This document shows positions 1 through 64,000 of a stretch of DNA of 64,000 nt, one piece after another (position 1 is the first letter of the stretch; each line of letters begins with the position of its first letter). The position numbers and the translations under genes were made by a program. The notes below the pieces were generated by a model. That model worked only from the letters and a program-made list of their open reading frames with translations. It did not search any database and had not been told where the DNA came from. This stretch comes from Fidelibacterota bacterium (GTDB lineage: Bacteria > Pseudomonadota > Alphaproteobacteria > Rhodospirillales > Rhodospirillaceae): positions 1 through 64,000 of the forward strand of contig CANJRA010000011.1 in the NCBI GenBank assembly GCA_947476625.1, read 5' to 3'.

Positions 1-410
1 ACACCTTCGCCGCCAAAATTAAGGGTGGTGTTCTGGATATCGAGACGGGTCGCCTGAAGATGATTGGCAATCCCTACATCATTCCTGTTTGGGACGTAAA
101 AAACTTCAAGATGCGCCTGACCATGAAGCCGGACGGCAGCTTGGACGGCCACCTCGGTGGCTATCAAAACTGGCTGACGCTGTACTACTCGTACGCCCAG
201 GGCGCGTTCCCATACGAAGCGCAAGTCGGAACGCCTATGGTGGGTCTCTACTACAACTTTAAAAAGCTGGCTGATGCAGATCCCGATCCGAAAACGGGTC
301 AAAACATGTCGATCTCGATCGCCTTCCGCGTGGAAGCCGTGCCAGCCATTGTTGTCCCGCCTGATGAAAAGCTCCTGGGATCAACGCCTCGTCGCGTTTC
401 AATGAAGTAA
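1..410 (+). CDS. Gene X, copy A (3' part): exported protein of unknown family
   Basis: This is the C-terminal part of an open frame that enters from the left edge; codons are in phase from base 3 and the internal ATG at 60 is not the real start. The piece aligns with the C-termini of the gene X copies at 13600-14739, 22112-23224 and 35804-37000. Shared landmarks are a PDGxxxGxLGGYxxW block and a LADADPDPxTGxN block near the end. I recognise no named family. It lies 18 bases before the DUF1592 gene on the same strand, the same order as in the other three cassettes, so it is part of that unit. Where complete, the protein has a signal peptide, so this one is probably exported too. Function is unknown. 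Confidence 0.85.
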   Translation, partial: TFAAKIKGGVLDIETGRLKMIGNPYIIPVWDVKNFKMRLTMKPDGSLDGHLGGYQNWLTLYYSYAQGAFPYEAQVGTPMVGLYYNFKKLADADPDPKTGQNMSISIAFRVEAVPAIVVPPDEKLLGSTPRRVSMK

Positions 411-428
411 GAAATAAAGGCATCTTGA

Positions 429-2165
429 ATGTTGTTTAGTGAACGCAAAGTTATTCCTCTAGCCCTGTGTGGCGCGCTTGCATTGGCCGCGTTCTCGGCC
501 AATGCCGCGGATGATCACCAAGGGCTGGCGTCTTCTCCGGAACGCGCCGGGGCAAACAGTAAGATTGTCGAGCCGGGAACAACGGCTCAGGCCGGACGTC
601 CCGTGATTCGCCGCCTGACCAGTGACCAATATGCCAATAGCATAGCGGACATTTTTGGCCCGGGGATCAATCTCGGCGGCAGATTCGATCCAGAAGTCAG
701 GAAGAGCGGGCTCATCGCCCTCGGCTCGTCCGAAGCCACGGTAACGGCAAGCGGGATCGAGCAGTTCGACAATATGGCGCGCAAGATTGCCGAGCAGGTG
801 CTGGAAAAGTCGGCGCGTGCGTCGGTTATGCCGTGCAAACCCGCGGCGGAGAATGCGCCCGACCCAGCGTGTGCAAAGATGTTTTTGGAGCGCGTCGGTC
901 GCTTCCTTTATCGGCGCACACTGAGCGAACAAGAACTGACTTCACTGGTCGAACTTGCGAACAGCACGACCGGAACGACCAAGGACTTTCATCAGGGACT
1001 GGCAAGAACACTCGCCAACATGATGGTGTCTCCGTCGTTCTTGTTCCGCTTTGAAAAAATCGAAGCGGATCCGGATGTTCCGGGCGGATTACGTCTCGAC
1101 GGCTTCTCCAAGGCCGCACGCCTGAGCTTTTTCATGTGGAATTCCGCGCCTGATGCTTTGTTGCTCGATGCGGCCGCCAACGGCAGCTTGCACAAGGATG
1201 CGGAATTTAGACGCCAAGTAGATCGTATGCTTGCCTCGAAGCGTCTTGAAAGCGGCGTCCGCGCGTTCTTCGACGACATGCTGAATCTCGACCAGATGGA
1301 AACCGCCAGTAAGGATTCCGATCTGTATCCAGAATTCACGCCTGCCGTTGCTAAGGAAGCGCGCGAAGAAACGCTCCGGACCATTGCTCAAATTTTGGTG
1401 GCGGAACGCGGCGACTACCGTGACCTTTTCACAACCCGCAAAACCTTCCTGACCCCCACGCTCGGCGCCTTGTATGGCGTTCCTGTTGTGACCCGGTCAG
1501 TGATTGGCCAGCCGGATTCTTGGGTGCCGTACGAATACGCCAAGGATTCTCCGCGCGTCGGGTTGTTGGCTCAAGTCAGCTTCCTCTCTCTGCACTCTCA
1601 CCCCGGCAGATCGTCGGCCACGCTGAGAGGTAAGGCTTTGCGCGAACTGTTTATGTGCCAGAAGGTGCCAGATCCGCCGGGCAACGTAGACTTCACCGTC
1701 GTTCAACAGACCGATAACGTTCTCTACAAGACAGCCCGCGCACGCCTTGACGCACATGCGAAACAACCCATGTGCGCAGGCTGCCACAAGATCACAGATC
1801 CGATTGGCTTGGCTCTGGAAGGCTTCGACGGTAGCGGTCGTTTCCGCACTGCAGAAAACGGCGAAGTCATTGATTTGAGAGGCTCTTTGAACGGCGTTGC
1901 CTTTAAAAGCCCCGCGGAACTTGGGGAAGTTGTGAGCAAGAATTCCCAGGTAACATCGTGCTTAGTGAAACAGGCCGCGGCCTTTGCGACAGGCTCTGCC
2001 GCCGATGCCACAGCAACGGAATGGTTAAAGTATTTAAATGAAGCTTTCGTAGCTGACGGCTATCGCTTTCCTGGGTTAATGCGTAGAATAGTTCTAAGTA
2101 GTGCATTTAGTGACGTGCAGACGAAGCAACAGGCGTCTATCGCCCCCGCGGCTTCGGGCCATTAA
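429..2165 (+). CDS. DUF1592-family multidomain protein with CxxCH motif, copy A
   Basis: The 578-residue protein has a signal peptide (cleavage likely after AFSANA, residue about 27). It carries the five-domain order of the PSD/PSCyt families: DUF1587 (RRLTSDQYANSIADIFG, about 60-75), DUF1595 (FLYRRTLSEQEL), DUF1592 (SPSFLFRFE to FFDDMLNLDQM), DUF1588 (FLTPTLGALYGVP to DPIGLALEGFD) and DUF1585 at the C-terminus. The DUF1588 part holds MCQKVPDPPG and a CAGCH motif at residues 449-453, a candidate covalent haem site. Such proteins are abundant in Planctomycetes, and their biochemical role is not established. The ATG has a modest AAGG upstream. Gene X precedes it and a DUF1552 gene follows 22 bases after its stop. 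A periplasmic haem protein working with the DUF1552 partner is my inference. Confidence 0.9.
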   Translation: MLFSERKVIPLALCGALALAAFSANAADDHQGLASSPERAGANSKIVEPGTTAQAGRPVIRRLTSDQYANSIADIFGPGINLGGRFDPEVRKSGLIALGSSEATVTASGIEQFDNMARKIAEQVLEKSARASVMPCKPAAENAPDPACAKMFLERVGRFLYRRTLSEQELTSLVELANSTTGTTKDFHQGLARTLANMMVSPSFLFRFEKIEADPDVPGGLRLDGFSKAARLSFFMWNSAPDALLLDAAANGSLHKDAEFRRQVDRMLASKRLESGVRAFFDDMLNLDQMETASKDSDLYPEFTPAVAKEAREETLRTIAQILVAERGDYRDLFTTRKTFLTPTLGALYGVPVVTRSVIGQPDSWVPYEYAKDSPRVGLLAQVSFLSLHSHPGRSSATLRGKALRELFMCQKVPDPPGNVDFTVVQQTDNVLYKTARARLDAHAKQPMCAGCHKITDPIGLALEGFDGSGRFRTAENGEVIDLRGSLNGVAFKSPAELGEVVSKNSQVTSCLVKQAAAFATGSAADATATEWLKYLNEAFVADGYRFPGLMRRIVLSSAFSDVQTKQQASIAPAASGH

Positions 2166-2187
2166 TATCCAGTGGAGGAATAAGGTC

Positions 2188-3519
2188 ATGGTAATGAATA
2201 AAATGAATCGCCGCACAATCCTGCGCGGAGCGCTTGGCGGCGCCGCCGTCACCGTCGGCATTCCATTCTTGGATTGCTTCCTCGATAACAACGGGAAGGC
2301 GTTTGCTGCTGGTGGCAAAACTTTGCCGCCGGTGTTTGGCACCTGGACCATGGGTCTCGGTTTGACGCCAGGCTTCTGGGAACCAAAGACGTTCGGCGCC
2401 AACTACGAGTTCGGCGAAGATCTCAAGGTGCTGACGCCGCTGCAGAAGAAGATCAACGTGTTCTCCGGTCTTCGTATTCTCAGCAGCCAGGTAATCACCG
2501 TTCATACAGGTGGGATGGCCGGCCTTTTGTCGGGCGGTCTGTCAGCTCCAGGTAAGCCGCTCGGCCCGTCGATTGATACGCTGATCGCCGACCAAGTTGG
2601 TACGCGCAGCCGGTTTAGATCGTTGGAAGTTTCCTGCGATGGAACTCCGACGAGCTTCAGCCGTCGCGCCGGAGGCGTTGTGAACCCTTCCGAATTTTCT
2701 CCGATCGCTTTCTATCAGAGAATCTTCGGCGCGGATTACGTTGACCCCAACAAAGCTGAATACAAGCCGGATCCCGCGCTGATGTTGAGAAAGAGCGCGT
2801 TGTCTGCGGTCAGCGAGCAGCGCTCTGATCTGCTTTCCACACTAGGCGCTTCCGATAAGGCGCGCTTGGATGAGTATTTCACGTCGCTCCGCACGTTGGA
2901 AAAGCAGCTCGAGATCATGCTTGAAAAGCCGGATCCGTTGCCGTCTTGCAAGGTAGCCACGCAACCTCAAGATGGTGAGCGTACGGTTCTGATCGATCAC
3001 GTCCAAAAGAACCACGAGCTGTTCGTCGAACTGATGGTCGCGGCTGTGGCTTGTGGTCAAACCCAGGTGTTCAACTTGAACCTCTGCGGCGCCCTCTCGC
3101 ATATGCGCCGTGCCGGAAGTTCGAACACGTACCACACCTATACGCACGAAGAAGCGGTCGATAACCGTGGGTATCAGCTGACTGTTGGCTGGTTCCAACG
3201 CCAAATCGCAGATATGTACTTCAAGATGGCGCAAAAGTTTGACAGCTATCGTGAAGGCGACGGTACCCTGCTCGACCGTATGCTGGTGCTTTACGTGACC
3301 GACCACGGCGATGCGAAAGTCCATGGCAATGAAAACATTCCCGTGTTTATGGCCGGCGGCGCCGCTGGACGCATTAAAACGGGCCTGCACGTTGCCGCTA
3401 AGGGTGAAACCTTGTCTCGCCTCGGTTTGACGCTGCAGCAGGCCTACGGCGTGTCCGTGGGAACCTGGGGCACGGAAGCCAACACGACGTCGCACCCCTT
3501 CGGCGAGATCATGGCTTAA
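2188..3519 (+). CDS. DUF1552-family Tat-exported protein, copy A
   Basis: I start this 443-residue protein at 2188 because GGAGG lies 9 bases upstream, and the leader then begins MVMNKMNRRTILRG, a twin-arginine type signal followed by a hydrophobic stretch. An upstream in-frame ATG at 2101 would overlap the previous gene and bury the leader. The body is DUF1552 (Pfam PF07586, described as the HXXSHH family as I remember it). Here the corresponding motif reads HTYTHE. A later TDHG block resembles the metal-site region of DUF1501/sulfatase-like proteins, but I do not claim a reaction. The family almost always accompanies DUF1592 proteins, as here. A strong terminator follows, so this copy has no COG4315 gene after it, unlike copies B to D. 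Confidence 0.88.
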   Translation: MVMNKMNRRTILRGALGGAAVTVGIPFLDCFLDNNGKAFAAGGKTLPPVFGTWTMGLGLTPGFWEPKTFGANYEFGEDLKVLTPLQKKINVFSGLRILSSQVITVHTGGMAGLLSGGLSAPGKPLGPSIDTLIADQVGTRSRFRSLEVSCDGTPTSFSRRAGGVVNPSEFSPIAFYQRIFGADYVDPNKAEYKPDPALMLRKSALSAVSEQRSDLLSTLGASDKARLDEYFTSLRTLEKQLEIMLEKPDPLPSCKVATQPQDGERTVLIDHVQKNHELFVELMVAAVACGQTQVFNLNLCGALSHMRRAGSSNTYHTYTHEEAVDNRGYQLTVGWFQRQIADMYFKMAQKFDSYREGDGTLLDRMLVLYVTDHGDAKVHGNENIPVFMAGGAAGRIKTGLHVAAKGETLSRLGLTLQQAYGVSVGTWGTEANTTSHPFGEIMA

Positions 3520-3557
3520 TATACGATACCGGCGGGCGAACCCCGCCTAAGCAAACG

Positions 3558-3590
3558 GCCGCAGGACAATATCCTGCGGCTGTTTTGCTT
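3558..3590 (+). terminator. Intrinsic terminator after cassette A
   Basis: A perfect 9-bp stem (GCCGCAGGA at 3558-3566, TCCTGCGGC at 3572-3580) is followed by TGTTTTGCTTTTT. It lies 38 bases after the DUF1552 stop and separates cassette A from the SDR operon. Confidence 0.85.
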
Positions 3591-3678
3591 TTTGCGCTCG
3601 TTTTGTTTTTGCGCTGGGGCAACGCCGATTGTTCGGTAGTATTGTCCATACTCTCGTGGAAGCGGTCGGGTTGCGTTG

Positions 3679-4428
3679 ATGCTTTTATCGTTAACAAAGA
3701 AGGTTGCTCTGGTTACCGGGGCATCGAGCGGATTGGGTGCTCACTTCGCCGCGGTTTTAGCCGGCGCCGGCGCCCGCGTTATTATGGCTGCTAGGCGAGA
3801 AGATGCGCTGACCCAGATTGCCGACACCATTCGTGGCAACGGCGGTGACGTATCGACCACAAAACTTGACGTCACGGATAGTGCCGGTGTCCATGACCTG
3901 CGGGACGTGTTGGGCACCGTAGACATAGTCGTCAATAACGCTGGCATAGTCCGCAATGCTTCAGCGCTCGATCAAACGGAAGACGATTGGGATGCGGTAA
4001 TCGATACCAATCTCAAAGGCATGTTTCTCGTCGCGCAGGCTGCCGCCGATTCCATGAAAACAAATGGAAACGCCGGGACAATTATCAATATCGCGTCGAT
4101 TCTGGGTATGCGGCAGATCGGAAACGTACTGCCGTACTCCGTCAGCAAGGCCGGGGTCATACAGATGACGAAGGTGTTGGCACTCGAAGTGGCGCGTTAC
4201 AACATTCGCGTCAATGCCATCGCACCCGGATACCTGGAAACCGAGATCAATCGCGACTTCTGGGAAACCGAACCCGGCAAAGCTCTCGTTCGCCGCATTC
4301 CACAGCGAAGGCTGGGACAACTGGCGGACCTGGACGGACCTTTGCTGCTTCTTGCATCGGAGGCATCGCGATATATGACCGGGTCGGTGCTGGTCGTCGA
4401 CGGCGGCCATCTGGTCAGCGCGCTCTAG
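3679..4428 (+). CDS. Short-chain dehydrogenase/reductase (SDR)
   Basis: This 249-residue classical SDR has the cofactor motif TGASSGLG at 13-20, NNAG at 86-89, Asn111, and the catalytic Ser140, Tyr153 and Lys157 (YSVSK). The sequence APGYLETEIN follows as usual, and the VVDGG block ends the fold. The basic residues after beta-2 (ARRED) suggest NADP as likely as NAD. A TTG codon directly before the ATG could also serve as start. It is the first gene of an apparent operon with an acyl-CoA dehydrogenase 54 bases downstream and a phosphotransferase-like kinase. Oxidation of a hydroxyacyl-CoA or hydroxy acid is a reasonable inference from that context; the exact substrate cannot be read from the sequence. 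Confidence 0.92.
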   Translation: MLLSLTKKVALVTGASSGLGAHFAAVLAGAGARVIMAARREDALTQIADTIRGNGGDVSTTKLDVTDSAGVHDLRDVLGTVDIVVNNAGIVRNASALDQTEDDWDAVIDTNLKGMFLVAQAAADSMKTNGNAGTIINIASILGMRQIGNVLPYSVSKAGVIQMTKVLALEVARYNIRVNAIAPGYLETEINRDFWETEPGKALVRRIPQRRLGQLADLDGPLLLLASEASRYMTGSVLVVDGGHLVSAL

Positions 4429-4482
4429 AGGGCTATGTGCATCAACTAAAACCGCATTCACCGACGCACGACGCAGGTAACA

Positions 4483-5661
4483 ATGGCTAACGACATCGAT
4501 GCACTCGCCGCCCGGATTGAGACGTTCGTTCGCGGCGTTGTTATTCCCTATGAAAATGACCCGCGGCGCGACAGCCATGGTCCGGCAGACGAACTCGTCA
4601 TGGAGCTGCGCGACAAAGCACGCGCCGCCGGCGTGCTGACCCCGCACATTCGCGCCGATGAAAGCCATGTGAGCCAGCGCGATACGGCCACGCTCCTCAA
4701 GAAGACTGGTTTGTCGCCGTTGGGTCCGTTGGCTTGCAATACCATGGCGCCCGATGAGGGCAATATGTATCTGCTGGGTAAAGTGGCGACCCCGGCGCAG
4801 AAGGCCCGCTTCCTCGCACCTCTTGTCAGCGGTCGCGCACGATCAGCTTTCTTGATGACGGAACCGGCCGCCGACGACGGCGCGGGATCTGACCCCTCGA
4901 TGATGAAGACCACGGCGCGGCGCGATGGCGATCATTGGATCATCAGCGGCCGTAAAGCTTTTATCACAGGATTTAAGGGCGCTGCGGTCGGTATCGTCAT
5001 GGCGAATACCGGCACACCCGAGAAAGTCGCCGCTACGATGTTCCTAGTCGATTTGCCCACGCCCGCAATTCGGCTGGAGCGGGTATTAGACACCATCGAA
5101 TATTCCATGCCCGGCGGTCATTCTGTCTTGTCGCTGGAAGACCTGCGCGTGCCATCAGATCAGATTCTCGGCGAAGTAGATAAGGGCTTGAAATATGCCC
5201 AGGTCCGCTTATCGCCGGCGCGGTTGTCGCACTGCATGCGGTGGCACGGCGCGGCAACGCGCGCCCAGGAGATCGCGACCGAATACGTCTGCAAACGTCA
5301 CGCCTTCGGTAAATTGCTGATCGATCATGAAGGCGTTGGTTTTCAACTGGCCGACAACCTGATCGATTTGAAGCAGGCCGAGCTGATGATTGACTGGTGT
5401 GCCGACATTCTCGACGGGGGTTCGCTGGGGACCACCGAGAGTTCAATGACCAAGGTGGCCGTTTCCGAGGCGCTGTTCCGGGTGCTCGATCGCTGCATCC
5501 AGGTCATGGGCGGAACCGGCGTGTCGCGCGATACTGTCGTGGAGCAGATCTTCCGCGATATCCGCGCGTTTCGCATCTACGACGGCCCGACCGAAGTCCA
5601 TAAATGGTCACTGGCCAAAAAGATCAAACGCGACCGCCTGGAGGGGTCCAGCGCCACATGA
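4483..5661 (+). CDS. Acyl-CoA dehydrogenase, ACAD10/11-like
   Basis: The 392-residue protein covers the whole acyl-CoA dehydrogenase fold. It shows FLMTEPAADDGAGSDP for flavin and substrate binding, WIISGRKAFITG, the helical C-terminal domain with RHAFGKLL, QVMGGTGVSRD and the terminal RIYDGPTEVHKWSLAKKI. The N-terminal block APDEGNMYLL resembles the ACAD10/ACAD11 branch rather than classical medium-chain enzymes. Its stop overlaps the next start (ATGA), and the next gene is an aminoglycoside-phosphotransferase-like kinase. In mammalian ACAD10/11 these two domains are fused, so the pair looks like a split version. It is expected to be cytosolic, FAD-bound, and to act on acyl-CoA; use of 4-phospho-acyl-CoA is inferred from context only. 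Confidence 0.92.
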   Translation: MANDIDALAARIETFVRGVVIPYENDPRRDSHGPADELVMELRDKARAAGVLTPHIRADESHVSQRDTATLLKKTGLSPLGPLACNTMAPDEGNMYLLGKVATPAQKARFLAPLVSGRARSAFLMTEPAADDGAGSDPSMMKTTARRDGDHWIISGRKAFITGFKGAAVGIVMANTGTPEKVAATMFLVDLPTPAIRLERVLDTIEYSMPGGHSVLSLEDLRVPSDQILGEVDKGLKYAQVRLSPARLSHCMRWHGAATRAQEIATEYVCKRHAFGKLLIDHEGVGFQLADNLIDLKQAELMIDWCADILDGGSLGTTESSMTKVAVSEALFRVLDRCIQVMGGTGVSRDTVVEQIFRDIRAFRIYDGPTEVHKWSLAKKIKRDRLEGSSAT

Positions 5662-6731
5662 GTGGGGGCGAGACCGCGCAGGCCGACACCATGCCGGTTC
5701 GGGCCGCCTATCAGTTCGAACCGGATCGCCTAGCGACGTGGCTGGCCGCCCACATCGACGGCTACAAGGGACCTTTGTCCATTGCCCAGTTCAGCGGCGG
5801 CCAGTCCAACCCGACCTATAAGCTGATGACGCCTGAGCGGGCCTATGTCCTGCGCCGCAAGCCGCCCGGGCAATTACTTAAGGGCGCCCATGCTGTTGAG
5901 CGCGAAGCGCAGGTGCTGACGGCCTTACATGCCATTGGCTTTCCGGTACCCCGCGTTCTTGGAATCTGCCTGGACGAGGCTGTAATAGGCACCTGGTTCT
6001 ATGTCATGGAGCTGGTTGAGGGGCGCATCTTCTGGGATGCGACCTTTCCAGATGTGGGTCGGGAAGACCGCCCCGCCTATTTCGACGCTATGAATGCCAC
6101 GATCGCGCGGCTGCATTCCATAGACTACGCGGCCATAGGCCTTGCCGCGTTTGGGCGGGCCGGTAACTACTTCGCACGCCAAATCGCCCGGTGGTCCAAA
6201 CAATACGTTGAGGACGTAGGGGCCGGCCGCGATCCCAATATGGACTATCTCGTGGAGTGGCTTCCCGCCCAGATTCCGCCCGAGGATGAAACCAGCTTGG
6301 TGCACGGCGACTTCCGGTGCGACAACATGATATTCCACCCCACCAAACCTCAGGTGCTGGCGGTGCTGGATTGGGAGTTATCGACACTGGGTCACCCCCT
6401 CGCCGACTTCACTTACCACGCCATGATGTACCATATGCCGCCGCAGATCGTGGCGGGGCTGGCCGAGGCGAATGTGGCGGCGCTAAACATCCCCAACGAA
6501 CAAAACTACGTGGCGGCCTATTGCGGGCGCGTGGGGCGGGCGTCAATCCCCGGCTATGATTTCTGTCTGGCGTTCAATTTCTTCCGTATGGCCGCGATAT
6601 TTCACGGTATCAAGTGCCGCGTCCTGCGCGGCACGGCCTCCTCGGCGAATGCAAAGGAACGCGCGCAATCGTTCCCGGTCCTTGCCCGCCTAGCCAGAGA
6701 TATGGCCGAGCGAACCACTAATATCATTTAG
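5658..6731 (+). CDS. Aminoglycoside-phosphotransferase-like kinase (ACAD11-type partner)
   Basis: I place the start at 5658: the ATG overlaps the stop of the dehydrogenase as ATGA and GGAGGGG lies about 12 bases upstream. An in-frame start at 5604 would sit inside the previous gene. The 357-residue protein has FSGGQSNPTYKL for the nucleotide loop, VLRRKPPG with the ATP-contacting lysine, HGDFRCDNMIFHP as the catalytic (Brenner) motif and VLDWELSTLGHPLADFTYH with the metal-binding aspartate. It belongs to the phosphotransferase family fused to acyl-CoA dehydrogenase in ACAD10/11 and encoded beside it in bacterial 4-hydroxy-acid pathways such as lva. A role in phosphorylating a 4-hydroxyacyl-CoA before dehydration is inferred from that. 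Confidence 0.9.
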   Translation: MSGGETAQADTMPVRAAYQFEPDRLATWLAAHIDGYKGPLSIAQFSGGQSNPTYKLMTPERAYVLRRKPPGQLLKGAHAVEREAQVLTALHAIGFPVPRVLGICLDEAVIGTWFYVMELVEGRIFWDATFPDVGREDRPAYFDAMNATIARLHSIDYAAIGLAAFGRAGNYFARQIARWSKQYVEDVGAGRDPNMDYLVEWLPAQIPPEDETSLVHGDFRCDNMIFHPTKPQVLAVLDWELSTLGHPLADFTYHAMMYHMPPQIVAGLAEANVAALNIPNEQNYVAAYCGRVGRASIPGYDFCLAFNFFRMAAIFHGIKCRVLRGTASSANAKERAQSFPVLARLARDMAERTTNII

Positions 6732-6807
6732 AAAATTGTTAGGGCCTGGCAGGACTTGCTCAGCAGGTGAGTACGTCTGGCCGCTATTAGAGGCGCAGGC
6801 GATCGAT

Positions 6808-6841
6808 CTCGTGCCGGGACATCTCACTTTCCCGGCACGAG
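6808..6841. terminator. Convergent terminator hairpin
   Basis: A 12-bp perfect stem (CTCGTGCCGGGA and TCCCGGCACGAG) lies between the kinase gene on the plus strand and the hydrolase gene on the minus strand. T-rich tails are weak on both sides, so efficiency is uncertain. Confidence 0.6.
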
Positions 6842-6857
6842 GGACATATCGACGCGT

Positions 6858-7865
6858 TTACGGGATCAGACGCGGCAGGCTCTGATCGTCGTTCGCATCC
6901 AGCCACTTGCCGATGAGAGTATTAAACTTCTCGGGCTGGTTGGCGTTTTGGAAGTGGTCGCCTTGCGGCCACGTCACCAAGGTGAAATCGGCATCAATCC
7001 ACGTGCCCAACTGATCATAACCGCCGGGACGCAAAGCACTGTCATTCAAAGCTTCGACAACCAAGGTCGGAGATTTGATGTGCGGGAAGTCGGCGCCTTG
7101 ATAGCCGAAAGCATAGTCGGTCGGCTTATAAGGCGTGGCTGGGAAATTGAAGCGGTACCAGTCCACCGTGCCCTGCAGACCTTTATCTGTCGTGCGGGCG
7201 TAAGCGTCGCGCCACATTTTTTCGAGTTCGGGCGAGCCGAACACGCGGCCCGGACGGTCCGGGTTCATGACGTTGCGTTCAAACTCAAGGCCCTTCTTGA
7301 ACGGGTCGTCGATGAACTGCTGAATATACCAGCTCGACTTGGCCTGCTGCTCGTTTTTAGACAACTCACGCACGAAGGCGCGCGGGTGAATGGTGTTCGA
7401 CTGAATCAACAGCTTGATCTTTTCGGGGTAGCGCATGGCGTACGTCCACAGCACCATGCCGCCCTGATCGTTGCCCATATGGACCGCGGGTCCATTGGTG
7501 AATTTCTCCTGAACAGCTTTCAGATCGTCTTCGAAGTTGATATCGGCAGTGCTGCCCTGGCCGTTGGCTTTGTCGCTTTTATTGAAGTTACGCAGATCGT
7601 ACAAAACGACCGTGTAGCGCTTGGAGAGCATGGCGAGTTGATTGCGCCAGCCGAACCAGTAGTCGCCGTTGCCGTGCGAGATAATCAGCACCGGCCCTGC
7701 GCCCACAGTGTAGTAGTGTATTTTGACGCCTTTGTTTTCGACCACGCCTTCTTTGAGGGTGATCTTGTTTCCATTGTAATCGGTCACGGTTTCGTCGGCG
7801 AGCGCCGCGCGCACCGGCATCGCGCCAACCAACGCCACCATGCATAACGCATAAAATAGTTTCAT
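6858..7865 (-). CDS. Exported alpha/beta hydrolase with Asp nucleophile (tandem copy 1)
   Basis: The start at 7865 gives MKLFYALC and a signal peptide ending near ALADE, with AAGGAGAG 8 bases upstream. A start 36 bases further out would place charged residues before the leader. The 335-residue protein has the HGNGDYW oxyanion-hole region (residues 64-70), a nucleophile elbow GNDQGG with Asp133, and a C-terminal acid and His in NDSALRPG and GDHFQN. Aspartate in the elbow is typical of epoxide hydrolases and haloalkane or haloacetate dehalogenases, not of esterases. It is closely similar along its whole length to the gene immediately upstream, so the two arose by tandem duplication. Periplasmic location is predicted. 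The substrate is unknown. Confidence 0.9.
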   Translation of the reverse strand: MKLFYALCMVALVGAMPVRAALADETVTDYNGNKITLKEGVVENKGVKIHYYTVGAGPVLIISHGNGDYWFGWRNQLAMLSKRYTVVLYDLRNFNKSDKANGQGSTADINFEDDLKAVQEKFTNGPAVHMGNDQGGMVLWTYAMRYPEKIKLLIQSNTIHPRAFVRELSKNEQQAKSSWYIQQFIDDPFKKGLEFERNVMNPDRPGRVFGSPELEKMWRDAYARTTDKGLQGTVDWYRFNFPATPYKPTDYAFGYQGADFPHIKSPTLVVEALNDSALRPGGYDQLGTWIDADFTLVTWPQGDHFQNANQPEKFNTLIGKWLDANDDQSLPRLIP

Positions 7866-7946
7866 CTCATCTCTCCTTAGGACCACTCGCAACGATCTCA
7901 TGCGAGCAATGTGAGTTAAAAAAATATCGTTCGAAGATGTGCTTCT

Positions 7947-8954
7947 TTACGGGATCAGGCGCGGCAGGCCCTGATCGTCGTTAGCATCCAGCCACTTTGC
8001 GATAAGGTTGTTAAACTTCTCAGGTTGATTGGCGTTCTGGAAGTGGTCGCCCTTTGGCCATGTCACCAAAGTGAAATCGGCGTCAATCCAGGTGCCCAAC
8101 TGATCATAGCCACCGGGACGCAAAGCGCCGTCATTTATAGCCGAGACAACGAGAGTTGGTGCTTTGATGTGCGGGAAGTCAGCGCCTTGATAGCCAAAGG
8201 CGTAGTCGGTCGTTTTGTAGGGGGCTGCCGGGAAATTGAAGTGGTACCAGTCCACCGTGCCCTGCAGCCCTTTATCTGTCGTACGGGCGTAAGCATCGCG
8301 CATCAGCTTTTCGATTTCGGGTGATGCGAAGGTACGGCCCGGACGATCAGGGTTCATGATCCCCTGTTCCCATTTAAAGCCCTTATCGAACTGGTCGTCC
8401 ATGAGCTGCTGAATGTACCAGCTCGCTTTCGCCTGCTGTTCGTTTTTGGCCAACTCACGTATGAAGGCACGCGGGTGAATGGTATTCGACTGAATGATCA
8501 GCTTCACCTTCTCAGGATAGCGCATAGCGTATGTCCACATCACCATGCCACCCTGGTCGTTGCCGATATGAACGGCCGGCCCGCTGGTGAATTTTTCCTG
8601 AACCGCTTTCAAATCGTCTTCGTAGTTGATGTCGGTCGTATTCTGCTGACCGGTCGCCTTGTCGCTTTTGTTGACGTTACGCAGATCGTACAACACGACG
8701 GTGTAGCGCTTGGAGAGCATGGCGAGCTGGTGACGCCAGCCGAACCAGTAGTCGCCGTTGCCGTGCGAGATGATCAGCACCGGCCCTGCGCCCACAGTGT
8801 AGTAGTGGATCTTCACGCCTTTGTTTTCGACCACGCCTTCTTTGAGAACAATCTTGTTTCCCTTGTAGTCGGTGACCGTTTCATCAGCGAGCGCCGCACG
8901 CATCGGCATCACGCCGACCAGCGCTGTCATGCATAACGCATAAAATAGTTTCAT
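7947..8954 (-). CDS. Exported alpha/beta hydrolase with Asp nucleophile (tandem copy 2)
   Basis: This 335-residue protein starts at 8954 with MKLFYALCM, preceded by AGGGGAGAG. Residues line up without gaps with the downstream copy: signal peptide to about residue 23, HGNGDYWFGW at 64-73, GNDQGG with Asp133, and the terminal GDHFQNANQPEKFN. Differences are concentrated in the cap region (about residues 170-240: QQLMDDQFDKGFKWEQ against QQFIDDPFKKGLEFER), which sets substrate size in this fold, so the copies may differ in specificity. The two genes are 81 bases apart on the same strand and probably co-transcribed, this one first. No regulator is directly adjacent. Confidence 0.9.
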   Translation of the reverse strand: MKLFYALCMTALVGVMPMRAALADETVTDYKGNKIVLKEGVVENKGVKIHYYTVGAGPVLIISHGNGDYWFGWRHQLAMLSKRYTVVLYDLRNVNKSDKATGQQNTTDINYEDDLKAVQEKFTSGPAVHIGNDQGGMVMWTYAMRYPEKVKLIIQSNTIHPRAFIRELAKNEQQAKASWYIQQLMDDQFDKGFKWEQGIMNPDRPGRTFASPEIEKLMRDAYARTTDKGLQGTVDWYHFNFPAAPYKTTDYAFGYQGADFPHIKAPTLVVSAINDGALRPGGYDQLGTWIDADFTLVTWPKGDHFQNANQPEKFNNLIAKWLDANDDQGLPRLIP

Positions 8955-9054
8955 GGTGTCTCTCCCCTTTAGAATCACGCGCAATCGTCTTGCTGAAGTG
9001 ATGTAAGTAAAAAAATGTCGTCCCCCAGTAATAAGAAAAGCTGCTCCTAAAATA

Positions 9055-9085
9055 AAACGGCCGGCGATAAACGCCGGCCGTTAAA
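9055..9085 (-). terminator. Terminator after cassette B
   Basis: An 11-bp stem (AACGGCCGGCG at 9056-9066, CGCCGGCCGTT at 9072-9082) is followed, reading the minus strand, by TTTATTTTAGG. It lies 33 bases past the COG4315 stop. Stem and flanks nearly match the rpoD terminator at 41405-41438. Confidence 0.8.
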
Positions 9086-9118
9086 TCAAATGTACGCCGG
9101 TAATTATTTACGCGGTGA

Positions 9119-10507
9119 TTACCGACCGCCAGGCGCGACTTGCACTGGCGCGGGCGCACTGGCTACTGACACCGGCGAACCCATGGAGGGGGCGCGTGCA
9201 GGCACACTTTCCGGGAAAATAAAGGTCCAGAAGAGGCCCGTAGCGTTTGCCGTCAGAACAATTGGATTTGGGTCCACATTCGTGGTCGTATTGACCTTCA
9301 CATCCCATCGGTCATGACCGCGAATGTCGCCGGGACGTTCGTCTTCAACGAAGGTGTACAGAGGATAATCTCTATACGTCCACTGACGTGTACCGTCTTC
9401 ACGTGTCGTGATCTGCCAGAACCCGACGGGCTGGGCGTTTGCGGCCGGAACCACTGGCTTCCATTTCGTCAGACATTCCGCATCGCACGTCTTTGTGCCG
9501 ATCTGGCGCGCGATGGATGGCACCAAATTGATGCCCGCGCGCACGCTATGGCCGGAGTTCTGATAAACATAAGCATTGCGGCCGTACAATGTCTTGCCGG
9601 TCTTGGCTTCAGCGAACACAAGACCATTATCCTTGGCAGCATTGACGTTGAAATCCGCGGGCAAGACATGCTTTATCAGGACGACCGCCTGATATTGGTC
9701 CACACCTTGGCCATTCGCGTCTTCCGATCGTTTGTCGGAGGCGTAAGTGAAAAGCGGATTGCCTTTGTAGGCCCACTGACGTGTGCCGTCATCGCGGATA
9801 ACAACAGAGAAGTCACCTTTGGGCCTCACGAGCGCAGCAGCGTAGACAGGCTCCCACGGGCTCATGATGCAGGCGTCAGTAGCGCATGGCGGCATCTTGC
9901 CACGCTTCAACTTGCCGCCATATGTATAGAGCGTACGTCCCGCGCTTTCGACCAAGATCTGGCCCCAAACGCTGCCAACATCTTGGACGGCGAAGCCAAG
10001 CGGCAAAACAACTTGTTCGGCCTCATAGTAAGCCGATTGCCAGGCGTTATCCTCGGCTGCCGCACCTAGGTTTTCACCCTTTGTCGTGTCCTTGGTACTC
10101 GTGTAAACCGGTTTGCCGTTCAAGGCCCACTGCTTACCGCCATCAGAACGTGAAATGATTGTCCAATGACCGGTCGCAACAGCGCCAGCCACTGGGCGTA
10201 CCGGCGGCCACGCCGCGGCACACTCATTCAAACAATTCGACTTACCTACCGCATCCTTCGCATATGTATACAAGGAACGGCCGTTCTTGTCGCCGTACAC
10301 CCATCCCTTGATCGCGGCTCTTGGCTGATTGAAGGAAGCTTTCGTGCCGCCAAGCGCTTGAAACGTGATGCCGAGAGGAGTCGTCGCCGGCACCGTGGGC
10401 GCCGCCGCCATGCTTACGTTCGACGCCAGAATACCAACGGCGGTCAAAAAGGCCGTCATCCCTGCGACAATACGCAGAGATGACACGCGCGTATGTGATG
10501 TAGACAT
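9119..10507 (-). CDS. COG4315-type secreted-repeat protein, cassette B
   Basis: The 462-residue protein begins at the ATG at 10507 (MSTSHTRVSS), with GGAAAG upstream; an ATT codon just before it is not a likely start. A signal peptide ends near SMAAA. The mature part carries repeats of the Lipoprotein_15/COG4315 type: 'GRSLYTYAKDAVGKSNC..EC..AWPPV', then 'GxWxIxxRxDGxxQWAxxGxPxYT', repeated about three to four times, including GRTLYTYGG, GKTLYGRNAY and TRQWTYRDYPLYTF. Each full repeat has a Cys pair spaced by three residues before WPP or a related turn. The last gene of cassette B, it starts 24 bases after the DUF1552 stop. Its function is unknown; it is longer than the C and D copies because of an extra middle section and a Pro/Ala-rich tail. 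Confidence 0.85.
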   Translation of the reverse strand: MSTSHTRVSSLRIVAGMTAFLTAVGILASNVSMAAAPTVPATTPLGITFQALGGTKASFNQPRAAIKGWVYGDKNGRSLYTYAKDAVGKSNCLNECAAAWPPVRPVAGAVATGHWTIISRSDGGKQWALNGKPVYTSTKDTTKGENLGAAAEDNAWQSAYYEAEQVVLPLGFAVQDVGSVWGQILVESAGRTLYTYGGKLKRGKMPPCATDACIMSPWEPVYAAALVRPKGDFSVVIRDDGTRQWAYKGNPLFTYASDKRSEDANGQGVDQYQAVVLIKHVLPADFNVNAAKDNGLVFAEAKTGKTLYGRNAYVYQNSGHSVRAGINLVPSIARQIGTKTCDAECLTKWKPVVPAANAQPVGFWQITTREDGTRQWTYRDYPLYTFVEDERPGDIRGHDRWDVKVNTTTNVDPNPIVLTANATGLFWTFIFPESVPARAPSMGSPVSVASAPAPVQVAPGGR

Positions 10508-10531
10508 GTTCAATCTTTCCTGCCTGCGCCC

Positions 10532-11878
10532 TTAGGCGACGATCTCAGAGATGGTTTTCGATGTTTGGTTCGTGCCCGCACCCCAGGTGCTGATAGGAAC
10601 GCCCATAACCTGCTGGAGTGTCAAACCGGCACGCGTCACGCTATCGCCGTTCGCCTTCACGTGAACGCCGGTCTTCAGACGTCCACCGGCGCTGCCGGCG
10701 ATCATCAGCTGAATATTTTCCAGACCGTGCATACGCGCGTAGCCATGGTCGGTGGAGCAGAAGACCGCAGAGCGATCAAGCAAGGTTTTATCGCCTTCCT
10801 TGATGCTGTCCATTACCGTGAGGAAGTCGCTAAAGGCCTTGATGCTTACCTGCGCAAACGACATGACCGTTTTCTGATATCCCAGAACCGGATCGACCGC
10901 TTCTTCGTGGGTATATTGGTGATAGGTCATGGAATCGCCGGCTTTGCGCAAATTCGAAAGCGATCCGTCGAAGCTGAGGTTGAAGACGCTCGTTTGTCCG
11001 CATGCCAGCGCATGGGCGATGAGTTTCGCGAAAATTGCATTTGTGGCTTGAGCGTCGGGGATGAGCAAGGAACCCTTCACCGCCGGATCTCCAGCCTTCG
11101 GCACACTGCAGGCTTCGAGCGGCGCCGGCTTTTGCAACGAAATCTGCAGCTGGTTCTCAAGCTCACGCAATGACGTGAAATATTCATCCGCGCGTGCGCG
11201 GTCTTCAGCGCCCAGGCCGGCAACGAATGATTTACGCTGGTCGGAAACGGCCGACAGCGCGCTGCTGCGAATCAGAGTGGCGCGATCCGGAACGAAGTCC
11301 GCGGCGTTGGGATCAACGAATTCCGGTCCAAAGATGCGCGTGTAGAGTTCCGCCGGAGACGTCTCGGACGGATTGACGACACTCGCGCTGCGGCGGCTGA
11401 TGCTGAATTTGCTGCCGTCGCACGACGCTTCGAGTGAGCGGAAACGCGTATTGCGGGAAATGACATCGGCGATCGCATTATCGAAGGTCGCCAGACCACC
11501 GACGAGGCCGCCAACCGGCGCACCGCCGTGAATGACTTGCGGACCCGAACCGTGCGGACCCAGCGGTTTTCCGTCAAGGAACGCCTTCATGCCGCTCAGA
11601 ATGTTGATCTTCTTTTTATGCGGCGACAGAGCGTCCATGTGCGGAGTCATGTCGTAATTTGCACCAGCTACTTTCGGCTCCCAAAAGCCCGGCGGAAAAC
11701 CAAGACCGCGGGAATAGTTACCAAAGCAGACCGGGAGTGCACCGCCGGCAGCGAGCGCATCGCCATTGGTATTCAAGAAGCAGTTTAGGAAAGGCAGACC
11801 GACCGTAACGGCGGCACCACCTAAGGTTCCGCGCAATACACGACGGCGGCTTACGTCATTCTTCAGAATAACAACCAT
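10532..11878 (-). CDS. DUF1552-family Tat-exported protein, copy B
   Basis: The 448-residue protein starts at 11878 with AGGGAGA upstream. The leader SRRRVLRGTLGGAAVTVG is a twin-arginine type signal. It aligns throughout with copies A, C and D, including GLGFPPGFWEPKVAGANYDM, the motif HQYTHE in place of the family HXXSHH, and a TDHG block followed by GGRLKTGVHV. The block RSLEASCDGSKFSISRR groups it with copy A rather than with C and D. It is translated two bases after the DUF1592 stop, so the two genes are probably coupled. Function is not established. Confidence 0.88.
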   Translation of the reverse strand: MVVILKNDVSRRRVLRGTLGGAAVTVGLPFLNCFLNTNGDALAAGGALPVCFGNYSRGLGFPPGFWEPKVAGANYDMTPHMDALSPHKKKINILSGMKAFLDGKPLGPHGSGPQVIHGGAPVGGLVGGLATFDNAIADVISRNTRFRSLEASCDGSKFSISRRSASVVNPSETSPAELYTRIFGPEFVDPNAADFVPDRATLIRSSALSAVSDQRKSFVAGLGAEDRARADEYFTSLRELENQLQISLQKPAPLEACSVPKAGDPAVKGSLLIPDAQATNAIFAKLIAHALACGQTSVFNLSFDGSLSNLRKAGDSMTYHQYTHEEAVDPVLGYQKTVMSFAQVSIKAFSDFLTVMDSIKEGDKTLLDRSAVFCSTDHGYARMHGLENIQLMIAGSAGGRLKTGVHVKANGDSVTRAGLTLQQVMGVPISTWGAGTNQTSKTISEIVA

Positions 11879-11880
11879 TT

Positions 11881-13575
11881 TTATTCTCCCTTTTCCAAGC
11901 TGGCCTTTTGGCCAGGCACGCGGACTTCATAGAATTTGTCGCTGATAGAAATCGTGCGCAATAGATCGCGCATGCGGTAGCCGTTTTTCGCAAAATCAGC
12001 TGTGAGCGTAGCTATCCATTCCGACTCAGACCGTGGCACCTGACGGCCGAGGCCGTACTGATAAACACGCGTGGCGAAACATTTTGCGAGAGCCGGGTGA
12101 TCGTGCAGCGCCTTGCCCAGGCTGGGCGCGTCGCTGAAGGCGATACCGTCAATCGTGCCTTTGGTGTCGAGGGGCGCGCCCTTCTCGGTTTCGCGGAAGG
12201 ACGAATCCGTATCGAAGTTCTCCAATGCAAGGCCGATGGGGTCAGTGATCTTGTGGCAACCCGAACACATCGGTTCCGTCGCATGCGCGCTCAGGCGTGC
12301 GCGAGCCGTTCTGTAGGTGGGATTCGAAGTGTCTTGTACGATAGTGAACTCCACGTTGCCCGGCGGATCAGGTACTTTCTGACACAGGAAGACTTCGCGA
12401 ACGGCCTTACCACGAATGGTGGGCGAGCTACGTCCCGGATGCGAATTCAAAGACAGGAAGCTTGCTTGGGTTAAGATGCCGGCGTGCGCATCGTTCGGGG
12501 CAAATTCAAACGGCACCCATTCTTCGGGCGCACCGTTTGGCCCCTGGTGAAGGACAGGCACACCATAAACCGTACCCAGCGTCGGCGTCAGGAACGTGTG
12601 GCGCGTCGTAAACAAGTCGCGATAGTCGCCATTGCGCACAAGCAGGTGGTCGACAACGGTCCGCAACGTCTGTTCCTTCGCGTCTTCCGCCGCGTTGCTC
12701 GTGAAGTTCGGATAAATCATCGCGTCCTTCGAGAGGGTTTGGAAACCATCGTAGTGCAGATAATCTTCGAAGAACGCGCGCACGCCCGCTTCAAGTCGCG
12801 GTGAACTCAACAACCGGTCAACCTGCTTTTGAAGACCTTTCGGCGTATTGAGTTCGCCCTTCTTGGCGGCCAGCAAGAGCTGTTCGTCGGGGCCCGAATT
12901 CCAGAGGAAGAAGCTCAGCTTGGCGGCTTTCGAGTAAGCATCAAACTGATAACCGGTCTTAGTCGGGATGGCGATTTCGCGCCAGAACAGAAACTCCGGC
13001 GAGATCAGCATCGACGCCAGTCCAGTTGCTATGCCCGCGTAGAAATCTTTCGAGGACGTAGCCGACTTATTCGCCATGTCGACGTACGCTTTCAGTTCTT
13101 CTGCTGCCAGCGGCCTGCGAATAAGAAGCTTGCCAACGGTCGCAAAGAATTGGTTCGAGCACGCATCGTCCGGCGCCTTAGTGTTCGCGGGAGCGCATGG
13201 AAACAGCAACTCGCGTCGTTGCGGGCTAACGACCTGAGCCGCGACGTCACGCGCCGTCGCGTCGGCCCCCTGCAAACCAGAGCCCGAGACGCTGACGACG
13301 CTGGCGCCCGCGGCAATCAGACCTTCGATGCGCGCGCCCGGTTCAAAACGGCCACCCGATTTTACCGTGTTGCCAAACACATCGGTGATGATGTTTTGGT
13401 ACTGCTCCGGCGTAATGCGGTAGATGGCGGTTTCGATGTTCGCCGCGTCTTCAGCGTTCCCGAGGTTTACAAACGCCGTCGCAGCAACAGCTACTGCCGC
13501 AACGCTGGCAAGCGCGATTCTGCGAAAACGGTTAGGACGACGTTCGCCGCCACTTACCCGCAACATTTTTTCCAT
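11881..13575 (-). CDS. DUF1592-family multidomain protein with CxxCH motif, copy B
   Basis: This 564-residue protein has an arginine-rich N-terminus, a hydrophobic stretch ending near NLGNAEDA, and the same five-domain order as copy A: YRITPEQYQNIITDVFG (DUF1587), LLIRRPLAAEEL (DUF1595), SPEFLFWREIA to FFEDYLHYDGF (DUF1592), FLTPTLGTVYGVP to DPIGLALENFD (DUF1588) and the C-terminal DUF1585. The candidate haem motif is CSGCH, preceded by FLCQKVPDPPG. GGGAGA lies upstream of the ATG at 13575. Gene X ends 24 bases before it and DUF1552 follows at once. A periplasmic or membrane-anchored haem protein is inferred from the motif and leader. Confidence 0.9.
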   Translation of the reverse strand: MEKMLRVSGGERRPNRFRRIALASVAAVAVAATAFVNLGNAEDAANIETAIYRITPEQYQNIITDVFGNTVKSGGRFEPGARIEGLIAAGASVVSVSGSGLQGADATARDVAAQVVSPQRRELLFPCAPANTKAPDDACSNQFFATVGKLLIRRPLAAEELKAYVDMANKSATSSKDFYAGIATGLASMLISPEFLFWREIAIPTKTGYQFDAYSKAAKLSFFLWNSGPDEQLLLAAKKGELNTPKGLQKQVDRLLSSPRLEAGVRAFFEDYLHYDGFQTLSKDAMIYPNFTSNAAEDAKEQTLRTVVDHLLVRNGDYRDLFTTRHTFLTPTLGTVYGVPVLHQGPNGAPEEWVPFEFAPNDAHAGILTQASFLSLNSHPGRSSPTIRGKAVREVFLCQKVPDPPGNVEFTIVQDTSNPTYRTARARLSAHATEPMCSGCHKITDPIGLALENFDTDSSFRETEKGAPLDTKGTIDGIAFSDAPSLGKALHDHPALAKCFATRVYQYGLGRQVPRSESEWIATLTADFAKNGYRMRDLLRTISISDKFYEVRVPGQKASLEKGE

Positions 13576-13599
13576 AACAATCTATCTCCCTTAAGTAAC

Positions 13600-14739
13600 T
13601 CAGCCGCCGTTTGCGGCTGTGCGTGCAGCGCCATTATCCGCTTTGAGATCACTCGATCTCACAGCGTAGGCAGGCACGAGTTCGAGGCGGTAAGTGGTGG
13701 AAATGCGCGTGTTCTCACCGGTCTTTGGATCCGGGTAAGCATCCGCCCACTTGCGCAGTGAATAGTAAAAGCCGGGTGTGTCGAAGCCGATCATGGATTC
13801 TTGCGGCGTACCGGAGGCGGCGAAGGTGTAATAGATCTTCATCCACTCCTGATAACCACCAAGGATTCCATCCAGGTTACCGTCGGCCTTCAGATCGAAC
13901 CGCATATGCGTATCGAGGATATCAAAATCGACGAAGAAGAACGGCTCGCCGGTCATGTGCAGGTGGCCGGTATCGACATACAGAACCTGATCTTTGATTC
14001 TACCCTTGATTTCGTTTTGCGAGCGCGGATCGTCAGCAATGCGGAACGTGGTGTTACGGCGCGCGTTGCCGTTTGCATCAATGGGAACGGCTTCCGACGC
14101 GCGGTCCAAACGTACAGTGACCTCGCCGTCCTTGCTCAGATCTTCGCCGGTTACTGAGAGGATCCAGCCCGGCAGAGTGGAACGCATACCATCCCAGGCG
14201 TAGGCCCAATAAGCCGAACGATCGGGCGGCAGGGCGCGCTGACTGTTCGTGCAGCCCAAAGCACGGGCATGGTTGTTGTCGACGCCGGTCTCGTGCGTGA
14301 ACGGATCTTCATACTGGGGGCCACTCGCTTTGCCATCCAGATTGAAGCCGCGACCAAGCTTGCCGTCGACGGGATTCAGGTTTGTGTCAGGCTGCCCAGT
14401 GGGATTTTGATAGATGTTCGCCGGTTTGCCGCCAACGCGCGCGCGGTTTTCGATGGCTTCCAACATCTCGCCTTTCAAGACGCCGTTGAAGCCTTCCATC
14501 ATCACCGCGATTTTATCCGCAGGAAAACCCTGGTCCCTGAGAGAATTGGAATAGATCTTCTCGATGCTTGGGTTCAGCCCCTTAGAGCAGTCACCCTCTT
14601 GAGAATACGTTGCCAAGCTGAACCAGCTGATGACAAAACTTTTTGTCTGAGCCGCCGATGCGGGGCCCGCTGCGACGCTCAATGCGAGCAAGCCAGCAGC
14701 AACCGAAAACTTATTCAGCTTTGATATTTGAAAAGACAT
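13600..14739 (-). CDS. Gene X, copy B: exported protein of unknown family
   Basis: The 379-residue protein starts at 14739 with GGGAGG 9 bases upstream and has a signal peptide ending at GPASAA (about residue 29). I recognise no family. Features kept in all full copies are: SFVISWFSLATYSQ with DC..GLNP just after the leader; a NLDG segment; DPFTHETGVDN followed by LGC; W..MR.TLPGW...VTGEDLSKDGEV; and the C-terminal PDG-like block LGGYQEWMKIYY with WADAYPDPKTGENTRIS. Repeated Asp/Asn-rich turns suggest metal binding but this is a guess. It leads cassette B, and the long gap upstream holds repeated candidate operators, so the cassette promoter is probably there. Confidence 0.85.
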   Translation of the reverse strand: MSFQISKLNKFSVAAGLLALSVAAGPASAAQTKSFVISWFSLATYSQEGDCSKGLNPSIEKIYSNSLRDQGFPADKIAVMMEGFNGVLKGEMLEAIENRARVGGKPANIYQNPTGQPDTNLNPVDGKLGRGFNLDGKASGPQYEDPFTHETGVDNNHARALGCTNSQRALPPDRSAYWAYAWDGMRSTLPGWILSVTGEDLSKDGEVTVRLDRASEAVPIDANGNARRNTTFRIADDPRSQNEIKGRIKDQVLYVDTGHLHMTGEPFFFVDFDILDTHMRFDLKADGNLDGILGGYQEWMKIYYTFAASGTPQESMIGFDTPGFYYSLRKWADAYPDPKTGENTRISTTYRLELVPAYAVRSSDLKADNGAARTAANGG

Positions 14740-14837
14740 AACTTTCGCCTCCCAAGCGTAACCATATCTCGCGCGTGTCTGGTGACCCGGCGTTTTGTTC
14801 CCGTATTAGCTCCCGTAGCACACACTATATATTCTAT

Positions 14838-14896
14838 ATCCGGACTCATTATATATACGAATATACGAAATCTGGACTCATTTGCCATGTGAGTCA
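14838..14896. promoter_or_regulatory. Tandem candidate operators upstream of cassette B
   Basis: Two 13-base repeats, ATCCGGACTCATT (14838-14850) and ATCTGGACTCATT (14870-14882), lie 32 bases apart, about three helical turns, with an inverted TGAGTCA at 14890-14896. The intervening DNA is very AT-rich. They sit 100-160 bases before the first gene of cassette B and downstream of a TetR gene on the same strand. Binding by that TetR is an inference. The whole gap 14740-15060 holds no gene. Confidence 0.45.
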
Positions 14897-14941
14897 TATA
14901 AATTTCCGGCAACAAACTTAGATTTCCGCAACAAACTCGAA

Positions 14942-14956
14942 TGCTGCACCGCAGCA
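14942..14956. promoter_or_regulatory. Inverted repeat TGCTGC-ACC-GCAGCA
   Basis: A perfect 6-bp inverted repeat with a 3-base centre. It fits the CTGC-N3-GCAG pattern reported for the polyhydroxyalkanoate regulator PhaR of alphaproteobacteria, though binding here is untested. A 16-base version with one mismatch recurs at 54701-54716. Confidence 0.35.
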
Positions 14957-15060
14957 CTTTACCGTTATAGAACTTACGCAGAACGTAAAACGCGGCCTTT
15001 TAGCGTTGAGCGAGAAAGGCGCGCCCAACGCCCCATCCGAACCAATGCCCAGATGGAGTG

Positions 15061-15657
15061 TCATTGAACCCGATGCGGCCTCGCTCCAGAAGAAGCGTCG
15101 TGACCCTCCGAGGACAAAACCAATGCCTTCAAAGAATCCAGGAGTTCTTTTAGGTGCGCCATATTTTTAGCTCTGTTTTTGTACCCCGATGCCGAATTCT
15201 GAATAAAATCCGCGAGCTTCTTATGACTGATGCCGACCGATCGAACTTCCGACTCATGTGTCGTCAACAAATTTTCGACGAGAGCCCTGAAACGCTCGTT
15301 ACCTTTGGCGATTTCTTCCTTCGCTGCGGCATTAAAACCGCTCAAAACGTCATCCGCATGAGGCGACGATCTAATCAATTTGTATAAAGCTACCTGCGAG
15401 TGCTTGAACGCAACATCGAGTTTGTTTGATAGGCCCTGCACGGTTGGAAGTTCGGCCTCAGTTGCCGCGATATTCCGATCCGCAATAGCTTGAATGACGG
15501 CGCGCGCCACATCTTCCTTGCTTGAGAACACGCTATAAAGCGTGGGTCGGGATATCTCGGCCTGTACCGCTAGGTCGTTCATGGTTGTCCGTTTCACCCC
15601 GTAGCGAAAGAAAAGCTGGAGGCCAGCGTCAACGATATTTTTCCGTGTGTCCGTCAT
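15061..15657 (-). CDS. TetR-family transcriptional regulator
   Basis: The 198-residue protein has a standard TetR N-terminus: NIVDAGLQLFFRYGVKRTTMNDLAVQAEISRPTLY at residues 7-41, including the helix-turn-helix, followed by FSSKEDVARAVIQAI. The C-terminal ligand domain is not diagnostic. A short inverted repeat TTTACA-N13-TGTAAA lies 8-32 bases before the start and is a candidate autoregulatory operator. The gene is on the same strand as, and upstream of, cassette B, so it is the best candidate regulator of that cassette. The ligand is unknown. Confidence 0.9.
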   Translation of the reverse strand: MTDTRKNIVDAGLQLFFRYGVKRTTMNDLAVQAEISRPTLYSVFSSKEDVARAVIQAIADRNIAATEAELPTVQGLSNKLDVAFKHSQVALYKLIRSSPHADDVLSGFNAAAKEEIAKGNERFRALVENLLTTHESEVRSVGISHKKLADFIQNSASGYKNRAKNMAHLKELLDSLKALVLSSEGHDASSGARPHRVQ

Positions 15658-15664
15658 ATACTAT

Positions 15665-15689
15665 TTTACAATTTCAGTTAAAATGTAAA
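15665..15689. promoter_or_regulatory. Candidate TetR operator
   Basis: Inverted repeat TTTACA (15665-15670) and TGTAAA (15684-15689), centred about 20 bases upstream of the TetR start codon. Position and symmetry suggest autorepression; no experiment is implied. Confidence 0.4.
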
Positions 15690-15891
15690 CTCAGTGCAAG
15701 GCTAGTTTTGTAACAATTCTGGCACTTATACCCGCCGGGCAGAACCCCCGCGAGGACGCAAAATTTGCGCGGGCAAAAACATAAAATTAATAGCCGCCGC
15801 AGTTATCCGCTGTTGGCCTTAGAAGTCTTACTGGTCATTGCGCTTATGGGAATTTTCGACTTTTTGACATCGGCTAAGTCGTTGAAAAAAT

Positions 15892-15969
15892 TGGTGGTCC
15901 CGGCAGGACTTCAACCTGTAACCAGACCGTTATGAGCAGCCTGCTCTAACCAAATTGACCTACAGTATC
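15892..15969 (-). pseudogene. tRNA pseudogene (CAT anticodon), decayed copy of 41297-41374
   Basis: This 78-base stretch matches the intact tRNA at 41297-41374 except for eight positions, in the same orientation and including the CCA end. The changes break the molecule: the acceptor stem pairs GATACTG with CGGGACC (two mismatches plus a wobble), the D stem has a G-G clash, the T stem has A-C, and the T loop reads TTGAAGT, losing the universal C56. The anticodon loop CTCATAA is unchanged. The remaining gap 15658-16031 has no gene that I can support. Confidence 0.85.
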
Positions 15970-16031
15970 CACCATGATATCGGGCACACTGCCATCGCTC
16001 GTACATCGTGCGCCTTTTTGTGGAGAAGCCA

Positions 16032-17390
16032 ATGTCTGTCACCCCCGCGGCAGCGCCTCAGCGCTCTTTTATGGGCGCGCTGTCCGGCGCGATGACTGAT
16101 CTGGTCCAGAGGTACCTGCCGGACCCCCTGATCTTCGCGTTGCTGCTGACCTTCCTTGTCTTTCTTTTATCGGTCGGCCTGACACCGCACGGCCCGATGG
16201 CTATTGTCAGCATGTGGGGCGATGGATTCTGGAACCTGCTCACGTTCTCGATGCAGATGGCGATGGTGCTCATCACCGGTCACGCGCTTGCAAGTTCCGA
16301 TCCCATCCGGCGCGCCATGGAGCGGTTGGCAACGATCGCGCACACCCCATTACAAGGCGTGATGTTGGTGGCGTTTTCCAGCGCCGTCGCGAGCATTGTC
16401 AACTGGGGCTTCGGGCTTGTGGTCGGCGCAATGTTTGCGCGCGAGGTCGCGCGCCGCGTTCCTAAGTCCGATTACCGGCTACTGATCGCATCTGCTTATA
16501 TCGGCTTCATGACGTGGCATGGCGGACTGTCGGGATCGATCCCGCTGGCCGCAGCGACGCCCGGCAATCCTATGGACAAGACTGTCGGCGTTATCCCGCT
16601 GTCGGATACCTTGCTGACTTCCTACAATATCGTGATCACCGTCGGGCTAGTGCTGCTGCTGCCGTTCCTGTGCCGCTGGATGCATCCTTCCGAAGCGCAA
16701 ACGACCACGATTGATCCAGCGCTCCTGAAACCGGATGCAAGCGTCACGCGCGTCTTGCCGCCCAACGCCACGATCGCCGAACGTCTGGAGGAAAGCCGGA
16801 TCATTGCGTTTATGACGGGCGCTCTCGGCATCATCTATCTGGGACATCTTTTCGCAACGAAGGGGTTCGCGCTGAATATCAACAGCGTCAACTTGATCAT
16901 GTTGACGGCGGGTATCCTTTTGCACCGTACGCCGCTGGCCTACGCCCGCGCCGTCGCCAACGCGGCGCGCAGCACGGCCGGAATTATGTTGCAGTATCCC
17001 TTTTACGCCGGCATCCAGCTCATGATGGAACATAGTGGGTTAGGCGGGATCATCACCAATTGGTTCATCGCCATTGCCAATAAGGATACATTCCCACTTC
17101 TGGCATTCTTCTCGTCCGGGCTGATTAACTTCGCCGTTCCGTCCGGCGGTGGGCACTGGGTTGTGCAAGGGCCCTTCATCATGCCGGCCGCTCAAGCGCT
17201 GGGCGCAGATCTCGGCAAGTCCGCCATGGCGATCGCATACGGGGAGGCGTGGATGAACATGGCCCAGCCGTTTTGGGCGCTTCCCGCCCTGGCCATCGCC
17301 GGGCTCGGCGTCCGCGACATCATGGGCTACTGCATGACAGCTCTGATCGTGACGACACCGCTGTTCGTGGTCGCGCTATATTTTCTGTGA
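16032..17390 (+). CDS. atoE: Short-chain fatty acid transporter, AtoE family
   Basis: The 452-residue membrane protein is the AtoE/short-chain fatty acid permease type (TIGR00366 family). Recognisable blocks are RYLPDPLIFALLLTFLVF near the N-terminus, GFGLVVGAMFAREVARR, GFMTWHGGLSGSIPLAAATPGN, and the C-terminal NFAVPSGGGHWVVQGPF and GEAWMNMAQPFWALPALAIAG. About ten to twelve hydrophobic segments are visible. I use the ATG at 16032 because GGAG lies 9 bases before it; a GTG 24 bases upstream has no ribosome site. It is expected to take up acids such as acetoacetate or butyrate across the inner membrane. The neighbouring acyl-CoA genes are separated from it by cassette B, so the pathway link is only suggestive. 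Confidence 0.9.
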   Translation: MSVTPAAAPQRSFMGALSGAMTDLVQRYLPDPLIFALLLTFLVFLLSVGLTPHGPMAIVSMWGDGFWNLLTFSMQMAMVLITGHALASSDPIRRAMERLATIAHTPLQGVMLVAFSSAVASIVNWGFGLVVGAMFAREVARRVPKSDYRLLIASAYIGFMTWHGGLSGSIPLAAATPGNPMDKTVGVIPLSDTLLTSYNIVITVGLVLLLPFLCRWMHPSEAQTTTIDPALLKPDASVTRVLPPNATIAERLEESRIIAFMTGALGIIYLGHLFATKGFALNINSVNLIMLTAGILLHRTPLAYARAVANAARSTAGIMLQYPFYAGIQLMMEHSGLGGIITNWFIAIANKDTFPLLAFFSSGLINFAVPSGGGHWVVQGPFIMPAAQALGADLGKSAMAIAYGEAWMNMAQPFWALPALAIAGLGVRDIMGYCMTALIVTTPLFVVALYFL

Positions 17391-17398
17391 GCCTACGC

Positions 17399-17737
17399 CT
17401 ACTTGGCCTTCTTAGCCGCGCCGATAGTCTTCAGATACACGACGACCGCTTTGATTTCCTCGTCGCTGATCGTGACTGTGGAAAGCTTCGGCATCATCTG
17501 AAGACCTTCGCGCGTGATCGGAAGAACTTCGGCGAACTCGTATTTCATCGGCACCAGCGGCGGACCATCGCCGCCACGTCCCAAAGGACCATGACAATTT
17601 CCGCAAATCCGCTCGTAGGCTTTCTTTCCGAGGTCGTCGGCTTGCGCGAATACGACGGAGGTGCTTCCTAAGTACACCGCGACCGCAAGGAACATCGCCG
17701 TGACCGACATCATCGGCCGGCGCGCAAAGTACGACAT
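17399..17737 (-). CDS. Small c-type cytochrome
   Basis: A 112-residue exported monohaem cytochrome c: signal peptide ending at VVFAQA (about residue 32), haem motif CGNCH at residues 45-49, a glycine-rich turn, a MMPKL segment that offers the methionine ligand, and the C-terminal helix EIKAVVVYLKTI. It ends cassette C on the minus strand, 55 bases after the COG4315 stop, and is convergent with atoE. Small cytochromes of this type carry electrons from periplasmic PQQ dehydrogenases, two of which lie in the neighbouring module, so an electron-carrier role is likely. Confidence 0.92.
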   Translation of the reverse strand: MSYFARRPMMSVTAMFLAVAVYLGSTSVVFAQADDLGKKAYERICGNCHGPLGRGGDGPPLVPMKYEFAEVLPITREGLQMMPKLSTVTISDEEIKAVVVYLKTIGAAKKAK

Positions 17738-17792
17738 TTTCTTATATCCAACTTATCAACGTGTTTTAAGAATACCCGAGTGACCTCTTAGG

Positions 17793-18989
17793 TCAGGGGT
17801 AGACGATATGCCAATTGTAGGCAACGCCCACATCGTTGTCCTCCACCACCTTGTCTGCCTTTTGGCTGACGCGGACGATCCAGGTATTGTTAGCGACGAT
17901 ATCGCCCGGTTTCTTATCGCCCGCGAAAGTATAAAGAGCGTATCCGCGATAAGCCCACTGCCGCGTTCCATCATCGCGCGTAAGGATCGTCCAGTGGCCG
18001 GACGCCACGGCATCCGCAGGAGCTTTGAATGGAATATGCGTTTTGAGACATTGGGTATCGCAGCCGCCTGTTCCTATGCGCCGGCCGGTCGCTGGAACGC
18101 TGCGGTTCGCCACGCGTGACTGGTGCGCGCCCGTCAGCGAACGATAACCATCCAGCAAATAGAGCGTCTTGCCTTCGGTGGTCGCCAAAATCGTGCCCCA
18201 GCTGAGAATGGGTTTCACGACAACATTGCGCGGCATGAAGTGACGCTCCACGATAGCAACGCCGAGCCGCGGATCGACGTCTATGCCCTTCGCATCTCCG
18301 GGAATGACGTCCTGCCGATAAAGATAGAGCGGCTTACCCTGATAGGCCCACTGCTTGCGGCCATCGGGGCTTTTGGTGGTCGAGAAGGCGCCGATATTCC
18401 GCGCGAGTTCCGCAGCTTCAAGCGGCTGCCACGGGGACGCAAGAGGACCCGCGCTCAAGTTCCCATTCAGCGCATAAACCGTAATACCGCGATAATCGAC
18501 AAGCCCGCGGCCCGCGGCATCGCCTACTTCGCGCACTTTGATGCCTGCCGGCGTGCCTCCCCGCCCGTCGTCCAAATCGATTTTCAGTGTGCGCCAGTCG
18601 CCGTTATCGAGGCTCTGCCCTTTTGATTCGCCGATGCTCTTGTCGTCGCTGTAGGTATAAACCGGTCGGCCGTCCAACGCCCATTGCCGCGCACCGTCGC
18701 CGCGCGCGATCACACTCCAGCGGCCCGCCGATACAGCGTTCGTCGCCGCGAGAACCGGTGGCCAGGTCTTTTCGCATTCTCCGACACAGCTCGATTTTCC
18801 GGGCGCGGCGTCCTTGGCAAAAGTATAAAGCGTCATGCCTTTAGCGTCGGCGTAGAACGTGTCTTGGAAGGTTATGCCCAAAGGCACGCCCAACGGCGCC
18901 TCATCGGCACCGAGCGCCGCCATTGGAATCTGAGTTGCGAGGGCAGAAAGCAACAAGCCGCGTGTAAAAAGAGGCGATTTAAAGCGCAT
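17793..18989 (-). CDS. COG4315-type secreted-repeat protein, cassette C
   Basis: The 398-residue protein has a signal peptide ending near AALGADE and three repeats of the Lipoprotein_15/COG4315 type. Repeat 1: GMTLYTFAKDAAPGKSSC, ECEKTWPPV and RQWALDGRPVYTY. Repeat 2: GITVYALNG and KQWAYQGKPLYLY, without the Cys pair. Repeat 3: GKTLYLLDGY, GGCDTQCLK and RQWAYRGYALYTF. It starts only 6 bases after the DUF1552 stop and lacks a clear ribosome site of its own, so it is probably translated by coupling. Aromatic- and glycine-rich repeats suggest an extracytoplasmic structural or binding role, but no function is established. Confidence 0.87.
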   Translation of the reverse strand: MRFKSPLFTRGLLLSALATQIPMAALGADEAPLGVPLGITFQDTFYADAKGMTLYTFAKDAAPGKSSCVGECEKTWPPVLAATNAVSAGRWSVIARGDGARQWALDGRPVYTYSDDKSIGESKGQSLDNGDWRTLKIDLDDGRGGTPAGIKVREVGDAAGRGLVDYRGITVYALNGNLSAGPLASPWQPLEAAELARNIGAFSTTKSPDGRKQWAYQGKPLYLYRQDVIPGDAKGIDVDPRLGVAIVERHFMPRNVVVKPILSWGTILATTEGKTLYLLDGYRSLTGAHQSRVANRSVPATGRRIGTGGCDTQCLKTHIPFKAPADAVASGHWTILTRDDGTRQWAYRGYALYTFAGDKKPGDIVANNTWIVRVSQKADKVVEDNDVGVAYNWHIVYP

Positions 18990-18995
18990 GCTGCG

Positions 18996-20345
18996 TCACG
19001 CCAAAACGTCGTTAATATGCGCCGAGGTGGTGTTCGAATCATTTCCCCAGCTGCTGGTAGGCACGCCCAGAGCGCGTTGAATGGTCAACCCGACGCGGGT
19101 CACGGGATCGCTGTTGCCGTGATAGTGAATACCGGTTTTCATTCTTCCGCCCGCGCTACCGACGGTAATCAGCGGCATATTGATGAGCGAGTGCACAGCC
19201 GCGCGACCGGTATCGGTCGAGACGTAGATTACTGTTCTGTCCAAAAGCGTTCCTGGACCCTCGTGCAAATTGCTGAGCGCGGTAATGAGGTCCACAAGGG
19301 CCTCGACACTGCGTTCATTGAACCATGTCGTTTCAGGCTGGTATCCCGTTTTCTCGTCGGCTTTTTCCTCGTGCGTGAGGACGTGATGTGTGTCGGCGCT
19401 GCCCGCACGGCGGATGGTGGACAAAGCCGATGTGTAAATGCTGTTGAAAACGCGAGTCTGACCGCAGGCCAACGTGTGTGCCAGTAAGCCCGAGAACAGT
19501 TTGTTAGTCGCCAAGACGTTTTCAACAACGGTGCCGGTTGTGGGATCTTTTTCGGTCTGCGGCGTCGTGCAGGCCTGCAGCGGCTCGGGCTTCTGCAACG
19601 ATAAACTCACTTGATTCTCGAGCTCGCGCAGTGACGTGAAGTAGCCATCCAGGCGCGCCCGATCTTCCGCGCCCAAATCGCGCACTAAAGCGGCGCGCTG
19701 TTCCGACATGCCGGATAAAACGCTTTTGCGCGCAAGCATCAGCGGGTCGGGCGTGAAGGTGGCGGCATTCGGATCCTGAAACTCTGGCCCAAAGATGCGC
19801 GCGTATAGCGCAGCCGGTGAGACTTCCGACGGATTGACCTCGCCGCGCCCGCGGCTGCTGTAGCCGCGCGATGAGCCGATCGAGCTGACTTCGATGGAAC
19901 GGAAACGCGTGCGCGTGCCGATGACGTCGCCGATGAGACTATCAATACTGGGAGGCGTTGCTTCACGCGAGCGCGCGATCTCGCCGTGCATGCAAACCTG
20001 CACACCGGTATCGTGGACGCGGTTGGGTCGACCATCCAGGAACGCCTGCATGCCGGTATAGATATTGATTTTGTCTCGGAAGGGCGCCAGCGCAGATAGC
20101 TCCGGCGCCATAGTGTAGTTCGCACCAATAGCCTCGGGCTCCCAGCGACCAGGGTTGAACCCCAGTCCGAAGAAGAATGTGCCGAAGCACGTGGGCAACG
20201 GACCACCAGCGGCAAGCGCCGCGCCATTTCCATTCAAGAAGCAATTGAGAAGCGGCAGGCCGACAGAAACCGCCGCGCCGCCAACCATGCCGCGCAACAC
20301 GCGGCGGCGATGAAGCCTTTTCACTGCTGTGGGGATTGCAACCAT
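18996..20345 (-). CDS. DUF1552-family Tat-exported protein, copy C
   Basis: The 449-residue protein starts at 20345 (MVAIPTAVKRLHRRRVLRG), giving an arginine-rich Tat-like leader. A start 105 bases further upstream would overlap the DUF1592 gene and add a long basic extension absent from the other copies. Motifs shared with copy D but not A or B are GVQVCMHGEIARSRE, RSIEVSSIGSS, HHVLTHEE in place of HXXSHH, and TDTG instead of TDHG. C and D therefore form one subgroup. It lies 10 bases after the DUF1592 stop. Function is unknown. Confidence 0.88.
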   Translation of the reverse strand: MVAIPTAVKRLHRRRVLRGMVGGAAVSVGLPLLNCFLNGNGAALAAGGPLPTCFGTFFFGLGFNPGRWEPEAIGANYTMAPELSALAPFRDKINIYTGMQAFLDGRPNRVHDTGVQVCMHGEIARSREATPPSIDSLIGDVIGTRTRFRSIEVSSIGSSRGYSSRGRGEVNPSEVSPAALYARIFGPEFQDPNAATFTPDPLMLARKSVLSGMSEQRAALVRDLGAEDRARLDGYFTSLRELENQVSLSLQKPEPLQACTTPQTEKDPTTGTVVENVLATNKLFSGLLAHTLACGQTRVFNSIYTSALSTIRRAGSADTHHVLTHEEKADEKTGYQPETTWFNERSVEALVDLITALSNLHEGPGTLLDRTVIYVSTDTGRAAVHSLINMPLITVGSAGGRMKTGIHYHGNSDPVTRVGLTIQRALGVPTSSWGNDSNTTSAHINDVLA

Positions 20346-20355
20346 GTTCCAATTC

Positions 20356-22086
20356 CTATTGTGCAGTGGTTTGGGCAAATAGCGTGGTGGCTGGGTTCGC
20401 GGCTTCGGTTTGAGGCCGTGCAACGCGGTAGAGCATTTCGTCGGTCGCAATGCGCCTTAGCAGTGCCGGAATTTTGTAGCCGTCGGCAATGAACCCATCC
20501 TGCAATCGCTTGATCCATTCATTGTCGGCGGGCGTCGTTTTACGGCCCGTCGTATAAGCATGTACGCGTTTCACAAGGCACGCCGTCGCCGCGGGAGAAT
20601 CGTGGACGGCCTTCGCAAGACCGAGAGCATCCTCGTACTTAACGCCGTCGATCTCGCCTTTGGTATCAATCGCTGCACCGTTCTCGGAGGTTCGGAAACC
20701 GCCGGCGGAATCGAAATTCTCCAGCGCTAATCCAATAGGATCGACGAGCTTGTGACATCCTTTGCACATGGGCTCGCGCGCGTGCGCATCCAGACGCTCG
20801 CGGGCGGTTCTGTGTATTGTGTTCTTCGTGTCCTGGACCACTTCGAAATTCACATTGCCCGGAGGATCGGGAACCTTCTGGCAGAGGAAAATCTCACGCA
20901 CCGCTTTTCCCCTGAGTGTCGGCGACGAGCGTCCGGGGTGCGAGTGCATGGCGACAAAGCTGAGTTGCGTCAGAAGACCGGCGCGATGGTCGCCCTCCGG
21001 AAACTCGTATGGTTGCCAGCCGCGGTTCGGCGAATCCTTCTCAGGGTACGGGCGGACGGGAACCTGATAGATCGCGCCCAGTGCCGGCGTCAAAAACGTG
21101 CGGCGGGTTGTGAACAAATCGCGGTAGTCGGCCCCGCGCGTCACCACATGATCGACGATCACACGCATCGTCTGCTCACGTGCATCTTGGGCAACGCCGG
21201 TTGTGAACTTTGGATAAATTTCCGCATCCTTGGTGAGCGCGCTGAAATCATGCATTTGCAGCATGTCGGTGAAGAATGCACGCACACCGTCTTCCAGACG
21301 CGGAGACGCCAGCAAACGATCCACCTGACGCGCCAAGCCCTCAGGCGTTTGAAGCGCGCCACCCTCGGCCGCCGCAAGGAGTTCGCCGTCCGGTCCGCTG
21401 TTCCACAAAAGGAAGCTCAACGCGGAGGCCTTGGAATAGGCGTCGAGGCGGTACTGGCCCGGATTGGCGGGGTCCCCTTCGACCGTCTGCATATGGAACA
21501 GGAATTGAGGTAACCCGAGCATGCCTGCCAAGCTAAGACCTAAGCCGTCGTAGAACTTCTTTAACCGTACGGTCGCAGCGGCGGCCGTATCCACTTGGAT
21601 TTGGAGTTCCTGCTCGGTCAATGGACGGCGATAGAGTAACCGGCCCGCTTCGGCCAGGAACTGCCGCGCGCATGCGTTATCGGGCTCGGAGACGGATGCG
21701 GGCTTACACGGAATCAAGGTATCCCGATGTGCTGGGTCGACCACTTGCGCTGCGACGGCCCGCGCCATGGCGTCATACCGCTCCATACCCGTTGCGCTGA
21801 CACTGACGCGGCTGGCGCCCAGCGCCAGCAGACCATCTTCACGCACCTCGGTCTCGAAATTGCCGCCGAGATCGATATCACGGCCGAAAATACCATTGAT
21901 AGTGAGTATGTACTGTTCTGGGCTAAGGCGGCGCATGACGGGCTTGCCGACAGAAGCCTCCGCCGCAATGGCGGACGGCGATGCGGTGGTCATCAGCAAC
22001 GCGGCCATTACACCTACTGAAACGAACCGCAAAAAGGAAGCGATGCCGTCATTGGTGGGTTTAAAAAGAGAGATGCTCATCATCAT
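20356..22086 (-). CDS. DUF1592-family multidomain protein with CxxCH motif, copy C
   Basis: I start at the first of three consecutive ATG codons (22086), which places the gene 25 bases after gene X; an ORF extending further upstream would overlap gene X by more than 130 bases. The 576-residue protein has a hydrophobic leader (GVMAALLMTTASPSAIAAE) and the five-domain order: RRLSPEQYILTINGIFGRDID (DUF1587), LLYRRPLTEQEL (DUF1595), LPQFLFHMQ to FFTDMLQMHDF (DUF1592), FLTPALGAIYQVP to DPIGLALENFD (DUF1588) and DUF1585. The haem motif is CKGCH. Copy D is its closest relative in the window (GRDI.LGG.FETEVR.DGL, ALGASRVSV). Confidence 0.9.
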   Translation of the reverse strand: MMMSISLFKPTNDGIASFLRFVSVGVMAALLMTTASPSAIAAEASVGKPVMRRLSPEQYILTINGIFGRDIDLGGNFETEVREDGLLALGASRVSVSATGMERYDAMARAVAAQVVDPAHRDTLIPCKPASVSEPDNACARQFLAEAGRLLYRRPLTEQELQIQVDTAAAATVRLKKFYDGLGLSLAGMLGLPQFLFHMQTVEGDPANPGQYRLDAYSKASALSFLLWNSGPDGELLAAAEGGALQTPEGLARQVDRLLASPRLEDGVRAFFTDMLQMHDFSALTKDAEIYPKFTTGVAQDAREQTMRVIVDHVVTRGADYRDLFTTRRTFLTPALGAIYQVPVRPYPEKDSPNRGWQPYEFPEGDHRAGLLTQLSFVAMHSHPGRSSPTLRGKAVREIFLCQKVPDPPGNVNFEVVQDTKNTIHRTARERLDAHAREPMCKGCHKLVDPIGLALENFDSAGGFRTSENGAAIDTKGEIDGVKYEDALGLAKAVHDSPAATACLVKRVHAYTTGRKTTPADNEWIKRLQDGFIADGYKIPALLRRIATDEMLYRVARPQTEAANPATTLFAQTTAQ

Positions 22087-22111
22087 TGGCAAATTCCATC
22101 GCGGTTCGACA

Positions 22112-23224
22112 TCAGTGCTTCGCTTCGCGCGGAAGGACAAATGCAGGCAGTAGCTTGATGCGCCATGCACTCGAGATGCGCGTGTTCTGCCCCGTGGCGT
22201 CGGCATCGGCATCGGCCAGTTTGCTGTAGGCACGGTAGAAACCAACTATGTCGACCCCGCGCATGGATTCAGCCGTCAGCCCTGCCCCGGCGTGCTGCAC
22301 ATAAAGCGGCATCCATTTCACGTAGCCGCCGAGGACCCCCTCGGCAGCACCGTCCGGCTTCAGCTGAATGCGCAATTGCACGCGTGTGAAATCGAGTTCG
22401 TATCCAAGGAATTCGTCGCCGAGTAAAAAGAACTTCGGCGCCTTGGCGCTCAGAACGCCGTCCTTGATGGTACCCTTGAGTGCATTTCGAGAGCGCTGAT
22501 CAGGATCAACCTCGAACGTCTGATCGACGAGGATTTCACCGTGGGCATCGCGGATGACGGTGTTGATGGCGCGATCAACGACGACCTTCACGTCACCGTC
22601 GCGGCTCAAATCCTTGCCCTCGATCGTCACGACCCAAGCCGGCATGGTCTCGCGCAGCGTGTCCCAGGTTGATATGGGATAAACCGGATCATGACCCGGG
22701 GGGGCTTGATGGTTTTCAACGCAGCCAACAACCCGGAAATACGCGTTGTCGATACCCTTTTGGTGCGTTTCGGGCTCCTCGAACGCGTTCGCATCATTCG
22801 CGCCCTTTCCGTCCAGATCGAAACCATATGCGTACTTGCCTACGGCTGTCTTGAAGCCGGGATCGGGCGCCGTCGTCGGATTGAGATAGGCGTTGGCCGG
22901 TTTGCCCTCGGCCTTGCCGCGATCGACAATCGCGTCGCGCGCCTTGCGGTTGTTAGCGCCGCCGCCGCCGACAGCAACGCTTTCCAGAATCGCTTCTGTT
23001 TCCTGCGTGTTTTTTCCGGCCAGCGCGAGTGCATTGCGCATGATGCCGGTCGACAGCGGATTGATGCCGTCAGGACAATTATCAGGTTGTGTATAAATGG
23101 CCGGATAGAACCAGCTAACGACAAAAGACTTTCGTTCGGCTGCCATCGCGCCCGAAGGTGCCGCAACTCCAATTGCAATCCCCAGAAGCGCGGCTAGCGC
23201 GCATTGGCCTGTGGCGCCCGCCAT
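22112..23224 (-). CDS. Gene X, copy C: exported protein of unknown family
   Basis: The start at 23224 (MAGATGQCALA) has GGGGAGGG 8 bases upstream; a start 48 bases earlier lacks one. The 370-residue product has a signal peptide ending at GAMAAE. The core matches the other copies: SFVVSWFYPAIYTQPDNCPDG, YGFDLDG, EPETHQKGIDN followed by VGC, W.TLRETMPAWVVTIEGKDLSRDGDV, and the C-terminal KPDGAAEGVLGGYVKWMPLY and LADADADATGQNTRIS. It is closer to copy D than to B. It leads cassette C and is divergent from the PQQ dehydrogenase gene across a 377-base gap. Function is unknown. Confidence 0.85.
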   Translation of the reverse strand: MAGATGQCALAALLGIAIGVAAPSGAMAAERKSFVVSWFYPAIYTQPDNCPDGINPLSTGIMRNALALAGKNTQETEAILESVAVGGGGANNRKARDAIVDRGKAEGKPANAYLNPTTAPDPGFKTAVGKYAYGFDLDGKGANDANAFEEPETHQKGIDNAYFRVVGCVENHQAPPGHDPVYPISTWDTLRETMPAWVVTIEGKDLSRDGDVKVVVDRAINTVIRDAHGEILVDQTFEVDPDQRSRNALKGTIKDGVLSAKAPKFFLLGDEFLGYELDFTRVQLRIQLKPDGAAEGVLGGYVKWMPLYVQHAGAGLTAESMRGVDIVGFYRAYSKLADADADATGQNTRISSAWRIKLLPAFVLPREAKH

Positions 23225-23601
23225 ACCCAACCCTCCCCTTCGCCGAGTCCTACCGCAGCACCTCAAAATCAACGTCCGTTGACCCTGCTTTGATTATAGA
23301 ATTACCGCGAGCAAATACCATGATAGAGAGGATGCGGCGGATTATCCTTACCGGAGGTGCGGCGATTTTCCAGCATCTGTCCTCCAGCATATCAAGCTAC
23401 CGCGATGCAGCATGGATTTACGATCGCAGTACGCGACCAGAAGAGCCATTTGTCAGTTGAAACACATTGATTGGTCCGATGTAATGATGGTCGCAAAACC
23501 CGAGTGCCTGGTTGGGTGGGATGAGGGGCACACGCGAAACGCCGCGCACGAAGGCATACGTGCCGGGGGCTACCGCGATACAACGCACTTGGGAGGGGAA
23601 A
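23225..23601. other. Divergent intergenic region between cassette C and the PQQ module
   Basis: This 377-base gap separates gene X copy C (minus) from the first PQQ dehydrogenase (plus) and must carry both promoters. I see no coding frame with a credible start and no strong hairpin. A short palindrome-like CAACGTCCGTTG lies at about 23270-23281. Nothing else is clear. Confidence 0.4.
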
Positions 23602-25554
23602 ATGAAAATCGCCAAGGACAAGAATTTATCGACATTCATGCTGGCTGCGTGTTTCTCGCTGTTCGCGCTCACGGCCTGCGGCGATGAAAAGAAGTCGATG
23701 GTCGAGTGGGTGGACGCCACCGGCGACGAACGCGCCAATCGATACTCTCCCGCCGACAATCTCACGCGCGAAAACGTTGGCAAGATCGCACGTGCCTGGG
23801 AGTGGAAATCGCCTGACAAAGCGATGCCCGAGAAAAAGCTGATCCCGGGAAACTTTACCGGCACACCGATCATGGTTGACGGAACTGTCTACATGATCAC
23901 CAACTATTACCGTGTCGTAGCGCTCGATGCCGAAACCGGTAAGGAGAAATGGCTTTTCGACCCGCATGCTTATGAGGACGGTCCTTCGGCTTTGGGCGGC
24001 GGATATCGTCCGCGCGGCGTAGCGATCTGGCGCGATCAAGGCAAACTGAGAATATTCGTCGCCAGCCGCAATAAGCTCATCGCGCTGGATGCGGAAACCG
24101 GTCAGCCGGTTACGACCTTTGGCCAGAACGGTGTTGCAAACGCTGCCGTCGGTCTCAGCCGCGACACAGACAGTGCAGGCAACCCTATCGATCCGACGTT
24201 CCTCGAGTTCAACGACACGCCCACTATCTATAAAGATCTGGTGATCCTGGGCACTGCGACCGGAGACCGGGTCTACGGCAAGGATCCCGCAGGTGCCGTG
24301 CGCGCATTCGACGCGCGTTCGGGCGCATTAGTGTGGACGTTCCATATGATCCCGCAGCCCGGTACGTTCGGGAACGATACGTGGCTCAACGATTCATGGA
24401 AGACGATGGGGTCTAACGACGTGTGGGCGGGCATCTCCGTCGATGCGCAGCGCGGCTTGCTCTATGTGCCCGGCGGCAATCCATCCAATCCTTATTACGG
24501 CGGCAAGCGCCTCGGGAACACACTGTTCGCACAAAGCCTGATCTGCCTGGATGCCGCCACTGGTCAGCGTAAGTGGCACTACCAGACGATCCATCACGAC
24601 GTATGGGATTACGATCTACCGGCGAAGCCGAACCTTTTCACGATTGAGAAAGACGGCAAAAAGATCGACGTGGTCGCGCAACTGACGAAGCAGGGCCTGA
24701 TCTTCGTCTTCGATCGCGTCACGGGCGAACCGATCTGGCCGATCGAGGAACGGCCTGTGCCGCAAAGCGACGTGCCGGGCGAAGTTACCTCTCCCACGCA
24801 GCCGTTCCCGGTTAAGCCGGACTTTGTAGGTGTGGGACACGGCGTGGCGCCGGAGGATGCTTTCGACCTTACGCCGGAGGCGAAAGCTGCGGCGCTGGAG
24901 CAGATGCAGAAATTCAGGATCGGACCAATTTATACGCCGCCAAGCCTGGAAGGGACATTGACCCGTGACGACGGGCCTAACTGGGGCGGCGGTGCTTATG
25001 ATCCGGAAACGAACCGCTTCTATATTCGTACCGGAAACCGTTTCTTGTCGCACAAGCTAGATGCATACGATCCGGCGACCACCAACAACCCTTTCGCTGC
25101 GTCTAACGTCAACGTTGGATACGAACAGGTCGCCGGCGAAAGCACCCGGACAAAGCTGGGCTTGCCGATACTAAAGCCCCCTTACGGCACGTTGACCGCC
25201 GTCAACATGAACACTGGAGACATTCTCTGGAAAGTGCCGATGGGCAAAGGGAGCGATTCCATCCGCAATAATGCGGCGTTGAAGGATGTTAAAGTTCCCG
25301 AACGCCTGGGCGATGCCGGACTTGCGGGTGCGATCGTCACTAAGGGCGGACTGGTATTTGCTGGCGGAAGCGATCAGACATTTTACGCCTTCGACAAGGA
25401 AACCGGCGCCGAGGTATGGCAGGCTCCCTTAGGACGTCCTGCCACCGGAACGCCCATGACTTACCGCACGAAGTCGGGCCGCCAGTTTGTCCTGGTCGCA
25501 ACGGGTTCGGCGGACGATGCCATGCTGGTGGCGTTTGCGCTGCCGACGCCGTAA
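23602..25554 (+). CDS. PQQ-dependent dehydrogenase, lipoprotein, GDH/quinate-DH-like
   Basis: The start at 23602 has GGGAGGGG 8 bases upstream and gives a lipoprotein signal with lipobox LTAC followed by GDEKK. The 650-residue protein is a PQQ beta-propeller: RYSPADNLTRENV near the start, repeated W-motifs (VVALDAETGKEKW, LIALDAETGQPV, LICLDAATGQRKW, FYAFDKETGAEVW) and the HHDVWDYDLP block typical of the membrane glucose or quinate dehydrogenase branch. It lacks the five transmembrane helices of glucose dehydrogenase and has no haem motif, so it needs an external electron carrier such as the small cytochromes nearby. It heads a plus-strand series with a Vgb-like protein 144 bases downstream. 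Its alcohol or sugar substrate cannot be read from the sequence. Confidence 0.9.
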   Translation: MKIAKDKNLSTFMLAACFSLFALTACGDEKKSMVEWVDATGDERANRYSPADNLTRENVGKIARAWEWKSPDKAMPEKKLIPGNFTGTPIMVDGTVYMITNYYRVVALDAETGKEKWLFDPHAYEDGPSALGGGYRPRGVAIWRDQGKLRIFVASRNKLIALDAETGQPVTTFGQNGVANAAVGLSRDTDSAGNPIDPTFLEFNDTPTIYKDLVILGTATGDRVYGKDPAGAVRAFDARSGALVWTFHMIPQPGTFGNDTWLNDSWKTMGSNDVWAGISVDAQRGLLYVPGGNPSNPYYGGKRLGNTLFAQSLICLDAATGQRKWHYQTIHHDVWDYDLPAKPNLFTIEKDGKKIDVVAQLTKQGLIFVFDRVTGEPIWPIEERPVPQSDVPGEVTSPTQPFPVKPDFVGVGHGVAPEDAFDLTPEAKAAALEQMQKFRIGPIYTPPSLEGTLTRDDGPNWGGGAYDPETNRFYIRTGNRFLSHKLDAYDPATTNNPFAASNVNVGYEQVAGESTRTKLGLPILKPPYGTLTAVNMNTGDILWKVPMGKGSDSIRNNAALKDVKVPERLGDAGLAGAIVTKGGLVFAGGSDQTFYAFDKETGAEVWQAPLGRPATGTPMTYRTKSGRQFVLVATGSADDAMLVAFALPTP

Positions 25555-25698
25555 ACGCCGGCCGCTTTCGCACGAATGCTAACGTATCAATGTTTGAATT
25601 TTTACAGAGTACGTCGTCGTCATCGGATGACGTCAATGCCGGATAAAATTTTGGCTTCTCGCGCGTAGAGAGCCTTAAATCTTAGGGAGGGTTTGACC

Positions 25699-27960
25699 AT
25701 GAGAAATCGCATGAAATTGGGACTCTTTGCTTCCACGTGTTTCGTGGCGGTCGGCGTAACTTCGCTGCCGTCTGCACATGCTGCAAGCACGGCCTCGGTG
25801 CCTTCTGTGTCCGAGGGCTTGAGCGGCGTTGTCACGAGCAGCAAAGGCCCTGAGGCCGGGGTCTGGGTAATCGCTGAGACCCGTGATTTGCCCACACGCC
25901 TGATCAAGATTGTGGTCACGGACGACCAAGGCCGCTATGTGCTGCCGGAACTTCCCAAGGCCAACTACAGTGTGTGGGTGCGCGGCTACGGATTGGTGGA
26001 CTCCAAGCCCGTCAAGTCTGCCCCCGGCAAGCGCGTCGATCTGACCGCGGTCATCGCCCCGGACGCCAAGTCGGCCGCCGAGTACTACCCCGCCAACTAT
26101 TGGTTCTCGATGATCAAAATCCCAGGCGTGGGTGAGTTCCCAGGCACAGGACCTAAGGGCAACGGCATTTCGCCGCGCATGAAGACCCAGCAGGACTGGC
26201 ACGTCATGCTCAAAGAGAACTGCCAGATGTGCCATCAGCTGGGCAACGCGTATACCCGCAACTACGTCGATCATACGCCCGAAGGCTGGGCGCAGCGTAT
26301 CACCATGGGCCGCGACTTCGGCGATCAGACCATGGGCAACACCGGTCTGGCCTACGCAAAGATCATGCAAAACAACATGACGCTCTTTGGCCGCGAGCGC
26401 GGGCTGAGCATGTATGCCGACTGGTCAAAGCGCATTGCCGAAGGCGAACTGCCGAAAGAGAGCCCGCCGCGTCCGCAAGGCCTGGAGCGCAACGTCGTGC
26501 TCACCCTGTGGGATTGGGGCCATAACCGCTTCATCCATGATGAGATCTCGACCGACCGGCGCAATCCGACCGTCAGCGCCAATGGGCTTGTGTATGGCGT
26601 TTCGCCAACCACCGGCCGTATCGAATCGTTGGACCCGGTCAATAACGTCGCTAAGTCAGTCGCCCTGCCCGGCGACGGCAAGGATTACGACATCAACGTC
26701 TTTGCGCATAACCCCATGGTCGACCAGAAGGGCCGCGTGTGGGTGACGGATTCAACCCGCAGCCGCCAGGTTCTCTCGGCGGAAGCCAAGGGCATCAAGA
26801 TCGATGCGCCCTTGGGCGACCGCGCCGACTACTGCACGGACCCGACGCTCAACAAGTACGCCAAGTACTTCCCGCGTCCGGGCAAGAACAGCTCGCAGGT
26901 CGGCGTCTATGATCCTGCCACGAATAAGGTCAACCTCTTTCCGGCCTGCTACGGCGCTCACCACCTGGGCTTCGGGAACGATGCCAACAACACCCTGTAC
27001 TTCAGCGGCGACACCAACGTCGTGGGCTGGCTCGATACCAAGGTCTATGACGAGACGCACGACCCGAGCAAAGCGCAAGGCTGGTGCCCGATGGTGCTCA
27101 ACACCAGCGAGAAGGCTACGAACAAGTTGCCCGGCCCCAGCGAAGTTACCGTGACGCCCGATTACAAGCAGTGGAAAGAACCGCTGAATGTCACGGCGGC
27201 GGGCGATGAAGGCGGCGGCGGCGGCGAGTTGAAGGTGGAGTCCGACAAGGACACGCGCATCAGCGGCTTCCTCTACGGCATGGACGTCAATCCCAAGGAC
27301 GACAGCGTGTGGTTCGCCAAGACCAGCCCGTCGATGCCGACCGGCATTGTCCGGATGGAGCGCGGCACCAATCCGCCGGAGACCTGCCATACCGAATATT
27401 ATGAGCCGCCCAAAATGGCCGACGGCACCTACCGTGCCTTTGACGTCCGCGCCGTCAGCTTTGATTCCAACGGCCTTGCTTGGGCGACGTTCGGCTCGGG
27501 ACAGTTCGCGAGCTTCGACCGCAAGAAGTGCAAGGTTGTAAGCGGCCCGACCGCGACCGGCCAACATTGCCCCGAAGGCTGGACCTTCTACGACATCCCC
27601 GGTCCCCGCATTCAAGGCACCAATGTACAAGCCGACTGGAACTATCAAAACTGGACCGACCGCTTCGACACCTTCGGCATGGGCAAGGACGTGCCGCTGA
27701 GTAACGGCACCAACTCGGACTCCTTGCTGGCCTTGCAGCCCGAGACCGGCAAGGTTCTGCAGTTCCGCGTTCCCTACCCGATGGGTTTTTACAGCCGCGG
27801 CATGGACGGGCGCATCGACAATCCCAAGACCGGTTGGAAAGGCAAAGGTATCTGGGCCACGTTCGGCTCAGGACCTGTATGGCACCAGGAAGGCGGCTTG
27901 GACGGTGAAGGGCCGCAGCTCGTGCATTTCCAGATGCGACCAGACCCGTTGGCACACTGA
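25699..27960 (+). CDS. Exported CarboxypepD_reg + CxxCH + Vgb-like beta-propeller protein, copy 1
   Basis: I use the ATG at 25699 with AGGGAGG 9 bases before it; a TTG two codons earlier is less likely. The 753-residue protein has a signal peptide ending at SAHAAS. Then come a carboxypeptidase-regulatory-like domain (about 40-115: GVVTSSKGPEAGVWVIAETR, GRYVLPELP), a CQMCH motif at residues 175-179, and a long C-terminal part with propeller-like blades (HNPMVDQKGRVWVTD, GLVYGVSPTTGRIESLDP, FYSRGMDGRIDNPKTGW) like virginiamycin-B-lyase-type proteins. A covalent haem is plausible but a full cytochrome domain is not obvious. It has a close relative at 29365. A partner of the PQQ dehydrogenases is inferred from order only. 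Confidence 0.85.
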   Translation: MRNRMKLGLFASTCFVAVGVTSLPSAHAASTASVPSVSEGLSGVVTSSKGPEAGVWVIAETRDLPTRLIKIVVTDDQGRYVLPELPKANYSVWVRGYGLVDSKPVKSAPGKRVDLTAVIAPDAKSAAEYYPANYWFSMIKIPGVGEFPGTGPKGNGISPRMKTQQDWHVMLKENCQMCHQLGNAYTRNYVDHTPEGWAQRITMGRDFGDQTMGNTGLAYAKIMQNNMTLFGRERGLSMYADWSKRIAEGELPKESPPRPQGLERNVVLTLWDWGHNRFIHDEISTDRRNPTVSANGLVYGVSPTTGRIESLDPVNNVAKSVALPGDGKDYDINVFAHNPMVDQKGRVWVTDSTRSRQVLSAEAKGIKIDAPLGDRADYCTDPTLNKYAKYFPRPGKNSSQVGVYDPATNKVNLFPACYGAHHLGFGNDANNTLYFSGDTNVVGWLDTKVYDETHDPSKAQGWCPMVLNTSEKATNKLPGPSEVTVTPDYKQWKEPLNVTAAGDEGGGGGELKVESDKDTRISGFLYGMDVNPKDDSVWFAKTSPSMPTGIVRMERGTNPPETCHTEYYEPPKMADGTYRAFDVRAVSFDSNGLAWATFGSGQFASFDRKKCKVVSGPTATGQHCPEGWTFYDIPGPRIQGTNVQADWNYQNWTDRFDTFGMGKDVPLSNGTNSDSLLALQPETGKVLQFRVPYPMGFYSRGMDGRIDNPKTGWKGKGIWATFGSGPVWHQEGGLDGEGPQLVHFQMRPDPLAH

Positions 27961-27972
27961 TTGATAAGAGAG

Positions 27973-28009
27973 CGATGGGGAACCGCCCGGAGCGGGTTGT
28001 TCCCCATCG
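27973..28009. terminator. Hairpin after Vgb-like copy 1
   Basis: An 11-bp perfect stem (CGATGGGGAAC and GTTCCCCATCG) encloses a smaller CGCCCG/CGGG stem, beginning 13 bases after the stop. Only TGTTAAAT follows, so this is a weak terminator or an mRNA-stabilising hairpin. Confidence 0.55.
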
Positions 28010-28045
28010 TGTTAAATGACTGAACAAAAGTGGAGATGTCTTGCC

Positions 28046-29128
28046 ATGAAATTCATCGGTCTCGTGTGCGCCGCGTTTTTTGCAGCATCTCTGTGGGCGC
28101 AGCCCACTCCAGCGCTGGCACAACAGGAAAAGAAGATCGTCCTAAAGGATGAATATGCCGACGTGAACGGCGTGCGGCTTCATTACCTGACCGCTGGCGA
28201 AGGCCCGTTGATCATCTTCGTCCATGGCTTTTTCAACTTCTCTTATTACTGGAAGGACCAGCTGGAGGAGTTCGCAAAGGATCACAAAGTCGTCGCCTAT
28301 GACCAGCGCGGGTACAACCTGTCATCGCGTCCGACGGATATCGAACAGTACAAAATGAAATATCTTGTCGAGGATCTCCGTCAGCTGGCGGTTAAGCTGA
28401 ACGGCAACAAGAAGTTCATTCTGGTTGGTCACGATTGGGGCGGTTTAGTTACCTACGCTTTTACGATGTATCACCCCGAGATGGTCGACAAACTCATTCA
28501 GACCAACGCAGCGCATCTGTTCGTCAGCGAGCGTGAGCTGCGGAAAAATCCGTGGCAGCGCTATGTCGCCAATTACGCGCTGATCCATAGCGGTTACGGC
28601 ACACCGGAAGAGGTGGCCGCCGACACAGCCGTCATCGATAAAGCTGAAGCAACGCGGCGTGCGACCCGTCCCGGCTCGTGGCTCGACAACCACGTCAAAA
28701 GCGGACACTACACCGAGGCAGATCGCCAGAAATGGATCGATGCTTGGTCGCAGCCCGGAGCGTTTCGCGCGGCACGCGACTTCTACAAGGTCAACGACCG
28801 CAATCCGCCTTTCAACGCCACGCATCCGGCCGATACGGTTCGTGCGTCGTGGTCAGCCGAAGCGGTCACGCGCGGCGCGAAGTCGGTTATCATCAACGTG
28901 CCCACGGCCGTCCTCTGGGGCATCAAAGACGGTGCGTTGCCCGTCAACAACCTGACCGGCCTGGACGAGTGGATCACAGACCTCAGGGTCAAGATGTTTC
29001 CAGAAAACGGTCACGACCTCTCGGCCGAAAACTACCAGGGCTTCAATCATGCGATGAGGGCGTTCCTGGCCGGAAGCCTGCCACGCGAAAGTGTGTACAG
29101 CCCCGAAGAGCTTAAGAAAGCACCTTAG
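28046..29128 (+). CDS. Exported alpha/beta hydrolase, epoxide-hydrolase/dehalogenase-like
   Basis: The start at 28046 (MKFIGLVCAAFF) gives a signal peptide ending near PALAQQ; GGAG lies about 11 bases upstream. The 360-residue protein shows FVHGFFNF (oxyanion hole, His60-Gly61), YDQRGYNLSSRP, the elbow GHDWGG with Asp130 as nucleophile, and a C-terminal NGHDLSAENY with the catalytic histidine. GHDWGG with Asp is the epoxide hydrolase or haloalkane dehalogenase pattern. It is only distantly similar to the tandem hydrolases at 6858 and 7947. It sits between the two Vgb-like genes on the same strand, which suggests a shared pathway. Confidence 0.9.
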   Translation: MKFIGLVCAAFFAASLWAQPTPALAQQEKKIVLKDEYADVNGVRLHYLTAGEGPLIIFVHGFFNFSYYWKDQLEEFAKDHKVVAYDQRGYNLSSRPTDIEQYKMKYLVEDLRQLAVKLNGNKKFILVGHDWGGLVTYAFTMYHPEMVDKLIQTNAAHLFVSERELRKNPWQRYVANYALIHSGYGTPEEVAADTAVIDKAEATRRATRPGSWLDNHVKSGHYTEADRQKWIDAWSQPGAFRAARDFYKVNDRNPPFNATHPADTVRASWSAEAVTRGAKSVIINVPTAVLWGIKDGALPVNNLTGLDEWITDLRVKMFPENGHDLSAENYQGFNHAMRAFLAGSLPRESVYSPEELKKAP

Positions 29129-29162
29129 GCACCGCTCTTCTTTCTTAAGAGCGGTGCCTAAG
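29124..29162. other. Strong hairpin overlapping the hydrolase stop codon
   Basis: A perfect 16-bp stem (CTTAGGCACCGCTCTT at 29124-29139, AAGAGCGGTGCCTAAG at 29147-29162) starts just before the TAG stop. No T-tract follows on either strand, so it is not a standard intrinsic terminator; an mRNA 3'-end stabiliser or Rho-dependent end is possible. The rest of the gap to 29364 has no gene. Confidence 0.6.
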
Positions 29163-29364
29163 GGCACGCTGCAGTGCACAATCCCTTCAGTCGTCGTCAG
29201 GTACGATGGCTTAATTTAAATATTGTGGCCTATTTTGCGCAGTATGCCGATGTATACAGGCTCGGCTCAGTATTAGTATATTAACGTAGCAAACCAGGGT
29301 GGATGGGTTTGACGCACAGTGCGCGTGCAGATTGACGTGTGAATCCGTTAGGGAGGGATTGAGC

Positions 29365-31584
29365 ATGACAACGCGGCTTGGACTTTACGCAGCGGCTTCG
29401 GCAATATTAATGCTGGGGACTGCGCTAACGAATATGAGTTTCGCTGCGGAGGCGGCAAAAACTGGAATTTTGAGCGGCGCTGTTACCAGCAGCAAAGGCC
29501 CCGAAGCTGGCGTATGGGTCATCGCTGAAACCAGAGACTTGCCGACGCGCCTCATTAAGATTGTCGTCACCGATGATCGGGGCCGCTATGTGTTGCCTGA
29601 ACTTCCTGCGGGCGCAAAATATAAAGTCTGGGTGCGCGGCTACGGCTTGGTTGATTCCCAGGCGGTCGAGACCACCGCCGGCAACAGAAACCTTAATCTG
29701 AAAGCCGTGCTCGCGCCAAGCCCCGCTGCAGCGGCGGAGTTCTATCCATCCAATTACTGGCTTTCGCTGATGAAGATTCCAGCGGAAAACGAATTTCCCG
29801 GAACCGGCCCGAAAGGCAACGGGATTCCCCCGACGATGAAATCACAGCAGCAATGGGCCACTCAACTTAAGTCCGGCTGTTTGCTCTGCCATCAGCAAGG
29901 CGGCGCATCGACGCGCATCTTGGAATACAGCACAGCGGAAGCGTGGCGTGATCGTTTGCGCCAAGCGCGGCCGGAAGGTGACCAGACCGTTGGTAACCAT
30001 GGCGATGGTATTGCGCATTCCATGCAGAACAACATGACCGCGCTGGGATCGCGTGGCCTGGAAGTCTTTGCCGATTGGACGACCCGCGTGGCTAAAGGCG
30101 AGATTCCGCATGAAACCCCGCCGCGTCCCGCGGGAGTCGAGCGTAACGTCGTGCTGACGATTTGGGATTTTGCGTTCGGTCGCGCGCTTCACGACGAGAT
30201 CACAACGGACAGACGCAACCCCACAGTCAATGCGGGTGGCCCGGTTTATGCTTTGGCGCCGACAACCGGAAAACTGGAGACGTTGGATCCGGTCGCCAAC
30301 CAAGCCGGCGAATTTGCGTTGCCGCCATTGCCCGGCAAGGAACAGCTCAACGTTTATCCGCACAACCCAATGATTGACGGTAAGGGGCGCGTATGGATTA
30401 CCGATTGGGGTCAGTACACGTTGCCTAAATCCCAGCAGTCGAAAGCTTTAGACCGCGAGGAATTCTGTTCAAACCCGTCGAACAAATTCGCCAAATATTA
30501 CCCGATGCCCGGAGATACAAACGACCGGCGCATCATGGTGTTCGATCCGAACACTGAATCGACGGTCAGCATACCGATCTGCTTCGGCGTCCATCACTTG
30601 AGCTTCGATAACGACAAGAACGACACGCTGTACTTCAGCGGAGACACCAACGTCGTCGGCTGGATTGAGACAAAAGTGTTCGATGAAACCAAGGATCCCA
30701 GCAAGGCGCTAGGCTGGTGTCCGATGGTGCTCGATACCAAACAAAAGGCGGCTTCTGGGAATGTCGCCATCACGCCTGACAGTTCTCAGTGGAACCAGCC
30801 GCAAAGTGCCGGACGCGTCGCTGCCGGAGAAGAAGGCGGCGGGGCGGCTACCGCAATGGATCCGAACAAAGACACCCGCATCAGCGGTTTCTTGTACGGT
30901 ATGGATGCCGCTCTTGGAGAGGGTGATGGTTCGGTCTGGTTCGGTAGAACAAGCCCATTCCCCAACGGTATCGTCAGGTTCGAACGCGGCTCCAACCCGC
31001 CGGAAACCTGCAAGACCGAGTTTTTTGAACCGCCCAAATTGCCTGATGGCAATTATGCCGCGTTCCTCAGCCGCAGCGTGGCCGTGGATACCAACGGCGT
31101 CGCATGGGTGACATTCAACAGTGGGAAGATTGGCAGCTTTGACCGCAAAAAATGCAAGGTGCTGCGCGGCCCAACGGCAACCGGCCAACATTGTCCCGAG
31201 GGTTGGACATTCCACGATATTCCCGGCCCAAAATTGCAAGGTACCAATATCGCGGCGGATTGGCATTACACAAACTGGGTCGACATCTACGATACCTTCG
31301 GCTTGGGCAAGAATACGCCGATCGCGCCGGGTACCAATTCGGACTCGCTGATTGCGATCATGCCCGATACGGGCAAGACATTGCAGTTCCGCGTTCCATA
31401 TCCTCGCGGGTTCTTCGGTCGCGGCGTCGATGGACGTATTGATGATCCGAAAACCGGCTGGAAAGGTAAAGGCCTCTGGTCGAGCTATTCCATGACGCCG
31501 AATTGGCATCAGGAAGGCGGCCTCGATGCAGAAGGCCCGCAGATCGTGCACTTCCAGTTGCGTGCCAATCCGCTCGAAGAGTAA
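29365..31584 (+). CDS. Exported CarboxypepD_reg + CxxCH + Vgb-like beta-propeller protein, copy 2
   Basis: The ATG at 29365 has AGGGAGGG 8 bases upstream; a start 66 bases earlier would add a Cys-rich extension absent from copy 1. The 739-residue protein parallels copy 1: signal peptide ending at MSFAAE, regulatory-like domain with an almost identical SSKGPEAGVWVIAETR block, CLLCH at residues 172-176, and the same propeller blocks (HNPMIDGKGRVWITD, YFSGDTNVVGWIETKVFDETKDPSKA, HCPEGWTFHDIPGPKLQGTN). The middle section around residue 475 (after QKAASGNVAI) is the most divergent. It ends in a strong terminator. Function is unknown; gene duplication within the module is clear. Confidence 0.85.
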   Translation: MTTRLGLYAAASAILMLGTALTNMSFAAEAAKTGILSGAVTSSKGPEAGVWVIAETRDLPTRLIKIVVTDDRGRYVLPELPAGAKYKVWVRGYGLVDSQAVETTAGNRNLNLKAVLAPSPAAAAEFYPSNYWLSLMKIPAENEFPGTGPKGNGIPPTMKSQQQWATQLKSGCLLCHQQGGASTRILEYSTAEAWRDRLRQARPEGDQTVGNHGDGIAHSMQNNMTALGSRGLEVFADWTTRVAKGEIPHETPPRPAGVERNVVLTIWDFAFGRALHDEITTDRRNPTVNAGGPVYALAPTTGKLETLDPVANQAGEFALPPLPGKEQLNVYPHNPMIDGKGRVWITDWGQYTLPKSQQSKALDREEFCSNPSNKFAKYYPMPGDTNDRRIMVFDPNTESTVSIPICFGVHHLSFDNDKNDTLYFSGDTNVVGWIETKVFDETKDPSKALGWCPMVLDTKQKAASGNVAITPDSSQWNQPQSAGRVAAGEEGGGAATAMDPNKDTRISGFLYGMDAALGEGDGSVWFGRTSPFPNGIVRFERGSNPPETCKTEFFEPPKLPDGNYAAFLSRSVAVDTNGVAWVTFNSGKIGSFDRKKCKVLRGPTATGQHCPEGWTFHDIPGPKLQGTNIAADWHYTNWVDIYDTFGLGKNTPIAPGTNSDSLIAIMPDTGKTLQFRVPYPRGFFGRGVDGRIDDPKTGWKGKGLWSSYSMTPNWHQEGGLDAEGPQIVHFQLRANPLEE

Positions 31585-31602
31585 GCGCGTTACGGTTAGT
31601 CA

Positions 31603-31637
31603 GGCCACCAAAAAGGATAAATTCCTTTTTGGTGGCC
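31603..31637. terminator. Bidirectional terminator between convergent genes
   Basis: A perfect 15-bp stem (GGCCACCAAAAAGGA at 31603-31617, TCCTTTTTGGTGGCC at 31623-31637) with a 5-base loop lies between Vgb-like copy 2 (plus) and the VOC gene (minus). T-runs inside the stem can serve either direction. Confidence 0.75.
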
Positions 31638-31667
31638 GATTAATTCCAGTCTTCAAGATTGCGGCTA

Positions 31668-32207
31668 CTACTGATGAAATTGCAGTAGTTCGATAGCATA
31701 GCCGTCAGGGTCCTTGGTAAAAGCGACCGAGATTGTTTTGGCAGACGGCTTGGGCGATGGCAGATTTGTACGCTTGCCGGTAATGACATAACCAGCAGCC
31801 TCAACCTTAGCCACACGCTCTTCAAAATCGAAAATGATAAACGTTATGTTGTTGAAGCCGTTGCCGATAACCAGCGGCTCCGTTCGCTTTTTGTCGAATA
31901 CCAACACAATCGTGTCTTCAAAATCCCCGCCGCTGCGCGTCAGCAAGGTCTCGTTAAGCGCGGGTCTGTCGACAACGCGCGCGACCTTCAAGCCCATGAC
32001 ATTGGTATAGAAATCCAGAGATCGCTCTAGGTTGGATACATTTATTTTTGTGTAGCCTATGTATGGCGGCGCGCTGGCCTCTGATGCGCGGGCCGCCGAA
32101 TTTTGGCCGATAGGCATGGAGATCGCCGCACATACTAAGGTAAGCATGCACGCGAGCCCACCCAAGCGCGCTGCGACTGACAGCTTTCCGCTGCAACTGA
32201 AGGTCAT
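31668..32207 (-). CDS. Exported VOC-family (glyoxalase-like) protein
   Basis: The 179-residue protein has a basic N-terminus and hydrophobic stretch ending near ASEASA, then one VOC fold: YIGYTKINVSNLERSLDFYTNVMGLKV at the N-side and a C-side ending in VAFTKDPDGYAIELLQFHQ. The final Glu is the position of a metal ligand in glyoxalase I and dioxygenase relatives. GAGGAGATG precedes the ATG at 32207. It is the last gene of the minus-strand set cupin, cytochrome c, PQQ dehydrogenase, VOC, and starts 42 bases after the dehydrogenase stop. A VOC protein with an export signal is unusual; a lyase or binding role in the periplasm is possible. Confidence 0.87.
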   Translation of the reverse strand: MTFSCSGKLSVAARLGGLACMLTLVCAAISMPIGQNSAARASEASAPPYIGYTKINVSNLERSLDFYTNVMGLKVARVVDRPALNETLLTRSGGDFEDTIVLVFDKKRTEPLVIGNGFNNITFIIFDFEERVAKVEAAGYVITGKRTNLPSPKPSAKTISVAFTKDPDGYAIELLQFHQ

Positions 32208-32249
32208 GCGTCATCTCCTCGTTACGCGTGCATACATACCAGTAAAACT

Positions 32250-34244
32250 TTACGGCAAAGCGAGCGCGATCAACTCCGCGGGCATATCGTCCCAACTCAC
32301 AGCAACCACGATGTATTGCTTGCCGCCGGCCATGTAAGTCATCGGCGCACCCGAAGTGCCGCCGGGCAGATCCATCTCCCAGATGACTTTGCCGTCGGCT
32401 TTGTCAAATGCGCGGAACTTCTTTCCGCCGCCCCAAGCCGGAACGCGAAATGGCCCGCTGGGCCCGCGTTGCCCTTCGCCGATAAAGAGCAATGTTTTAG
32501 TCACCAAAGGCGAAGCCCGGTTCGGCGTGCCGAGCGGCGGTAGATTCAGATATTTGAGCGACGGGTGGTTTCGCGGTCCGTCGCCGTTGGGCACCCGCCA
32601 GGTGATCTCGCCCTTGTTCAAATTCATCGCGACAATGCTGCCGTAAGGCGGCTTGGTCATTGGCAACCGCGAGCCGCCATCTGCACCGATCGGTTTGTTC
32701 GGGTCCACTTCCTGATATGGGAGCTCGAGGTTGGTGCTGAACATTGATTCATTCTTGCGCTCGTATGCAAAGGGCGAGCGCGCGTTCGCTGGCTTATTGA
32801 CGAGCGTACGAACGGGATTGCGTGTGACCGAAATGTACAGCATGCCCGTTTCAGGATCGAACCCCGCGCCTTGCCAATCCGCGCCACCCGTCGTGCCGGG
32901 TGTCATGACAATTTCTTCGCCAAGCGGCGCCGGTGTGAAGACCGGCACCGATTTATATTTCGCCATCTGTTCAATGGCAGCGGCACGCAGTTCAGGGGTG
33001 AAGTCGATGAGATCGTCAGTCGTCAAATTCTGCAGTTCGAACGGCGGCGGCTTGGTGGGGATCGGTTGCGTGGACGAGTACCACTCACCAGGAACGTTGC
33101 TGGCAGGCACCGCGCGTTCTTCAATCGGCCATACCGGCTTGCCGTTCTCGCGATTTAAGACGTAGGCATAAGACTGCTTGGTCAGTTGCACGAGCGCTTT
33201 AATTTTCCGCCCGTCGACAGTGATATCCGTGAGGATCGGTCCCGTGGGATTATCAAAGTCCCAGATATCATGATGAATAACTTGATAATGCCAAACGCGC
33301 TTTCCGGTTTTGGCGTCAAGGCACAGCACCGAATTGGCGAACAAGTTATCGCCGGGGCGATGGCCACCGTAAAAATCGTTCGTCGAGGCTTGCGTGGGTA
33401 TGTAGACATATCCCAGCTTCTCATCGGCCGTCAGCCACGACCATGCACCGGCGCCGCCGTTTTGGTCGGCCGTACCGTTCAGCCACGTTTCATAACCGAA
33501 TTCACCTTTGCGAGGGACAACGTGAAACGTCCATAACAATTTACCCGAAAGCGTGTCGTAACCGCGAATATCCCCGGGCACATCGAGTGCCGGTGTGACG
33601 CCTTCCGGTATTTTATCCCGCGCCAATGTCGGCACGCCTGCGATGACAACGACATCCCCCACAACGACGGGGAAAGACGACCACGAAAATCCGCCGACAG
33701 GTGAATTGGGCCGCGCGTCTGGATAGTTTATCAAATCAACCCGGCCGCCGTCGCCAAAAGCGGGATAGCGTTCGCCGGTTTTGGCGTTCAGCGCAATCAG
33801 GTCAGAACCATCGAGCGCGAAGATGCGGGCATCTTTGCCGTCGGTCCAATAAGAAACGCCGCGGCTGCGCCCACCTATTTCGGCCTTTGAATCAATCCAT
33901 ACAACCTTGCCTGTGGTCGGGTCCAAGGCCGTCACCGGCCCAAGTTCGCTACGCATATAAAGCAGGCCGCCGACCATGATCGGGGTGTGTTGGAAGTTGC
34001 CTGCGATCGGCGCGGGCATATCTTTAAGTGTTTCCGGCAGCGCGGCTTTCTGACGCCATACGATGCGAAGGTCTTTGACGTTCTTCGCGGTAATTTGATC
34101 GATCGGCGAATATTTCTGACCGGCGGGTGTGCCGCCGTAGGCCGGCCAATCAGTAACTTTATCGGCAGCTATGGCGCCCGGAACGATACTAGCTGACCCC
34201 AGCAAAGCTCCTAAGAGCCCGACGGCGATGATATGCCGATTCAT
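32250..34244 (-). CDS. PQQ-dependent dehydrogenase, periplasmic, GDH/quinate-DH-like
   Basis: The 664-residue protein has AAGGAG before the ATG and a signal peptide ending at PGAIAAD. It is a PQQ propeller with KYSPIDQITAKNVKDL near the start, W-motif repeats (VTALDPTTGKVVW, LIALNAKTGERYP, VLCLDAKTGKRVW, FRAFDKADGKVIW) and the HHDIWDFDNP block. It has no haem motif. The cytochrome c gene 60 bases upstream on the same strand is the likely electron acceptor. It is clearly a different branch from the enzyme at 23602 (no lipobox, different insertions), so it is not a recent duplicate. Substrate is unknown. Confidence 0.9.
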   Translation of the reverse strand: MNRHIIAVGLLGALLGSASIVPGAIAADKVTDWPAYGGTPAGQKYSPIDQITAKNVKDLRIVWRQKAALPETLKDMPAPIAGNFQHTPIMVGGLLYMRSELGPVTALDPTTGKVVWIDSKAEIGGRSRGVSYWTDGKDARIFALDGSDLIALNAKTGERYPAFGDGGRVDLINYPDARPNSPVGGFSWSSFPVVVGDVVVIAGVPTLARDKIPEGVTPALDVPGDIRGYDTLSGKLLWTFHVVPRKGEFGYETWLNGTADQNGGAGAWSWLTADEKLGYVYIPTQASTNDFYGGHRPGDNLFANSVLCLDAKTGKRVWHYQVIHHDIWDFDNPTGPILTDITVDGRKIKALVQLTKQSYAYVLNRENGKPVWPIEERAVPASNVPGEWYSSTQPIPTKPPPFELQNLTTDDLIDFTPELRAAAIEQMAKYKSVPVFTPAPLGEEIVMTPGTTGGADWQGAGFDPETGMLYISVTRNPVRTLVNKPANARSPFAYERKNESMFSTNLELPYQEVDPNKPIGADGGSRLPMTKPPYGSIVAMNLNKGEITWRVPNGDGPRNHPSLKYLNLPPLGTPNRASPLVTKTLLFIGEGQRGPSGPFRVPAWGGGKKFRAFDKADGKVIWEMDLPGGTSGAPMTYMAGGKQYIVVAVSWDDMPAELIALALP

Positions 34245-34304
34245 GTGGTTCTCCTTTTTTTAATTCGATCCAGAAAAAGGCTTTCGCACGTCGCAAGTAC
34301 AAAC

Positions 34305-34631
34305 TTAATGCGCGGCTAGTGTGGTGAGATAAGCGACGACGTCGGCAATCTCTTCATTTGATATTGTGTTCTTTGGCAGCGGTGGCATTTCACCTCGTCC
34401 GAGGCGCGCGATATAAAGTACTTGGTCGGCTGTATGGTTCAGGGGCACAAGCGTCGGCGCTTCGGCGCCCTCACCTGCCGGTCCGTGGCATCGTGCGCAT
34501 ACGCGGTCGTATACTTTTTGACCGGGCGCATCCTCCGCCAAAGCGCTGGTTGCTAAGCTTGAAACGAGCATCGCCGACGCCAAAAGCATGCTGCGCGAGC
34601 ATCTAAAAAATACCCTCGGTGCGAACTTCAT
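34305..34631 (-). CDS. Small c-type cytochrome, partner of the PQQ dehydrogenase
   Basis: The start is uncertain: ATG codons at 34682, 34652 and 34631 are in frame and none has a good ribosome site. I use 34631 because it gives a clean signal peptide ending at SALAED. The mature monohaem cytochrome has CARCH (residues 45-49 from this start), GRGEMPPLPK with the likely methionine ligand, and the C-terminal helix EEIADVVAYLTTLAA. It lies between the cupin gene and the PQQ dehydrogenase on the minus strand and should shuttle electrons from the dehydrogenase to the respiratory chain. Confidence 0.88.
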   Translation of the reverse strand: MKFAPRVFFRCSRSMLLASAMLVSSLATSALAEDAPGQKVYDRVCARCHGPAGEGAEAPTLVPLNHTADQVLYIARLGRGEMPPLPKNTISNEEIADVVAYLTTLAAH

Positions 34632-34730
34632 AAAGCTTACTCGCGTTTCCATCTGTGTGATTGGCGGAGAAAGGCGACGCATGTCGAAATACCGGAGGCT
34701 TCGCCCGGCGTCATGCGCAACATCTTGTTG

Positions 34731-35351
34731 CTACGATAGGAGGTTCTGCGACATCAGCAATCCAACCGGGGTTGCGGTCGCATTGTGCCACGTATGCATG
34801 GCGTTGCGCATAACCAGAAAATCGCCGCCGCGTAAAACAACATCGCCCTCATCGAGCAACAGCGTCACCTCTCCGTTAGCAATGAACACGTAGGTCAACG
34901 ACGAAACGCGGTGCCAGCCTTTTATAGTCGCGCGGTCGATGGGGGCTGCGGAAGGCCGTAGTGTGGTGTACTGCCAGCGCGTTCCCGCCGTTGGTTGGTC
35001 GGGTGATGGCGACGGGACGGCGGGCAGAACAGTGTTAGGATCACCGGGGCCGCCGGCACCCAAGGGCTCTTGCGGGTTGGAGTGCCAAATTTCACCGCGC
35101 TTTATTCTCTCGTCTTTAAAGACATACGATTTGCCGCGCGCATTATTACCGATGACGACCCGCCGGAAGTCTCCCCCCATGGGATCAATCGGCGCTTGCG
35201 CGTCCGCAGCGCGCGCGCGCGGTGCCGGCATTGTTAATGTGCCCGCTGTAACAGCGGCGACGGCAATCAAAGATCGGCGAAATAACGCACGCCGTCCGAG
35301 CGTCACCAAAAGTTGACCGGTCGCCGACAGGTTTTTTCCGAATTTTGACAT
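34731..35351 (-). CDS. Exported cupin-domain protein
   Basis: The 206-residue protein starts at 35351 with GGGGAGTGA before the ATG. A basic N-terminus and long hydrophobic stretch end near RARAADA, with RRALFRRSLIAV resembling a Tat leader. The C-terminal half is a single cupin barrel (WHRVSSLTYVFIANGEVTLLLDEGDVV, GGDFLVMRNAMHTWHN); the first motif is degenerate and the second keeps a His in HTWHN. It heads the minus-strand set and is divergent from cassette D. The ligand or reaction cannot be told. Confidence 0.85.
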   Translation of the reverse strand: MSKFGKNLSATGQLLVTLGRRALFRRSLIAVAAVTAGTLTMPAPRARAADAQAPIDPMGGDFRRVVIGNNARGKSYVFKDERIKRGEIWHSNPQEPLGAGGPGDPNTVLPAVPSPSPDQPTAGTRWQYTTLRPSAAPIDRATIKGWHRVSSLTYVFIANGEVTLLLDEGDVVLRGGDFLVMRNAMHTWHNATATPVGLLMSQNLLS

Positions 35352-35803
35352 TACTCACTCCCCTCGAAGCCCTTGGAAAAAGGCTCCTCCCAGCTTTGTA
35401 AGCTAGCATTGCCAACCTGCATTGGCTAACAACTCGGCTATCAAAATGAAGCCCTTTTGCCCGGGCTAAGAGTCTTCCAAAACCCGCCGCCTAAATTTGT
35501 GCAGTGCACACTAAATTGCGTGATGGTCTCACGACTCCGAAGGCAATAAAGCATTTCAATAGAAGGGCTTTATGGCTGTAGTCTGTGGCCATGCGGCCTA
35601 TACTTTTAAGCCCGGCCCAGTTACACTTTTAACGCATTATCAAGGCGGCGCTGAAGCCATAAAAATATGCTTCAAAGCGACGAATGCCTTGAGTGCGTTG
35701 TTTCTTTGTTCGGGTAAAAAAAGCGAGCGCAAACGAGCATAAAGTTTCAGAGCGACATCACGCGAATATCTCCAAGTATGGAGACATGACGGGAGGCATG
35801 GCG
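35352..35803. promoter_or_regulatory. Divergent intergenic region of the cupin operon and cassette D
   Basis: This 452-base gap contains no credible gene. It should hold promoters for both directions. A near-palindrome TGTGCA-G-TGCACA is at 35498-35510; its 11-base part TGCAGTGCACA recurs at 29170-29180, upstream of Vgb-like copy 2, and could be a shared operator. In-frame ATGs at 35693 and 35786 are rejected as starts for gene X in favour of 35804. Confidence 0.4.
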
Positions 35804-37000
35804 ATGGCGATCTTAAAGGGAAACAATCTGGCGTCCGTTATCGTGCGACGTTCGTCGTCTGCCGCAGTAGTTTTACTCGCGGGCGCGGCTTTCGCTGGGC
35901 TATCGGCGCAGGGCGCCGGCGCGGCGGAAACCCGAAGCTTCGCGGTCAGCTGGTTCTATCCAGCTATTTATTCCCAAGCCGACAATTGTCCCAATGGCCT
36001 GAACCCGCTGTCTCACGACATTTTCATGCGGGCGCTTACTTCGACCGGAAAAACGCCGACGGAAGCCGAAGCTATTATCGAAGGCGTTGTCGAAGGTACC
36101 CCCGCGCAGCGTGACGCCAGCGGCAAACAGATTTCCGAACGCGGCACCTTCGCAGGCGCGCGCGTCAACGCTTACGAAAACCCGCTGACAGTGCCTGATC
36201 CAGGATTCACCACCGCGGTAGGGCGGTTTGCTTACGGCTTTAATCTCGACGGTCAGGGCGGCAAATCCGCAAAGCAGTTTGAAGATCCCGAGACGCACGA
36301 AAAGGGCGTCGATAATGGCCTGTTTCGCCTTTACGGCTGCTTGGCCAACCACCAGGCGCCTCCAGGAACCGAACCGAATTACCCCCTAGAAACGTGGGAA
36401 AGCATACGCGACACGATGCCGGCGTGGGTGCTCTCCATTACCGGCGACAACTTGAGCAAGGATGGCGACGTGACGGTGACTGTCGACCGCGCGATCAACA
36501 ATGTCTTGCGCGACGCGCACGGTCACACGCGTCATGATCAAACGTTCCAGATAGATCCCGATCCGCGTTCACATAACACCTTCAAGGGTAAAATTAAGGA
36601 CGGCATGCTGACGGCGCAGATGTCCAAATTATACCTTCTTGGTGATCAATTCTTTCTGACGGAGTTTGATCTTACCAAGGCGCAGATCCGCTTAACCATG
36701 AAGCAGGATGGTGCCGCCGAGGGTTTCATCGGTGGGTATATGAAGTGGCTGCCGCTCTATTTTCAGCATGCCGGCAATGGCCTGAATGCTGAAACGTTTC
36801 GCGGGCTAGACATCGTTGGATTGTATTACGCGCTGCAGCGGTTGGCCGACGCCGACCCCGATCCCGTAACCAAGAAAAACAAACGCCTGTCGAGCACTTG
36901 GCATGTTGAGATCGTACCAGCGTTCCTCATTCCTGCCGACCGGCCAGGCGATACTCAAGCGCAAGCAGATCCGATTATTCAAACGTCTCGCGCCCAGTAA
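35804..37000 (+). CDS. Gene X, copy D: exported protein of unknown family
   Basis: I choose the ATG at 35804 because GGGAGG (35791-35796) sits 7 bases upstream; ATG codons at 35798, 35786 and 35693 are in frame but spaced badly. The 398-residue protein has a long leader ending near GAGAAET. The body repeats the family landmarks: SFAVSWFYPAIYSQADNC with GLNP, YGFNLDG, DPETHEKGVDN, YGC, W.SIRDTMPAWVLSITGDNLSKDGDV, QDGAAEGFIGGYMKW and LADADPDP. It is closest to copy C. DUF1592 copy D follows 11 bases after the stop. Function unknown. Confidence 0.85.
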   Translation: MAILKGNNLASVIVRRSSSAAVVLLAGAAFAGLSAQGAGAAETRSFAVSWFYPAIYSQADNCPNGLNPLSHDIFMRALTSTGKTPTEAEAIIEGVVEGTPAQRDASGKQISERGTFAGARVNAYENPLTVPDPGFTTAVGRFAYGFNLDGQGGKSAKQFEDPETHEKGVDNGLFRLYGCLANHQAPPGTEPNYPLETWESIRDTMPAWVLSITGDNLSKDGDVTVTVDRAINNVLRDAHGHTRHDQTFQIDPDPRSHNTFKGKIKDGMLTAQMSKLYLLGDQFFLTEFDLTKAQIRLTMKQDGAAEGFIGGYMKWLPLYFQHAGNGLNAETFRGLDIVGLYYALQRLADADPDPVTKKNKRLSSTWHVEIVPAFLIPADRPGDTQAQADPIIQTSRAQ

Positions 37001-37011
37001 AGGATCTGAGA

Positions 37012-38718
37012 ATGCGCGCTTCGACCTATCTGTCGGGCCTCATGTGTGGGGCGACGCTGTTCACCGCGATCATTGCCGGCGCGGCAGAGGTGAAACCGGT
37101 TCCAGCGGACGGCGACCCCGCGATTCGGCGTTTAAGTCCGGCGCAGTATGAGCAGACGTTGACCGATATTTTCGGTCGCGACATCAAACTCGGCGGTCGT
37201 TTCGAGACTGAAGTTCGGGACAATGGCTTGTTCGCCGTGGGTGCGAGCCGCGTCAGCGTCACCTCGACCGGTTTACAGCGCTATGACGCGATGGCGCGCA
37301 ACATTGCCGAACAGGTTGTCGACAAAAAGCATCGGACAACACTGGTGCCCTGTACGCCGGCGTCTTTAAAAGCCCCCGATGATGCGTGCGCCCGGCAATT
37401 TCTCAGCAAGACCGGGAGATTGTTATACCGGCGACCGATGACCGAGCAGGAACTGAAAATCCAGGTAAGTGCCGCCGCGAGGTCGGCCACGACTTTAGAT
37501 AGTTTCTATGACGGTTTGGGTTTGAGCTTGGCTGCTACGCTGGCCTCTCCTCAGTTCTTGTTCCGTCGGGAAGTGGTGGAGCCTGATCCGAAGCATCGCG
37601 GGCAATACCGCTTGGACGCTTATTCCAAGGCGTCTCAGATCAGTTTCATGCTGTGGAACAGCGCGCCGGATAAAGAGCTTCTGGCGGCGGCTGAAAGCGG
37701 TGACATTCACACCGAGGCCGGTCTTGCGCGTCAGGTCGACCGCTTGTTGGCTTCGCCGCGTCTGGAAGCGGGCATCCGTGCGTTCTTCGACGACATGCTG
37801 CATCTCGACGAATTTGATACCGTATCTAAGGACGCTGCAATCTATCCGAAGTTTACGACGGACGTCGCCCGCGACGCGCGCGAGCAGACCATGCGCACGA
37901 TCGTCGACCACGTGCTGACACGCAACGGCGATTACCGGGATTTATTCACCACGCGGCGCACGTTTCTGACACCTGGTCTCGGCAGCATTTACCGCGTTGC
38001 CGTTGCGCCACCGCCCGAAAACGATTCCGCGAGCATGGGCTGGCAAGCGTATGAATTTCCGGAAGGTGATTTGAGGGCCGGCCTACTCACGCAGGTGAGT
38101 TTCATCTCGATGCACTCTCATCCCGGCCGTTCGTCTCCGACCCTGCGCGGAAAGGCTTTGCGCGAGATTTTTCTGTGCCAAAAGGTTCCCGATCCGCCGG
38201 GCGCTGTAAACTTTACCCTGGTTCAAGACACCGGCAACCAAACTTACAAAACGGCCCGCGAACGCCTGAAAGCCCACGCTACGGAACCAATGTGCTCCGG
38301 ATGCCACAAATTGATCGACCCCATGGGACTTGCGCTAGAAAGTTTTGATTCGGCGGGTGGATTCAGAACGACCGAGAACGGCGCGACGATTGATACCAGC
38401 GGCGAATTCGAGGGAAAGAAGTTCGCCGATGCTGCGGGTCTTGGCAAAGCTGTTCAAGCTTCGCCCGCCACGACGTCCTGCCTGGTCAATCGGCTTTATT
38501 CATTCGCTGTAGGCCGCGCACCCGCAAAAGACGAAACCCCTGTGCTGAAAAATTTGGAAGAAGACTTTACGGCGGATGGCTACAAGATTCCGAGCCTACT
38601 GCGCCGCATAGCAACGAGCGAAGCGTTGTTCCGTGTCGCGCCGGTGCAAACCGGCGCGATTGATGTGCCGTTACCAAAGTTTGCACAAATTAACACCTCA
38701 CGGGAGGTTAAACCATGA
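37012..38718 (+). CDS. DUF1592-family multidomain protein with CxxCH motif, copy D
   Basis: The 568-residue protein starts at 37012 with AAAGGA upstream and has a signal peptide ending at AGAAE. Domain order is the same as in the other copies: RRLSPAQYEQTLTDIFGRDI (DUF1587), LLYRRPMTEQEL (DUF1595), SPQFLFRREV to FFDDMLHLDEF (DUF1592), FLTPGLGSIYRV to DPMGLALESFD (DUF1588), then DUF1585. The haem motif is CSGCH after FLCQKVPDPPG. The stop overlaps the DUF1552 start (ATGA), so translation is coupled. It pairs with copy C in detail. Confidence 0.9.
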   Translation: MRASTYLSGLMCGATLFTAIIAGAAEVKPVPADGDPAIRRLSPAQYEQTLTDIFGRDIKLGGRFETEVRDNGLFAVGASRVSVTSTGLQRYDAMARNIAEQVVDKKHRTTLVPCTPASLKAPDDACARQFLSKTGRLLYRRPMTEQELKIQVSAAARSATTLDSFYDGLGLSLAATLASPQFLFRREVVEPDPKHRGQYRLDAYSKASQISFMLWNSAPDKELLAAAESGDIHTEAGLARQVDRLLASPRLEAGIRAFFDDMLHLDEFDTVSKDAAIYPKFTTDVARDAREQTMRTIVDHVLTRNGDYRDLFTTRRTFLTPGLGSIYRVAVAPPPENDSASMGWQAYEFPEGDLRAGLLTQVSFISMHSHPGRSSPTLRGKALREIFLCQKVPDPPGAVNFTLVQDTGNQTYKTARERLKAHATEPMCSGCHKLIDPMGLALESFDSAGGFRTTENGATIDTSGEFEGKKFADAAGLGKAVQASPATTSCLVNRLYSFAVGRAPAKDETPVLKNLEEDFTADGYKIPSLLRRIATSEALFRVAPVQTGAIDVPLPKFAQINTSREVKP

Positions 38719-40052
38719 CGCTTAACGGTAAAATCAATCGCCGTATCGCGCTTCGCGGGATCGTGGCTGGAACAGCCGTTACGGTTGGCCTGCCCTTCTT
38801 GGATTGTTTTTTGAACACACACGGCACAGCGCTCGCCTCCGGCGCAGAACTGCCGCGTTGTTTCGGAACCTTTTTTTACGGACTGGGATTTAATCCCGGC
38901 CGGTGGGAGCCCAAAGTTATCGGCGCGAATTACGAGATGGCGCCGGAATTAGCGGCGCTGACCCCGTTCAAGAATAAGATCAATATTTACAGCGGGATGA
39001 AATGTTTTCTGGATGGTAGGCCGAATGTGGTGCACAGCACTGGCGTCCAGGTTTGCATGCACGGCGGTCTTGCGCGCTCACGTGAAGTGACGCGCCCGAC
39101 CATCGATAGTCTGATCGCCGATGTGATCGGCACGCGGACGCGCTTCCGTTCGATTGAAGTATCCTCCGCCGGCAATACGAGAAGCTTGAGCAGCCGAGGT
39201 CGCGGTGAAGTGAACCCAGCGGAAATCTCGCCGACCTCATTGTATGCAAGAATATTCGGACCTGAGTTTCAGGATCCCAATGCGGCTGATTTTAAGCCTG
39301 ACCCGCGCGTGTTGGCACGGCGTAGCGTGCTGTCCGGTGTGACAGAGCAGCGAGCGAGTTTGGTGAAGGGTTTGGGAACATTGGATCGTGCGCGGCTTGA
39401 CCAATATTTTACGTCGCTCCGCGAGCTTGAGCAGCAACTGGACTTGGCGTTGCAAAAGCCCGAGCCGCTGGAAGCATGTTCCACGCCTACCGCGCTGAAG
39501 GATGCCCGGTCAGGAACGGTCGTTGACGATGTCGTGCTCAATAATAAGTTATTCTCGCAGATGATTGCCCACACGCTTGCCTGTGGGCAAACGCACGTAT
39601 TCAACAGCATTTTCTCGTCGGCGGCATCGAATGTGCGGCGGGCGGGACGGGCCGATACACATCACGTTTTAACGCACGAAGAGGGCGTAGATGAAACGCT
39701 TGGCGTGCAACCGGAAGTGACGTGGTTTAACGAGCGCAGCGTGGATGGAATCGCCGCATTGATTGGGGCATTGGACGGCATCCGCGAGGGCGACCGAACT
39801 CTGCTGGATCGAACACTGGTTTACGTCTCGACGGATACCGGCCTCGCGCGCATTCACTCGGTCGACAATATTCCGTTGATGACGGTTGGCGGTGCGAATG
39901 GACGTATCAAGACCGGCATTCATTTCCATGCAAAGAGCGATCCTGTAACGCGTCTCGGCCTGACTGTTCAGCAGCTCATGGGCGTGCCGGCGAGCAATTG
40001 GGGCGAGGAATCAAATCAAACGGGCGCAGCGATCACCGAGGTCATGGCATAA
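38715..40052 (+). CDS. DUF1552-family Tat-exported protein, copy D
   Basis: The 445-residue protein begins MTLNGKINRRIALRG, a twin-arginine type leader, with GGGAGG 8 bases before the ATG and a 4-base overlap with the previous gene. Family blocks: GLGFNPGRWEPKVIGANYEM, GVQVCMHGGLARSRE, RSIEVSSAGN, HHVLTHEE in place of HXXSHH, TDTG followed by HSVDNIPLMTVGG and GRIKTGIHF. It matches copy C more than A or B. The COG4315 gene follows 30 bases after its stop. Function unknown. Confidence 0.88.
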   Translation: MTLNGKINRRIALRGIVAGTAVTVGLPFLDCFLNTHGTALASGAELPRCFGTFFYGLGFNPGRWEPKVIGANYEMAPELAALTPFKNKINIYSGMKCFLDGRPNVVHSTGVQVCMHGGLARSREVTRPTIDSLIADVIGTRTRFRSIEVSSAGNTRSLSSRGRGEVNPAEISPTSLYARIFGPEFQDPNAADFKPDPRVLARRSVLSGVTEQRASLVKGLGTLDRARLDQYFTSLRELEQQLDLALQKPEPLEACSTPTALKDARSGTVVDDVVLNNKLFSQMIAHTLACGQTHVFNSIFSSAASNVRRAGRADTHHVLTHEEGVDETLGVQPEVTWFNERSVDGIAALIGALDGIREGDRTLLDRTLVYVSTDTGLARIHSVDNIPLMTVGGANGRIKTGIHFHAKSDPVTRLGLTVQQLMGVPASNWGEESNQTGAAITEVMA

Positions 40053-40082
40053 GCCATTTCTAGCCGTGATGGAGAGTTGGCG

Positions 40083-41285
40083 ATGAATGTAAAAGCGTCT
40101 TTATTTTTGAGCGGCGTGTCGTGTCTCGCGCTGATCTCATTTGGTGAATACGTTTTGGCTGCGGTAACGCCGCGTAAAGATATGGCGCCGCCGCTCGCCA
40201 CACCGCCCGGCGTGACACTGCAAGCGGCTTACTACGCCGACGGCCAAGGTATGACGCTTTACACGTTTGAAAAGGACGTGAAGCCCGGCACATCGAGTTG
40301 TGTGGACGATTGCGCAAAGAACTGGCCGCCGGTGCTTGCCCCCGCAGACGCGCAGGAAACTGGCCATTGGTCATTTGCCGTCCGTCCCGACGGCGCCAAG
40401 CAATGGGCCCTCAACGGCAAACCCGTCTATACCTTCAGCGGCGATAAAAAAGTCGGCACCGCCAATGGCAATGGCTCAGATGGCGGTGCTTGGCGCGCGG
40501 TGGAGATCAATCTGGGCGGCATTGCGGAAGTACCCGCTGGCTTCGCGGTGCAGGAAGTTGCTGATGCTTCGGGTCATGCGCTCGTCGATCATCGTGGCGT
40601 CAGTGTCTATATGTTCGTGGGTGATGGCGCTCCGCCCGAGTCCAATATCTGGGTTCCCCTTGAGGCGGCGGCGATTGCTAATCCTGTAGGTGATTTTTCG
40701 ATTATCAAGGCGGCCGATGGCGCCGAACACTGGGCCTATAAAGGCAAACCGCTTTACACGTACTCTCATGATGTGAGCCCGGGCGACGCTAAAGGCGTTA
40801 ACGTCGATGCGCGATGGACCGTCGCATTGGTCGAGCGGTTTTTTGTGCCGAAGAATGTTGTCGTTCGCGCCAATCCCGGCTTGGGAACAGTTTTATCCAC
40901 CACGAATGGCGCGACGCTCTACATGCTCGATGGCTTTCGCTATCAGGTTGGCACACACAATACACGCGCCGCTTCGCGTGGTATTCCCGAGACCGGCCGA
41001 TCGATCGGCACGCGTGGATGCGAAGCCGACTGCATTGAGACCCGCATTCCATTCGCAGCACCAGCCGACGCTCAACCGGCAGGATATTGGACTATATTGA
41101 CGCGCTCAGATGGTTCGCGCCAATGGGCCTATCGTGGGTACGCGCTTTACACCTATGCCGGCGATAAAGCGCCAGGCGATATGCTCGGTAACGATATTTA
41201 CGATCTGAGGATCAGCCACGTTGCGCACAAAGTGGTCGATCCGAGCCTGCCGATTTCTCTCAATTGGCATGTGGCCTATCCTTAA
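40083..41285 (+). CDS. COG4315-type secreted-repeat protein, cassette D
   Basis: The 400-residue protein starts at the ATG at 40083 with GGAGAG upstream; a TTG two codons earlier is less likely. After a signal peptide ending near EYVLAAV come three COG4315 repeats: GMTLYTFEKDVKPGTSSCVDDCAKNWPPV with QWALNGKPVYTF; GVSVYMFVG with HWAYKGKPLYTY; GATLYMLDGF with GGC-like RGCEADCIE and QWAYRGYALYTY. The first and third repeats keep Cys-x3-Cys pairs. It closes cassette D, 11 bases before the tRNA gene on the other strand, so its transcript may run into that gene from the antisense side. Function unknown. Confidence 0.87.
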   Translation: MNVKASLFLSGVSCLALISFGEYVLAAVTPRKDMAPPLATPPGVTLQAAYYADGQGMTLYTFEKDVKPGTSSCVDDCAKNWPPVLAPADAQETGHWSFAVRPDGAKQWALNGKPVYTFSGDKKVGTANGNGSDGGAWRAVEINLGGIAEVPAGFAVQEVADASGHALVDHRGVSVYMFVGDGAPPESNIWVPLEAAAIANPVGDFSIIKAADGAEHWAYKGKPLYTYSHDVSPGDAKGVNVDARWTVALVERFFVPKNVVVRANPGLGTVLSTTNGATLYMLDGFRYQVGTHNTRAASRGIPETGRSIGTRGCEADCIETRIPFAAPADAQPAGYWTILTRSDGSRQWAYRGYALYTYAGDKAPGDMLGNDIYDLRISHVAHKVVDPSLPISLNWHVAYP

Positions 41286-41296
41286 CAGGAAGGCGT

Positions 41297-41374
41297 TGGT
41301 GGGCCCGGCAGGACTTGAACCTGCAACCAGACCGTTATGAGCGGCCTGCTCTAACCAAATTGAGCTACAGGCCC
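41297..41374 (-). tRNA. tRNA with CAT anticodon (Ile2 or elongator Met)
   Basis: A full cloverleaf on the minus strand: acceptor GGGCCTG/CGGGCCC, D arm GCTC/GAGC, anticodon stem GGCCG/CGGTC with loop CTCATAA, T arm GCAGG-TTCAAGT-CCTGC, A73 and an encoded CCA. CAT could be elongator Met or lysidine-modified Ile2; the GGGCC acceptor leans to Ile2 but I cannot decide. A decayed copy is at 15892-15969. Confidence 0.95.
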
Positions 41375-41404
41375 CACCGTTTCCGAGGGCAAAAAACTGT
41401 CCCC

Positions 41405-41438
41405 CAAAACAAAACGGCCGGCGGTGAACGCCGGCCGT
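41405..41438 (-). terminator. rpoD terminator
   Basis: A 10-bp stem (ACGGCCGGCG at 41414-41423, CGCCGGCCGT at 41429-41438) is followed on the minus strand by TTTGTTTTGG. It begins 24 bases past the rpoD stop and nearly matches the hairpin at 9055-9085. Confidence 0.82.
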
Positions 41439-41461
41439 GAAATCAAAATCGCACGTCGGCG

Positions 41462-43840
41462 TTAGTTATCGAGGAAGCTGCGGAGTTTGCGCGAACGGCT
41501 CGGGTGCTTGAGCTTGCGCAAGGCCTTGGCTTCGATCTGACGTATTCGCTCGCGAGTCACCGAGAATTGCTGGCCGACTTCTTCCAGCGTGTGATCGGTG
41601 TTCATGCCGATGCCGAAGCGCATACGCAGCACGCGCTCTTCGCGCGCCGTGAGGCTGGCGAGCACACGGGTTGTGGTTTCGCGCAAGTTGCCATGGATGG
41701 CGGCATCGAGCGGCTGCACGGCATTCTTGTCTTCGATGAAATCGCCGAGGTGACTGTCCTCTTCATCGCCAATCGGCGTTTCGAGGGAGATCGGCTCCTT
41801 GGCGATTTTCAGGACTTTGCGAACTTTTTCGAGCGGCATTTGCAGTTTCTCGGCCAGCTCTTCCGGTGTCGGCTCGCGGCCGATTTCGTGCAGCATCTGA
41901 CGGCTGGTGCGCACCAGCTTGTTGATGGTCTCAATCATGTGCACAGGAATACGGATCGTGCGTGCTTGGTCGGCGATCGAGCGCGTGATCGCCTGCCGGA
42001 TCCACCATGTAGCGTAGGTCGAGAACTTATAACCACGACGGTATTCGAATTTATCGACCGCTTTCATGAGGCCGATATTGCCTTCCTGAATAAGATCGAG
42101 GAACTGCAAGCCGCGGTTAGTGTATTTCTTGGCGATCGAGATCACGAGACGCAGGTTGGCTTCGATCATTTCCTTCTTAGCGCGGCTGGCTTCGCGCTCG
42201 CCCTTCTGCACCGTGTTCACGATGCGGCGGAACTCGGCGATAGACACGCCAGCTTCATCGGAGATCGACGAAATCTGCGTACGCAAACCTTCGATCTCGT
42301 TTACATAGCGCGCGGTCAGGTCTTTCCAGCCCTTGGTGGTAAGCTTCTGAACGCGCTTCAGCCAGTTAGGATCAAGTTCACTGCCGTAATAATTTTCGAG
42401 GAACTCTTCGCGCTTCACCTTGCACTTAAGGGCATAGCGCAGGATCTGACCTTCCAGCCCAAGCAGCTTGCGGTTCAGCTCGTTGAGCTGTTCCACCAGC
42501 GCTTCGATGCGTGCGTTGTTGAGATGCACGACATCCATCAACTCCACGAGTTCGATTTTGAGCTTCTGGAAACGGCGTTCGACGCCTTTCTCGATTTCCT
42601 GGCCCTGTTGCAACGTCGTGAGACGCGCTTCCTGCGATTTTTTGAGGCGGCCATAGTTGGCAGCGATCTTTTCGAACGCCTCCAACACCTGCGGCATCAG
42701 TGACGCTTCCATGGCGGCGAGCGAAACAGCGGCTTCGTCGCTTTCATCCCTGCTGGAAGGCTGGCCGGGAACGCCTGGCGCAGCGCCGCCGGACATACCT
42801 GGCGCGCCGTTCGTCATCGCAGGCTTAGCTTCTTGTGCGCGACCGTTGGCGGGCTTAGGCGCTTCTTCGTCTTCACCGCCATCGGCAGGCTCAGAGACGA
42901 CATCAACTTCGAGTTCCTGGTCCGAGGCCGTATCGCTGGCGCCGGCGCCGTAGGTAGCATCAAGATCAATAATGTCGCGCAGCAGCATCTTGCCGACTTG
43001 CAAAGCGTCGTGCCACGACAGCAACGAGCGGATGGTGATCGGGCTTTCGCAAATGCCGCCGATCATCATCTCGCGGCCGGCTTCAATACGTTTCGCGATG
43101 GCGATTTCGCCTTCGCGCGACAACAGTTCAACCGAACCCATTTCGCGCAAGTACATGCGCACGGGATCGTCTGTGCGGCCGACATCGTCTTCGTCGATAT
43201 TGCCGCCGCTGTAGGCTTCAGCTTTAGGAGCGTCTTCGCCGTCGGCAGCGGCTTCGGTTTCTTCCTGCTCTTCGCCTTCGACAACGTTGATGCCCATTTC
43301 CGAGAGCATCGACATGGTGTCTTCGATCTGTTCGGAGGTCATTTCCTCCGAAGGCAGCGCGGCGTTCAGTTCGTCATAGGTGATGTAGCCGCGTTCTTTA
43401 GCCTTTGCGATCAGCTTCTTCACCGATGCATTGGTTGAATCCAAAAGCGGTCTATCGCCGGGTGTCGCTGGGGTCTGCGCGGCATCTTGGGTTTCGTCTT
43501 TGGCCGCGTTGGCCGCCTTCGCTGCCATGAACGCTTTCGGTCCCTGCTCGATTTTGGCTTTTGCTGCAGCCGCGCCTTTAAGCTGCGCAGCTTTGGCGGG
43601 CGGCGCAGGAGGGGCCGATTTGGACGCAGCGCCTTTCGCTACCGGCTTAGCGGCTGCGGGTTTCGTGGCGGGCTTCACGGGAGTTTTTGCTTGTGTCGAC
43701 TTAACTGATGATTTCAAGGCTGGGGGCTTCAACGCTACTTTTGTTACGGGTTTGGCAGAACTGTTCTTCGACGCGGCGGCTTTGCTCGAAGCCTTCGCGG
43801 GCGATGCTTTACTTCCTGCCTTAGGGACTTTTGTCGCCAT
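41462..43840 (-). CDS. rpoD: RNA polymerase primary sigma factor
   Basis: I start at 43840 ([12 protein letters not shown]) with GGGGAGAG 8 bases upstream. The 792-residue sigma-70 has an unusually long Lys/Ala/Pro-rich N-terminus (about residues 1-110), then region 1.1 ([22 protein letters not shown]), region 1.2 ([21 protein letters not shown]), a large acidic non-conserved region, region 2 ([36 protein letters not shown]), region 3, and region 4 ([26 protein letters not shown]). It directs general transcription. It lies downstream of dnaG on the same strand, the usual macromolecular-synthesis arrangement. Confidence 0.98.
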
Positions 43841-43958
43841 AGCTCTCCCCAACTCTCCATATAACAAACGAGCATACGGCAAATGCTACTGCGCTGCGCG
43901 GTCCAAATTCCCCCTGAGCCGCGCGCCGTTGTCGTCTTACTCGCTTATGTTTGATTGT

Positions 43959-45803
43959 CTAAACAAGATCCGATTCATCGCCGTCGTCTTCCCCAGCCGG
44001 CCGAACCTGATCCTGCAACGCCTTAAACCTTGCAAAAGATTCCTCTGATGGATTTTCCACCAGTTCCTCCTCTGCCCGCTTGAGATCCGCTTCAACTTCC
44101 GCCCTCTGACAGAGCTTAAACGTATGATCCCAACCGGTCGTTGCCGCGTCCAGAGGCTCCGTAGATCTTGCGAAGCGCGCGTGGACGTAGATATCTGAAT
44201 TTAAAAGATTCTCGAGCTCCTCGGCAAACCCTAGATTCGCTAAGTGGGCCCGCAAAGCCTCAAAATCAAGCGTGGGATTTTGGGCGATGTGCATTAAGGC
44301 GGTTTGCCTCAGTGAGTCAAGGCGCGAATCGGCAAAAGTCATGGCCCCCAGGCGCTCTTCGACGTTACCCTGCAGTTCTGGGTGGGTCACCAGCGTCGTC
44401 AGGAGGATGCGCTCTCGCAGCCGCTGGCCACTGGTCAGGTCGGTGGTTTTTCCCCGAGAAATTGGGCCGGGCATTTGCGTGGGGCGGTCATACCCCCCCT
44501 TTTTACCCCGTTGCGCTGGCTTTCCCTTAGCGCTCGGGGCCGGCCGGAATAGCTCATAGAGGCGGTCTTTAAAAAGGCGGCGGTACTGCGCCTGGACCGT
44601 ATCGTCGGCGATAACCCCGGTTTTGGCGTACATTGCCTTTTCCAGCCCGGCCCGACGTTCCGGGGTATCGGTCTGGTGTTCAGACAGCACCTGACGCCAC
44701 ATGACGTCCGAGAGCGGCGCGGCTTCCGTCAGAACCTGCGCCATCGCCGCAGGGCCCTCGCGGCGGCAGATATCGTCGGGATCCTTGCCCGCAGGCATCA
44801 TGGCAAAGCGTAGCGACACGCCCGGCTTAAGCAGGGGTAAGGCGCGCTCGGCAGCCCGCAACGCCGCAGCCCGCCCCGCCTTATCGCCGTCGAAACATAG
44901 GATCGGCTCGGGCGCCATGCGCCACAGGAGCTCCAGTTGGCTTTCCGTCATGGCCGTGCCGAGCGGCGCGACGGACTGCGCGAAGCCGGCCTGAGCCAAC
45001 GCAATCACATCCATGTAGCCTTCAGCGACGATGATCTCTTTTTTCTCGGCCGCAGCCGTCCGGGCCAGCGCAAGTCCATAGAGGATTTGGCCTTTATGAA
45101 AGAGCGGCGTGTCGGGCGAGTTGAGGTATTTCGGTTCACCGTCACCCATGACGCGCCCCCCAAAAGCCACGGGACGGCCACGCAGATCGAAGATTGGGAA
45201 CATCACGCGGTCGCGGAAGAAATCGAAAGATTCGCGCCCATCCTTGCCGGGCGACAAAAGCCGCGTTTCCAGCAGCACATCTTCCTTCACACCACGCTGA
45301 AGAAATTTTGTCTTCAGCACATTGCCGTTGGGCGCATAGCCAAGACGGAATCGCTTGATGGTTTCATCGGTCAGGCCGCGCCCCTTCAGATACTCCAGCG
45401 CGCGGCGGCCTTCAGGAGCCCTCAGGGCTTCTTCATATAGTATGCAGGCAGCTTCGACGGCTTCGCGTCCACGCGCACCCTGCACGGCTTCCTGCGCGTC
45501 CTGCTCGGTCTGGCGCGGCATTTCCAGCCCGGCCTCTTCCGCGAGGCGCTCGACCGCTTCCGGGAAGGATAGGTTTTGCATCTTCATCACAAACTTGAAG
45601 ATGTCGCCGTGCTCACCGCTGGAGAAGCAGTGATAAAAACCCTTATCGTCGTTGATGGTGAAAGACGGCGTTTTCTCATTGGTGAAAGGACTGAGGCCGA
45701 CGAACTCACGGCCGCGCCGAATCAGCTTCACACGCCGACCAACCACCGACGACACCGATACACGGGTCCTGATCTCGTCAAGAAACTGCGGCGGAAACGC
45801 CAT
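43959..45803 (-). CDS. dnaG: DNA primase
   Basis: The 614-residue protein has the N-terminal primase domain, the TOPRIM core (KKEIIVAEGYMDVIALAQAG, then CFDGDKAGRAAALRA) and a C-terminal DnaB-interacting region. The zinc ribbon is degenerate: where most DnaG have CPFH and CFxC, this has SPFT (Ser38, Thr41) and CFSS (Cys59, Ser62), so it should not hold zinc by the usual four ligands. This is a pattern I know from alphaproteobacteria. It makes RNA primers at the replication fork. rpoD follows after 118 bases. Confidence 0.97.
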   Translation of the reverse strand: MAFPPQFLDEIRTRVSVSSVVGRRVKLIRRGREFVGLSPFTNEKTPSFTINDDKGFYHCFSSGEHGDIFKFVMKMQNLSFPEAVERLAEEAGLEMPRQTEQDAQEAVQGARGREAVEAACILYEEALRAPEGRRALEYLKGRGLTDETIKRFRLGYAPNGNVLKTKFLQRGVKEDVLLETRLLSPGKDGRESFDFFRDRVMFPIFDLRGRPVAFGGRVMGDGEPKYLNSPDTPLFHKGQILYGLALARTAAAEKKEIIVAEGYMDVIALAQAGFAQSVAPLGTAMTESQLELLWRMAPEPILCFDGDKAGRAAALRAAERALPLLKPGVSLRFAMMPAGKDPDDICRREGPAAMAQVLTEAAPLSDVMWRQVLSEHQTDTPERRAGLEKAMYAKTGVIADDTVQAQYRRLFKDRLYELFRPAPSAKGKPAQRGKKGGYDRPTQMPGPISRGKTTDLTSGQRLRERILLTTLVTHPELQGNVEERLGAMTFADSRLDSLRQTALMHIAQNPTLDFEALRAHLANLGFAEELENLLNSDIYVHARFARSTEPLDAATTGWDHTFKLCQRAEVEADLKRAEEELVENPSEESFARFKALQDQVRPAGEDDGDESDLV

Positions 45804-45921
45804 TGGACCTCAAGCCACCGGTAAACGACGTAGGCGGGATCTGTTATTATAAGTGCTGAATAAGCGCTGGGAACGCCCAGGATGCAAGCGGAGTGAGTTA
45901 TCCCCACTTTACACCGGCTTT

Positions 45922-46374
45922 TTAGCCGAAGCTCTGCTTCACGAGCCCCGACACCCGGCTGAAATCCATACTGCCGGTGTATTTTTCTTTCAGAATCGCC
46001 ATCACCTTACCCATATCCTTGACCGAGGTCGCGCCGACCTGGGCGATAGCGTCCTTCACGGCGGCAGCCGTCTCGGCTTCATCCATCTGTTTGGGCATGA
46101 AGGTTTGGATGATCTCGATTTCTTCCTGCTCTAGCTTGGCCAGTTCCGGGCGGCCGCCCTTCTCGAACATCTCGACGCTCTCGCGGCGCTGCTTGATCAT
46201 CGAATTGAACATTTGCAGGATTTCATCGTCGGGAATGGCGGTGATGCCCTTGGGGCGCGCGGCGATGTCACGGTCCTTCAACTGCGCCAGTATGAGGCGC
46301 ACGGTATGCGTAACGCGCACGCTCTTGGCACGCAGGGAATCTTTCAACGCATCGCTGAGACGGGTGCGCAGCAT
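45922..46374 (-). CDS. GatB/YqeY domain protein
   Basis: The 150-residue protein matches the YqeY family that resembles the C-terminal tRNA-recognition tail of GatB: RLSDALKDSLRAKSVRVTHTVRLILAQLKD at the N-side and the segments LEQEEIEIIQTFMPKQM, VSGLVKQSFG at the C-side. A role in tRNA-dependent amidation has been suggested for the family but not proved. It lies upstream of dnaG on the same strand, a common neighbour in alphaproteobacteria. GAGAG precedes the ATG. Confidence 0.92.
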   Translation of the reverse strand: MLRTRLSDALKDSLRAKSVRVTHTVRLILAQLKDRDIAARPKGITAIPDDEILQMFNSMIKQRRESVEMFEKGGRPELAKLEQEEIEIIQTFMPKQMDEAETAAAVKDAIAQVGATSVKDMGKVMAILKEKYTGSMDFSRVSGLVKQSFG

Positions 46375-46726
46375 GATTTACTCTCTGACTGACGGTGGTG
46401 ATTCGGGTGTTGGAAAGCGCGTAACTTAACCGATCAGCGGCGCTTTGGCAAAAGCTTCCGCCTGTGCATAAACGCTTGAATTCCGGGGCTTAAATGTCAC
46501 TTCCGAATGCTTGACTTCGAGGTGTCGATTGCTTAAACACCGCGCAGTTTTGCGGCTGACGCATCGCAGCGAAAAATTACGGCAGCCGCATCTCGAACCG
46601 GGCCCAGAGTCACGAAAGAAAATCGCGTTTCAGACTGTCAAATCCGAGACTTAGGTCTTGGAGAGGACTGTGCGGCCTGATGCAAGCCTGACGCAGGCCC
46701 GACATTGGAAAGAGTCAGACTCGACG
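46375..46726. other. Intergenic region upstream of carA
   Basis: This 352-base gap between the divergent yqeY-like gene and carA should hold both promoters. An in-frame TTG at 46658 could extend carA but the added residues are not typical of the family. I see no riboswitch-like structure, strong hairpin or clear operator. Confidence 0.4.
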
Positions 46727-47938
46727 ATGAACACCGCCAGCGCCCCTCAGACGAATAAACCCGCCGGAGCAACGGCCGTATTGGTTTTGGGCGATGGAAC
46801 GGTGTTTTGGGGACGCGGAATCGGCGCGATTGGCACGAACGTCGGCGAAGTCTGCTTCAACACCAGCATCACCGGCTACCAAGAGGTTCTCACCGATCCC
46901 TCCTACGCCGGCCAGATCATCACCTTCACCTTCCCGCACGTCGGCAACGTCGGCACGACGCCTGAAGACCTTGAGAGCATGGTTCCGGCGGCACGCGGCC
47001 TGATTATCCGCGACGACATTACCGATCCGTCGAACTATCGTTCGACGCAACATTTGAACACCTGGCTCAAAGCCAACAACATGATCGGTCTCGCCGGGCT
47101 CGATACGCGCCGGCTGACGCGCCTGATCCGTGACAAAGGCGCGCCGAACGGCGTGATCTCTCACGACCCGTCGGGTAATTTCGATATTGCCGCTTTGCAT
47201 AAGCAGGCAACGGAATGGCCCGGCCTCGACGGCATGGACTTGGCCAAGGACGTCACCTGCACGCAGACGTACTCCTGGACCGGCACGTTGTGGAACAGAG
47301 AAACCGGCCATGGCGATTTAGAAAAAGACGGACGCACGCCCGACTTCCACGTCGTCGCCGTCGATTACGGCGCTAAACGCAACATCCTGCGCTGCCTGGC
47401 CGACTCTGGCTGCAAAGTCACCGTCGTTCCGGCAACGGCGACCAGCGAAGATATTCTGCGTCACAAGCCCGATGGCGTGTTCCTGTCCAATGGCCCCGGC
47501 GATCCGGCAGCCACCGGCAAATATGCCGTGCCCGTGATCAAGGAAATCATCGAGACCGGCAAACCGGTTTTCGGCATTTGCTTAGGCCATCAGCTTCTCT
47601 CGCTGGCCTTTGGCGCGAAGACCTACAAGCTCGCCTTGGGCCATCGCGGCGCAAATCAGCCGGTAAAGGATCTCGAGACCGGCAAGGTCGAGATCACATC
47701 TCAAAACCACGGCTTCTGTGTCGATCGTTCGACGTTGCCGAAAAACGTCGTCGAGACACACACATCGCTGTTCGACGGCATCGTCGAAGGTATGCGCGCC
47801 ACCGATAAGCCCGTGTTCTCGGTGCAATACCATCCCGAGGCCTCGCCGGGCCCGCAAGACAGCCATTACCTTTTCCATCGCTTCACCAAGCTGATGGGCG
47901 ATCACAAAGCTTCCGATAAAAAGCCGGGGGCAAAGTAG
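46727..47938 (+). CDS. carA: Carbamoyl-phosphate synthase small subunit
   Basis: From the ATG at 46727 the protein has 403 residues. The N-terminal domain starts [20 protein letters not shown], and the C-terminal class I glutamine amidotransferase has the nucleophile in [14 protein letters not shown] and the His/Glu pair in [12 protein letters not shown]. It supplies ammonia from glutamine to the large subunit, encoded 4 bases downstream, for arginine and pyrimidine synthesis. The ribosome site is weak (GAAAGAG about 20 bases upstream). Confidence 0.98.
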
Positions 47939-47942
47939 AGTC

Positions 47943-51206
<3,264 letters not shown>

Positions 51207-51232
51207 ATACGGATACAACGTGAAGTCTGACG

Positions 51233-51260
51233 GCCCTCGCTAACCGGCGCGGGCGTTTTT
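51233..51260 (+). terminator. Terminator after carB
   Basis: Stem GCCCTCGC/GCGCGGGC (one mismatch) with a 6-base loop, followed by GTTTTTGCTTTTT, between the carB stop and greA. Confidence 0.75.
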
Positions 51261-51286
51261 GCTTTTTACTGATTCGAGGGTGCGTC

Positions 51287-51763
51287 GTGGTGGAAAAAAT
51301 TCCAATGACGGCGGAAGGCTTGGAGCCGCTTAAAGAAGAGCTGCACCAGCTGAAAACGGTCGAGCGCTATGCGGTGATAAAGCAGATCGCCGAAGCGCGT
51401 GAACACGGCGATTTGTCAGAAAACGCCGAGTACCATGCCGCGCGCGAAAAGCAGAGCTTCATCGAAGGCCGCATCATCGAGTTGGAAGACGTTGTCAGCC
51501 GTGCCGACGTCATCGACCTCTCGAAGCTGTCCGGCACCACCGTGCGCTTTGGCGCATCGGTGACCGTGGTTGACGTCGATACCGACGAGGAAGTGACCTA
51601 TAAGCTCGTAGGCCCATACGAAGCAGACTTAAAGAAGAACAAGGTCTCGGTGCAATCGCCGCTTGGCCGCGCACTCATCGGAAAAACCGAAGGCGATACG
51701 GCTGAAGTAACCGCGCCCGGCGGTGGCAAAGCTTACGAAGTCATCAAAGTTAAGTTTAAATAG
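51287..51763 (+). CDS. greA: Transcription elongation factor GreA
   Basis: The 158-residue protein has the N-terminal coiled coil with the acidic tip (GDLSENAEYHAAREKQ) and the C-terminal FKBP-like domain ending GGGKAYEVIKVKFK. It starts at GTG; adjacent GTG codons at 51287 and 51290 are both possible, the second giving MEKIPMTAEG as in most GreA. GAGGG lies about 10 bases upstream. It rescues backtracked RNA polymerase by stimulating cleavage. The carB-greA neighbourhood is common in alphaproteobacteria. Confidence 0.97.
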   Translation: MVEKIPMTAEGLEPLKEELHQLKTVERYAVIKQIAEAREHGDLSENAEYHAAREKQSFIEGRIIELEDVVSRADVIDLSKLSGTTVRFGASVTVVDVDTDEEVTYKLVGPYEADLKKNKVSVQSPLGRALIGKTEGDTAEVTAPGGGKAYEVIKVKFK

Positions 51764-51767
51764 CGCC

Positions 51768-52286
51768 TTATTCTGCCGGCACAGTAAGCGGTGGCTGGGC
51801 AGGCTTGTCGCCGTCCACGGCAATCGGCACGCCCGGCAAGTTCTTGGCGCTGCGAATCCCCAATGACGACTTGACGTTCGCTACCTTCGGGACGGCGGTG
51901 AGTTTTTCGGTGACGAACTTCTGATAGGCGTCCCAATCCTTCGCGACGATCTTGAGAAAAAAATCGGTCTCGCCCGCCAGCATGTGGCACTCACGCACCT
52001 CGGGCCATTCTTTCACCAGACTCTCGAAAGCCGTTAAATCAGCTTCTGCCTGACTGTTAAGTCCAACATGGGCAAAAACCGTGACGGTAAACCCCAGTGT
52101 CGCCGGGTCGAGTTCCGCGTGATAGCCCTTGATATAACCGGCATGCTCCAAGGCCCGCACACGGCGCAAGCACGGCGGTGCCGAAATACCGGCACGCTGG
52201 GCCAAATCGACGTTGGTCATGCGGCCATCGGTCTGCAAATCACTGAGAATTTGCCGGTCTATACGATCGAGCTTTACGCGCTGCAT
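51768..52286 (-). CDS. Lrp/AsnC-family transcriptional regulator
   Basis: The 172-residue protein has the N-terminal helix-turn-helix (LDRIDRQILSDLQTDGRMTNVDLAQRAGIS, then PPCLRRVRALEHAGYIKGY) and the C-terminal RAM ligand domain (VREC..LAGETDFFLKIVAKDWDAYQKFV). It has a Pro-rich C-terminal tail. It is convergent with greA, only 4 bases apart, and divergent from trxB across 253 bases. It probably senses an amino acid; targets are not evident. Confidence 0.93.
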   Translation of the reverse strand: MQRVKLDRIDRQILSDLQTDGRMTNVDLAQRAGISAPPCLRRVRALEHAGYIKGYHAELDPATLGFTVTVFAHVGLNSQAEADLTAFESLVKEWPEVRECHMLAGETDFFLKIVAKDWDAYQKFVTEKLTAVPKVANVKSSLGIRSAKNLPGVPIAVDGDKPAQPPLTVPAE

Positions 52287-52462
52287 AGCGTTTGACGTCC
52301 CCTAGACTGAGAAGCAGGCAGCAGCTTTATCTACGGCCGCCGCCATCTTACGAAATATTATTACAAAACCGCTGGGTCATGACGCAATAGGAAAGATTTT
52401 TCTCTAGATTGCGCGAAATTCTGAATGAGACTCGCAAAAGTGGGCTTCTCGATGCCCGAGCC

Positions 52463-52491
52463 TTGCGTATAACGCATAGCGACCGTATGTT
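52463..52491 (+). promoter_or_regulatory. Possible sigma-70 promoter for trxB
   Basis: TTGCGT (52463-52468) and TATGTT (52486-52491) with a 17-base spacer lie about 50 bases before the trxB start. A short inverted repeat TGCGT-ATA-ACGCA overlaps the -35 box and might bind a regulator such as the divergent Lrp-type protein. Confidence 0.35.
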
Positions 52492-52539
52492 TACCCTATA
52501 TGTTGCATCGCAAAGCAGCCCCACACATACCCACGCATC

Positions 52540-53484
52540 ATGGCTCACATTCACACTAAGGTTCTGATTCTCGGATCGGGCCCGGCCGGCCTCACCGCCG
52601 CTATTTATGCCGCCCGCGCCAATCTCGCACCCGTCATCGTTGCAGGCATGCAGCCCGGTGGTCAGATGACCATTACAACTGACGTCGAAAATTATCCCGG
52701 CTTTCCGGACGTCATCCAGGGCCCTTGGCTCATGGAACAGATGCAGAAGCAAGCCGAGCACGTTGGGGCAAAGGTGATGCATGATCTGATCACCAGCCTT
52801 GATCTATCTAAGCGGCCATTCACCTGCATCGGCGATTCCGGCGACACGTATACCGGCGACACATTGATCGTCACCACTGGCGCATCGGCGCGGTGGCTGG
52901 GGCTGGAGTCCGAAAAGAAATATCAGGGCTTCGGCGTATCGGCGTGCGCAACATGCGACGGCTTCTTTTTCCGCGGCAAAGAAGTCGCGGTCGTTGGCGG
53001 CGGCAACACCGCCGTCGAGGAAGCGCTGTATCTTACGAATCACGCCACGAAGGTTACGCTAGTACACCGCCGCGATTCACTTCGCGCTGAAAAGATTCTG
53101 CAACAGCGCCTATTCGAGCATCCGAAGGTTCAAGTGATTTGGGACTCGGCCATCGATGAAGTGCTTGGCAAAGACGGTCCGCTGGGCGTGACCGGCGCAC
53201 GCGTCAAGAACGTGAATACCGGCACGACGCAAGATTTGAAAATCGACGGTTTATTCATCGCTATCGGCCACACGCCTAATACCGATTTGTTCAAAGGCGT
53301 GCTGGACATGGATGAGAACGGTTATCTCGTCACCCAGGCGGATTCCACGCGCACCAATATTCCGGGCGTGTTCGCAGCGGGTGACGTGCAGGATCACGTG
53401 TACCGGCAGGCAGTGACTGCCGCCGGCACCGGTTGCATGGCGGCTTTAGAAGCGGATCGCTTCCTGGCCGCAGGCGGGCATTAA
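52540..53484 (+). CDS. trxB: Thioredoxin reductase
   Basis: The 314-residue protein has an FAD-binding GSGPAGLTAAIYAARA (residues 13-28), the redox-active CATC (Cys136, Cys139) followed by DG, the NADPH-binding GGGNTAVEEA (153-162) and a C-terminal FAD block ending GVFAAGDVQDHVYRQAVTAAGTGCMAA. Length is typical of the low-molecular-weight bacterial enzyme. It reduces thioredoxin with NADPH. The start lacks a strong ribosome site. A LysR gene follows 64 bases later. Confidence 0.97.
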   Translation: MAHIHTKVLILGSGPAGLTAAIYAARANLAPVIVAGMQPGGQMTITTDVENYPGFPDVIQGPWLMEQMQKQAEHVGAKVMHDLITSLDLSKRPFTCIGDSGDTYTGDTLIVTTGASARWLGLESEKKYQGFGVSACATCDGFFFRGKEVAVVGGGNTAVEEALYLTNHATKVTLVHRRDSLRAEKILQQRLFEHPKVQVIWDSAIDEVLGKDGPLGVTGARVKNVNTGTTQDLKIDGLFIAIGHTPNTDLFKGVLDMDENGYLVTQADSTRTNIPGVFAAGDVQDHVYRQAVTAAGTGCMAALEADRFLAAGGH

Positions 53485-53548
53485 GTTTGGTGGGAGGCTT
53501 AAGACAGTTATCGTGAGGTAGCGGAACACCAGAACGAAAGGACGAGAC

Positions 53549-54508
53549 ATGCCGATACGCAGCCACGGGCGTCTTGATTGGGATAAATTACGCGTGTTCC
53601 ATGCTGTTGCCGACGCCGGCAGCTTCACGCACGCATCAGAAACCTTGAACCTCAGCCAATCGGCGGTCAGTCGTCAGATCAGCGCGCTGGAAGATGCCTT
53701 GGGTGTGAGCCTGTTCCATCGTCACGCGCGCGGACTCATTCTCACCGAGCAAGGTGATCTGCTGTACAAAACAGTGCACGACGTGTTCGCCAAATTGAAC
53801 AACGTCGAAAACCTGCTGACGGAAACAAAAGAAAACGCCGAAGGCGTATTGCGCGTTACGACGACGGTAGCGTTCGGATCGGTGTGGCTCACCAGCCGCC
53901 TAAAGGAATTTGTCCACACGTATCCCGACATCAAAGTCACGCTGCGTCTCGATGACCAGGAGCTGGATCTTGCTATGCGCGAGGCGGATGTGGCGATTCG
54001 CTTCAACGAGCCGACGCAGCCAGATTTGATTCAACGCCACATCGGCAGCTTGCGGTCGAATCTCTACGCGTCGCCCGAATATCTCAAAGAACGTGGCGTG
54101 CCGACCTCAATCGACGACCTGCGCCATCATGACGTGGTGCTGTTCGGCGAGGGCGTTGCCCCGACCAATACCGTGCACTGGCTGGCGGAAATGCTGGCCT
54201 CGCGTGGCATCAATAACCGCGCGGTACTGCACGTGAACAACATTTACGGCATCTACCGTGCCGTGAAGGCCGGAATCGGCATCGGTCCCTTGCCCGAATA
54301 CTTTGTGCAGGAAGGCCGCGGCATCATGCAGGTCATGCCCGAACTGGAAGGCCCGCCGCTGGAAGCCTACTTCGTATACCCCGAAGAACTGCGCAATTCG
54401 GCGCGAGTCATGGCTTTTCGAGATTTCTTGATACGGGAAGTAGGCCTGTCACGCTCTCAGGTGACCGTGGTAGCCCAAACCGGCGAGAATCAGCGCGCCG
54501 CCGGCTAA
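53549..54508 (+). CDS. LysR-family transcriptional regulator
   Basis: The 319-residue protein has the LysR helix-turn-helix (LRVFHAVADAGSFTHASETLNLSQSAVSRQISALEDALGVSLFHRHARG, about 14-62) and a substrate-binding domain with LDDQELDLAMREADVAIRF, as in the GcvA-like branch. AAAGGACGAG precedes the ATG. It follows trxB and precedes a terminator and the long leader of the PVA-dehydrogenase-like gene, so it is a candidate regulator of that gene; a trxB link is equally possible. Confidence 0.93.
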   Translation: MPIRSHGRLDWDKLRVFHAVADAGSFTHASETLNLSQSAVSRQISALEDALGVSLFHRHARGLILTEQGDLLYKTVHDVFAKLNNVENLLTETKENAEGVLRVTTTVAFGSVWLTSRLKEFVHTYPDIKVTLRLDDQELDLAMREADVAIRFNEPTQPDLIQRHIGSLRSNLYASPEYLKERGVPTSIDDLRHHDVVLFGEGVAPTNTVHWLAEMLASRGINNRAVLHVNNIYGIYRAVKAGIGIGPLPEYFVQEGRGIMQVMPELEGPPLEAYFVYPEELRNSARVMAFRDFLIREVGLSRSQVTVVAQTGENQRAAG

Positions 54509-54542
54509 GCTCATTCGGAGTCAAAACAAGCTTTATAACCCC

Positions 54543-54579
54543 CTACAGCCATAGATTTTTATGGCTGTAGGAGCGTTTT
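54543..54579 (+). terminator. Terminator after the LysR gene
   Basis: A 10-bp stem (CTACAGCCAT at 54543-54552, ATGGCTGTAG at 54561-54570) followed by GAGCGTTTTG. Confidence 0.65.
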
Positions 54580-54788
54580 GCCATACCCTTTTTACGTGTT
54601 ATTCTTTTATTATTATCCGCGTTAGTCATGCGTATACTGCATAGCAATACTCCGGAATCGCATTGGAAATCCAAGGCCTGTGCACGTATTCTGTTTCCAG
54701 ATGTTGCACCGCAGCAATCGCGCGGTCCCACCCTCTCCGGGGTACTCGCGGAAGGTGCCAGGTGTAACAAAACAGCTTGTGGCAAACG

Positions 54789-54924
54789 GTCCTCCCCCGA
54801 GTGTCACATGGTCTAAGGGTAGACAAAGGTAAAATAGGGTCCTCCCCCCGAACATCACCGCCGACTAGGGCGCAAAGCCCGGTCAGTTTACCTGCAGAAA
54901 CTTTAGCCCCTAGGGTCCTCCCCC
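54789..54924 (+). repeat. Three exact copies of GTCCTCCCCC
   Basis: Copies at 54789-54798, 54839-54848 and 54915-54924 (start-to-start distances 50 and 76). Each is the exact reverse complement of GGGGGAGGAC at 55067-55076, the ribosome site of the downstream gene. A looser relative (GTCCCACCCTCTCC) is at 54725-54738. Confidence 0.9.
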
Positions 54925-54941
54925 CTAGGGGCTAAATTTTT
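54902..54941 (+). terminator. Strong intrinsic terminator with UCCUCCC loop
   Basis: A perfect 14-bp stem (TTTAGCCCCTAGGG at 54902-54915, CCCTAGGGGCTAAA at 54923-54936) with a 7-base loop TCCTCCC and a TTTTT tail. It lies 142 bases before the next start codon, so it either ends a separate small RNA or attenuates the downstream gene. Confidence 0.88.
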
Positions 54942-55066
54942 ATGGGAAGCCGCCAACCTGCACAGAGACCCGTTCCCGGACGCGCGCGAGCGCGGCCGAG
55001 GCCATTGGGGTCACCACATCTCCGTTTGCAGGTGACTGCGCATAGGAAATATAACGAGGGGTACTT

Positions 55067-55076
55067 GGGGGAGGAC
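55067..55076 (+). promoter_or_regulatory. Extended Shine-Dalgarno GGGGGAGGAC
   Basis: Ribosome site 7 bases before the ATG at 55084. It is perfectly complementary over ten bases to three upstream repeats, so it could be masked in cis or the repeats could act in trans. This site also decides the start codon. Confidence 0.8.
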
Positions 55077-55083
55077 ACTAGCG

Positions 55084-57126
55084 ATGAAATTCACGTCTCG
55101 TTTGCTGTGCATTATGGCGTTTTCCGCCTGTGCTGCATCGGCCTTTGCTCAGAATGCCGGCCCATCCACATGGACCTTTGCCGGAAACGATGTCCGCAAC
55201 ACACGAAGTGCTAACGGCGAGACGACGATCACCCCGGCCAACGTCTCACAACTCCAGCCTCACTGGTCGACCGTTGTCAAAGGCGGGGCGCGGCTGTCAA
55301 CGCCCACCTCCGACGGCGAATCGCTGTTCATCGGCTCCAATGCCGGCGTTCTTTACCGGATCGATCGCAAGACCGGGCAAGTGCTCTGGCAGGCCGAACT
55401 TCCGGCGGCACTCGGAATTCCGGGAGCGTCTTCAAAGGCGAGCGTTGCGGTGGGCACAGATGCCGTCGTCATCGGCTTGCAGAACACGCCTGTTGTGGCG
55501 GCGTTTGACCGCAAGACTGGCGGCCTCCTTTGGAAAACAACTGTCGACACGCATTCCGGCGCCATCGTCACGCAATCGGCGGTGATTGTCGGAGACAAAG
55601 TATTCATCGGCGTTTCGGGGCTAAGGGAAGAGATAGCTGCCGGCAAACCGGATTATAAATGCTGCAGCTTCCGCGGCAGTGAACTGGCCCTCGATGTTCA
55701 TAGCGGCAAGATCCTCTGGAAGACCTATACAATTCCGGAGGGCTATGCCGGCGGTTCGATCTGGTCCAGCACGCCCGCGTATGATCCCAAGCGTAATCTG
55801 TTGTTCGTCACGACCGGCAATACGTTTTCGTTGCCGCCGGAAGTCGTGAAATGCGCGGATAAGAACAAAGACAATCCCGCGGCACTGGCAGCCTGCACAC
55901 CGGAAGGCGTTTGGTTTGACTCGATCTTGGCGCTGAACGCCGACACCGGCGCGATCAAGTGGGGACGCCGCTTCGAGGCCTATGACGTTTACACGCAGTC
56001 TTGCTTGCTCACGAAAGAAGAAGGCGGCAACCCCGAGAATTGCCAAGGCGGCGGCTATAAAGGTAAAGGCGATTACGATTTTGGCCACGCCTTCAGCGGC
56101 GATTACGACTTCGGCAATGGCGCGATGCTGTGGGAAATCGACGGCCCGAAGGGACACCAGGACGTCGTCGGCGCCGGACAGAAATCGGGCGACGTCTGGG
56201 CGCTCGACCGCGACACCGGTAAGACTCTTTGGAAACAAAATGTCGGCCCCGGCGGGCCTGGCGGCGGCATGGAAATGGGCTCCGCGGTCGACGGCAAGCG
56301 CATCTATGTCGGTCAATCGAACTCCAAGCAGCCCGGCCACAGAGCGGAAACTTACAAGCTGCCTTCCGGCGAAGTGATCAAACACGGATCGTACGCGGCA
56401 CTCGATGCGACGACGGGCAAACTCCAGTGGTGGGTTCCCGCTCCTAACGGCGTGCGCTTTCCCGGCACAGATAATCTGTGCACCTCCAAGAGCCCGCTGG
56501 CGGACTGCACGGGCGCTTATGCACGCGGCCCTGTCAGCACGGCAAATGGTGTGGTGTTCGGCTGTTCAACCGAGCCTGAGGGGCGCATGTATGCCTTTGA
56601 CGCAGCGACAGGAGCGGTGCTGTGGACCTATCCCACCGCCGCAAGGTGCGAATCCGGCGCAGCGATCATCGACGGCACTGTCTATTGGGTTGGCGGTCAG
56701 CAGCTTCACGCCTTTGGCCTTGGTCCTAAGGCGGCGAGTATCAACACGGCCAACGCCGGCCCCGCGTCAACGATGCATCGTTCTGTCTGGGACGGGCTTT
56801 ACACCACCGCGCAAGCTGCCGCCGGAAAGCGGATTTACCAGGCAAGCTGCGCGCAAAGCTGTCACCTCAACAATATGGGCGGCAGCGGTCCTTCTCCGGC
56901 ACTGATCGGCGACTTCGTTTCGCGCTGGGAGGGGCAAAGCGTCGGCGCGCTTTATCAGAAAATTGCCGCGACAATGCCGCAGAGCACGCCCGGTTCGCTC
57001 AAGCCAAGCGAGTATCTTGCAGTTACGTCGTATCTATTGTCGGTGAACGGCTTTCCTGCGGGACAGCAGAACATCAAAGCGGACGAGGCCCAACTTAACG
57101 ATATGCAGATAAAGCAGAAGAAATAG
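55084..57126 (+). CDS. Polyvinyl-alcohol-dehydrogenase-like PQQ protein with C-terminal CX3CH haem motif
   Basis: The 680-residue protein has a signal peptide ending at ASAFAQN. It is a PQQ propeller of the polyvinyl alcohol dehydrogenase branch: PDYKCCSFRGSELALDVHSGKILWKTYTIP with the family CC pair, SIWSSTPAYDPKRNLLFVTTGNTFS, and GDYDFGNGAMLW, with W-motif blades throughout. A C-terminal cytochrome-like domain carries CAQSCH (residues 589-594), that is CX3CH instead of CXXCH, and a Met at 631 as possible sixth ligand. It is expected in the periplasm, oxidising secondary alcohols or a polymer and passing electrons to its own haem. It stands alone between core genes (LysR and aspC) and is far from the other PQQ genes. 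Substrate is inferred from family only. Confidence 0.88.
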   Translation: MKFTSRLLCIMAFSACAASAFAQNAGPSTWTFAGNDVRNTRSANGETTITPANVSQLQPHWSTVVKGGARLSTPTSDGESLFIGSNAGVLYRIDRKTGQVLWQAELPAALGIPGASSKASVAVGTDAVVIGLQNTPVVAAFDRKTGGLLWKTTVDTHSGAIVTQSAVIVGDKVFIGVSGLREEIAAGKPDYKCCSFRGSELALDVHSGKILWKTYTIPEGYAGGSIWSSTPAYDPKRNLLFVTTGNTFSLPPEVVKCADKNKDNPAALAACTPEGVWFDSILALNADTGAIKWGRRFEAYDVYTQSCLLTKEEGGNPENCQGGGYKGKGDYDFGHAFSGDYDFGNGAMLWEIDGPKGHQDVVGAGQKSGDVWALDRDTGKTLWKQNVGPGGPGGGMEMGSAVDGKRIYVGQSNSKQPGHRAETYKLPSGEVIKHGSYAALDATTGKLQWWVPAPNGVRFPGTDNLCTSKSPLADCTGAYARGPVSTANGVVFGCSTEPEGRMYAFDAATGAVLWTYPTAARCESGAAIIDGTVYWVGGQQLHAFGLGPKAASINTANAGPASTMHRSVWDGLYTTAQAAAGKRIYQASCAQSCHLNNMGGSGPSPALIGDFVSRWEGQSVGALYQKIAATMPQSTPGSLKPSEYLAVTSYLLSVNGFPAGQQNIKADEAQLNDMQIKQKK

Positions 57127-57146
57127 CAGTTAAAGGTTCACAACGA

Positions 57147-57180
57147 AAAACGGCGCCCCCATCGGGGCGCCGTTTTGTTT
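57147..57180. terminator. Bidirectional terminator between PVA-DH-like gene and aspC
   Basis: A perfect 13-bp stem (AAAACGGCGCCCC at 57147-57159, GGGGCGCCGTTTT at 57164-57176), with A and T runs on the two sides, between convergent genes. Confidence 0.9.
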
Positions 57181-57199
57181 TGATATAAAGCCACTGAAC

Positions 57200-60727
<3,528 letters not shown>

Positions 60728-60986
60728 TCTCTAGTGTTACGTATACGTTACAGCAACTTAGGCGATGCTTTTTTGTCGTAGCCGCATTGCAGCAATCGGT
60801 ATTGCCCTTACATACCCCATCCTATAAAAACCATACGGGTTGGGGGCACTCCGTAAGGTTGTTATGTCTTGAATTCCCCCACCATAACGCGTGCTTTTAT
60901 ATTCGCCACCTCAATGACACCCAATGATTTTGGAACGCGTGCCTGGCTGAAAGCTTTAGCCGGCGCGGATAAAGCGAGTTTGCAAC

Positions 60987-62480
60987 GTGACGCCTAAAAG
61001 ACGCTTCCCAATTCCGGCCATGAGCGCTGTCGTGGGTTTTGCCGTGGTGCTATCGGGCTGCGCGGTTGGTCCCGACTTTAAGCAACCCGAAGCACCGGCG
61101 GTGAGTGGGTATACGCCGGAGCCGCTCGGCACTACCGCATCCTCCGACACCCCGGCCGGCGCCCCGCAACTCTTCATGACGGGCAAGACGATCGCGGCCG
61201 ACTGGTGGACTCTGTTCAAATCACCAGCGCTCAATAGCCTGGTCGAACAGGCCGTGAAGAACAATCCCGACCTGCAAGCAGCTTCTGCCAATTTGCGCCA
61301 AGCGCAGGAACTGCAGCGCGCGCAGTTCGCGATCCTGCTGCCGTCGGTCGATGGAAAATTCGCGGCATCGCGTCAGAAGAACTTCGCCGCGTTTGGCGGC
61401 GGCGGCGCGGCGTCGATTCCGCCTTATACAATCGCGACGGCATCGGTCGCCGTATCGTATGGCCTTGATATCTGGGGTGGCGCACGCCGCTCCTATGAAG
61501 GCACCCGTGCACAAACCGATCAAATCCGCTTCCAGATGGAAGCCGCACACCTCGCGGTTACCTCCAACACTGTTGCAGCCGCTATGCAGCAAGCATCGTT
61601 GCGCGCGCAGCTTGAGGCAACGCAAACCATTCTCGATGTTCAGGAGCAGCAGCTGGGCGTTCTGCGGAACCAGTTGCAGCTGGGCGCAGTCGCCGAAGCC
61701 GACGTGCTAACGCAGCAAACAGCTTTAGCGCAGACGCGCGCGTTGTTGCCGCCCATCCAAAAACAGTTGGCGCAGGTCAACAGCCAGATTCTTGCCCTGG
61801 CCGGACGTTTCCCGGACGACAAGTTGAGCGAAAACTTCGATCTCTCCGCACTGCAGTTGCCGGAGGAATTACCCGTCAGCTTGCCGTCGGATCTCGTGAC
61901 GCAACGCCCCGACATCCGTGCCTCGGAGGCCAACCTGCGCTCCGCCAATGCGCAGATAGGCCTCGCGACTGCATTGATGCTACCGCAGATTTCTCTCGAT
62001 GCGAATTACGGCGCGTCGGGCTCGACGGTCAGTCAGTTATTTAACGCCGGCACCACCGTGTGGGGACTGAGCGCTGGCTTGCTGCAACCGATTTTCCACG
62101 GCGGCGAACTTCTGCACAAACGTCGCGCAGCTGTAGCTGCCTTCGATGCCGCATCGGCGCAGTACCGCGGCACAGTGCTGAGCGCCTTCAAGGATGTCTC
62201 TGACGTGTTGCGGGCTTTGCAAATCGATGCCGAGGCCGTGAAAGCCCAACTCGAAGCCGAACGTGCAGCCGCTAACAGCCTAACCATCGCTCAAAACAGC
62301 TACAAAAGCGGCGCTGTAAATTTTCTGATCCTGCTCGACGCGCAGCGGACCTACCAGCAGACGCGGGCCGCGTTGGTTCAGGCTCAGGCTAACCGTTACG
62401 CCGACACCGCTGCGCTGTTTGTGGCGTTGGGCGGCGGCTGGTGGAACCGCGCCGACATGACCGCAAGCGCCAACGAATAA
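60987..62480 (+). CDS. RND efflux outer-membrane lipoprotein, NodT/OprM family
   Basis: The 497-residue protein starts at GTG 60987 and has a lipoprotein signal with lipobox LSGC followed by AVGPDFKQPEAP, typical of NodT-type channels. Two TolC-like repeats follow (ADWWTLFKSPALNSLVEQAVKNNPDLQAA; QRPDIRASEANLRSANAQIGLATA). It forms the outer-membrane duct of a tripartite pump whose adaptor and inner-membrane pump are encoded directly downstream. No regulator lies in the 259-base gap before it. Substrates cannot be inferred. Confidence 0.94.
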   Translation: MTPKRRFPIPAMSAVVGFAVVLSGCAVGPDFKQPEAPAVSGYTPEPLGTTASSDTPAGAPQLFMTGKTIAADWWTLFKSPALNSLVEQAVKNNPDLQAASANLRQAQELQRAQFAILLPSVDGKFAASRQKNFAAFGGGGAASIPPYTIATASVAVSYGLDIWGGARRSYEGTRAQTDQIRFQMEAAHLAVTSNTVAAAMQQASLRAQLEATQTILDVQEQQLGVLRNQLQLGAVAEADVLTQQTALAQTRALLPPIQKQLAQVNSQILALAGRFPDDKLSENFDLSALQLPEELPVSLPSDLVTQRPDIRASEANLRSANAQIGLATALMLPQISLDANYGASGSTVSQLFNAGTTVWGLSAGLLQPIFHGGELLHKRRAAVAAFDAASAQYRGTVLSAFKDVSDVLRALQIDAEAVKAQLEAERAAANSLTIAQNSYKSGAVNFLILLDAQRTYQQTRAALVQAQANRYADTAALFVALGGGWWNRADMTASANE

Positions 62481-62493
62481 TCGGAATTTCAAT

Positions 62494-63654
62494 ATGCGTG
62501 CAATGGGAACTGACATGAATGTGACGGCCAAACGCATGATTATCATGCTGATCGCGGTCGGCGTGGTGTTCGGCTTGGTCTTCGGCTTCCAGGTATTCAA
62601 AGGCATTATGATCAAGCGGCACTTCGCCTCGGCTGGTGTGCCGCCTCAGACGGTATCCACGACCATTGCGGCGGAGCAAGAATGGCAGCCGTCGATTTCT
62701 GCTGTCGGCAGTCTCCGCGCAGTTAAAGGTGCCGATCTGTCGTTGGAAGTGGCCGGTATTGTCGATGAAATTCTGTTCGATTCAGGCGATGAGGTTAAGG
62801 AAGGTACGGTACTCCTGCGCTTGCGCACGGAAGACGAGGAAGCCCGCTTGAAATCTCTGGAAACCAGTGCTGAGCTGTCGGCCACCACCTACGAGCGCAA
62901 CAAAAAACAGTTCGAAGGCAAGGCCATCAGCCAAGCCGCGCTCGACGTCGATGCCGCTAATTTGAAAAATGCCCGCGCGGCCGTCGATCAACAGCGCGCT
63001 GTGCTCAATAAGAAGGTCATCAAGGCGCCCTTCTCCGGTCGCCTCGGCGTACGCCGGGTCGATGTCGGACAATATTTGAATCCCGGCACGGCTGCGGTGA
63101 CCCTGCAGGCGCTCGATCCGATTTTTGCCGACTTTTATCTGCCGCCGCTCCAAGCCAATAGCGTCAAAGTCGGTCAGAAAGTCTCAGTGAAAATAGATTC
63201 CGATGCCCCGACCAGTTTGGAAGGTGAGCTTTCAGCCATCGATCCCAAAGTCGAAGCCGGCAGTCGTAACGTGCTGGTCCGCGCGACCTTGAAGAACCCG
63301 ACAAAGCGTCTGCTTCCGGGCACACCGATGGTCGTCAATATCGATACCGGCACACGGCAGCGCCACATCACGCTGCCTCAGACGGCCGTTACCTACAATC
63401 CGTATGGCGACACCGTCTATCTCGCGGTCGAGAACGGCAAGGACGACAAGGGCCAGCCGAAGTTGATGGCAAAGCAGGCCTTCGTCGTGATCGGTCCGAC
63501 GCGCGGCGATCAGGTTGCGGTGTTTGAAGGCATCAAGCGCGGCGACGTCGTCATCACGTCCGGCCAACTGAAATTGCAGAACGAAACGCCGCTGATCATC
63601 AACAATAAAATCCAGCCGCCGTCGGACCCCAACCCGAAGACAGTGGACGAGTAA
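62494..63654 (+). CDS. RND efflux periplasmic adaptor (membrane fusion protein)
   Basis: The 386-residue protein has an N-terminal membrane anchor (MIIMLIAVGVVFGLVFGFQVF), the lipoyl-like halves (GADLSLEVAGIVDEILFDSGDEVKEG; VIKAPFSGRLGVRRVDVGQYLNPG), an alpha-hairpin between them, and a C-terminal beta-barrel and membrane-proximal domain. ATG codons at 62494, 62503 and 62515 are all possible starts. It links the RND pump to the NodT channel. It begins 13 bases after the channel gene and the pump follows after 12 bases, so all three are one operon. Confidence 0.94.
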   Translation: MRAMGTDMNVTAKRMIIMLIAVGVVFGLVFGFQVFKGIMIKRHFASAGVPPQTVSTTIAAEQEWQPSISAVGSLRAVKGADLSLEVAGIVDEILFDSGDEVKEGTVLLRLRTEDEEARLKSLETSAELSATTYERNKKQFEGKAISQAALDVDAANLKNARAAVDQQRAVLNKKVIKAPFSGRLGVRRVDVGQYLNPGTAAVTLQALDPIFADFYLPPLQANSVKVGQKVSVKIDSDAPTSLEGELSAIDPKVEAGSRNVLVRATLKNPTKRLLPGTPMVVNIDTGTRQRHITLPQTAVTYNPYGDTVYLAVENGKDDKGQPKLMAKQAFVVIGPTRGDQVAVFEGIKRGDVVITSGQLKLQNETPLIINNKIQPPSDPNPKTVDE

Positions 63655-63666
63655 CGGTCACCACAG

Positions 63667-64000
63667 ATGAAATTCACCGACATCTTCGTTGCGCGTCCAG
63701 TTCTGGCCATCGTTATCAGCCTGACGATCCTGGTGCTGGGCTTGCGCGCCGTCGGCTCATTGCCGATCCAGCAGTATCCGCAGATCGAAAGCGGCACCAT
63801 CACGATCACGACCGCGTATTACGGCGCCGATCCGGATGTTGTTGCCGGCTTCATCACGACACCGCTGGAAAACGCCGTGGCGCAAGCCAACGGGATCGAT
63901 TATCTGACCTCGGTCAGCTCGAGCGGTGTCAGCTCGATCACGGTCTATCTGCAGCTGGACTACAATTCCAACTCCGCGCTGACGGAAATCAGCACCAAGG
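63667..64000 (+). CDS. RND multidrug efflux permease (5' part)
   Basis: The frame starts at ATG 63667 and runs off the right edge (111 codons seen). It begins MKFTDIFVARPVLAIVISL, the classic first transmembrane helix of AcrB/MexB-type pumps, and continues PIQQYPQIESGTITITTAYYGADPDVV and TTPLENAVAQANGIDYLTSVSSSG, the start of the porter domain. It is the inner-membrane proton-driven pump of the operon with the adaptor and NodT channel upstream. Confidence 0.95.
   Translation, partial: MKFTDIFVARPVLAIVISLTILVLGLRAVGSLPIQQYPQIESGTITITTAYYGADPDVVAGFITTPLENAVAQANGIDYLTSVSSSGVSSITVYLQLDYNSNSALTEISTK

Follow-up and report, generated by a model that had tools for sequence, protein, structure and literature searches.

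A predicted small RNA with repeated anti-ribosome-site loops next to an LsrB/VtlR-like regulator gene in an alphaproteobacterium

Organization of the trxB-lysR region and of the ten-base repeat

The stretch of DNA analysed here, referred to as the window, comprises 64,000 nucleotides of a 2.6-Mb alphaproteobacterial genome. The region of interest carries the genes of a thioredoxin reductase, a LysR-type regulator and a putative quinoprotein, and the interval between the latter two genes contains the elements of a predicted small RNA. The following features were assigned:

52540-53484, + strand: trxB, thioredoxin reductase (TIGR01292 above the cut-off)
53549-54508, + strand: gene of a LysR-type regulator, LsrB/VtlR-like (Pfam HTH_1, LysR_substrate)
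54542-54571, + strand: strong hairpin 3' of lysR (13 bp, -21.3 kcal/mol, z -6.5)
54628-54642, + strand: LysR-type box ATGC-N7-GCAT (T-N11-A), ATGCGTATACTGCAT, found 3' of lysR in all 17 genus loci
54663-54668, + strand: inferred -35 element TTGGAA (TTGGAAA in eight of nine aligned loci, ATGGAAA in L005)
54687-54692, + strand: inferred -10 element TATTCT (spacer of 18; the nine loci have TANNNT there, as judged by eye)
54699-54941, + strand: predicted small RNA of about 243 nt, its start inferred from the promoter and the onset of conservation and its end from the terminator
54703-54717, + strand: conserved 5' element GTTGC..GCAGCAA, from the alignment
54778-54808, + strand: hairpin of repeat copy 1, loop UCCUCCC (mean unpaired probability 1.0; two-sided changes in four of six outer stem pairs)
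54811-54824, + strand: small hairpin GTCTAAGGGTAGAC, conserved in the alignment
54828-54859, + strand: hairpin of repeat copy 2, loop UCCUCCC (mean unpaired probability 0.89; two-sided changes in four of six outer stem pairs)
54902-54941, + strand: repeat copy 3 in the terminator, loop UCCUCCC (14 bp, -25.9 kcal/mol, z -5.2; mean unpaired probability 1.0)
55067-55076, + strand: ribosome site GGGGGAGGAC, a possible target and full complement of the repeat
55084-57126, + strand: gene of a PQQ-propeller/cytochrome c protein, the quinoprotein (Pfam PQQ_2, PQQ, Cytochrome_CBB3)

The strong hairpin that follows lysR may represent the end of the trxB-lysR transcript; it is absent from the list returned by the terminator scan, and its T run is weak.

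The ten-base repeat GTCCTCCCCC occurs on the + strand at positions 54789-54798, 54839-54848 and 54915-54924, within a total span of 136 bases, and its single complement GGGGGAGGAC lies 143 bases 3' of the last copy and 7 bases 5' of the ATG at position 55084. The three exact copies and the perfectly complementary ribosome site that had been described in a first-pass annotation of this DNA were thus all located. The claim that this arrangement is far from chance was likewise borne out, since the window contains four exact matches, whereas 100 dinucleotide shuffles averaged 0.08 and never contained four. When one mismatch was permitted, six matches were counted against 3.29 expected, and 18 of the 100 shuffles equalled that number; the exceptional feature is therefore the cluster of exact copies.

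Structure of the predicted small RNA and its conservation within the genus

The loop itself is formed by UCCUCCC alone, i.e. seven of the ten repeat letters, with the flanking G and C letters providing the closure of the stem. The mean unpaired probabilities of the three loops listed above compare with 0.44 when the flanks are shuffled. The terminator consists of a stem at 54902-54936 followed by a T run, and two of its stem pairs have changed on both sides. The middle hairpin, when folded by itself, is no better than shuffled sequences (z +0.65), and its support comes from the relatives. The first-pass annotation had assigned two of the copies to hairpin loops, one of them that of a 14-bp terminator; the terminator copy was recovered as described, and the number had to be raised to three, as every copy forms a hairpin loop both in the fold of the window RNA and in the consensus structure. 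With respect to the transcript, an RNA of about 300 bases ending near position 54941 had been expected: the terminator agrees with this end, and the inferred start near position 54699 shortens the RNA to about 243 nt, both ends being predictions.

A DNA search with positions 54520-55083 as query against 61 genomes resulted in matches in 12 of them, namely the genome itself, 10 of 18 congeners, whose contig records are MAGs, and one genome from another family, in which the match is limited to 32 bases located 3' of the terminator. The congener matches cover at most positions 54616-54946; they stop at the terminator, short of the leader of the next gene. An alignable RNA with three to four exact copies of the loop was present in eight of the 18 congeners, and these were combined with the window RNA to give alignment A1; G010, whose locus reaches a contig end and has no exact copy, and G017, with a single exact copy, were excluded. 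Two-sided changes were counted in 17 of the 51 pairs of this alignment (40 cells), a level reached by none of 500 shuffles. Versions with slid partners yielded at most five pairs with two-sided changes, a comparison biased in favour of the counted structure, as this structure was derived from A1 itself, minus four long-range pairs. These pair-change and slid-partner counts indicate that the stems of the RNA vary and covary and that the loops stay nearly invariant, with the exception of a single altered letter in the terminator loop of L004.

Throughout the nine RNAs, the loops have mean unpaired probabilities of 0.77-1.0, as against 0.40-0.52 with shuffled flanks, although in the best fold of the L004 RNA not every loop forms a clean hairpin. 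The 5' hairpin also bears the loop in six of the nine rows of A1 and lacks it in L002, L003 and the window. In the 600 bases 3' of lysR, the 17 genus loci contain between zero and four UCCUCCC copies, and 16 of these loci have at least one copy. Additionally, the small hairpin GTCTAAGGGTAGAC at 54811-54824, located between the first two loop hairpins, shows near letter-for-letter identity across the nine aligned RNAs, a degree of conservation that exceeds the expectation for a plain spacer.

The predicted promoter and the LysR-type regulator

Given the inferred start near position 54699, the LysR-type box would be centred near -64 and span about -71 to -57. In the nine aligned loci it precedes the GTTGC element by 75-76 nt and therefore lies near the position of the proven LsrB site of nfeR1. 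The latter site, a T-N11-A box with the sequence TGCA-N6-GCAT at -72 to -60, is supported in Sinorhizobium meliloti by point-mutation and gel-shift experiments (PMC10746234), and the window box is one letter off this sequence, TGCG replacing TGCA. The regulator site of abcR1, GCAT-N3-TG-N3-T, is located at -61 to -49 (PMC8844928). This stricter VtlR consensus was present in none of 12 genus boxes and in 10 of the 20 that lie outside the genus. Of the 55 loci covered by the first box scan, 30 showed the box together with the 5' element. The inferred promoter was not picked by a sigma-70 consensus scan, the sole listed site of which (54578-54605) compares with 1.1 expected by chance.

The best solved-structure match of the window LysR protein is 9hh1 (E 1.6e-91; runner-up 2.9e-31), which represents LsrB of Agrobacterium tumefaciens (PMC11975290). 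Matches to the protein at E<=1e-60 were detected in 56 of the 61 genomes, each with a single one, and trxB is located on the same strand 5' of lysR in 54 of 55 loci (L015-L069; L068 starts at a contig end). Judged by sequence matches rather than by phylogeny, the regulator is thus closest to LsrB, present in single copy and adjoined by trxB. In A. tumefaciens the gene order is trxB-vtlR-abcR1-abcR2, and the trxB-vtlR order is called well conserved in the class (PMC7486931); the surroundings of AbcR1 are also described as highly syntenic among alphaproteobacteria (PMC8844928). LsrB is described in PMC11975290 as confined to the Rhizobiales, contrary to the LsrB-like reading proposed here.

The window LysR protein contains no cysteine, and V148 and V276 stand in the place of the two redox cysteines of A. 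tumefaciens LsrB, C144 and C273. A cysteine at the C144 or C273 position was present in none of the 55 loci of the order, compared with 16 and 20, respectively, of 30 loci from relatives of Aureimonas. This cysteine-free regulator therefore cannot employ a thiol switch of the kind that has been proposed for LsrB. Six contigs tagged Candidatus Marinimicrobia (L094, L103, L110, L129, L133 and L137) carry lysR genes 76-83% identical and trxB pieces 84-97% identical to those of the window, and these tags look wrong.

Comparison with known small RNAs and proposed mode of action

NfeR1 of S. meliloti (alpha-r14, RF02344), which is activated by LsrB (PMC10746234), resembles the window RNA in that each has three hairpins whose stems differ but whose anti-Shine-Dalgarno loops are identical to one another, and in a LysR-type T-N11-A box near -70, counted in the window from the putative start. 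The differences concern the Rfam score (21.3 bits, E 0.48, against a gathering score of 58.8), the motif CCUCCUCCC, which does not occur in 54699-54941, the length (123 nt compared with the inferred 243 nt) and the order of the host. The AbcR1/AbcR2 RNAs of the Rhizobiales (alpha-r15, RF02345) resemble the window RNA in their place 3' of trxB and an LsrB/VtlR gene (PMC7486931), in the kind of regulator and in their anti-Shine-Dalgarno motifs; however, the RF02345 model did not match the window region at E<=10, and the AbcR motifs CUCCUCCC and UUCCCCUC are both absent from the window RNA. The SorX (RF02784) and suhB/mmgR (RF00519) models produced sub-threshold matches to the order-wide relatives described below, but neither recognized the window region at E<=10. 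The best reading of these comparisons is that the window RNA would work like NfeR1 and is placed like AbcR, yet it fails the Rfam models of both.

Several redundant UCCC motifs, one of them inside the terminator loop, are also characteristic of the LhrC RNAs of Listeria, which belong to an unrelated phylum, have several gene copies and are subject to another regulator.

The product of this region is likely, in our view, a small RNA that acts in trans. It would be transcribed from its own promoter upon activation by the LysR-type protein and would block ribosome sites with its three UCCUCCC loops. The LsrB/VtlR-type regulator would bind the ATGC-N7-GCAT box and turn the promoter on, and the transcript is predicted, with the backing of the covariation data, to form a row of hairpins, three of which, including the terminator, would expose UCCUCCC, the complement of GGGAGGA ribosome sites. 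By analogy with NfeR1 and AbcR, LsrB-controlled RNAs whose anti-Shine-Dalgarno loops silence mRNAs via pairing (PMC10746234, PMC8844928), each loop may block the translation of a target mRNA through pairing with a purine-rich ribosome site, so that the copies may be redundant or dose-raising. The proposal of the first-pass annotation that the RNA acts in trans on G-rich ribosome sites is well supported at the sequence level by the free-standing unit, the covarying stems, the near-invariant loops and the conserved LysR-type box.

Putative targets and alternative explanations

In the genome itself, the pattern GGGAGGA-N3-10-ATG occurs 27 times compared with seven times for the reversed pattern, and GGGAGGAC-N2-10-ATG eight times compared with once. 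The ammonium transporter gene amt was rejected as a conserved target, as an exact GGGAGGA site is present in only three of 16 genus loci. A gene for a Tat-signal-like oxidoreductase (L160, positions 1511-2656, same genome as the window) carries the full 10-letter complement 2 bases 5' of its ATG. A conserved mRNA target was not found within the genus, and none is claimed. This result, along with the presence of multiple identical loops as a usual form of a titrating RNA and their variable number (zero to four) within the genus, would fit a sponge or decoy that titrates a protein or another RNA instead of silencing mRNAs. The loop is, however, an exact complement of ribosome sites, the LsrB-controlled RNAs with such loops act on mRNAs as outlined above, and no finding speaks specifically for the sponge that had been offered in the first-pass annotation; we regard this explanation as improbable.

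The quinoprotein gene was of particular relevance for the second alternative, according to which the hairpins form its 5' leader, with the pairing between repeat and ribosome site and the terminator controlling the gene. The perfect 10-letter complement is located on the same strand at the short distance given above, only six such 10-mers, this one included, were detected outside the repeats in the whole genome, two of them right before the ATG of a long open reading frame, and the 11-mer duplex has an energy of -22.9 kcal/mol. The free part of each hairpin is the 7-nt loop only, for which the duplex energy amounts to -12.7 kcal/mol; both values compare with -10.9 kcal/mol for an assumed 16S tail. 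Moreover, the quinoprotein gene adjoins the RNA in none of the ten congener loci that were read further (L070-L079), nine of which have a convergent aminotransferase gene at that place instead. Among the 19 genus genomes, matches to the quinoprotein at E<=1e-80 comprise, apart from the protein itself, just two hits in one congener, which are 48-49% identical and located elsewhere. As the gene is missing from the congener loci and the aminotransferase gene is found in its place, it was probably inserted between the RNA and the aminotransferase gene in the window genome only. Since the RNA is kept without this gene beside it, and the congener DNA match ends at the terminator, the cis-leader role put forward in the first-pass annotation is not supported as the function for which the RNA has been conserved. 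We accordingly give this alternative very little credence. The match to the quinoprotein ribosome site is unusual, but judging from the relatives it does not appear to be the reason why the repeats exist, and the gene may possibly be one trans target in the window genome.

CcsR/cuckoo RNAs of Rhodobacter likewise combine several hairpins with anti-Shine-Dalgarno loop letters, and the alphaproteobacterial host would also be compatible with an array of this type, as considered in the first-pass annotation. CcsR-like RNAs accompany a DUF1127 gene (PMC10253847), and the cuckoo arrangement is a chain of separate RNAs behind a protein gene. Neither feature was seen here: no DUF1127 match was obtained for the neighbours trxB, lysR and the quinoprotein gene or for two open reading frames that overlap the intergenic region (at least 80 aa), and the window RNA is predicted to form a single transcript unit under a LysR-type box, which makes membership in this group highly unlikely. 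Finally, repeats without function, kept by chance or local copying, would account for the variable copy number and for the one congener without an exact copy, but hardly for loops that stay constant while the stems change by compensating pairs, and are just as unlikely.

Related RNAs in the order and the class

In other families of the order, a different RNA is located 3' of lysR, consisting of a 5' GTTGC hairpin, a variable middle part, the core ACGTCTCCCAGACGTGAAGCCTCCCTGTT and a terminator. This order-wide RNA is shorter and has a single CGUCUCCCAGACG hairpin plus an unpaired GCCUCCCUGUU. The core was found 3' of lysR in 23 of 40 loci (L030-L069); the remaining 17 lack it at this place, where some have other motifs, and in some genomes the RNA sits elsewhere, e.g. 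in G034 and G060. Tandem RNA copies 3' of lysR, with the box or the 5' element repeated, were observed in L040, L064, L068 and L031.

A covariance model, R1, was generated from an alignment (A2) of 24 sequences from 21 loci, with the diverged L035 and L060, which is truncated at a contig end, left out; its terminator shows seven pairs with two-sided changes. At E<=0.01, R1 matched 189 of the 199 genomes of the order, as many as nine times in a single genome, and at E<=0.001 it matched 145 of 289 genomes of the class, these E-values being rough owing to the short calibration. The genome itself gave no R1 match, and the window copy, which lacks the CCUCCCU stretch, none at E<=10. The 3' ends of the genus RNAs yielded five weak R1 matches (E 1.5e-4 to 0.0099), and L035 from a sister genus was matched at E 7.6e-11.

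Among the 30 loci fetched per search (L161-L190 for the order, L221-L250 for the class), a lysR match was present in 29 and 24, respectively, counting the partial or weak matches of L183, L233 and L236. The ATGC-N7-GCAT box was located 100-340 bases 5' of 29 of 35 cores of the order and 24 of 28 cores of the class, compared with none in either set when downstream stretches of equal length were searched. The GCAT-N3-TG-N3-T consensus was present in 18 (order) and three (class) of these upstream stretches.

With respect to Rfam, the order-wide RNA remained below the thresholds in all 16 loci scanned, the best scores being 38.0 bits against 46.6 for SorX and 33.2 against 41 bits for RF00519. In the relatives of Aureimonas, 17 of whose 30 loci were scanned, ar15 (AbcR) was detected at the same place above the gathering score in five loci and below it in four more. 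A search with RF02345 gave no match in 142 class genomes and the five genomes of named loci, and none in 14 control genomes either. No published description of the window RNA or of the order-wide RNA was found in the openly licensed PMC literature, and a paper on Azospirillum small RNAs (PMC7685610) yielded no information on the locus.

From these data we infer that the array RNA of the genus descends from the order-wide RNA. In this history, the loop cassette GGUCCUCCCCC would have come to reside on two to four different stems in most members of the genus, and the window genome appears to have lost the CCUCCCU stretch that the aligned congeners retain. A scan of genome contigs for two cassettes 30-60 apart returned 64 stretches, 11 of which adjoin lysR and trxB; the other 53, which have no lysR or trxB match, were taken as chance occurrences or other repeats. 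Position and box suggest, furthermore, a possible common descent of the order-wide RNA and AbcR.

Biological significance

The broader proposal, to which we lean with some reservation, is that an undescribed, LsrB/VtlR-controlled lineage of small RNAs exists in about half of the sampled alphaproteobacterial genomes and that AbcR is its Rhizobiales branch. The genus RNA would then have evolved by the spread of a loop cassette over unlike stems, and the regulator would operate, at least in this order, without the thiol switch of the Rhizobiales.

AbcR and NfeR1 are known from the Rhizobiales, in which they adjust the uptake of nutrients and influence the association with hosts, and comparable small RNAs occupy the corresponding position, next to the gene of a LysR-type regulator, in many other alphaproteobacteria. 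Within this genus, covarying stems have gained and lost identical loops, which provides a clean case of pairing-site turnover in what would be a multi-target RNA, and the cysteine-free LsrB-type regulator turns the nature of the sensed signal into a testable question. If the pair of regulator and RNA is class-wide, the circuit would be far older than the host-associated lifestyles of the Rhizobiales, and it would be accessible in harmless, free-living relatives.
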